Shown piece by piece: positions 1 through 33,926 of a DNA stretch of 33,926 bases. The notes under the pieces were generated by a model, which did not search any database, had not been told where the DNA came from, and saw nothing but the letters and a program-made list of their open reading frames with translations. The stretch covers positions 1-33,926 of the forward strand of contig JAUMWN010000021.1 of assembly GCA_030529625.1 (NCBI GenBank). Direction: 5' to 3'. This stretch comes from Coriobacteriales bacterium (GTDB lineage Bacteria; Actinomycetota; Coriobacteriia; Coriobacteriales; Atopobiaceae). The stretch's first letter is position 1, and each line of letters begins with the position of its first letter. A program made the translations under genes and the position numbers.

Positions 1-1292
1 ACAAGGGCATCCAGGAGCTTCTGGACGCGGTCGTGGACTACCTGCCCAGCCCGCTCGACGTGGCCTCCATCGACGGCGTGGACCTCAAGGGCAACGAGGA
101 CCATCGCAAGGCCGACCCCAAGGAGCCCTTCTCGGCCCTGGCCTTTAAGATCATGACCGACCCGTACGTGGGCAAGCTCACCTACTTCCGCGTGTACTCT
201 GGCCAGGCCGAGGCAGGCAGCCACGTGTACAACTCCGTCAAGGACAAGCGCGAGCGTCTGGGCCGCATCCTGGAGATGAACGCCAACGAGCGCGTTGACC
301 GCGAGAACTGCTTCGCGGGCGACATCGTGGCATGCGTGGGCCTTAAGAACACCACCACGGGCGATACCCTGTGCGACGAGCGTCACCCCATCATTCTGGA
401 GTCCATCGACTTCGCCGATCCCGTTATCGACGTTGCCGTGGAGCCCAAGACCAAGGCCGAGCAGGAGAAGATGTCCGTTGGCCTGTCCAAGCTCGCCGAG
501 GAGGACCCCACGTTCCAGGTCCGCACCGACCACGAGACCGGTCAGACCATCATCGCCGGCATGGGCGAGCTGCACCTGGAGATCATCGTGGACCGTCTGC
601 GCCGTGAGTTCAAGGTGGAGTGCAACGTGGGCAAGCCCCAGGTTGCCTACCGCGAGACTGCGGGCAAGGCCGTCAAGCACGTGCAGGGCAAGTTCGTACG
701 CCAGTCCGGCGGTCGCGGCCAGTACGGTGACGCCGTCATCGACATGGAGCCCATGGAGGCCGGGTTTGGTTACGAGTTCGTGGACGCCACCGTGGGCGGT
801 GTGGTTCCCAAGGAGTACATCCCCTCGGTTGACAAGGGCATCCAGGAGGCGCTCAACTCTGGTGTCATCGCCGGCTATCCCGTGCAGGACATCAAGGTGA
901 CGCTGGTGGACGGCTCCTACCACGAGGTCGACTCCTCCGAGGCGGCGTTCAAGGTGGCCGGTTCCATGGCCATCAAGAAGGCCCTGCAAATGTCGGATCC
1001 CGTGCTTCTTGAGCCGGTCGAGGCCGTGGAGGTCGAGACGCCCGAGCAGTACATGGGCGACGTCATGGGCAACCTCAGCTCTCGTCGTGGCAAGATCGAG
1101 GGCATGGAGGATCGCACCAACACCAAGGTCATCAAGGCCAAGGTGCCTCTGGGCGAGATGTTTGGGTACGCCACCGACCTTCGTTCGCAAACGCAGGGTC
1201 GCGCGAGCTACACCATGCAGTTTGACTCTTACGAGGCGGTGCCCAAGGCCGTTCGTGAGGAAATCGTCGCCAAGCACGGCGGCAACGCATAA
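1..1292 (+). CDS. fusA: Elongation factor G, 3' part (5' end outside window)
   Basis: EF-G is the GTPase that moves tRNAs and mRNA through the ribosome after each peptide bond. The open frame enters from the left edge and gives about 430 residues, starting near the end of the G domain (residues reading [20 protein letters not shown]) and running through domains II to V to a TAA stop. EF-G is usually close to 700 residues, so about 270 N-terminal residues lie outside the window. Recognisable stretches include [18 protein letters not shown] in domain III, the domain IV segment around GGRGQYGD, and RRGKIEGM with the [16 protein letters not shown] motif in domain V. It is followed 51 bases later by rpsJ, with no tuf gene between them, which is the first sign that the ribosomal gene cluster is rearranged here. 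Identity is certain. Confidence 0.97.
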
Positions 1293-1310
1293 GTAATGTC
1301 CGTAGCCTAG

Positions 1311-1328
1311 GCGGGGCAAAGGCCCCGC
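1311..1328 (+). other. Hairpin in the fusA-rpsJ spacer
   Basis: A 7-bp perfect stem (GCGGGGC / GCCCCGC) with a 4-base loop lies between the fusA stop and the rpsJ Shine-Dalgarno sequence. There is no T-tract after it, so it is not a standard intrinsic terminator. It may be a processing or translational-control site. This is inference from structure only. Confidence 0.4.
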
Positions 1329-1343
1329 ATCATGGAGGTAACA

Positions 1344-1652
1344 GTGTCAAGCCAAAAGATCAGGATCCGCCTCAAGGGCTACGATCATGAGGTAGTGGAC
1401 CAGTCCGCCAAGCTTATTGTGGACACCGCCGTCAAGACCGGTGCCCGTGTGAGCGGCCCCATCCCCCTGCCCACCGAGCGTAACCTGTACACCGTCATCC
1501 GCTCGCCCCACAAGGACAAGGATTCGCGCGAGCAGTTCGAGATGCGCACCCACAAGCGCCTCATCGACATCCTGGACCCCTCGAGCTCCACGGTCGACAG
1601 CCTCATGCGCCTCGACCTTCCCGCGGGCGTCGACATCGACATCAAGCTCTAA
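1344..1652 (+). CDS. rpsJ: 30S ribosomal protein S10
   Basis: S10 is a small-subunit head protein that also works in transcription antitermination as NusE. The sequence [19 protein letters not shown] and the motif around [36 protein letters not shown] are classic S10. The GTG at 1344 is chosen as start because GGAGGT (1334-1339) sits 4 bases upstream as ribosome binding site, and because this start gives 102 residues, the usual S10 length. The in-frame ATG at 1332 overlaps that binding site. In most bacteria rpsJ is immediately followed by rplC. Here a terminator-like hairpin and about 27 kb of unrelated genes follow, and rplC appears only at 28703. Confidence 0.96.
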
Positions 1653-1676
1653 CGAGCCCATACGGTAACTAAAGGG

Positions 1677-1711
1677 ATACTCCCCCTGCGGCTTTTTCGT
1701 AGGGGGAGTAT
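1677..1711 (+). terminator. Terminator-like hairpin after rpsJ
   Basis: A 14-bp stem (left arm 1677-1690 beginning ATACTCCCCCT, right arm 1698-1711, one G-U pair) has a loop containing five Ts. The stem is strong but the T-rich tail is short (TATTCTC). Its place 24 bases after the rpsJ stop suggests it ends the fusA-rpsJ transcript. Confidence 0.6.
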
Positions 1712-1721
1712 TCTCAACAAT

Positions 1722-1821
1722 GTCGTACAAAGGGGACTGTCCCCCGAGTACGGCTTATGCACGCATTGCGTGCTTGCGGTTGTGCCGAGCTGTACTCGGG
1801 GGACTGTCCCCTTTGTACGAC
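1722..1821. repeat. REP-type inverted pair R1
   Basis: Two 30-base arms (1722-1751 and 1792-1821) are reverse complements with a single mismatch at the centre of the core. Each arm contains the near-palindrome GGGGACTGTCCCC (1732-1744 and 1799-1811), flanked by GTACAAA on one side and CGAGTAC on the other. The 40-base loop holds a smaller hairpin (GCACGC / GCGTGC). This is one of the GGGGACnGTCCCC family spread through the window and probably mobilised by the RAYT at 27694. Confidence 0.85.
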
Positions 1822-1922
1822 CCTGTCTGACGGCCTTCCTCCCAGTGGCATTGGCGGGTTTTATTACACGGCGGAAACCTTACTATGCTACAGTGTAGTC
1901 ACGTATCTGTGAGGGAGGCACC

Positions 1923-2519
1923 ATGGAGTTCGTCGACGTAGACAATAGGCGCGATGTTGCCAATCGCATTCGCTCGCTGCGCGAGGACAACGAGTTTTCC
2001 ATCGAGGAGATGGCCGAGTTCACCGGTCGCTCCGCCCAGGAGTACATCGCTCGCGAGTCAGGCGAGATGGACCTCACCTTTACGTTCGTGTACAAGTGCG
2101 CCATCAAGCTGGGCGTGGACGTGGTGGAGCTGCTCACGGGCGAGAGCCCGCGTCTGCGCTACTACGAGGTGGTGCGTGCTGGCGAGGGCCTGCCCCTGGA
2201 GCGCAACACCGACTTCCACTACCTGCACAAGGCGCCGCACTTTCGCAACCGCCTGGGCGAGACGTTCCTCGTGGACGTGCCCTACCAGCGTCAGAGCCAG
2301 CACGAGCCCATTCACCTCTCGTATCACGAGGGCCAGGAGATGGACTACGTGCTCAAGGGCCGCCTGCGCTTTCGCTTTGAGGGCGACCGCTTCGAGGAGG
2401 TTGGCCCCGGCGACACCGTGTTCTACGACTCCGGTCGCGGGCACGGCATGATCGCCATCGACGGCGAGGACGCCCAGATTCTCGCGGTGGTCTTTAAGCC
2501 CAAGGACGAGATTATCTAG
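1923..2519 (+). CDS. XRE-family HTH regulator with C-terminal cupin domain
   Basis: This 198-residue protein has an N-terminal lambda-repressor-like helix-turn-helix (about residues 8-65; SIEEMAEFTGRSAQEYIARES) and a C-terminal cupin barrel (about 110-195; HLSYHEGQEMDYVLKGRLRFRF followed by GPGDTVFYDSGRGHGM). Such proteins usually bind DNA with the HTH and a small acid or metal-bound ligand with the cupin. ATG 1923 follows GGGAGG at a good distance. The next gene on the same strand is an acyl-CoA ligase 124 bases downstream, so the natural inference is that the regulator senses the acid or CoA ester that the ligase handles. The ligand is unknown. The start region contains a near-palindrome CTACAGTGTAG (about 1889-1899) that could be its own operator. 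Confidence 0.88.
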   Translation: MEFVDVDNRRDVANRIRSLREDNEFSIEEMAEFTGRSAQEYIARESGEMDLTFTFVYKCAIKLGVDVVELLTGESPRLRYYEVVRAGEGLPLERNTDFHYLHKAPHFRNRLGETFLVDVPYQRQSQHEPIHLSYHEGQEMDYVLKGRLRFRFEGDRFEEVGPGDTVFYDSGRGHGMIAIDGEDAQILAVVFKPKDEII

Positions 2520-2643
2520 GCATCGTCCCCTTCATGGGCCGGTGCCGTTAAACCAATACGAGCGCGTGGCATGTCCACGTAGGTGGCCGTATGGCTGTTT
2601 GCCGTTTGTTGTGTTGATAATCTCCGTACGAAGGATTTCCATA

Positions 2644-4437
2644 ATGCGTTACTTGAGCGAGAACTACCTCTCTGAGAGCCGCGACCGCAAGGGTCAGGTC
2701 GCCCACCTGTCGCTGCACTATCCGCAAACCTTTAACTGGGCCTACGACGTGGTGGACGACATAGCGCTTGCCGAGCCCAACCGGCCTGCCATGGTGTGGT
2801 GCAACCCGGAGGGGGAGGAGCACCGGTTTAGCTTTGGCGACATAAAGTATTGGTCAGACAAGTGCGCGAACTTCCTGGTTGCCCAGGGCATTCGCAAGGG
2901 CGATGCGGTGCTGGTAATCCTTCGCCGCCATTATCAGTTTTGGATAACGGCGGTGGCGCTGCACAAGATTGGCGCGCTGCTGGTGCCAGCCACCTTTATG
3001 CTTCGCGAGCACGACCTGCAGTATCGTCTGGAGTCGGCAGGCATCAAGGCGGTGGTGTGCACCGACGCCGGCACGATCGCCGACGTGGTGGACGCCGTGG
3101 CGCCTGCGTGCCCCGAACTGCAAAAGAAGATCATCGTGGCCGCAGGCGGCGCCGGCCTTGCCGTGGACGCGCCGGACTTCGACCCCGCCGCACACCAGGC
3201 GCTCTCTGGTCCCGAGCACATCTGCGAGCTGACGTGCGAGCGCGAGGGCTGGGTGGACTACAACACCGGCGTGCGCGAGGCCAGCGACTTTTGGGGCCGC
3301 ATCCCCACCACGGTGGACGAGCCCATGATCATGTACTTCTCCAGCGGCACGTCGGGCAACCCCAAGATGGTGCTGCACGACTACACCTACGCGCTGGCGC
3401 ACACCATCACCGCCAAGCTGTGGCACAACACGGTGGGCGACGGCGGCCTGCACTTTACCATTGCCGACACGGGCTGGGGCAAGGCTGTGTGGGGCAAGTT
3501 CTACGGCGCGTGGACCATGGAGTCGTGCGTGTTCACCTACGACTTCGACCGCTTCCACGCGCACGAGATCCTCTCGCACATCGACGACTACGGCATCACC
3601 ACGCTGTGTTGCCCGCCCACCATGTACCGCCTGCTCATGCGCCACATGATGCACGAGGAGAAGACCCAGTACCGTCTCACGTCGCTGGTGTACTGCACCA
3701 CGGCAGGCGAGGCGCTCAATCCCGACCTGTTCGACTTCTGGAAGCGCCAGACCGGCCTCATCATCTATGAGGGCTTTGGACAGACCGAGACGCCGCTCAC
3801 CATTGCCAACCTCAACGGCTCGGTGCCCAAGCCCGGCTCCATGGGCAGAATCGTGCCGCTGTACGACACGCGCATCCTGCGCGAGGACGGATCTGAGTGC
3901 GAGGACGGCGAGACGGGCGAGATATGCATTCGCTACGACCCCGCGCATCGTCCCGAGGGCATTATGGTGGAGTACTATCGCGATCCCGAGAAGACCGCCG
4001 AGGCCATCCACGACGGCTGGTACCACACCGGCGACACGGCGTGGCGCGACGAGGACGACTACCTGTGGTACGTGGGTCGCAACGACGACGTGATCAAGAG
4101 CTCGGGCTACCGCATTGGCCCGTTCGAGATCGAGAGCGTGCTGCTCGAGCATCCCGCGGTGCGTGAGTGTGCCGTCACCGGCGTGCCCGACCCCGTGCGC
4201 GGCAAGGCCGTTAAGGCCACCATCGTGCTGCACTCGGCCTACCAGGGAACCCCCGAGCTCACGCGCGAGCTGCAAACCTACGTCAAGCGTGAGACGGCGC
4301 CGTACAAGTACCCGCGCATCATCGACTACGTGGACGAGCTGCCCAAGACCGTTAACGGCAAGATTCGCCGCGTGGCCATCCGCAAGGCCGACGAGGCTGC
4401 CGCCAACGTCCACGACAAGCGTGACGGCCTGATCTAG
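2644..4437 (+). CDS. AMP-forming acyl-CoA synthetase (MACS/acetyl-CoA synthetase-like)
   Basis: It activates a carboxylic acid with ATP to an acyl-adenylate and transfers it to CoA. The 597-residue length and motifs are typical of the ANL superfamily: the phosphate-binding loop SSGTSGNPK (about 233-241), the YEGFGQTETPL motif (about 375-385), GDTAWRDEDDYLWYVGRNDD and the hinge region (about 463-482), and the catalytic lysine in KTVNGKIRR near residue 573. ATG 2644 is chosen because AAGGA (2631-2635) lies 8 bases upstream; the longer reading from 2542 lacks a ribosome site. The sequence most resembles medium-chain acyl-CoA synthetases, but acid chain length cannot be read from sequence. It probably forms a regulatory unit with the upstream HTH-cupin gene. 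Confidence 0.9.
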   Translation: MRYLSENYLSESRDRKGQVAHLSLHYPQTFNWAYDVVDDIALAEPNRPAMVWCNPEGEEHRFSFGDIKYWSDKCANFLVAQGIRKGDAVLVILRRHYQFWITAVALHKIGALLVPATFMLREHDLQYRLESAGIKAVVCTDAGTIADVVDAVAPACPELQKKIIVAAGGAGLAVDAPDFDPAAHQALSGPEHICELTCEREGWVDYNTGVREASDFWGRIPTTVDEPMIMYFSSGTSGNPKMVLHDYTYALAHTITAKLWHNTVGDGGLHFTIADTGWGKAVWGKFYGAWTMESCVFTYDFDRFHAHEILSHIDDYGITTLCCPPTMYRLLMRHMMHEEKTQYRLTSLVYCTTAGEALNPDLFDFWKRQTGLIIYEGFGQTETPLTIANLNGSVPKPGSMGRIVPLYDTRILREDGSECEDGETGEICIRYDPAHRPEGIMVEYYRDPEKTAEAIHDGWYHTGDTAWRDEDDYLWYVGRNDDVIKSSGYRIGPFEIESVLLEHPAVRECAVTGVPDPVRGKAVKATIVLHSAYQGTPELTRELQTYVKRETAPYKYPRIIDYVDELPKTVNGKIRRVAIRKADEAAANVHDKRDGLI

Positions 4438-4549
4438 GGAACTGTCCAGGGATAACTTGTCCATTTGGCGTGCTGTGACGCGTCTCGCGCCCACAAATTG
4501 CATGACTCGTGGTGAGGTTGAGGTCATAGGGATTGCTCCGTTGTGTCAT

Positions 4550-4710
4550 TAATTGACATTTTGGAAGCCTCTTTTTTGCGTTTGCCCAGTTGAGCCGATA
4601 TTTACCTTCGTAAAATGTCAATTGCATAAAATAGCCAATTGACATTTTGCAAGGGCAAAAAATGGCCCAACTGGGCTTTTGCTGAGCATAGGCTTCCAAA
4701 ATGTCAATTA
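4550..4710. repeat. Foldback element F1 (161-bp long hairpin with four copies of a 12-bp word)
   Basis: The outer arms are a perfect 20-bp inverted repeat, TAATTGACATTTTGGAAGCC at 4550-4569 against 4691-4710. The middle stem GCCCAGTTGAGCC pairs imperfectly with GGCCCAACTGGGC, and the inner arms AAAATGTCAATTG (4612-4624) and CAATTGACATTTT (4636-4648) close an 11-base loop. The word AATTGACATTTT therefore occurs four times, at 4551 (+), 4612 (-), 4637 (+) and 4698 (-). Either one long hairpin or two side-by-side hairpins of about 73 bases can form. It is AT-rich compared with its surroundings and has no coding potential. It fills much of the 400-base gap 4438-4837; the rest of that gap shows a weak decayed REP-like word near 4436-4460 and the upstream region of the next gene. 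Confidence 0.85.
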
Positions 4711-4837
4711 TTGCCATTGGGGTGGTTACAAAAACGTGCGGGTGGTCTGGGTCCTGTAGGGTGCAAGCGTCCATGCGCGCGCATTTGCAATATTCCGCCC
4801 GTCGTTATGGGGTACGATACTGATGAGGAGGTTGGTG

Positions 4838-5299
4838 ATGGGCGCGGTAACGGTTTTTCATGGTGGACCTGTCGAGATACGGGAGCCGCAAATAGTGAAG
4901 GGGCGCTATCGCAAGGACTTCGGTGACGGCTTTTACTGCACCGTGATTCATGAACAGGCACAACGCTGGGCACAGCGCCTTCCAAAGTCCGTGGTGAACG
5001 AATACGAGGTGCGAATAGAGCCTGGCCTTCGCGTCTTGGAGTTTAAAGAGATGTCCGACGAGTGGCTGGATTTCATTGCGCGGTGCAGAGCAGGAAGCTC
5101 GCATGCTTACGACATCGTCATAGGCCCCATGGCCAACGACCAGGTGTGGAACTATGTGGCAGACTATCTCGACGGAATCATCACACGCGAGCAGTATTGG
5201 GCTTTGGCTCGCTTCAAGTACCCCACGCACCAAATGGCGTTCTGCTCAGAAGCTGCGCTCGACTGCCTGCGATTCGTCTCGTCCGAGGAGGTCTTATGA
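4838..5299 (+). CDS. DUF3990 protein, ADP-ribosyltransferase-like putative toxin (module 1)
   Basis: This 153-residue protein fits the DUF3990 pattern: an early His in VFHGG (H8), the DFGDGFYCT motif (27-35, Y33), a central YDIVIGPMANDQVW segment (91-104) and a C-terminal HQMAFCSEAALDCLRF block (131-146). DUF3990 has been likened to the ADP-ribosyltransferase fold, where the His and Tyr would hold NAD; that link is family knowledge and its activity here is inference. ATG 4838 is preferred because AGGAGG (4826-4831) lies 6 bases upstream. Its stop overlaps the ATG of the next gene, so the pair is co-translated, as in toxin-antitoxin modules. The minus-strand protein at 9410-10114 shares the same motifs at the same residue positions, although overall identity is low. 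Confidence 0.72.
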   Translation: MGAVTVFHGGPVEIREPQIVKGRYRKDFGDGFYCTVIHEQAQRWAQRLPKSVVNEYEVRIEPGLRVLEFKEMSDEWLDFIARCRAGSSHAYDIVIGPMANDQVWNYVADYLDGIITREQYWALARFKYPTHQMAFCSEAALDCLRFVSSEEVL

Positions 5300-5754
5300 T
5301 GGATGGGCGAGAGAGCGTCCTCGACAACAACGTGTTCTATGCGTGCGGGCTCATCGAGTACATTGGGCGCAAGACGCGCAACGAACGCGGCATGGTGGTG
5401 GGATTTCTGGGAAGGGACCGCATAGCGCACATGGTCGAATATGCCGACGTCCTGCACAGCGAGAACATCGATGCCGTATGTGAGCGTTATGTCGATGACG
5501 CCCAGATTCCCTACGGTGACTTCGACAACGTCTCCTCTGCGCGGTATGGTACGCCGACCCACTGGGACATGGGCAAGGTCTACAAGCGCCTCGCGCTCGG
5601 CATCATGCAAGAGTGTTCCCGTACGCCGGCCGACGCCATCGTGGAGGCGTTCTGCTCGCCCATAGCCCCGCTCATTGACGACTACAACGGGAGCTTCTTC
5701 TACGAGGCGCCCGCAAACATCCTTACGGCGCATCTCACAGGCGTCATCGAGTAG
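5296..5754 (+). CDS. DUF3791-like partner of the DUF3990 protein (putative antitoxin)
   Basis: The protein has 152 residues. It begins at ATG 5296, overlapping the upstream stop as ATGA; the next codon, ATG 5299, is an equally possible start, 7 bases after AGGAGG (5286-5291). The N-terminal half (FYACGLIEYIGRKTRNERGMVVGFL, then YADVLHSENIDAVCERYV) resembles the DUF3791 layout of a helix followed by a late LH motif, and DUF3791 genes often sit next to DUF3990 genes. The C-terminal half (WDMGKVYKRLALGIMQE onward) is not recognised. No HTH is visible, unlike the partner in module 2. The antitoxin role is inferred from the operon arrangement. Confidence 0.6.
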   Translation: MMDGRESVLDNNVFYACGLIEYIGRKTRNERGMVVGFLGRDRIAHMVEYADVLHSENIDAVCERYVDDAQIPYGDFDNVSSARYGTPTHWDMGKVYKRLALGIMQECSRTPADAIVEAFCSPIAPLIDDYNGSFFYEAPANILTAHLTGVIE

Positions 5755-5837
5755 GCGCATGCCTCGTATGTTCCGTGGCCCCGTCCATGTTTCGCGCATG
5801 TGTCGAGCAGGCGCAAACGCGATGCGCCGCGGTACAA

Positions 5838-5856
5838 AGGTGGTATAAAACCACCT
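5838..5856. promoter_or_regulatory. Palindrome around a possible -10 box upstream of the fusion ligase
   Basis: AGGTGGT (5838-5844) and ACCACCT (5850-5856) form a perfect 7-bp inverted repeat whose centre reads ATAAA, so a TATAAA-type -10 box lies within an operator-like palindrome. No good -35 is visible. The 245-base gap 5755-5999 holds nothing else that can be supported. Confidence 0.4.
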
Positions 5857-5999
5857 ATGCAAGCGAACGCACACATATCTCTCTTCGCACTGGGGCTGCT
5901 GCTTCCCTAGGCGCTTCCGCGAGCAAGCGGTTGCGCCCATAACCCCTATTGCAGCTGTGTTGTGTACGGAACAAAACCCAGAAGCGGAGAAACACCCCC

Positions 6000-8603
6000 A
6001 TGAAGCTCTCTTTTTCCACCATTGGTTGCCCGGCATATGCCTGGACCGACATCTACCCCATGGCAAAGGACCTGGGGTTTGACGGCATCGAGATTCGCGG
6101 CGTGGCGGGCAAGGCCTTTGCCCCCATGGCCCAGCCCTTCCTGCCCCGCCACCGGGCGCGCACGCGTAGCCAGCTCGAGCGCATTGGCCTGGAGATCTCG
6201 TGCTTCTCGAGTGGCTGCGAGCTGGGCACCGAGCAGGGTCGCTTTGAGGCCCTGAGCGAGGTGACGGAGTACATCGAGCTCGCGAGCGAGATGGGAACGC
6301 CGTTCGTGCGCGTGCTCCTCTCGCGTGACATCGAGCCGCTGGACGATGTGGACGACGACGCCGTGGTTGCCACGCTGCGCCAGCTTACCGACCTGGCTGC
6401 CATCTACGACGTGTGCGTGCTCATCGAGACCGAGTCCAACTATGCCGACACCGCCCGCCTGGCGCGCGTGCTCGATGCCGTGGACTCTCCCTACGTGGGC
6501 GCCATCTGGGACATGCAGCATCCGTATCGCCTGTACGGCGAGTCACCCCAAACGTCCATCGCCAACTTGGGCAAGCACCTACGGTATTGTCAGATAAAGG
6601 ACTCGGTGGTAACCGACGGCCACCTGCAGTACCGCATGATGGGCGAGGGCGACATGCCCCTGCGCGAGATGCTGGACGCGCTGCAGGAGACGGGCTTCGA
6701 CGGCTACGTCTCGTTTGAGTGGCCCAGGCGCTGGGCGCGTGAGGTTGCCATCGGCGAGCCGGGCATCGTGTTCCCGCAGTTCATTAACTACATGCACGAC
6801 TACCTGGCTGGCGGCGCAGCGGGCGAGGAGACGGGCGGCGAGCAGGAGGCCTTGGTACCAGAACCGGCGTCCCAAGATGTGCTCACCGGCGAGCTGCAGG
6901 TCTCGCGCACGGGCGAGGGCACCTATCCCTGGCCCAAGGAGCACCTCATCGACCTCACGTTCCCGCAGGTGCTGGACCACGTGTGCGAGGTGTATCCCAA
7001 CCAACCGGCGTTCCGCTTTACCGAGGTGGACTACACACGCACCTACGTGGAGTTTAGGGAGGACGTCAACGAGTTCGCGCGTGCCCTCATCGCCATGGGC
7101 GTGATGCCGGGCGACAAGGTGGCCATCTGGGCGACCAACGTGCCCGCGTGGTATCTCACGTTTTGGGCGAGCGTAAAGATTGGCGCGGTGCTGGTTACCG
7201 TTAACACGGGCTACAAGATTCACGAGCTGGAGTACCTGCTGCGCCAGAGCGACACGTGCACGCTGGTGATGATAGACGAGTACAAGGGCACGAGCTATCT
7301 GGACATCGTGGACGAGCTGGTGCCCGAGATGGGCGAGGCGGGCCGTCCCGGCGCCTGGCACAGCGCCAAGCTGCCGTTCCTGCGCAACGTGGTAACCATC
7401 GACGGGCCGCATCCGGGCTGCTACTCCTGGGACGAGGCCCTGGCGCTCAGCCCCCGCGTTAAGCAGGCGGAGGTGGACTGGCGCTGCGCGCAAATCAAGA
7501 AGGACGACGTGTGCAACATGCAGTACACGAGCGGCACCACGGGATTCCCCAAGGGCGTGATGCTCACGCACTACAACGTGGTCAACAACGGCAAGGCCAT
7601 CGGCGACTGCATGGACCTCTCCACGGCCGACCGCATGATGATCCAGGTGCCCATGTTCCACTGCTTTGGCATGGTGCTGGCCATGACGGCGTCCATGACG
7701 CACGGCGTTACCATGAGCCCCATCAGTGCCTTCTCACCGCGCAAGAGCCTGGCGTGCATCAACCGCGAGAAGATCACCTGCTTCCACGGCGTACCCACCA
7801 TGTTCATTGCCATGATGAACACGCACCCCGCGTTCGAGGAGACGGACTTTAGCCACATGCGCACCGGCATTATGGCAGGCAGCCCGTGTCCCATCGAGAA
7901 GATGCGCGAGGTTATCGACCGCATGAACATGACCGAAATCTGCATTACCTACGGTCAGACCGAGGCCAGCCCGGCCACCACCATGAGCAAGACCACCGAC
8001 ACGATCGAGCAGCGCGTTACCACGGTGGGGCTGCCCATCTTTGGCGTGGAGACCAAGATTATCGACCCCGAGACGGGCGTCGAGCTGGGCGACAACCAGC
8101 CGGGCGAGTTCTGCAGCCGCGGCTACAACACCATGAAGGGCTACTACAAGATGCCCGAGGCCACGGCGGCGGCCATCGACGAGGACGGCTGGCTGCACTC
8201 CGGCGACATCCTCCTGCGTCAGAGCGACGGGTACTACCGCGTGACGGGTCGCCTCAAGGACATGATCATCCGCGGCGGCGAGAACGTGTACCCCAAGGAG
8301 ATCGAGGACTTCCTGTACACCTTCCCCAAGACCAAGGACGTGCAGGTAATCGGCGTGCCCGACCGCGTGTACGGCGAGGCCGTGTGTGCCGAGATAGTCC
8401 TGCAGGAGGGCGAGACCGCCACCGAGGAGGAGGTCAAGGAGTTCTGCCGCGCCCGCGTTGCCAAGGAAAAGATCCCGCAGTACGTGGTGTTCGTGGACGG
8501 CTATCCCATGAACGAGGCCGGCAAGATCCAAAAGTACAAGATGCGCGAGGAGGCCGTGGAGCTCCTCGGCCTTCAGGACGCGGCCTCCATCGAGACGGCG
8601 TAG
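6000..8603 (+). CDS. Fusion: sugar-phosphate isomerase/epimerase-like TIM barrel + AMP-forming acyl-CoA ligase
   Basis: This 867-residue protein joins two enzymes normally encoded separately. Residues 1 to about 265 are an AP-endonuclease-2/xylose-isomerase-like barrel (MKLSFSTIGCPAYAW; DLGFDGIEIRG; candidate metal ligands in LIETES, the Asp of IWDMQHPY and the Glu of VSFEWPRRW). A linker rich in Gly, Glu and Pro (about 270-315) leads to a complete fatty-acyl-CoA-ligase-like domain with YTSGTTGFPKG (about 508-518), YGQTEASPAT (about 650), the GDILLRQSDGYYRVTGRLKD hinge and the C-terminal Lys in NEAGKIQKYK (about 840). The reading frame is continuous and the catalytic motifs of the ligase are intact. 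ATG 6000 is chosen because the barrel begins there, although the GGAG upstream is about 11 bases away. A two-step pathway in which the barrel makes or modifies an acid that the ligase activates is inference; the substrate is unknown. Confidence 0.9.
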   Translation: MKLSFSTIGCPAYAWTDIYPMAKDLGFDGIEIRGVAGKAFAPMAQPFLPRHRARTRSQLERIGLEISCFSSGCELGTEQGRFEALSEVTEYIELASEMGTPFVRVLLSRDIEPLDDVDDDAVVATLRQLTDLAAIYDVCVLIETESNYADTARLARVLDAVDSPYVGAIWDMQHPYRLYGESPQTSIANLGKHLRYCQIKDSVVTDGHLQYRMMGEGDMPLREMLDALQETGFDGYVSFEWPRRWAREVAIGEPGIVFPQFINYMHDYLAGGAAGEETGGEQEALVPEPASQDVLTGELQVSRTGEGTYPWPKEHLIDLTFPQVLDHVCEVYPNQPAFRFTEVDYTRTYVEFREDVNEFARALIAMGVMPGDKVAIWATNVPAWYLTFWASVKIGAVLVTVNTGYKIHELEYLLRQSDTCTLVMIDEYKGTSYLDIVDELVPEMGEAGRPGAWHSAKLPFLRNVVTIDGPHPGCYSWDEALALSPRVKQAEVDWRCAQIKKDDVCNMQYTSGTTGFPKGVMLTHYNVVNNGKAIGDCMDLSTADRMMIQVPMFHCFGMVLAMTASMTHGVTMSPISAFSPRKSLACINREKITCFHGVPTMFIAMMNTHPAFEETDFSHMRTGIMAGSPCPIEKMREVIDRMNMTEICITYGQTEASPATTMSKTTDTIEQRVTTVGLPIFGVETKIIDPETGVELGDNQPGEFCSRGYNTMKGYYKMPEATAAAIDEDGWLHSGDILLRQSDGYYRVTGRLKDMIIRGGENVYPKEIEDFLYTFPKTKDVQVIGVPDRVYGEAVCAEIVLQEGETATEEEVKEFCRARVAKEKIPQYVVFVDGYPMNEAGKIQKYKMREEAVELLGLQDAASIETA

Positions 8604-8623
8604 CGAGTGACACTGCAGGACAG

Positions 8624-8649
8624 AGGTGACGGGGACGTTTGTCCCGTGT
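8624..8649. repeat. Family-B repeat copy B1
   Basis: The 26-base stretch beginning AGGTGACGGGGACGTTTGTC is identical to 24278-24303, and its first 22 bases also occur twice in reverse orientation at 10180-10201 and 10226-10247. It contains the short hairpin GGGAC / GTCCC. Confidence 0.75.
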
Positions 8650-8683
8650 CTGAGCGTCCTTGTCAGCGAGTGATGCCGGGAAA

Positions 8684-8730
8684 CGGGACAAGGGGGACAT
8701 ACCTCGAAGAGGTGTGTCCCCCTTGTCCCG
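8684..8730. terminator. REP-like hairpin R2 between convergent genes, probable bidirectional terminator
   Basis: Two 22-base arms (8684-8705 and 8709-8730) pair with one mismatch around a 3-base GAA loop. The arm reads CGGGACAAGGGGGACA at its outer end, a variant of the GGGGAC repeat. It lies between the plus-strand fusion ligase ending at 8603 and the minus-strand HTH gene ending at 8779, so it can stop transcription from both sides. Confidence 0.65.
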
Positions 8731-8778
8731 GTGCGCCGGGCAGATGGACCTGAACGTGGGATACCCCCATGGCTTCAC

Positions 8779-9450
8779 TTACCCAGCATACTCAACGGTA
8801 ACGTGCGGCTCGAACTCCAATAGATCCTCGATGGAGCAGCCCAGGAACCAGGATAGACGCGCCAGCACGCCAGCCTGGGCCTTGTTGATGTTGTTTGTCC
8901 GCTGCTCGTATGCTTGGATTGACTTGAGGCCCACGCCTGTGGCGACCGAGAGCTCACGCTGCGAAACGCCCCGGGACGCCCGAATGCGAGCGAGCCTCGT
9001 TTCGCCTGGAGGAACCTGTGCAACGATCGCATCCGCCGCGTCGAAGAAGCACGTTATGTCTGCCTCGTGATACGGGTTGTACAGGCTCACGATTTGTGAA
9101 AAAGGCAGGCGGGTAAACAGATGCTCGAACGTGTAACCATGTTCCCATTGGTATTGGGCAAGTGCCCAGCCTGCCCAATACTCGGCGGAGGCTCCGAGCG
9201 AGCGAATCGCATCGCCGGTATACTGCGCGATGCCAGCCTCTGCGAGCACGTGGTCTGCGAGCTCGATGCCTGACATGCCAGCTACCACCGCAGGATTACC
9301 ACGCTCGAATTGTTGGGCGTAGCCTGTGGTCACGAACAGTCTGCCAAATCTGTCTCCGTTGAGTCCGCAAGCATTCACGACGTAATCGAAGGCGCAGGAA
9401 AGACAGTCCTCAGCGTCGGCAAGGTACATGCTGTTGTATGCGCGGGTCAT
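8779..9450 (-). CDS. DUF3791-like N-terminal region + XRE helix-turn-helix, putative antitoxin/autorepressor (module 2)
   Basis: The protein has 223 residues. The N-terminal part (FDYVVNACGLNGDRFGRLFVT, about 21-41) resembles DUF3791. The middle has an aromatic EYWAGWALAQYQWEHGYTFEHLF block and a NPYHEADITCFFD block (about 90-137). The C-terminal HTH (about 152-211; GVSQRELSVATGVGLKSIQAYEQR) is a standard XRE domain. The gene overlaps the end of the upstream DUF3990 gene by about 41 bases, a tight coupling typical of toxin-antitoxin pairs. An upstream promoter flanked by two identical palindromes (10122-10162) is the likely binding site of this HTH. The antitoxin role is inference; the domain order is seen directly. 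Confidence 0.78.
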   Translation of the reverse strand: MTRAYNSMYLADAEDCLSCAFDYVVNACGLNGDRFGRLFVTTGYAQQFERGNPAVVAGMSGIELADHVLAEAGIAQYTGDAIRSLGASAEYWAGWALAQYQWEHGYTFEHLFTRLPFSQIVSLYNPYHEADITCFFDAADAIVAQVPPGETRLARIRASRGVSQRELSVATGVGLKSIQAYEQRTNNINKAQAGVLARLSWFLGCSIEDLLEFEPHVTVEYAG

Positions 9451-10114
9451 TCGGTCCCATCTCCTCTCGCAGAATGTCGATGACGTACAGATCGTTCAAG
9501 CTGCGTGACGTGCTTGCAGCGAGGTGCTGGTACTCATTTCGGGCCCGTGAATCGCGTGTGACAAAGCGGGGGTAGTACACGCGGGAGCTCACGGATTCGT
9601 ATCCGGTAAAGCTCAGCTTGCAAAAAGCCTCTTCCGATACAAGGACTACTTGTTCGCCCAGATCGCCCAGCCTCATTGCCTCGTCCAAGATGCCAAGCGG
9701 CAGGGTGTTTTCCACAAAGGCACGCGCAAAGCTAAAGTAGGAGTCGTCCGCACGGTAACCAATAACCACGTCGGCGCTCGCAATACTGGGCATGAACCGT
9801 GCAACCAGCTGTTCCCGTGCTGCCGCTGCGGTGGGTAGGCGCAGGTCAAACCGTCGGTTTGCCAAAAGGAGGGCTATCCACTCAAGTGTGGTGTGAGTGC
9901 CGTCCAACAAATCGAGCACGGTAAGACCTTGTGGATCTAGGGCGTAGCTGTTTACAAAACCATCGCTGCCCTTTTGACAAGCCCATTCACATGCTAGATC
10001 CCAATGGGGCGTGGTATAGAAGCCCCTCCCATAGTCGTTATGGGACCGTGCTTTATCGAGGCTGGGTGCATCCACCACAACCTGTGAACCATGATATAGT
10101 TTCCAGTTTTCCAT
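9410..10114 (-). CDS. DUF3990 protein, ADP-ribosyltransferase-like putative toxin (module 2)
   Basis: The protein has 234 residues and starts at the ATG at 10114, with GGGAG just upstream. Motifs: LYHGS with H8, NDYGRGFYTT (26-35, Y33), SADVVIGYRADDSYFSFA (123-140) and GEQVVLVSEEAFCKLSF (163-179). H8 and Y33 are at the same residue numbers as in the module 1 protein at 4838, and the central VIG and late SExA motifs also match, so the two are homologues. The C-terminal extension (about 180-234) is absent from module 1 and contains a possible helical partner-binding segment (RNEYQHLAASTSRSLNDLYVI). It is first in a two-gene minus-strand operon whose second gene encodes the HTH protein. Confidence 0.75.
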   Translation of the reverse strand: MENWKLYHGSQVVVDAPSLDKARSHNDYGRGFYTTPHWDLACEWACQKGSDGFVNSYALDPQGLTVLDLLDGTHTTLEWIALLLANRRFDLRLPTAAAAREQLVARFMPSIASADVVIGYRADDSYFSFARAFVENTLPLGILDEAMRLGDLGEQVVLVSEEAFCKLSFTGYESVSSRVYYPRFVTRDSRARNEYQHLAASTSRSLNDLYVIDILREEMGPNDPRIQQHVPCRR

Positions 10115-10121
10115 AGGACTC

Positions 10122-10162
10122 CCATCACAATGGTATATATAAAGGATATACCATCACAATGG
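10122..10162. promoter_or_regulatory. Operator of the module 2 DUF3990-HTH operon
   Basis: The 12-bp palindrome CCATCACAATGG occurs twice, at 10122-10133 and 10151-10162, 29 bases apart start to start. Between them lies a second inverted repeat, GGTATAT (10132-10138) against ATATACC (10146-10152), which covers the -10 box. This is the layout expected for autorepression by the HTH protein encoded in the operon. Confidence 0.75.
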
Positions 10163-10171
10163 GATAGTCAA
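10143..10171 (-). promoter_or_regulatory. Sigma-70-type promoter of the module 2 operon
   Basis: Read on the minus strand: TTGACT (10171-10166), a 17-base spacer, and TATCCT (10148-10143), about 29 bases before the ATG at 10114. It is embedded in the paired operator described above. Confidence 0.65.
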
Positions 10172-10252
10172 CAATCACAGGGACAAACGTCCCCGTCACC
10201 TTTGTCCGGATAGTCAACAATCACAGGGACAAACGTCCCCGTCACCTTTGTC
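10162..10252. repeat. 46-bp tandem duplication carrying two family-B repeats
   Basis: The unit at 10162-10207 is repeated at 10208-10252 with 45 bases identical. Each copy begins GGATAGTCAACAATCACAGG and contains the family-B word in reverse orientation (10180-10201 and 10226-10247). The first copy supplies the -35 of the module 2 promoter, so the duplication creates a second potential -35 further upstream. Confidence 0.85.
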
Positions 10253-10257
10253 TCGTG

Positions 10258-10722
10258 TCAGTAGCCCTTGGACAGCTCGGTAAAGCCGTCGGGGATGTCG
10301 GAGGTGCTCGGTCCAACGAAGAACTCGTCGCCCGACTGCGCGACGCGGTCGTTGTACATGGACGTCTTCACGAGGTCGCCGTCGAGGGTGCGGTAGGAGT
10401 CGACCTCGTTGATCACGTCGTCCCACATGTTGATGATCTTCTCATTCGTGCTTTCGCCCGTAGAGCTCGTATAGCCGCTCTCCGAGAAGAACGACGTGCC
10501 GTCCGATATGGCGGCGTTCTTGGCGTCCATGGCTACGGCCGCGATCACGGAGGAGATGTATTCCTCTGCGGCATAGTAGTTGGGCGTAAAGTAGGAGTTT
10601 GCGACGATCATCGTGTAGTCGTCGTAGTGCTCCTTGAATGCGGATTCGCTCGTGGCTGAGTAGACAATCGAGTACGGTATTCTCCAGTAGCGGAAGGACT
10701 GGGCGAGGACGGAGCTCGCTAT
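10258..10722 (-). pseudogene. 5'-truncated hypothetical ORF ending at a REP pair
   Basis: A minus-strand frame of about 155 codons ends at TGA 10258-10260 and reads toward 10722, where the REP inverted pair R3 begins. Its only upstream start is a TTG inside the repeat itself, and no ribosome binding site is seen; the internal ATG at 10611 also lacks one. The composition (many Ser, Tyr, Thr, Asp; YYAAEEYISSVIAAVAMDAK) is protein-like and unlike a shadow frame. It looks like the 3' remnant of a larger, possibly exported protein, cut by arrival of the repeat or by deletion. Family not recognised. Confidence 0.5.
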
Positions 10723-10800
10723 GGATAGACAGAGGGGACTGTCCCCCAAGTTTGGCCTCGCCAGAGGCTGAACGTGGGGGACTGTCCCCTCTGTCTATCC
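10723..10800. repeat. REP-type inverted pair R3
   Basis: Arms of 26 bases (10723-10748 and 10775-10800) pair with only the central base of the core unmatched. Each carries GGGGACTGTCCCC, flanked here by GATAGACAGA, so the extended stem differs from the other REP pairs while the core is constant. The 26-base loop contains GCCTC / GAGGC. Confidence 0.85.
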
Positions 10801-10879
10801 CCCCAGCCTCAACGCTCACACCCCAACAAGTGGTATCCTGATGTTGCATAATCGCATAACAAACACAGGAGGTGCCGCC

Positions 10880-13800
10880 ATGCGCTCACAGATCACGCGA
10901 CGTGGGTTCGTCAAGCTTGCGACCGACGTCCTGTGGTCCCTGCCTGTGGTTGCCGGCGGCGTGCTGGCCACGGCGCCGCGCGAGGCGCTGGCCGACGACG
11001 TGCCCAAAAGCGAGACCTCGGGCGGCACGGTTGACTCCGGCGCCCCCGGTGCGACCATCATCGTGCTGCAGCCCAGCGAGGTGGGCTTCTATGTGGTGGA
11101 CATGAGCACGTCCAAGAAGACGCCCATCCCGGGCGCGCATGTGCGCGTTACCTCTCGCTATAACGGAAAGACGGCCGAGGGCGACACCGACGAGCTGGGC
11201 ATGCTCTCGCTCGACATAACGGAGCTCACCGAGAACCCCAACAACGAGGAGGTGCCCAAGGAGTACTGCTGCAACGCGTCGCTGGAGGTGAGCAAGGAGG
11301 GATACCGCAACTTCAAGACCGGCATCCTGCGCCTCCACGGCGCCAAGGGACACTATGTGCCCACCCGCAAGGTCGAGCCGCGCATGCCGTATCCCGAGCT
11401 CGTGACCTTCGACGACTGGGATGCGCTCTACACCCAAAACGTCTTTAACATAGGCATAAAGAACACGCTCACCCACACGCTCCACATTCGCATCGTCAAC
11501 ATTGGCGATGACGACGACGGGGTGCTCATGCTTTACGACAAGACGAGCCGTCGCGTGCTGCATCAGATCGAGGACTTCTCGGACGACGGCGTGCTGGAGG
11601 GTGCCTTTAGATACGAGTTCTTGCGCATGGACGGCCCCAACGCGCTCACCAAGGACATGGACCTTGCCATACGCTTCGAGTGTCGAGATACGATCTTTGA
11701 GTTCCCCCTTGCACTGCAGCTCGAAGAGGCCGTCTTCGACGAGCCCACCGAGGTCAAGGACATCGTTGCCAAGCCGCTCGACACCTTCTACACCGAGGGC
11801 GTGGACGTCCCTTTGTCCAACAACCTCCTGCTGCCAAACGACCTGCCGCTCTGTGGCGGCGTCTTCCAGATGTGGCTTCCCGAGTTTCCTGTCTCCATAT
11901 TCTGCGACCCCTCCGGCTACGTGCAGCTCACCATGAAGTCACCCTCGTTTGGATACAAGAACGACTTTGGCGAATCGGAGGACAACGGCTGGCAGGTCTT
12001 CCCGCGCAGTTCCGTTGCGGAGCAGTGCAGCGAGTTGAAGGCGGGTTGGGAGAAGTCGCTTAACGAGACCGCCGCAGCGAGCTCCAAGGCGTCGGGTGTG
12101 CTCTCGCACGCAAAGTTCTCGCCCAAGCTCACGGCAACCGTGAACCTGCAGTTTATGGCCATCGCCAAATGGGACATGGAGCAGCAGTACTTCCAGGGCG
12201 ACGCCGTCTTCCAGGTCCTGCTCAACATGGTCCTCTCGCTCACTGAGCAGTTCTTTGCCGGTCCCATACCCATGTATATCAACTTCACCTTTATTGGGCA
12301 GGCCATGGCAAACTATGCCGCGGGATTCACCGTGCCGCTTCCCGAAGGCGACACGCGTCCCAACCTGGTGCATGTTATCTCGGCCATCGACAAGTACCAA
12401 TGGGACTACACCAACACGGGGGTCTCGTTCAAGTTCCTCATCAAGCCAAACCTCTCCGTTGGGGTGGGCGTTAAGGGCGTCGCCTCGGTCTGCCTGTATG
12501 GCGAGTTCTTGCTCACCTACTTTATTGGGGTCACCTACCGGGGAAAGCTGGACAAGAAGACGCATCCCCTGCCGCATCGCATTGCGACCTACTGCATCAA
12601 GGCCGAGGTGGTCATTGAGTTCTTCCTGTTCACGCGCAGGTGGACGCTATGGGAGAAGAAGAACGACAACTGGTACAACAACTGGAAGGACGGCCTTACA
12701 ACCGACAGCGTTGAGGACATGACTGCGCAGAGCATTTCCTCGGAGTCGCTTGAGGAGTTCCTTGCGGGCATGCGGCCCGTCGACGACCGTATGTTGCAGG
12801 CCTCGCAGGAGTTCGAGCTCGACCAGGGCATGGGTGGCATGACGGTGCAGAGCGCAGGTGACGCCAACACACCGCCTGTGCCCACGGTAACCGGAGAATA
12901 CCGCGAGGACGTCATGACCGGGCCAGATGGCGAGCCTCTTCCCTGTGTCGTGTACACGGTGTCCATGACGGGAAGCCCGACCACAGACAAGGGCAAGGAC
13001 CAGGCCGCAGACCAGGCCAGCGGCAAGCCCGAGCAAAAGGAACAGTCGCAGGATGCGACGAGCGAGGACACGCAGTCATCCGCCCAAGACGCCGACGACG
13101 CCGTTGCGGTGGTGTCTGCGGCCACAGACCAAGGCAGGGACAAGACGCCTGCGACGGGCGAGGACGCCAGCGGCGGACAGATCGTGGGCGAGCCGCCCAC
13201 GAGCGGGGAGCCCGTAAACGAGGCGCCTGGGCAGGCAACCATCGAGGAGGATGAGCCTCAGGACCAGGTGAGCGTGATGTCTGCGGACGAGGCGGATGCC
13301 AAGGAGACCATCGTGGCAGAAGCAGACGATAAGGCCACGCAAGGGCAGGCCACGCAAGGCCCCATCTCCTATGCGATTCCGTCGTATGTGCCCCTGTGGA
13401 ACCACGAGCGGAGCCATGGGCTGCGTGCCATGTCGGAGGGTGACGGCGCCGACGACTCGCCAAGCGTCGACGATGCCCCCGGCGTTGCGGGCATTGGCAG
13501 CAAGGGTGGCGTTCGCCCAAGCCTGGACGTGCGCATGTTCGACGAGCCCATCTATGGCAACCCGCGTGTGAAGGTGGTCGAGATGGAGGGCGAGACCATC
13601 GCGCTGCGCATTGGAAGCGTGGTGGTAAACGGCGAGCCGCGTACGCGCCTCATCGCCACGGTAATCAAGGGCAAATATCGGCCCACGGGCACAAGCCAGG
13701 TGCTGGACTTTCCCCTGACGCAAAACATGCTGGAGGCAGAGTACGTGCGCAATGAGCTGTACGACTACGAGTTTGACGGGGCCGCGTCGGCGTTGGAGAC

Positions 13801-15679
13801 GTGGGATGGCGTTGCCGGCAAGATGTTGTACACGCACTGTCTGCAAACCGTTGTGGTCAGCGGCAAGCGCGGTGATGCCACAGAAATCTCCGACGTGGCC
13901 TCCAAGCTGGTCTTCTCGTATATCCAGTTCGAACACAATGGTCAAAAGGGCGGCAACCCGTTCAAAGACAGAATCTATTCGTTCGTGAGCTGGCCTGGAT
14001 CAAAAATCTATGCTCCCGATGATGAGTTCGCATATCACTGCATCTCGAATGTGCACATTGAGCATACGTCGGACTACAACCACAAGAACACCGAGTACGT
14101 CTTCTACCTTGATCGGGCGGGTAACACTGAGGAAGAAGTTCTTGGAGAGGGGGCGAGCGTCCGTCTGGGAGTCATGCTCGTGCCCCACGAGACCGATGCC
14201 ACTACGTTTGACTGTGTCTATCTCTCGCCCTCAAGAATACGAGAGATGATGGGTCCAGACAACATAGACCCCACAGCGTATGAGTTGGTGTTTTGGCCAA
14301 CGGTCGAGGACTTTAGATACTGTATGATACGAGGGCTCAACAAAGCTGCATACTTCTCGCTTTACCTTGACGCCAAGGGTAATTCCATCAGAGGAATCTG
14401 CTGCCTTGGCATAACGGAGGGTGGCGAAGTGTTGCGCTACTGGAAGGCCGAGAAGTCCGATTACGTCATAATTAACTATCGCACTCCAAAATGCCTGTCG
14501 TGCAAGACCGATGGCCAACTCGCCTCCGTACATGTTAAGAACCCGTACGAAAGCAGCAGCGACAACCTGCTGTATACCGACATTGGCCCCGCCAGCTTTG
14601 GCGCAGCGTCATTTGGCGTATGGGGCGACTTCGTCTACTGGCCCACGACGCGCAAGACGGATAAGGGCGAGGGCGTACAGGTCGACGAGTATGGCGAGGT
14701 GAGCGAGGCGTCTGAGAGCTACGAGTACCGCATCATGTCGGCGCGCCTGTGGAACAACAAGTTCTCCGATCCGTTTATCCTGGCCGAGCTTGACCACAGG
14801 GTAGACAACATCGTAAGCGTGAGCGGGACCAGCGCTGCCCTCACCGTGGTGTCGTCGGAGCTCGAGGACGTCGACAACAATGCGGGCACCATGTGGTACA
14901 CCTCCATCCCGTTCGTGCGTACGGTCACGATTATTGGGGCCGAGTGCGAGATGCCCTTTGTGGTGCCGGGTGGCATCGCGGAGTTCTTTGTAACGATTCG
15001 CAACGACGGCAACACCTACGTCAAAGGTTGCGTGGTCCAGATGTACGACGAGGCAGACAAGGACGCCGGTGATGAGTGGGAGCCATGTGGCTACGCGCAG
15101 GTGGGCTTCGAGAACGAGTTGGTGGCGTCGATGTACAACCCGCCCGACGCGAACGGCAACCCCACCAATGCCGAGGAGGACGGTGCGCTCGCGCCCGGCA
15201 AGATTGGCGTGTACCGCGCGCTTATGATGATTCCCATGGAATGGGAGGGCAGCCACAGGATAACGTTTGTGGGCACCCATGCTTTCTACGACTTTGTGGA
15301 AGACTTTGGCACCAGTAGCGAGGACGGTGGGGCGCCGACCCTCACGACGGCGTCCAGCGAGCCGGAAGGCATCGAGAATATCGTGTACTACCAGGTAAAG
15401 CCTGGCGACATTCCCATGGACGTGCTCACGGTGAGGACTTCGTACACGGAGCCAATTGTTATGGATGACGCGCCCGTCTCGGTGATTGGGAAGGTTGGAA
15501 CCTCCGGACCTACTGGCGGCACCGGAGGCGGCAACGACGGTTCAAGCTCTGGCAGCGAGCGCTCGACGTTGCCGGACACGGCCGACACTCGCGACGGTGC
15601 GCTGGCAGGCGGCCTTGCCGCAGCAGGTGCGGCTGTGCTTGCCTACGAGCGTCGTCGGGCCAAGAACGAGGGGAAGTAA
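10880..15679 (+). CDS. Giant Tat-exported surface protein with LPDTA sorting-like tail
   Basis: The protein has 1599 residues. ATG 10880 is chosen because AGGAGGT (10867-10873) lies 7 bases upstream; the frame extends 13 codons further without such a site. The N terminus has a twin-arginine signal (TRRGFVK, 6-12), a hydrophobic stretch, and an AxA cleavage site at 36-38, so it is probably exported folded. Residues about 58-155 resemble a carboxypeptidase-regulatory/Cna-like beta domain (GAHVRVTSRYNGKTAEGDTDELGM). A region near 420-600 is rich in alternating hydrophobic strands. Residues about 680-860 are an acidic, Gln/Asp/Ala-rich disordered linker. A CARDB-like domain (FVVPGGIAEFFVTIRNDGNT) lies near 1355-1480. 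It ends LPDTA (1564-1568), a hydrophobic segment and ERRRAKNEGK, a sorting-signal layout with Ala instead of Gly. It is followed 10 bases later by another giant exported protein. Function unknown. Confidence 0.85.
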   Translation: MRSQITRRGFVKLATDVLWSLPVVAGGVLATAPREALADDVPKSETSGGTVDSGAPGATIIVLQPSEVGFYVVDMSTSKKTPIPGAHVRVTSRYNGKTAEGDTDELGMLSLDITELTENPNNEEVPKEYCCNASLEVSKEGYRNFKTGILRLHGAKGHYVPTRKVEPRMPYPELVTFDDWDALYTQNVFNIGIKNTLTHTLHIRIVNIGDDDDGVLMLYDKTSRRVLHQIEDFSDDGVLEGAFRYEFLRMDGPNALTKDMDLAIRFECRDTIFEFPLALQLEEAVFDEPTEVKDIVAKPLDTFYTEGVDVPLSNNLLLPNDLPLCGGVFQMWLPEFPVSIFCDPSGYVQLTMKSPSFGYKNDFGESEDNGWQVFPRSSVAEQCSELKAGWEKSLNETAAASSKASGVLSHAKFSPKLTATVNLQFMAIAKWDMEQQYFQGDAVFQVLLNMVLSLTEQFFAGPIPMYINFTFIGQAMANYAAGFTVPLPEGDTRPNLVHVISAIDKYQWDYTNTGVSFKFLIKPNLSVGVGVKGVASVCLYGEFLLTYFIGVTYRGKLDKKTHPLPHRIATYCIKAEVVIEFFLFTRRWTLWEKKNDNWYNNWKDGLTTDSVEDMTAQSISSESLEEFLAGMRPVDDRMLQASQEFELDQGMGGMTVQSAGDANTPPVPTVTGEYREDVMTGPDGEPLPCVVYTVSMTGSPTTDKGKDQAADQASGKPEQKEQSQDATSEDTQSSAQDADDAVAVVSAATDQGRDKTPATGEDASGGQIVGEPPTSGEPVNEAPGQATIEEDEPQDQVSVMSADEADAKETIVAEADDKATQGQATQGPISYAIPSYVPLWNHERSHGLRAMSEGDGADDSPSVDDAPGVAGIGSKGGVRPSLDVRMFDEPIYGNPRVKVVEMEGETIALRIGSVVVNGEPRTRLIATVIKGKYRPTGTSQVLDFPLTQNMLEAEYVRNELYDYEFDGAASALETWDGVAGKMLYTHCLQTVVVSGKRGDATEISDVASKLVFSYIQFEHNGQKGGNPFKDRIYSFVSWPGSKIYAPDDEFAYHCISNVHIEHTSDYNHKNTEYVFYLDRAGNTEEEVLGEGASVRLGVMLVPHETDATTFDCVYLSPSRIREMMGPDNIDPTAYELVFWPTVEDFRYCMIRGLNKAAYFSLYLDAKGNSIRGICCLGITEGGEVLRYWKAEKSDYVIINYRTPKCLSCKTDGQLASVHVKNPYESSSDNLLYTDIGPASFGAASFGVWGDFVYWPTTRKTDKGEGVQVDEYGEVSEASESYEYRIMSARLWNNKFSDPFILAELDHRVDNIVSVSGTSAALTVVSSELEDVDNNAGTMWYTSIPFVRTVTIIGAECEMPFVVPGGIAEFFVTIRNDGNTYVKGCVVQMYDEADKDAGDEWEPCGYAQVGFENELVASMYNPPDANGNPTNAEEDGALAPGKIGVYRALMMIPMEWEGSHRITFVGTHAFYDFVEDFGTSSEDGGAPTLTTASSEPEGIENIVYYQVKPGDIPMDVLTVRTSYTEPIVMDDAPVSVIGKVGTSGPTGGTGGGNDGSSSGSERSTLPDTADTRDGALAGGLAAAGAAVLAYERRRAKNEGK

Positions 15680-15689
15680 GGGGGGCGGC

Positions 15690-18600
15690 ATGGCAACTAG
15701 GACGCATCGCTTGCTGCTGGCGCTGGTGCTTCTTGTGAGCATGCTGGGTATTGCCATGCCGGCATATGCCGCAGAACCCTCGTTTGACGGGGATGCGGAG
15801 GCGCTTGCCAATGCAGAGTGGATGTGCGGCATCAGCGGCGATCGCCTGCTCAGCGATATCGTGCTGCCCGGTTCGGCTGGCGCGGCAACCTCGAGCGTCT
15901 TTAACGCGAGCACGGCGACCTCCGGCTTGGCAAACCCGAACCTCGTGACGGCACAGGACCGAACCATCGCCACGCAGCTCACGGACGGCGTGCGCCTGTT
16001 CGAGCTGCATCTTTCCGCGCAAGATCCTGGCAGCGGCTGGAGTGGCAGCAAGGACACCCTGTGGGTAGCCGAACAGGAAGAGGTCAACGGCAACAAGGTC
16101 CTGTACTACGCCCAGGACGCAAGCGACAACGCTATCTCGTTTAAACGGGCCATCAACTATATGCGCTCCTTCCTCAAGAAACACCCCTACGAGACAGTTG
16201 TGGTTGCACTGAGTGAGACAGACGATGCCTCTCAGGTGTTTAGGAAACTGCGCACCGAGCTGGACGACTATAGGAACTACCTGTACTTGGGATCGGAGAT
16301 GCCAAAGCTCAAGGACGTGCGAGGCAAGGTGGTAGTGTGCACGACCCATCCTGAGCTGCTGGGAGAGGATGGCGGCATGGCGTTTCCCGCGCGGGGGACA
16401 ACCTCCTCGGTGAGCGTGGGCGGTGTGCAGTTCTCGCCGCTTGCGGCAACGAACGCAGCAGAGGCGCAGGGCCTTGCGTTTGCGGACTCGGTGCCGCTTG
16501 CAGGCGATGCGCACGCCATCCACTCGAGCGTGGTCTATGCGGGCATGGCGTCCTCTGCCCAAGGCGAGCCCACGCCAAGGGCGCAGGCCAACGAGGTGAA
16601 CCCCGTACTGTTTGATGAGGCCGGGAAGTTTGCCACGCGCGGCACGCTGTATGGCTGGGTGCTTGCGGACTTTATGAATCAGGACCAGGCGCGTCGTCTG
16701 TGGATGGCTAACTTCCCGGACGGCCTGGAGTACTACACGGTGGAGTTTTGGACGAGGCAGCCGACGGAGCGTGTGGTGCATCAAACGCACGTGCTCAAGC
16801 GCGCTTCGGCGTACTCGCCAGCCATCGAGAACGTACCAGGCAAGTATCTGGACGGATGGTTAACCGATGACGGTACGCACCTGTACAAGCTGGACGAGGG
16901 AATACCCATAACGCAGGACAACACGAAGCTGTGGGCTTCGTGGACTATGTCGTGGGCAAGTCTGGCGGACTGGCTGTCGCAGCAGGGTGGCAAGACCGCG
17001 AGCGTCTCCTTGGAGCGCGACCTCACGGCGACGCCTCTGGATCGTGCGTTAATCGTGCCTGCCGGGGCCGACGTCACTATTGACCTTGCGGGGTACACGC
17101 TGGACCGAGGACTTACGACAGCGGGGCGGAGCGAGGAGGGTGGCTCCGTCGTGCAGCTGGAATCGGGTGCGAAACTCACGCTCACCGGTGCAGGAATGCT
17201 CACCGGTGGGTATACCACTGGCTTGGGCGGCGGCGTGCTCATGAGCGAGGACTCCACGCTCGTGCTGGATGGCGTTACCATTACGGGCAACGTCGCGCAG
17301 GGTGGCGGCGCAGGCGTCTATGTGCCCAACGGTTCGACGCCCCAGAAGAACGCGAACCTTGTGGTTAAGGGTGCCACAGAGGTCACGGGCAACCGAAAGA
17401 ACTTCTCGGGTTGGCCACGGCAGCAGAGCAACGTGGTCTTGGGTGAGGACGTAACGCTCACGATTGACGACACTCTGGCAAACGAGGCGCGCATAGGCGT
17501 GACCACGTTTAAAAAGCCCACATCGGGAAACTACGTCACGTTTACGCAGGGGTTGTCCGGCAAAGGAAGTGCGAGCAACTTTACCAGCGATGACGAGGCA
17601 TGCCTGGTGGGCCAGGTGGAAGGTGAGGGCGTGCTCACGACCGGCGTTGTGGTGCGGTTTAACACCATGGGCGGAAACTCCATGGCCGACCAGCTGGTTG
17701 CAGAGGGTACGCACGTGCCCGTGCCCAAAAACCCGTGGAAGTATGACAAGAGACGCGTGGGCGTCGACGAGCTCAACGGCGAATGTGCGTTTAGGGGATG
17801 GTACAAGGACGAGACGTGCTCGCAGCCTTGGGACTTCGACCAAGACATTGTGACAACCGATATGCTGCAGAGTGGTCTCACACTCTATGCCAAGTGGGGC
17901 GTGCGCTATACCTTTAACAGCGACGATGGCTCGGAACCGGTGAGCAACGATTCTAACCACCCAATGCAATACGACGCTGCCTTGGGCTACTACTACATTG
18001 ACCTCGATTATGGAGAGCAGCTCAGCTTTGACGATTCGTCCGTTACTATGCCGTCCTCCACAAAGACGGGCTGGGAGCTTGGTGGTTGGACGTACTATAC
18101 CGAACCGGCCGACCAGGTGGGGATGCTCTTCGACTTCAATACGCCTGCTACGATGAGCCTCGCGTTTACGGGGCGCTGGCGCAAGCCACGTGGCCCGCAG
18201 TACACGGTTTGGTTCAGCCCGCACAACCGCACCTCTGAGCTGCCCTTCATAACGGTGTACAGCGGCGATAAGATTAATCAGAATCAGGTGCCCACTGTCG
18301 TCGAGCCTGGGAACGAAGGCCAGGGGACCATCACCAGGCTTGAGGGATGCGAGCTTGAGGGGTGGTACAAGGACTCCAACTGCACGCGAGCGTGGGACTT
18401 CGCTACCAATACGGTAACCGCCGACACGGTACTCCATGCAAAGTGGCGGGCGAAGACATACAAGGTCAAGTTCATGAGCACGGATGGTGAGAACGAGCTG
18501 GCACCCGAGCAGAACGTCCCCTACGGCGAATGTGCCACGAAGCCAAACGATCCTACCGCGGTCGAGGGATACCGGTTTGCCGGTTGGCAGGACCCGCGGG

Positions 18601-21600
18601 ACAGGCCGGGCTATCCCTACCTGTTTACGCGGCCCATCACGCAAGACCTCACGCTCAAGGCCATATGGAAGGTCCTCTCATACACGGTCTCCTTTGATGC
18701 CGAGGGCGGCACGCTGGCACCCTACACCAATTCGCAGAAGATAGAGCATGGTCACCAGGCCACTAAACCAGGCGACCCCACACGAGAGGGCTACACGTTC
18801 CAGGGATGGTACGTTACCAATCCAAGTGCGACATACAACTTCAGCACGCCAGTGACAGCAGACTTCGTCCTGCATGCCGCCTGGCAAAAGCAGTGCACGA
18901 TAACGTTCGACGCGGCTGGTGGCACTATGGCGGGCGAGCAGAGCCGCACCGTTGCGTATGGTGCACCGATTGGTACGCTGCCTACACCCGCGAAGGGAAC
19001 GGACCTGTTCTGCGGTTGGTTCCACAATGGAATGCTCGTCGACGCCTCGACAACGGTGACGAGCAACATGACGCTCGTGGCGCAATGGCGCGCCAATGAG
19101 CCACAAACGTTCACGGTCGTCTTCGACTCCAAGGGGGGTAGCGCCGTACCGTCGCAAACGGTCGCAGTGGACGGACTTGTGACGAAGCCGACGGATCCAA
19201 CCTACGGTGAGCGCACGTTCCAAGGCTGGCGTGCCAAGGGACAGGAGAGTCTGTTCGACTTCACCCAGGCCGTTCCCGACGGTTTGATAGTCAATGGCGT
19301 CCTCACGCTCGAGGCCGTATGGTTGCCCGCCCAACGTACTGTCTCCTTTGATGCTGGGGACGCCGGATCCAATGCCACAGGTATGCCCATCGCACAAACC
19401 ATGGCATATGGCTCGACGGTCTTGGAGCCAACCGACCCGGTATGGCAGGGATACGTGTTCAAACATTGGGTGAAAGACGGGGAGTCCACGCCATACGACT
19501 TTACCACACCGGTTACGGAGGACTTTACGTTGTGCGCGGTGTGGGCAAAGCTCTGCACCGTCACCTTTGACTCGGCGGGCGGAAGCGACGTGCAGTCGCA
19601 GGTCGTCGTTGAGGGGGACGTGGCAATCAGGCCGGAGAACCCCATTCACAACGACCACCACACCTTTGGCGGTTGGTTCGAGAATGACGCAACTGAGCCC
19701 TTCACCTTTACGACGCCCATCACAGACGACCTCACGCTGCATGCCCACTGGACCGTGAGCACGTACACGGTGACGTTCAACACGGGTGAGGGAGGCAGCG
19801 CGGTTGCCGGGCAGACGGTGGAGTGCGGCGCCTGTGCCACCGAGCCCGAGAATCCCACGCGGGAGGGGCGTGATTTTCTCTACTGGCATCAGCAGGGCAG
19901 CGATGTGGCCTACGACTTCAACACGCCAGTTACGGGCGACCTCACGCTGGTGGCCGCGTGGAACGAGCATCCCACCTATAACGTGTTCTTTGACTCAGCG
20001 GGCGGCAGTGCAGTGGAGTCGCAGAGCGTGGCGTGGGGTGGTCTGGTGGAGCGGCCGTTCGATCCCACGAAGGAGGGTATGCGGTTTGCCGGCTGGTACG
20101 TGGGCGACACGCAGACGGCATACGACTTTGCCACGCCAGTTGTGGGCGACCTCACGTTGGTGGCCCACTGGACCGACGTTGCCGAGCTGCCAATGCATAC
20201 GGTGACGTTCCAGGTGAACAAGGAGGGATGGACCGAAGAGGGCACCTGGAAAGACGGCACGACGGCGGACAAGACGCAGCCCGTGCAGGAGGGGAGCTGC
20301 GTCAGTGAGCCCAGTCCCAATCCCACGCGCGACAATTACACGCTCGACGGCTGGTACGAACTCATATCCAAAAGGGAAGCTCTCAGGCTGCTCGCTAATC
20401 CCAAGATCAAGGACGTCCTGTGGATTGACGGCGATGAGACGCTCGTGTCCTACAATTTCCGCAATCCGGTTACCAGCAACATCACGCTGCGTGCGCGTTG
20501 GCGGGGAGTCCCGCACACGGTCACCTTCGACACCTGCGGTGGCAGCGAGTTGAGTCCCGTGACGTGCAGACACGGAGAGCGTCTTGGCAGTGTGTCAGCC
20601 CCCATAAAAGACGGATGCTACTTCGTGGGATGGTCGCGTGTTGCGGGCGACTTTACCAGCATCGAGGACACGCACTTCCTGCTCGTCAATGAGGACATGA
20701 CTCTCCATGCGAACTGGAGCGAGTTTATCCCCATGCATGTGGACGTGGACCCCAATAACGGCGAGGCCACGACAAGGCAGGACGTGGCGTTCTTCTCTCA
20801 AGCGCAAAGGCCAACAAGCGATCCGGTGCGCGAGGGCCATGAGTTTGACGGCTGGTTTGAGGTTCTGTCCCAAGGCTACGTCTCGCCTGAGTCGGCAAAG
20901 AGGTTCTGGGGGTCGGATCCCGATTACGAGAGCAAGATCCACATCGACACCATTGACGGAACCGAACGGGTACTGAGGCGATACAACTTTGCCATGCCCG
21001 TCACGCACAACATACAGCTGCGTGCGCAGTGGATCGCGAACGCGCTTACCGTTACGTTTGTGAGCGGCAATGAGGTCGTGGATGAGCAGGAGGTTGCGTG
21101 GGGCTCGCAGGCAACGCCGACGCAGGACCCCTATAGGAACGGGTACGTGTTCGTTGGCTGGTATGCGGACGAGGCGCTCACGAAGGCGTACGACTTTACG
21201 GAGCCGGTTACTCAGAACCTCACTCTGTATGCGAAGTTCAAGGAGGCGGGCGAGGGTGACGTTCCGGGCACGCCGGGTGCGGACCCAACCCCGACCGATC
21301 CCGTCCAAGAGACGTATGGCATACGCACAAGCATCGCCATTGGTTTGGGGGCTCCCGTGGTCTCTCAGCGCGAGGGTAGCTTTGACGCCGTTATGCGCGC
21401 GATGTTTGCGCAGGAGGTTGCCAAGCAGGACGTGTTCGTTACGCTCGCCTCGAACGCGGTGCAGGAGCAAGACCTTGCAGATGACGAGCGGTCCCTCGCA
21501 ACGGCCAAGCTGGGCGAGCTGGGTGCCCAGGTGGGGGTGTGGTTCGACCTGTCGATTGCCAAGCGTGCGGGAAGCGAGCAGGCCAACCCCGTGGCCGTGC

Positions 21601-22022
21601 ACACCACCGACGAGCCGCTCAAGCTAACGGTTGCGGTGCCCCAGGCCCTGCGTGCCGGTGACGGGGTGACGCGGACGTTCTACGTGCTGCGCGTGCATGG
21701 TGGCACGGTGGACGTGCTGGCCAAGGGCACGGGGAACGCCCTAGACATTGAGAGTGATTGCTACTCCCCGTATCTGCTGGCCTATGCGGATGCCGCGCAG
21801 TCGGGACAGGCGGAAAAGTCGGGACAGACGGGTCAGACGGGAAAGCCCGGCCAGACGGCTGCCACGGGAACGACGTCGGGTGGCTCGAGTGTGGTGAGCA
21901 CCACGTCCACGCAGGCAACCGCACGCACGGGCGACACCACTCCCGGCATCGCGCTTCTCGCAACGCTTGCCGCAGCACTCCTCGGTCTTGGATGTGCGTT
22001 GCGGGCATCGCGCGTACGTTAG
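15690..22022 (+). CDS. Giant secreted protein: degenerate PI-PLC-like domain, beta-helix segment and about 15 InlB-type repeats
   Basis: The protein has 2110 residues from ATG 15690, 10 bases after the preceding stop. A Sec signal peptide ends at AYA (25-27). Residues about 40-300 look like a phosphatidylinositol phospholipase C X domain (LLSDIVLPGSAGAAT; TQLTDGVRLFEL; FKRAINYMRSFLKKHPYETVVVALSE), but the usual PGTHDS His-Asp reads A63-G64 and the second catalytic His position reads A141, so it should be inactive. A short parallel-beta-helix-like stretch spans about 490-570. From about 650 to 1850 come roughly 15 repeats of the InlB B / Listeria-Bacteroides type (TVTFDSAGG...GWY...YDF..PVT.DLTL.A.W), with one more degenerate copy near 345-415. 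A surface-protein domain (about 1870-2050) and a Gly/Gln/Thr linker lead to TARTGD (2077-2082), a hydrophobic segment and a basic tail, a non-standard anchor. Adhesion is inferred. Confidence 0.87.
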   Translation: MATRTHRLLLALVLLVSMLGIAMPAYAAEPSFDGDAEALANAEWMCGISGDRLLSDIVLPGSAGAATSSVFNASTATSGLANPNLVTAQDRTIATQLTDGVRLFELHLSAQDPGSGWSGSKDTLWVAEQEEVNGNKVLYYAQDASDNAISFKRAINYMRSFLKKHPYETVVVALSETDDASQVFRKLRTELDDYRNYLYLGSEMPKLKDVRGKVVVCTTHPELLGEDGGMAFPARGTTSSVSVGGVQFSPLAATNAAEAQGLAFADSVPLAGDAHAIHSSVVYAGMASSAQGEPTPRAQANEVNPVLFDEAGKFATRGTLYGWVLADFMNQDQARRLWMANFPDGLEYYTVEFWTRQPTERVVHQTHVLKRASAYSPAIENVPGKYLDGWLTDDGTHLYKLDEGIPITQDNTKLWASWTMSWASLADWLSQQGGKTASVSLERDLTATPLDRALIVPAGADVTIDLAGYTLDRGLTTAGRSEEGGSVVQLESGAKLTLTGAGMLTGGYTTGLGGGVLMSEDSTLVLDGVTITGNVAQGGGAGVYVPNGSTPQKNANLVVKGATEVTGNRKNFSGWPRQQSNVVLGEDVTLTIDDTLANEARIGVTTFKKPTSGNYVTFTQGLSGKGSASNFTSDDEACLVGQVEGEGVLTTGVVVRFNTMGGNSMADQLVAEGTHVPVPKNPWKYDKRRVGVDELNGECAFRGWYKDETCSQPWDFDQDIVTTDMLQSGLTLYAKWGVRYTFNSDDGSEPVSNDSNHPMQYDAALGYYYIDLDYGEQLSFDDSSVTMPSSTKTGWELGGWTYYTEPADQVGMLFDFNTPATMSLAFTGRWRKPRGPQYTVWFSPHNRTSELPFITVYSGDKINQNQVPTVVEPGNEGQGTITRLEGCELEGWYKDSNCTRAWDFATNTVTADTVLHAKWRAKTYKVKFMSTDGENELAPEQNVPYGECATKPNDPTAVEGYRFAGWQDPRDRPGYPYLFTRPITQDLTLKAIWKVLSYTVSFDAEGGTLAPYTNSQKIEHGHQATKPGDPTREGYTFQGWYVTNPSATYNFSTPVTADFVLHAAWQKQCTITFDAAGGTMAGEQSRTVAYGAPIGTLPTPAKGTDLFCGWFHNGMLVDASTTVTSNMTLVAQWRANEPQTFTVVFDSKGGSAVPSQTVAVDGLVTKPTDPTYGERTFQGWRAKGQESLFDFTQAVPDGLIVNGVLTLEAVWLPAQRTVSFDAGDAGSNATGMPIAQTMAYGSTVLEPTDPVWQGYVFKHWVKDGESTPYDFTTPVTEDFTLCAVWAKLCTVTFDSAGGSDVQSQVVVEGDVAIRPENPIHNDHHTFGGWFENDATEPFTFTTPITDDLTLHAHWTVSTYTVTFNTGEGGSAVAGQTVECGACATEPENPTREGRDFLYWHQQGSDVAYDFNTPVTGDLTLVAAWNEHPTYNVFFDSAGGSAVESQSVAWGGLVERPFDPTKEGMRFAGWYVGDTQTAYDFATPVVGDLTLVAHWTDVAELPMHTVTFQVNKEGWTEEGTWKDGTTADKTQPVQEGSCVSEPSPNPTRDNYTLDGWYELISKREALRLLANPKIKDVLWIDGDETLVSYNFRNPVTSNITLRARWRGVPHTVTFDTCGGSELSPVTCRHGERLGSVSAPIKDGCYFVGWSRVAGDFTSIEDTHFLLVNEDMTLHANWSEFIPMHVDVDPNNGEATTRQDVAFFSQAQRPTSDPVREGHEFDGWFEVLSQGYVSPESAKRFWGSDPDYESKIHIDTIDGTERVLRRYNFAMPVTHNIQLRAQWIANALTVTFVSGNEVVDEQEVAWGSQATPTQDPYRNGYVFVGWYADEALTKAYDFTEPVTQNLTLYAKFKEAGEGDVPGTPGADPTPTDPVQETYGIRTSIAIGLGAPVVSQREGSFDAVMRAMFAQEVAKQDVFVTLASNAVQEQDLADDERSLATAKLGELGAQVGVWFDLSIAKRAGSEQANPVAVHTTDEPLKLTVAVPQALRAGDGVTRTFYVLRVHGGTVDVLAKGTGNALDIESDCYSPYLLAYADAAQSGQAEKSGQTGQTGKPGQTAATGTTSGGSSVVSTTSTQATARTGDTTPGIALLATLAAALLGLGCALRASRVR

Positions 22023-22426
22023 GCAATGCGCTCCAGCTCGTCGCCGTACTTCTCAAAAACCGCCCGCTCAAGGGCTTGGAACGTGGGTATGTAGGTATCC
22101 AGCACCCGCTGAATAAGGCGCCGCAGCTCGTCGCCACTGTATACGTGGGCGATGGTGTTGCGGTCGCGCAGCATGCAGAGCCACGTCTCCTCGTCTATAA
22201 AGCCAAAGTAGCGGCATGAGGCCTTGAGGATCTCGCGCGGCGAACCCGTTGCGGCACTGGCTACTCCCTCGTAGCGCAGCAGGTCTTTGAGCAGCTTCCA
22301 CCCCAGATCGAATTGCAGCGAGAACTTGTCCACAATGCCGCTTTGCACGAACTCGTTTTGCAGGTCCTGGACGGGGGCCTGGGAGAGGACGGAGAGGGCC
22401 GATACGTAGGCATCATATCTTCTCAT
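22019..22426 (-). CDS. HEPN-domain protein of an MNT-HEPN toxin-antitoxin pair (HI0074 family)
   Basis: The protein has 135 residues. It matches the nucleotidyltransferase substrate-binding/HEPN family: LQFDLGWKLLKDLLRYEG (38-54) and the RNTIAH motif (R89-x4-H94), the HEPN ribonuclease signature. In characterised MNT-HEPN systems HEPN is the toxin (an RNase) and the MNT partner neutralises it by AMPylating a residue near the motif, here perhaps Y96. The ATG at 22426 overlaps the upstream MNT stop by 14 bases. The stop codon overlaps that of the convergent giant surface gene (22020-22022), so nothing separates the two. Confidence 0.9.
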   Translation of the reverse strand: MRRYDAYVSALSVLSQAPVQDLQNEFVQSGIVDKFSLQFDLGWKLLKDLLRYEGVASAATGSPREILKASCRYFGFIDEETWLCMLRDRNTIAHVYSGDELRRLIQRVLDTYIPTFQALERAVFEKYGDELERIA

Positions 22427-22700
22427 ACAGCACCGTTCCGTCGCGATGGATGTCTTCGAGCAGCGCCTTGGAGACCGGCTCGTCTAGATTGACGAGGTCG
22501 ATTTGGGTGAGAGACCAGAGGTGCTCCTCAACGTCCTCCTCGAATGCGAAGAAGTCCGGGCATCCCTCGACCGCGATGTCGATGTCGCTGTTGGCCAAGG
22601 CATCTCCGCGTGCCCGGGACCCAAAGAGCGTGACGCGCCGCACGTTGTGCAACCGCGCGAAATCAACAAGCTGTTGGTATACCGAATCGATTGGAATCAT
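22413..22700 (-). CDS. MNT-type minimal nucleotidyltransferase (antitoxin of the HEPN pair)
   Basis: The protein has 95 residues. The ATG at 22700 is chosen because GAGGAG lies about 6 bases upstream; a longer frame has no such site. It contains the polymerase-beta-like motif GSRARGDALANSDIDI (27-42), with metal-binding D39 and D41 and a third Asp in TQIDLV (D68). MNT proteins of this size accompany HEPN proteins and can AMPylate them. It is the first gene of the two-gene minus-strand operon. The gene is divergent from the P-loop ATPase starting at 22757, so the 56-base gap must hold both promoters. Confidence 0.9.
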   Translation of the reverse strand: MIPIDSVYQQLVDFARLHNVRRVTLFGSRARGDALANSDIDIAVEGCPDFFAFEEDVEEHLWSLTQIDLVNLDEPVSKALLEDIHRDGTVLYEKI

Positions 22701-22756
22701 GGTACGCTCCTCATGAAACAGTGTATCGTACTTGTCGCACGAGGAGAGGAGTGCGT

Positions 22757-23443
22757 ATGGCGGAGTTCGAGCTAACACCCATTACGGTGCTCGTGGGACA
22801 TGCGGGCGTGGGAAAGACCAACGTTGCGCTGGGGCTTGCGCTGGAGCAGGCCGCTGCGGGACACGAGGTGACGCTGGCTGACCTCGACGTGGTAAACCCA
22901 TACTTCCGCTCGAGTGACTATCCGCAGTTGCTCGCAAGTGCTGGCGTGCGCCTTATCGCGCCGGTGCTCGCGCGCACCACGCTCGACACGCCCAGCCTGT
23001 CGGGCGAGCTTGACGCGGTTATTGGCGCGGTGAGACGTGACCCGCAGCAGCGGCTCATCCTGGACGTGGGTGGCGACGATGACGGTGCCACCACGGTGGG
23101 TCGCTGGTCTGGCATGCTGCGCGAGGTCGGTGCACAGGTGCTGTATGCCGTGTCGGCGTTCCGTGCGCTCACGCAAACGCCTCAGGAGGCGGCGTCCATG
23201 CTGCCCAGCATAGAGGAGCATGCGCACCTGCAGGCGACCGGTATTCTCAACACCTCCAACCTGGGTGACGCGACGACTGCAGAGCACGTGGACCGGGGAC
23301 GCGCCTTTGCCGCCGAGGTGGCGCGCCTGTGTGACCTGCCGCTCGTCGCCACCATCGTGCCCGAGGCGGCACACTATGTGCCCCGCGCCACCGAACCCGT
23401 CGTGGTGATGCCCCGCCACGTCCGCACCCCCTGGGACTCCTAA
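22757..23443 (+). CDS. P-loop ATPase, MinD/ParA/CobQ-like
   Basis: The protein has 228 residues from ATG 22757, after a GAGGAG-rich ribosome site. It has a Walker A motif GHAGVGKTNVA (14-24), a switch-like DLDVVNPYFRSSD segment (about 43-55) typical of the SIMIBI class, and a Walker B-like RLILDVGGDDDGA. No membrane-targeting helix or DNA-binding domain is visible. Its cellular role is not clear. The gene stands alone on its strand between the MNT-HEPN pair and a phosphatase, and its stop codon is the first base of REP pair R4. Confidence 0.8.
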   Translation: MAEFELTPITVLVGHAGVGKTNVALGLALEQAAAGHEVTLADLDVVNPYFRSSDYPQLLASAGVRLIAPVLARTTLDTPSLSGELDAVIGAVRRDPQQRLILDVGGDDDGATTVGRWSGMLREVGAQVLYAVSAFRALTQTPQEAASMLPSIEEHAHLQATGILNTSNLGDATTAEHVDRGRAFAAEVARLCDLPLVATIVPEAAHYVPRATEPVVVMPRHVRTPWDS

Positions 23444-23498
23444 CCTGCACTCGGGGGACAGTCCCCTGTGTTTAGGGGACAGTCCCCCGAGTGCAGGT
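23443..23498. repeat. REP-type inverted pair R4 between convergent genes
   Basis: Arms 23443-23467 and 23474-23498 (25 bases, central core mismatch only) enclose a 6-base loop. The core is GGGGACAGTCCCC with flank ACCTGCACTCG, the same flank as in the R6 arms near 27564. It overlaps the ATPase stop codon and sits 4 bases from the convergent phosphatase stop, so it can serve as a terminator for both. Confidence 0.85.
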
Positions 23499-23502
23499 GG
23501 GG

Positions 23503-24228
23503 CTAATCGCAGAGGTGGGCGCGCACGGTGTCGAGCGTGCGCGGCTCGATGCCGCACGAGCGTAGGTAGTCACGCACACTTCCGTGGGTTTGCACGATCG
23601 TGTCGTATACGGTTCCAATGGCATCCAGGCGCGTTTGCAGAATGAACGACGCGAACTCGGATGCCGACTCGGCCACGCCCGTTGCTATGGCGGCGTCCAC
23701 GTCCTCGCGCGGGGCAAAGGAATAGCAGTAGTCGGCGAGTATCTGCTCGCGCGGCACGTTTGCCAGGCCCAGCAGGAGCATGGCCAGCATGCCCGTGCGG
23801 TCCATTCCGGCGGCGCAGTGAAAGAGCACGCACTCGCTGGGCGACGCCGTGGCAAAGAACCCAAAGATGTCGCGCATCACCTGCTGCGCGGTGAGCATGT
23901 GGAGGTAGCTGGACACGAGATAGTTGTCCATGCCCGCGGTGGGGATTATCGTGGGGGCGGAGATGTCGTACTCGTAGAGGGGGATGTTTCTCCAGGTTAC
24001 CCAGGGCTGGTTGGAGAGGCGGCAAGTGAGCTTGGGAGACTCCCCAACGCTGCGCAGGTCGAGCACGCGCGTCACGCCATAGGCGCGAAAGTACTCAAGG
24101 TCGTCGCGCGACAGTATGCGCGTGCCCCCGCACCGCAAGAACCTGTGCGTGCGGGTCGTGCCGCGCGGCGTATCGTATTCGCCCAGGTCTCGGACGTTTG
24201 TGCAGGACCGAAGGGGTATCTCGACCAT
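23503..24228 (-). CDS. Tyrosine-specific protein phosphatase (Y_phosphatase3 family)
   Basis: The protein has 241 residues. It carries the cysteine-phosphatase loop HCAAGMDRTG (H137, C138, R144), preceded by SECVLF, and the N-terminal RDLGEYDTPRG and LRCGG segments typical of secreted or cytosolic Tyr/Ser phosphatases of Gram-positive bacteria. The catalytic Asp may lie in EYDISAP (D88). No signal peptide is seen, so it is probably cytoplasmic. The ATG at 24228 follows AAGGAGG at good spacing. It is a single gene, divergent from the oxidoreductase operon. A protein or phosphoinositide substrate are both possible. Confidence 0.88.
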   Translation of the reverse strand: MVEIPLRSCTNVRDLGEYDTPRGTTRTHRFLRCGGTRILSRDDLEYFRAYGVTRVLDLRSVGESPKLTCRLSNQPWVTWRNIPLYEYDISAPTIIPTAGMDNYLVSSYLHMLTAQQVMRDIFGFFATASPSECVLFHCAAGMDRTGMLAMLLLGLANVPREQILADYCYSFAPREDVDAAIATGVAESASEFASFILQTRLDAIGTVYDTIVQTHGSVRDYLRSCGIEPRTLDTVRAHLCD

Positions 24229-24269
24229 GTCGGTGCCTCCTTATGCGTTGGCTCCATCGTACCATCGCG

Positions 24270-24303
24270 CGGGACAAAGGTGACGGGGACGTTTGTCCCG
24301 TGT
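24270..24303. repeat. Family-B repeat copy B4
   Basis: CGGGACAAA (24270-24278) pairs with TTTGTCCCG (24292-24300). The 26 bases 24278-24303 are identical to 8624-8649. It lies in the divergent gap upstream of the phosphatase gene. Confidence 0.75.
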
Positions 24304-24353
24304 TGCGGTGCGTGGCAGGGGATTGTTGTCCACGGATTTGAAGGGGAGCACGC

Positions 24354-24518
24354 AATTAGTGTAAAGTCGTCAACGCTCGCACGACAGAATCCTGCGGTTA
24401 TATGACATCGAATCAATTGACTTTGCACTAGGTATTTTAGCTAGTGCAAAGTCGAAAGGTTCAATATCATATAACCGCAGGATTCGGGAAGAACTGGTCC
24501 GACGACTTTGCACTAATT
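24354..24518. repeat. Foldback element F2 (165-bp long hairpin with four copies of a 12-bp word)
   Basis: Outer arms: AATTAGTGTAAAGTCGTC at 24354-24371 pairs with 24501-24518 (17 of 18). Middle arms: GAATCCTGCGGTTATATGA at 24387-24405 pairs perfectly with 24467-24485. Inner arms: GACTTTGCACTAG at 24419-24431 pairs with 24441-24453 around a 9-base loop. The word TAGTGCAAAGTC occurs at 24357 (+, one change), 24419 (-), 24442 (+) and 24504 (-). Sequence is unrelated to F1 but the plan and spacing are the same. It lies in the 494-base divergent gap 24229-24722, which otherwise holds family-B copy B4, a stretch near 24519-24640 with nothing recognisable, and the promoter of the oxidoreductase operon. 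Confidence 0.88.
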
Positions 24519-24650
24519 CGAGTGCGCCGATGCGTGGTGGGGATGATTTGCGGTGGGAGCGATGGATGATCTGCCGGAGATTGCGCAGATTGGGCAAAAG
24601 CCGCATGAATCTGTCGCGTTTTTCAAGCTTGAGCGCGGCTTTTGTAAACA

Positions 24651-24681
24651 TTGCCTTACACACAACAACAAGCCCTATAAT
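24651..24681 (+). promoter_or_regulatory. Promoter candidate of the 2-oxoacid oxidoreductase operon
   Basis: A consensus -10 TATAAT (24676-24681) lies 19 bases after TTGCCT (24651-24656). The gap to the ATG at 24723 is about 40 bases and contains a purine-rich ribosome site (GAGAGGGAGGG). Confidence 0.55.
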
Positions 24682-24722
24682 GACGTAATTGCCTATGACC
24701 CTAGAGGAGAGAGGGAGGGAAT

Positions 24723-24929
24723 ATGGCACGAATAATCGTCGACGACGTGTTTTGCAAGGGCTGTGGCCTGTGCGTCGCCGCGTGCCCAAAGGGCGTGCTC
24801 GCGCTCGATGAGGAGCGCATTACGCCCAAGGGGTATCATCCCGCAAAACTGGTTGATCCGGACGGGTGCATTGGGTGCGCCTCGTGCTACACCACCTGTC
24901 CCGACGTCGCAATTACGGTGGTGAAGTAG
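24723..24929 (+). CDS. 2-oxoacid:ferredoxin oxidoreductase delta subunit (2[4Fe-4S] ferredoxin)
   Basis: The protein has 68 residues with two cluster motifs, CKGCGLCVAACP (11-22) and CIGCASCYTTCP, each CxxCxxCxxxCP. It is the electron-transfer subunit that passes electrons from the thiamine-diphosphate subunit to soluble ferredoxin. It is the first gene of a delta-alpha-beta-gamma operon and its stop is directly followed by the ATG of the alpha subunit. The gene order and small size fit KorD/VorC-type subunits of strict anaerobes. Confidence 0.93.
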   Translation: MARIIVDDVFCKGCGLCVAACPKGVLALDEERITPKGYHPAKLVDPDGCIGCASCYTTCPDVAITVVK

Positions 24930-26027
24930 ATGGCAAACAATACCGCAGCGCAAGAGCGCGTGCTCATGAAGGGCAACGAGGTGCTGGCCGAGGCGGCCAT
25001 GCGCGCCGGATGCCGCTTCTTCTTTGGCTACCCCATCACGCCACAAACCGAGCTCGCGGCCTACATGGCCAAGAAACTCCCCACCATTGGCGGCACGTTC
25101 CTGCAGGCCGAGAGCGAGATCGCGGCCATCAACATGGTATACGGCGCGGCAGCCGCCGGCGCACGCGTTATGACCAGCTCCAGCTCGCCTGGCGTCTCGC
25201 TCAAGGGCGAGGGCGTCTCATACATGGCCGGCGCCGATCTGCCCGGCGTTATCGTTAACGTGCAGCGCGGAGGCCCGGGCCTTGGCGGCATCCAGCCCAG
25301 CCAGTCCGACTACTTTCAGGCCACGCGCGCGCTAGGCCACGGCGACTTCTTTATGCCGGTGCTCGCGCCGTCCACGGTGCAGGAGATGGCCGACCTTATT
25401 TACGACGCCTTCGACCTGGCCGACACCTATCGCACGCCCGCGATGATCCTGGCCGACGGTATGATTGGCCAGATGATGGAGCCCGTGCTGCTGCCGCCCG
25501 AGCGCGATCCCGAGTCGCTGCCCGCAAAGCCGTGGGCAACCTCCGGCACACGCATGGAGCGCGAGCACAACGTGGTCAACTCGCTGTACCTCAGCCCCGA
25601 GAAGCTCAACGACACCAACCACGAGCGCTTCGAGCGCTACGCCAAGATCCGCGCCAACGAGCAGCGCGCCGAGCTCATGCTGTGCGACGATGCCGAGCTG
25701 GTGGTCGTGGCCTTTGGCGCCGCCAGCCGCATTGCCCGCACCGCCGTGCGCGACGCCCGCGAGGCTGGGATCAAGTGTGGTCTGCTGCGTCCCATCACGC
25801 TGTGGCCGTTCCCCGAGCAGGCCATCGGCCAGCTCATCGACGGTTGCACCCGCTCGTTCCTTAGCGTGGAGCTCAACATGGGCCAGATGGTGGAGGACGT
25901 TCGCCTGGCCGCGGCCGGCCGCGTGCCCGTGTCGTTCTACGGCCAAACCGGTGGCGTGCTTCCCACGCCCGAGGAGGTTCTGGAGGCCATCAAGCAAGCC
26001 GCCGCGAACATGGAGAGGGGTGAGTAG
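24930..26027 (+). CDS. vorB: 2-oxoacid:ferredoxin oxidoreductase alpha subunit, VorB-like
   Basis: The protein has 365 residues. It begins shortly before LMKGNEVLAEAAMRAGCRFF and contains FGYPITPQTELAAYMA, LQAESEIAAINMVYGAAAAG, VMTSSSSPGVSLKGEGVSYM and RGGPGLGGIQPSQSDYFQ, which match best the 3-methyl-2-oxobutanoate (branched-chain) oxidoreductase subunit VorB, though 2-oxoglutarate enzymes are close relatives. With the beta subunit it converts a 2-oxoacid plus CoA to acyl-CoA, CO2 and reduced ferredoxin. The start abuts the previous stop with no gap. Substrate choice is inferred from family resemblance only. Confidence 0.88.
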   Translation: MANNTAAQERVLMKGNEVLAEAAMRAGCRFFFGYPITPQTELAAYMAKKLPTIGGTFLQAESEIAAINMVYGAAAAGARVMTSSSSPGVSLKGEGVSYMAGADLPGVIVNVQRGGPGLGGIQPSQSDYFQATRALGHGDFFMPVLAPSTVQEMADLIYDAFDLADTYRTPAMILADGMIGQMMEPVLLPPERDPESLPAKPWATSGTRMEREHNVVNSLYLSPEKLNDTNHERFERYAKIRANEQRAELMLCDDAELVVVAFGAASRIARTAVRDAREAGIKCGLLRPITLWPFPEQAIGQLIDGCTRSFLSVELNMGQMVEDVRLAAAGRVPVSFYGQTGGVLPTPEEVLEAIKQAAANMERGE

Positions 26028-26028
26028 C

Positions 26029-26925
26029 ATGGCAAAGGCCAACGTTGCACCCATTACCCTGCCCGACTACCAGGCCGAGCGCATCGGTTCGCAAATCGCC
26101 GAGGGCGAGACCATCAAGGTCGCCCGCCCGCGTGTGCTCACCGACGTCGTGACCAACTACTGCCCCGGCTGCACGCATGGCATCGTCAACCGCCTGGTTG
26201 CCGAGTGCATCAACGAGCTGGGCATCGAGGGCAAGACCGTGGGCATCGCGCCTGTGGGCTGCTCCGTCATGATGTACGACTTCTTTAACTGCGACATGAT
26301 CGAGGCCGCGCATGGCCGTGCGCCTGCGGTGGCCACCGGCGTCAAGCGCGTGCATCCCGAGAACGTCGTCTTTGCCTACCAGGGCGACGGCGACCTGGCC
26401 TCCATCGGCACGGCCGAGACGGTCCATGCCGCCACGCGTGGCGAGAAGATCACCGTGATCTTTATCAACAACGCCATCTACGGCATGACGGGCGGTCAGA
26501 TGGCCCCCACGTCGCTGCCCAACCAGGTTACGCAAACCAGCCCGTATGGCCGCGACGTGAGCAAGGTGGGCTATCCCGTGCGCATTGCCGAGATGGTCTC
26601 CACGCTGGACGGCGTGGCATACGTGGAGCGCGTCACCTGCGACTCTCGTCAGCACATCATGCAGGCCAAGAAGGCCATCAAGAAGGCGTTCCAAAACCAG
26701 ATCGACGGCATTGGCTACTCGCTCGTGGAGGTCGTGGCCACCTGCCCCACCAACTGGGGCATGACGCCGCTGGACGCCTTCCAGTGGCTGCGCGACAACA
26801 TGCTGCCGTACTATCCGCTGGGCGTGTACAAGGACGTGGTGGCCGACGGCTTTGCCAACGCCGCCGAGGCCGCGCTCGAGCGCGCCAAGGACTGCCCCAT
26901 CGCGCAACAGGGAAAGGAGGCGTAG
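26029..26925 (+). CDS. 2-oxoacid:ferredoxin oxidoreductase beta subunit (TPP-binding)
   Basis: The protein has 298 residues from ATG 26029, which starts one base after the alpha-subunit TAG. It has the CPGCTHG motif, the thiamine diphosphate signature GDGDLASIG ending in FINNAIYGMTGGQ, and the typical C-terminal LVEVVATCPTNWGMTPLDA. It holds the thiamine cofactor that attacks the 2-oxoacid. No separate ribosome site is needed beyond AGAGGGG in the end of the alpha gene, which indicates translational coupling. Confidence 0.93.
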   Translation: MAKANVAPITLPDYQAERIGSQIAEGETIKVARPRVLTDVVTNYCPGCTHGIVNRLVAECINELGIEGKTVGIAPVGCSVMMYDFFNCDMIEAAHGRAPAVATGVKRVHPENVVFAYQGDGDLASIGTAETVHAATRGEKITVIFINNAIYGMTGGQMAPTSLPNQVTQTSPYGRDVSKVGYPVRIAEMVSTLDGVAYVERVTCDSRQHIMQAKKAIKKAFQNQIDGIGYSLVEVVATCPTNWGMTPLDAFQWLRDNMLPYYPLGVYKDVVADGFANAAEAALERAKDCPIAQQGKEA

Positions 26926-26929
26926 GTCC

Positions 26930-27487
26930 ATGGCAGAGTTCAATCACGAGCTTTTGTGCGTGCTCTCCGGCTTTGGCGGCCAGGGCCTGCTCTTTGCCGG
27001 CAAGATCATCGCCAACTGCGGCCTGCTCGACGGCCGCCAGGTGTCGTGGATGCCCAGCTACGGTCCCGAGATGCGCGGCGGCACCGCCAACTGCAGCGTG
27101 TCGCTGTCCGACGATGCCATCGGCTCGCCGTTCATCACCCGTCCCACGGCCGTCATCGCCATGAACCAGCCCTCCGTCGAGAAGTTCGCTGGCAGCGTGC
27201 AGCCGGGTGGCACCGTGGTGATCGACACCACCCTGGCCATGAACGGTGCCGAGGGCATCGAGCTCGCCGAGGGTGTCTCGGTGCATGCCCTTGCGGCCAC
27301 GCACTTGGCCGAGGAGGCGGGCCTCAAGGGCCTGGCCAACATCGTGTGCCTGGGCAAGCTGTGGTCGGTCGCGCCGTTCTGCGACCGTCAGACCATCGAG
27401 GCGGCCATCGCCAAGTGCGTCCCGCCCAAGCGCCAGCACCTGCTGGAGCCCAACCTGCGTGCCTTCCAGCTTGGCGTGGACGCGTAA
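26930..27487 (+). CDS. 2-oxoacid:ferredoxin oxidoreductase gamma subunit
   Basis: The protein has 185 residues. ATG 26930 is chosen because AAAGGAGG (26913-26920) lies about 9 bases upstream, inside the beta gene. Family signatures are GFGGQGLLFAGKIIA (about 15-29) and the SYGPEMRGGTANCSV motif. This subunit binds CoA/oxoacid at the complex interface and completes the four-gene operon. An intrinsic terminator follows after 22 bases. Confidence 0.93.
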   Translation: MAEFNHELLCVLSGFGGQGLLFAGKIIANCGLLDGRQVSWMPSYGPEMRGGTANCSVSLSDDAIGSPFITRPTAVIAMNQPSVEKFAGSVQPGGTVVIDTTLAMNGAEGIELAEGVSVHALAATHLAEEAGLKGLANIVCLGKLWSVAPFCDRQTIEAAIAKCVPPKRQHLLEPNLRAFQLGVDA

Positions 27488-27502
27488 CGTAAGCTGAACT
27501 GA

Positions 27503-27628
27503 GGGGACAGTCCCCCGAGTGCAGGCCTCGAGGAGCCGCACTTGGGGGACTTTCTTTTTGCGACCTGCACTCGGGGGACCGTCCCCCCAGGGCCGGTCTC
27601 AAGGGGACCGTCCCCTCAGGGCTGGTTT
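27503..27628. repeat. REP cluster R6 upstream of the RAYT gene
   Basis: Three cores are present: GGGGACAGTCCCC (27503-27515), GGGGACCGTCCCC (27574-27586) and GGGGACCGTCCCC (27603-27615). Arms 27503-27525 and 27564-27586 pair at 22 of 23 positions. The last copy continues into TCAGGGCTGGTTTT, which is the inverted counterpart of the sequence just after the RAYT stop. Confidence 0.85.
27510..27559 (+). terminator. Intrinsic terminator of the oxidoreductase operon, nested in a REP
   Basis: GTCCCCCGAGTGC (27510-27522) pairs with GCACTTGGGGGAC (27538-27550; 12 of 13) and is followed by the T-tract TTTCTTTTT (27551-27559). The left arm can instead pair perfectly over 15 bases with 27565-27579, so two folds compete. 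Confidence 0.75.
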
Positions 27629-27693
27629 TGTGTATGGCGAAGTGCGGTCATGGGTATAAGACAAACTTACAAAGCGACTGCTGGGGGGATCAT

Positions 27694-28440
27694 ATGCCGC
27701 ATCAAGCACGCAGGAGGAGTGGGTCAGGGTACTACCATGTCGTGTCAAAGGGGATAAACGGGCAAGACATCTTTGAGTGTGATGCGGATAGGCGCATGTA
27801 CCGGTCGCTTCTTGGCAAGGCCAGAGAAGTGACTGGTGTCTTGATCCTTGCCTACTGTCTGATGAGCAATCACGTGCACCTCGTGCTGGATGACCCCCAG
27901 CAGCACGTGAGCGACTTTGTTAAGTACGTGCACGAACGCTACGGTGCCGCGTATTGCAGGCAATACGATCGGGTGGGTGGCATCTTTGTCAAGAAATTCT
28001 GGAGCGAGCCCATAGAGACGGACAGCCACCTGCTCTGTGCCGTGCGGTATGTGCACGCGAATCCAGCCAATGCAGGCATTTGCAAGGCGGCGGCCTATGA
28101 GTGGAGTAGCGCAAAGGACTACCTTGGGCGCAAAGGGTTCTGTGATACGAACATGGTGCTCGACATGTGTGGCGGCGTGGAGGGATTCGTACGCTTTAGT
28201 CAGCCCTGCAACGCAACGTTTCTCCCCTTCCCGGGAAGCAAGCTCTTGAACCACTTGAGCGATGAAGAGGCGCGGTCCATTGCCACGGACATTCTTGGCC
28301 ATAACCCAAGCCTGCTCGCCTCAAAACAAAAAGAGGAACGCAATCGAGGCATCTCCCTTCTTCGGGAGCGCGGGTTTCCCGTCAAGCTCATCGTGCGCCT
28401 TACGGGCATCGGCAAGTACATAGTCTCGCATGCCACATAA
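27694..28440 (+). CDS. REP-associated tyrosine transposase (RAYT), Y1/IS200-like
   Basis: The protein has 248 residues. ATG 27694 is preferred because a G-run lies about 6 bases upstream and because MPHQARRRSGSGYYHVVSKGINGQDIF is the usual start of this family; TTG 27628 and ATG 27634 are less likely. The HUH motif is SNHVHLVLDD and the YVHANPANAGICKAA region should hold the nucleophilic tyrosine. The C-terminal part (ERGFPVKLIVRLTGIGKYIVS) resembles the extra helix-turn-helix of this group. RAYTs bind and move REP hairpins with single-stranded DNA chemistry. Inverted REPs flank the gene on both sides, and the same core is found around the window, so this enzyme is the likely agent of their spread. 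All recognisable motifs are intact. Confidence 0.88.
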   Translation: MPHQARRRSGSGYYHVVSKGINGQDIFECDADRRMYRSLLGKAREVTGVLILAYCLMSNHVHLVLDDPQQHVSDFVKYVHERYGAAYCRQYDRVGGIFVKKFWSEPIETDSHLLCAVRYVHANPANAGICKAAAYEWSSAKDYLGRKGFCDTNMVLDMCGGVEGFVRFSQPCNATFLPFPGSKLLNHLSDEEARSIATDILGHNPSLLASKQKEERNRGISLLRERGFPVKLIVRLTGIGKYIVSHAT

Positions 28441-28508
28441 AAACCAGCCCCAGGGGGACGGTCCCCCAAAACCCCGCCCCAGGGGGACGGTCCCCCTGGG
28501 GCTGGTTT
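28441..28508. repeat. REP-type inverted pair R7 downstream of the RAYT gene
   Basis: Arms 28441-28467 and 28482-28508 (27 bases, 26 paired) begin AAACCAGCCCCAGGGGGAC and contain the core with centre G. The loop is 14 bases. It starts right after the RAYT stop and mirrors the upstream R6 copy, so the gene lies between inverted REPs. It may also act as terminator, followed by TTTCCC. Confidence 0.88.
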
Positions 28509-28543
28509 CCCTCAGCACGGCCCGCACCAATAACGCGAAGAGT

Positions 28544-28572
28544 TTGTGGAGACGCCCGGGGCGGTGTACACT
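28544..28572 (+). promoter_or_regulatory. Predicted promoter of the rplC operon
   Basis: TTGTGG (28544-28549), 17-base spacer, TACACT (28567-28572). It lies 130 bases before rplC, after the REP pair, and would drive the ribosomal operon independently of fusA-rpsJ. Confidence 0.6.
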
Positions 28573-28578
28573 ACAAAA

Positions 28579-28702
28579 GCTGCTGAAATTGGGGAGTGCT
28601 GTCTCCACGTAGGCAGCGACGTAGGATGTGGTCCGCTGGGGAGAGGTGCAGGGTGCACCTAGAGTTGCCGTCCCATGACCACCGAGGGTAAGGACTATAC
28701 GT
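28579..28702 (+). promoter_or_regulatory. Structured 5' leader of rplC
   Basis: The predicted leader of about 125 bases contains a strong hairpin, AGGTGCA (28644-28650) / TGCACCT (28654-28660), and a weaker one, GGAG (28593-28596) / CTCC (28603-28606), with the repeated word ACGTAGG nearby. It may be the site of ribosomal protein autoregulation (L4 or another protein). No known leader family is recognised. Confidence 0.4.
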
Positions 28703-29323
28703 ATGGTCAGCACGATTCTTGGCCGCAAGATCGGGATGACGCAGGTGTGGGATGACGACGACAACGTCGTGCCCGTAACCGTCATTCAGGCAGGCCCCTG
28801 CACGGTGTCGCAGGTAAAGACCAAAGAGACTGACGGCTACGACGCCGTTCAGATCGGCTTTGGCGACATCAAGGCGAAGAAGGTCAACAAGCCCATGGCA
28901 GGCCACTTCGCAAAGGCTGGCGTCGAGCCCGTGCGGTATCTCCGCGAGGTTCGCGTTGAGGACGGCTCCGAGTACAAGCCTGGCGATCAGGTGACCGTAG
29001 CCGACTTTGCCGAGGTCAAGGCCGTCGACGTGACGGGCACCTCCAAGGGCAAGGGCTTCCAGGGCACCATCAAGCGCTGGAACTTCTCGCGCGGCCCCAT
29101 GACCCACGGCTCCCGCAACCAGCGCAAGCCCGGTTCCATCGGTCAGTGCGCCTACCCCGCGCGCGTTCGCAAGGGCCTGCACATGGCCGGTCACATGGGT
29201 GACGAGCGCGTCACGGTAAAGAACCTCAAGCTCGTGCGCGTGGACACCGACCAGAACCTCCTGCTCGTTAAGGGCGCGGTGCCTGGTTGCAAGAACGCAC
29301 TCGTCCAGGTCCGCATGGCCTAA
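28703..29323 (+). CDS. rplC: 50S ribosomal protein L3
   Basis: The protein has 206 residues. It begins [33 protein letters not shown] and has the long loop [20 protein letters not shown] that reaches the peptidyl transferase centre. An AAGGA ribosome site lies upstream. It is the first gene of the downstream part of the S10 operon; the usual neighbour rpsJ is about 27 kb away at 1344. Confidence 0.97.
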
Positions 29324-29334
29324 GGGAGGTTAGC

Positions 29335-29961
29335 ATGTCCAACATCGAAGTAAAGAACATCCAGGGCCAGGCTGTATCGCAGGCCGAGCTCTCCTCCCAG
29401 GTGTTTGGCATCGAGCCAAACGTTCCCGTTATGCATCAGGTCGTCGTCGCGTACGAGGCCAGCATGCGTCAGGGCACCCACGCTGTTAAGAACCGCCACG
29501 CGGTCTCCGGCGGCGGCCGCAAGCCGTATCGCCAAAAGGGCACCGGTCGTGCTCGTCAGGGCTCCATCCGTGCCGCGCAGTGGACGGGCGGCGGCGTCGT
29601 GTTTGGTCCCGTGCCCCGCAGCCACGCCAAGAAGGCCAACAACAAGGTGAAGAAGCTCGCCATGCGCTCGGCGCTCTCCGCCAAGCTCGCCGACAACGAG
29701 CTCGTCGTGCTCGACGCGCTCAAGTTTGACGAGCCCTCCACCAAGCAGGCCGTGGCCGCGCTCAAGGCCCTGGACCTCTATGGCAAGCGCGTCACCCTCG
29801 TGGTGGACGACGAGGCCGTGGTGGAGTACCTCTCGTTCCGCAACATCCCCAAGGTGGAGGTCATTGCGGTTTCCGAGGCTAACACCCGCAACTTGCTCGA
29901 CAACGCCGTGCTGGTTATGACCTGCGACGTTGCCAAGACCCTTGAGGAGGCGCTCGCATAA
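29335..29961 (+). CDS. rplD: 50S ribosomal protein L4
   Basis: The protein has 208 residues from ATG 29335 (ribosome site GGGAGG, 11 bases after the rplC stop). The motif GGGRKPYRQKGTGRARQGSIRAAQWTGGG marks the loop lining the exit tunnel. The stop overlaps the ATG of rplW by one base. In some bacteria L4 represses its own operon; the structured leader before rplC is a candidate site. Confidence 0.97.
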   Translation: MSNIEVKNIQGQAVSQAELSSQVFGIEPNVPVMHQVVVAYEASMRQGTHAVKNRHAVSGGGRKPYRQKGTGRARQGSIRAAQWTGGGVVFGPVPRSHAKKANNKVKKLAMRSALSAKLADNELVVLDALKFDEPSTKQAVAALKALDLYGKRVTLVVDDEAVVEYLSFRNIPKVEVIAVSEANTRNLLDNAVLVMTCDVAKTLEEALA

Positions 29962-30260
29962 TGAACTCTCCCTACGAAGTAATCATTCGCCCGGTCGTCA
30001 CCGAGCGCTCCTTCGACCTCATGGAGGAGGGCAAGTACACCTTTGAGGTGGCTCGCACCGCTCCCAAGGAGGAGATTCGCCTGGCCGTCGAGAAGCTCTT
30101 TGGCGTGCATGTGGTAAAGGTCAACACGATCAACGTCAAGCCCAAGAACCGCCGCGTGCGCTACGTCAAGGGCAAGACCCGCAGCTGGAAGAAGGCCATC
30201 GTTACCGTCGCCCCCGGCGAGACGATCGAGATCTTCGCGAATGACGGCGTGACCGAGTAA
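29961..30260 (+). CDS. rplW: 50S ribosomal protein L23
   Basis: The protein has 99 residues with start MNSPYEVIIRPVVTERSFDLMEEGKYTFEV and the RRVRYVKGKTRSWKKAIVTV segment. L23 sits at the tunnel exit and docks trigger factor and SRP. It is translationally coupled to rplD by a TAATG overlap. Confidence 0.97.
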   Translation: MNSPYEVIIRPVVTERSFDLMEEGKYTFEVARTAPKEEIRLAVEKLFGVHVVKVNTINVKPKNRRVRYVKGKTRSWKKAIVTVAPGETIEIFANDGVTE

Positions 30261-30261
30261 G

Positions 30262-30407
30262 TAAAGGCGCGTGCGTCCATATGGATGCACGCAAACTTGC
30301 CGCGCACATAGATACGCGCGGTACCGTGGTACATCCGGCGTCATCCCGCCAAGGCGCAAGCCTTAATCCCTTAGGCGAGATGGCCAACGGAAAGAAAGGG
30401 AAACGTA
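30262..30407 (+). other. Structured 147-base spacer between rplW and rplB
   Basis: Successive inverted repeats are present: GCGTGCGTCC/GGATGCACGC (a 24-base near-palindrome centred on ATAT, about 30269-30292), CCGCGC/GCGCGG (about 30300-30321), GTACC/GGTAC just after it, and AAGGC/GCCTT near 30350-30364. Other gaps in this operon are 0-30 bases. No ORF or known RNA is recognised. Confidence 0.45.
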
Positions 30408-31250
30408 ATGGCAGTTAAGCACCTCAAGCCTACGAGCGCAGGGCGCCGCTTCCAGACGATCTCGGACTTTGCCGAGATCACGACGGACAAGCCCGAGAAG
30501 TCGCTTCTCGAGCCCCTGCCCAAGAAGGCTGGTCGAAACAACAACGGCCGCATCACCACGCGCCACCAGGGCGGCGGCCACAAGCGTCGTTATCGCCGCA
30601 TCGACTTTAAGCGCACGCACGACGACGTGCCCGCCAAGGTCGCAAGCATCGAGTACGACCCCAACCGCTCGGCACGCATCGCACTGCTGCACTATGTTGA
30701 CGGCCACAAAGCCTACATCCTGGCCCCTGCGGGTCTCAGCGTGGGCGACACCGTGCTCTCCGGCACCAAGGACGTGGACATCAAGCCCGGCAACGCCATG
30801 CCGCTCTCCGAGATCCCCGTGGGCACGCTCGTGCACGCCGTGGAGTTCCAGCCCGGCAAGGGCGCGGCCATGGCCCGCTCGGCCGGCACCTCGGTGCAGC
30901 TCATGGGCAAGGACAACGGCTACGCCGTGCTGCGCATGCCCTCCTCCGAGCTTCGCCGCGTGCTGCTCACCTGCCGCGCCACCGTTGGCGTCGTGGGCAA
31001 CGCCGACCACGCCAACATCGTGGTGGGCAAGGCTGGCCGCAAGCGCTGGATGGGCGTACGCCCCACCGTTCGCGGTACGGTAATGAACCCCGTCGACCAC
31101 CCGCACGGCGGTGGCGAGGGCAAGAACCACACCTCTGGTCGTCCCTCCGTCACACCTTGGGGCAAGCCCACCAAGGGTTACAAGACGCGTGACCCCAAGA
31201 AGGGCAGCAACCGTCTGATCATCCGTCGTCGCAAGACGAAGACGAAGTAG
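30408..31250 (+). CDS. rplB: 50S ribosomal protein L2
   Basis: The protein has 280 residues, [15 protein letters not shown] at the start, [13 protein letters not shown], and the conserved [18 protein letters not shown] with the His needed for peptidyl transferase activity. Usual length is 270-280. A weak ribosome site (AAAGGGAAA) precedes ATG 30408. Confidence 0.97.
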
Positions 31251-31280
31251 TCGAAACACGAGTAGTAGGAGAAAGCAAGT

Positions 31281-31541
31281 ATGAGCAGAAGTCTCAAGAA
31301 GGGCCCGTTTGTGGAGACTCGCCTCCTCATGCGTGTTGCCGCGCAAAACGAGGCTGGCACCAAGGACGTCATCAAGACGTGGTCGCGTGCTTCCACCATC
31401 TTCCCCGAGATGGTTGGTCACACGATCGCCGTGCACGACGGCCGCAAGCACGTCCCCGTGTACATCACGGAGTCGATGGTCGGTCATAAGTTGGGCGAGT
31501 TCGCCCCCACGCGCACGTTCCGTGGCCACAAGGTCAAATAG
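31281..31541 (+). CDS. rpsS: 30S ribosomal protein S19
   Basis: The protein has 86 residues: [16 protein letters not shown], then [48 protein letters not shown] (read in short blocks). Complete and intact; ribosome site GGAG upstream. Confidence 0.97.
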
Positions 31542-31555
31542 GGGGTAGGAGCTAC

Positions 31556-31915
31556 ATGGCACAGAACACCAACACCAACGAGGCACGCGCCTGCGCCAAG
31601 TTCGTGCGCGTCGCCCCCCGCAAGGCCCGCCTGGTGGTGGACCAGATTCGTAACCAGTCCGTGGACAAGGCGCTCGAGCTGCTGCAGTTCAACAACCGCG
31701 CCGCAGCCGTTCCCGTGGCCAAGGTCCTGCGCTCCGCAGTGGCCAACGCCGAGAACAACCACGGCATCCGTGGCGAGCTGTACGTTAAGCGCGCCTACGT
31801 GGACGAGGGTCCCACCATCAAGCGCTTCCGTCCTCGCGCCAAGGGCTCCGCTTCGCGCATCAACAAGCGCACGAGCCACATCACCGTTGTCGTCGCTCCT
31901 CGAAAGGAGGCGTAA
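31556..31915 (+). CDS. rplV: 50S ribosomal protein L22
   Basis: The protein has 119 residues. [19 protein letters not shown] and the C-terminal [20 protein letters not shown] hairpin region that lines the exit tunnel are intact. It follows rpsS by 14 bases with GGGGGTAGGAG as ribosome site. Confidence 0.97.
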
Positions 31916-31920
31916 GGGGA

Positions 31921-32630
31921 ATGGGTCAGAAAGTACACCCCACAGGCTTCCGTCTGGGAACCACCGAGTCTTGGCGTTCCCGCTGGTATGCCGATAAGGA
32001 CTACGCCAAGACGCTTGGCAACGACCTTGCCATCCGCAAGTTCCTCACCAAGCGCCTCGCTCGTGCGGCACTGTCCCGCGTGGACATCGAGCGCGCCGGC
32101 GACAAGGTGCAAATCACCATCTACACCGCCCGCCCGGGCATCGTGATCGGCAAGAAGGGCGCCGAGATCGACAACCTGCGCAAGGACCTGGAGAAGGTCG
32201 CCGGCGTGTCCCAGGGCATGGTCAAGGTGGACGTCATCGAGATCAAGCGTCCCGAGCTCGACGCCAACCTGGTCGCCCAGTCCATCGCCGAGCAGCTCGA
32301 GGGCCGCGTGGCCTTCCGTCGCGCCATGCGCAAGGCCGTCCAGTCCGCCCGCAAGGCCGGCGCCAAGGGCATCCGTATTCAGTGCTCGGGTCGTCTCAAC
32401 GGCGCCGAGATGGGTCGTCGCGAGTGGTACCGCGAGGGCCGCGTGCCGCTGCACACCCTGCGCGCCGTGATCGGCTACGGCGAGGCTACCGCCCACACCA
32501 CCATGGGTGCCTGCGGCGTTAAGGTTTGGATCTACCTCGGCGAGAAGATGAAGGGTCAGCCCGCGCCCAACCCGGCGCTCGAGGGTGGCGCTCAGCGTCC
32601 TCGTCGTCGCAACGATAGGAGGGGACGCTA

Positions 32631-32631
<1 letters not shown>
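31921..32631 (+). CDS. rpsC: 30S ribosomal protein S3
   Basis: The protein has 236 residues. [20 protein letters not shown], the KH domain with [18 protein letters not shown], and [15 protein letters not shown] are characteristic. S3 forms part of the mRNA entry channel. It ends with a basic tail [11 protein letters not shown]. Its stop overlaps the rplP start by one base. Confidence 0.97.
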
Positions 32632-33056
<425 letters not shown>

Positions 33057-33062
33057 GCACGT

Positions 33063-33269
33063 ATGAAGTACAAGGAAATCCAGGCACTCAGCGACGCTGA
33101 GCTCGCAGCCAAGCTCGAGGAGGGTCGCGCCGAACTCTTTAATCTGCGCTTCCAGATGGCCACCAGCCAGCTCGACAACTCGGCTCGCGTGAAGCTCGTC
33201 AAGCGCGACATTGCCCGCGTACAAACCGAGATTCGCGCCCGCGAGATCGCGGCCGACGCCAAGAACTAG
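33063..33269 (+). CDS. rpmC: 50S ribosomal protein L29
   Basis: The protein has 68 residues, all-helical ([40 protein letters not shown]). It sits near the tunnel exit beside L23. It starts 7 bases after the rplP stop, with AGGAGG inside the end of rplP. Confidence 0.96.
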
Positions 33270-33288
33270 ACGGCAGGGGAGATACCAA

Positions 33289-33555
33289 ATGGCAGAAACC
33301 GCAATCAGGAATGCGCGTAAGGTCCGCACGGGCGTTGTGGTCTCGCTTTCGGGCGACAAGACCGTTACCGTAAAGATCAACTACCGCAAGCACCACCCCA
33401 AGTACGGCAAGATGATGACCATCTCCAAGAAGCTCCACGTTCACGACGAGAAGAACGAGTGTGGCCTGGGCGACACCGTTCGCGTTATGGAGACGCGTCC
33501 GCTCTCCAAGACGAAGCGTTGGCGCTTGGTTGAGATCGTCGAGCGCGCCAAGTAG
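33289..33555 (+). CDS. rpsQ: 30S ribosomal protein S17
   Basis: The protein has 88 residues from ATG 33289 (ribosome site AGGGGAG). Recognised by [35 protein letters not shown] and [21 protein letters not shown] primary 16S-binding protein. Confidence 0.96.
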
Positions 33556-33573
33556 CGGCAGGAGGTAGAGCAA

Positions 33574-33926
33574 ATGATTCAGATGGAGACCATGCTCAAC
33601 GTCGCTGACAACAGTGGCGCGAGGCGCGTGAAGTGCATCAAGGTCATTGGTGGCTCCAAGAGGCGCTACGCAGGCATTGGTGACGTTGTTATCTGCGCAG
33701 TTCAGGAGGCCACTCCCAACAGCGCAGTCAAGAAGGGCGACATCGTTCGTTGCGTCATCGTGCGCACGAAGAAGGAGACCCGACGCAAGGACGGCAGCTA
33801 CATCCGCTTCGACCAGAACGCCTGCGTCGTCGTGGACAAAGAGGGCGAGCCCCGCGGCACCCGTATCTTTGGGCCCGTGGCACGCGAGCTGCGCGACCGC
33901 AAGTACATGAAGATCGTCTCGCTCGC
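33574..33926 (+). CDS. rplN: 50S ribosomal protein L14 (3' end outside window)
   Basis: About 117 residues are visible of an expected 122: [39 protein letters not shown] through [20 protein letters not shown]. The frame runs off the right edge. Ribosome site GGAGG precedes ATG 33574. It marks the join of the S10 and spc operons. Confidence 0.96.

Follow-up and report, generated by a model that had tools for sequence, protein, structure and literature searches.

The window analysed here is a contig stretch of 33,926 nt, in which the locus at 27503-28508 comprises a gene between repeats. The gene (27694..28440, plus strand) encodes a RAYT-like Y1/HUH protein of 248 aa plus stop, and its ATG start, which follows GGGGGG, agrees with that of its homologues. 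The product matches Pfam Y1_Tnp (1.6e-8) and the NCBIfam model REP_Tyr_transpos (2e-15, yet under that model's own cut-off). The gene had been predicted to be an intact HUH gene, and this holds: the reading frame is open, the NHVH motif lies at aa 59-62 (27868..27879, plus strand), with H60 and H62 invariant among 20 relatives and again among 54, and the presumed catalytic Tyr119 lies in YVHANP (28048..28050, plus strand), with Y119 and N123 invariant and P124 invariant or nearly so in the same two sets. The C-terminus forms a helical, helix-turn-helix-like domain (aa 190-248; 28261..28437, plus strand), with helices at 190-245 in an AF2 model of mean pLDDT 91; HTH_23 was matched there in 11 and HTH_28 in 5 of 20 relatives, all proteins of the genus, and the window protein itself gave no HTH profile match. 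Since a PDB sequence search returned weak matches only (E 0.14), a fold search was used, and its first-ranked entry was 4er8, a RAYT bound to a REP hairpin (E 7.5e-7, TM 0.75 on target), followed by the ISDra2 and IS608 transposases. The genome (G000) encodes three Y1 proteins, namely the window RAYT, which is single-copy, one on contig C46 (35% identity), and a true IS200-like one on C150.

Exact copies of the core GGGGACNGTCCCC lie at 27503, 27574, and 27603 before the gene and at 28454 and 28483 after it. The whole window has 11 exact cores, and 12 matches when up to two mismatches are allowed, vs 2.8 expected, a number reached by 0 of 100 shuffles. Next to the gene, each side has two repeats in direct tandem, 29 bp apart, and the two sides are mutually inverted: the upstream arm (27574..27629, plus strand) consists of two direct copies of GGGGACCGTCCCC-YCAGGGCYGGTYT, and the downstream arm (28439..28508, minus strand) of two direct copies, each with a CCAGCCCCAG or CCCGCCCCAG arm plus GGGGACGGTCCCC, closed by CTGGGGCTGGTTT. 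The inverted bracket described in the original prediction was recovered, as the upstream copy ends in TCAGGGCTGGTTTT (27616-27629), the downstream copy starts with AAAACCAGCCC at the stop codon, and the flank-to-flank inverted match scores 29.5 vs a swapped-flank 99th percentile of 17.45. Folding as single-stranded DNA gave one long hairpin for the downstream pair (z -9.1) and none for the upstream pair (z -0.4). The copies touching the gene have C/G-centred cores and CCAGCC arms, and the dialect that is dispersed elsewhere is found at this locus only in the more distal upstream copies (27490..27573, plus strand; CTGAACTGA-core-CGAGTGCAGG with an A centre and the left arm CCTGCACTCG). The A-centred core GGGGACAG matches the published motif GGGGWSAS, which the gene-proximal C/G cores do not. 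No Rfam family was matched in the window, and a tRNA search of it found none. The proposed self-standing RAYT unit between REPs thus stands as an intact HUH gene within an inverted-repeat bracket, but not as a classical GTAG RAYT.

Across the 2.98-Mb genome, GGGGACNGTCCCC occurs 429 times vs once for the reversed control, in agreement with the predicted repeat family. The centre base is A or T in 419 of the 429 copies and C or G in 10. Within a sample of 510 kb, 90 of 94 cores had an A or T centre, and all four C/G cores touch the window RAYT gene; the six exact window cores away from the gene locus are A/T-centred. Where sampled, the arms of the dispersed copies are mostly of the CTGCACTSG or GTAGACAAA type, and a 21-bp core spacing is frequent. 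Examples in the window are two dispersed copies with a T centre (1727..1821), an inverted pair with GGATAGACAGA arms (10723..10800; DNA fold z -13.4), and an inverted pair with an A centre, 21-bp core spacing, and the linker TGTGTTTA (23441..23497; DNA fold z -9.2).

The claim that this gene is the source of the family is weakened by the difference between the C/G-centred CCAGCC copies that touch it and the A/T majority. That difference favours a rival explanation, to which we give real weight while holding it the less probable, in which the window RAYT serves only the small C/G dialect and the 419 A/T copies owe their spread to some other RAYT that has since been lost or that the draft does not contain. 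The draft could indeed lack a RAYT, because the assembly is 89.9% complete with 7.5% contamination. The window RAYT is the only GGGGACNGTCCCC-flanked one in the genome; the C46 RAYT is flanked by a different palindrome with three genome copies, all adjoining the C46 gene, and on that ground was rejected as the source of the core family. Against a different spreader stand the distal upstream copies at the window locus, which belong to the dispersed dialect, and the RAYTs of two relatives (G010 and G004), which at ~40% identity are themselves flanked by the A/T core, so that this core appears to be recognised by a wider clade.

A second palindromic family (GGGACAAAGGTGACGGGGACGTTTGTCCC type), also GGGGAC-tagged, is present in the window at 8615-8649, 10162-10258, and 24269-24303, with 70 copies of GGGGACGTTTGTCC in the genome. 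It matches the repeats beside the C27 RAYT clade of G008 and the broken RAYT of G012, and no RAYT of the matching clade was found in the G000 assembly, which counts against the window gene as a general source and lends support to a separate, absent spreader for the A/T copies. Just beside palindromes of this second family, on the minus strand at 8779-10114, a DUF3990 protein adjoins a Cro/C1-type HTH protein, a toxin-antitoxin-like arrangement by look only. Elsewhere in the window, at 17783-21244, diverged repeats of ~60 bp recur in nine copies in register within an apparent long coding stretch, probably a repetitive surface protein.

The outer arms of the repeats pair within a site more than with sites shuffled (64 clusters of G000, z up to 5.7 at offsets 5-6), and within-site pairing was weaker in the other three genomes tested. 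The arms are therefore site-specific and mutually complementary, a pattern that could arise by selection for a hairpin, by template switching, or by insertion into palindromes already present. A fixed mismatch (bulge) in paired cores was rejected, because the centre bases are equal at some sites and complementary at others. As regards insertion into terminator loops, arm pairing often extends without a break beyond the core, and inspection by eye showed no T-tract. Arms that vary between sites and pair within them, together with the placing of 36 of 50 repeat clusters outside the crudely called ORFs, which make up 80% of the sample, would suit palindromes that are host elements (transcription ends or chromosome-organising sites) under selection and local template switching, with the RAYT as a domesticated user; some orthologous intergenic sites holding different palindromes in different species point the same way. 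We consider this origin improbable, as both the dialect and the number of copies change with the RAYT from genome to genome, and two families are almost absent from genomes where they flank no RAYT.

The history of the sites bears on whether the gene and its repeats move as one. G002 and G005 have the same upstream (POR-domain oxidoreductase) and downstream (rplC leader) neighbours with no RAYT at the site, RAYT positions differ between species, and the downstream repeat abuts the RAYT stop codon in many relatives. These features would be expected of an IS-like element whose gene and repeats transpose together, the dispersed copies being non-autonomous (MITE-like) derivatives. Such an element is nevertheless unlikely: each RAYT lineage is single-copy per genome, and the RAYT-less sites of G002 and G005 hold palindromes of other dialects rather than being clean empty sites. 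The palindrome in the L227-L237 interval before the rplC leader differs in many species of the genus. G000 was also compared with G010 or G012 at another five orthologous sites, of which the relative had another palindrome at four and was empty at one, these being raw counts in a small sample. In place of the 10723 pair, G010 (flanks 97 and 96% identical) has one palindrome that shares its GGATAGACAGA arms, together with ~870 bp of additional sequence. The segment missing from G000 stops exactly at the outer end of the 10723-10800 repeat, and its deletion removes the 5' part of a minus-strand gene, which fits processing at the repeat end or a palindrome-induced deletion.

Among 16 genomes of the genus, core counts range from 0 to 429 and RAYT homologues occur in 14; a protein-family search contributed no more than fragments in G006 and returned nothing for G001. 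Most RAYTs of the genus sit between palindromes of their own. Core counts are higher in genomes with a RAYT that is itself flanked by the GGGGACNGTCCC(C)-type repeat (429, 223, 138, and 35 vs 0-79; Mann-Whitney p 0.009 over 16 genomes, with a grouping made post hoc, after the flanks had been seen). The sequence GGGGGAGTACCCC, which flanks the RAYT of G013, has 153 copies there, 6 in G015, and 0-1 in other genomes, and GGGGACAGGTCACTTGTC, which flanks the RAYTs of G004 and G015, has 104 copies in G004, 80 in G015, 8 in G009, and none elsewhere. The dialect-by-genome matrix is thus near-diagonal, these two families being all but restricted to genomes in which they flank a RAYT. Amplification of the flank dialect was seen for five RAYTs in four genomes (that of G013, two in G004, C22 of G010, and C76 of G015), and in G010 and G004 the arms of the sampled dispersed cores resemble the flanks of one of the RAYTs present. 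At least four RAYTs are flanked by repeats yet have no large family (C46 of G000, those of G003 and G014, and C46 of G015), the G003/G014 dialect numbering 7 and 2 copies.

The expectation that genomes without a matching RAYT would also be without cores was contradicted in part. In G012, which is 99% complete, 73 cores occur, yet the one RAYT is broken and, being of another dialect, does not match them; many of its 68 C/G-centred cores have ACCAGCCG-type arms, which resemble the CCAGCC flanks of the window gene, and such persistence of a family beyond the presence of its RAYT again favours a lost or missing spreader for the A/T copies of G000. G007 and G008 have 79 and 72 cores, and the best-matching RAYT in each is flanked by another palindrome. 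Because cores occur in these three genomes without a matching enzyme, repeat families can exist without a RAYT that matches them at present, and the role of source is for the window gene a candidate role only. What survives of the original prediction on this point is the tie between dialects and transposases across the genus and the higher core counts of genomes with a core-flanked RAYT. The genus supplies enzymes paired naturally with their repeats, repeat families that lack an enzyme, and one genome free of RAYTs, so that dialect recognition, and whether RAYTs spread repeats, are open to direct testing.

A scan of named genomes added 80 loci, the best from Coriobacteriia (Collinsella, Olsenella, Enorma, Thermophilibacter, Adlercreutzia, and Gordonibacter) and then mostly from Bacillota. 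Inverted flanks exceeded the swapped-flank 99th percentile at 74 of 89 usable loci, the genus set included. The 6-mer most common to both flanks was GGGGAC, found at 50 of 88 loci vs 1.2 expected from far flanks, and GGGGAC[AG]G was present in both flanks at 49% of loci vs 14% for GGGGWSAS. Tagging by GTAG was rejected, as GT[AG]G is not enriched in near flanks (0.90-0.92 vs 0.96 of far flanks), and no conserved GTAG was seen beside the sampled cores. Repeat similarity tracks protein identity (Mantel r 0.34, reached by 0 of 2000 permutations), rising from a mean of 0.25 at 20-30% protein identity to 0.70 above 60%; the test took in only loci with repeats above threshold, with proteins at least 90% identical collapsed, and a few of its loci are the same genome seen via two tools. 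The flank repeats of G005, G002, and G015 also occur at named loci in metagenome assemblies assigned to Atopobiaceae or Coriobacteriaceae, of which two derive from yak and sheep jejunum, so that the genus is probably a gut-dwelling one of the Atopobiaceae.

The evidence in hand comprises the gene, the fold of a REP-bound RAYT, conserved active-site residues, inverted flanks, more than 400 core copies, and the co-variation of dialects with RAYTs. The reading that we favour, with a probability of roughly 70%, is that the unit is a group 1/subclass 2.1 type gene (TIRYT) with its own terminal palindromic inverted repeats (a TIRtron), acting on GGGGAC hairpins. Nicking and strand transfer on single-stranded hairpins are described for IS200/IS605 and the E. 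coli RAYT (PMC8266576). By analogy, the window protein would bind GGGGAC-tagged hairpins in single-stranded DNA, with GGGGAC as the recognition tag, and its fold and active site suggest that Tyr119 may nick beside them; strand transfer could then move or copy repeat pairs elsewhere in a REPIN-like manner, with the C-terminal domain as a putative extra DNA contact. The protein would most directly serve the adjoining C/G-centred CCAGCC dialect, and the best candidate at hand, still unproven, for the spreader of the A/T majority is this protein or its immediate ancestor, which would have recognised the shared core less strictly.

Among the known systems closest to this unit is the TIRYT/TIRtron, in which an HUH tyrosine transposase gene lies between terminal inverted repeats, many with GGGGWSAS, and whose repeats include families of dimers or clusters and self-complementary forms (Di Nocera et al. 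2013, PMC3733652). Both consist of an HUH gene inside inverted repeats led by a GGGG motif; here, however, the shared motif is better given as GGGGAC[AG]G, the copies number in the hundreds and are largely palindromic, and the host is a gut member of Coriobacteriia. The window protein has the Y1_Tnp domain together with the NH[VYF]H and Y-x3-NP motifs of TIRYTs, its terminal inverted repeats lie well above threshold, and its 248 aa compare with ~238 aa for TIRYTs with their C-terminal HTH extension (HTH_23, HTH_28, or Bac_DnaA_C like), which is matched by profile in its relatives only. TIRYTs have been equated with subclass 2.1, the largest non-IS subclass of TnpA-Y1 enzymes, and with RAYT group 1 (Quentin et al. 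2018, PMC6006769, which relays the grouping of Bertels et al. 2017). The proteins of that subclass and those studied here are alike in length (~240 aa), NHVH, Y-x3-NP, an FQ-type motif in most relatives, and an HTH_23/HTH_28-like C-terminus. The window gene fits this type by its motifs, the HTH matches of its relatives, and its GGGGAC repeats, an assignment from sequence features rather than from a position in the published tree. No REP-like sequences were found near subclass 2.1 genes in that survey (PMC6006769), whereas 74 of the 89 loci here have flanking inverted, mostly hairpin-forming repeats; a branch thought to be REP-less thus has most of its examined relatives accompanied by repeats, each in its own dialect.

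The IS200/IS605 type (subclass 1.1), with a short protein, Y-x3-Q, and near-identical multiple copies, was rejected as an identity in view of YVHANP, 248 aa, and a single copy. The REPtron or REPIN-RAYT systems of E. coli, Pseudomonas, and Stenotrophomonas (groups 2 and 3) resemble the present one in their single-copy HUH gene and high-copy, intergenic palindromes, in inverted pairs that fold as hairpins, in having one dialect per enzyme, and in supplying the best PDB match, 4er8. Unlike them, the unit has a longer protein with a C-terminal HTH-like domain and no GT[AG]G at the hairpin foot, and GGGGAC lies inside the palindrome instead of forming an unpaired 5' tetranucleotide; a classical GTAG-type RAYT was rejected for want of GT[AG]G enrichment. 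The CGTC-tagged REPs of Di Nocera et al. (2013, PMC3733652) offer a possible parallel, in that the complement of GGGGACG contains CGTC; those families have stems of 8-9 bp whose CGTC end is unpaired, and no transposase is associated with them. In the literature available to the search, no paper on REPs or RAYTs of Coriobacteriia was found. It is conceivable, if rather doubtful, that GGGGAC palindromes make up another REP superfamily in addition to the GTAG and CGTC ones, which group 1 RAYTs would drive in Coriobacteriia and Bacillota, with arms rewritten per site and the same intergenic sites occupied by species-specific dialects. Di Nocera et al. (2013, PMC3733652) considered that TIRYTs may be less productive than RAYTs. 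An enzyme kind surveyed as REP-less and poor at spreading repeats goes here with conspicuous palindrome families that are species-specific, can number hundreds of copies, and share a common GGGGAC tag in place of GTAG.
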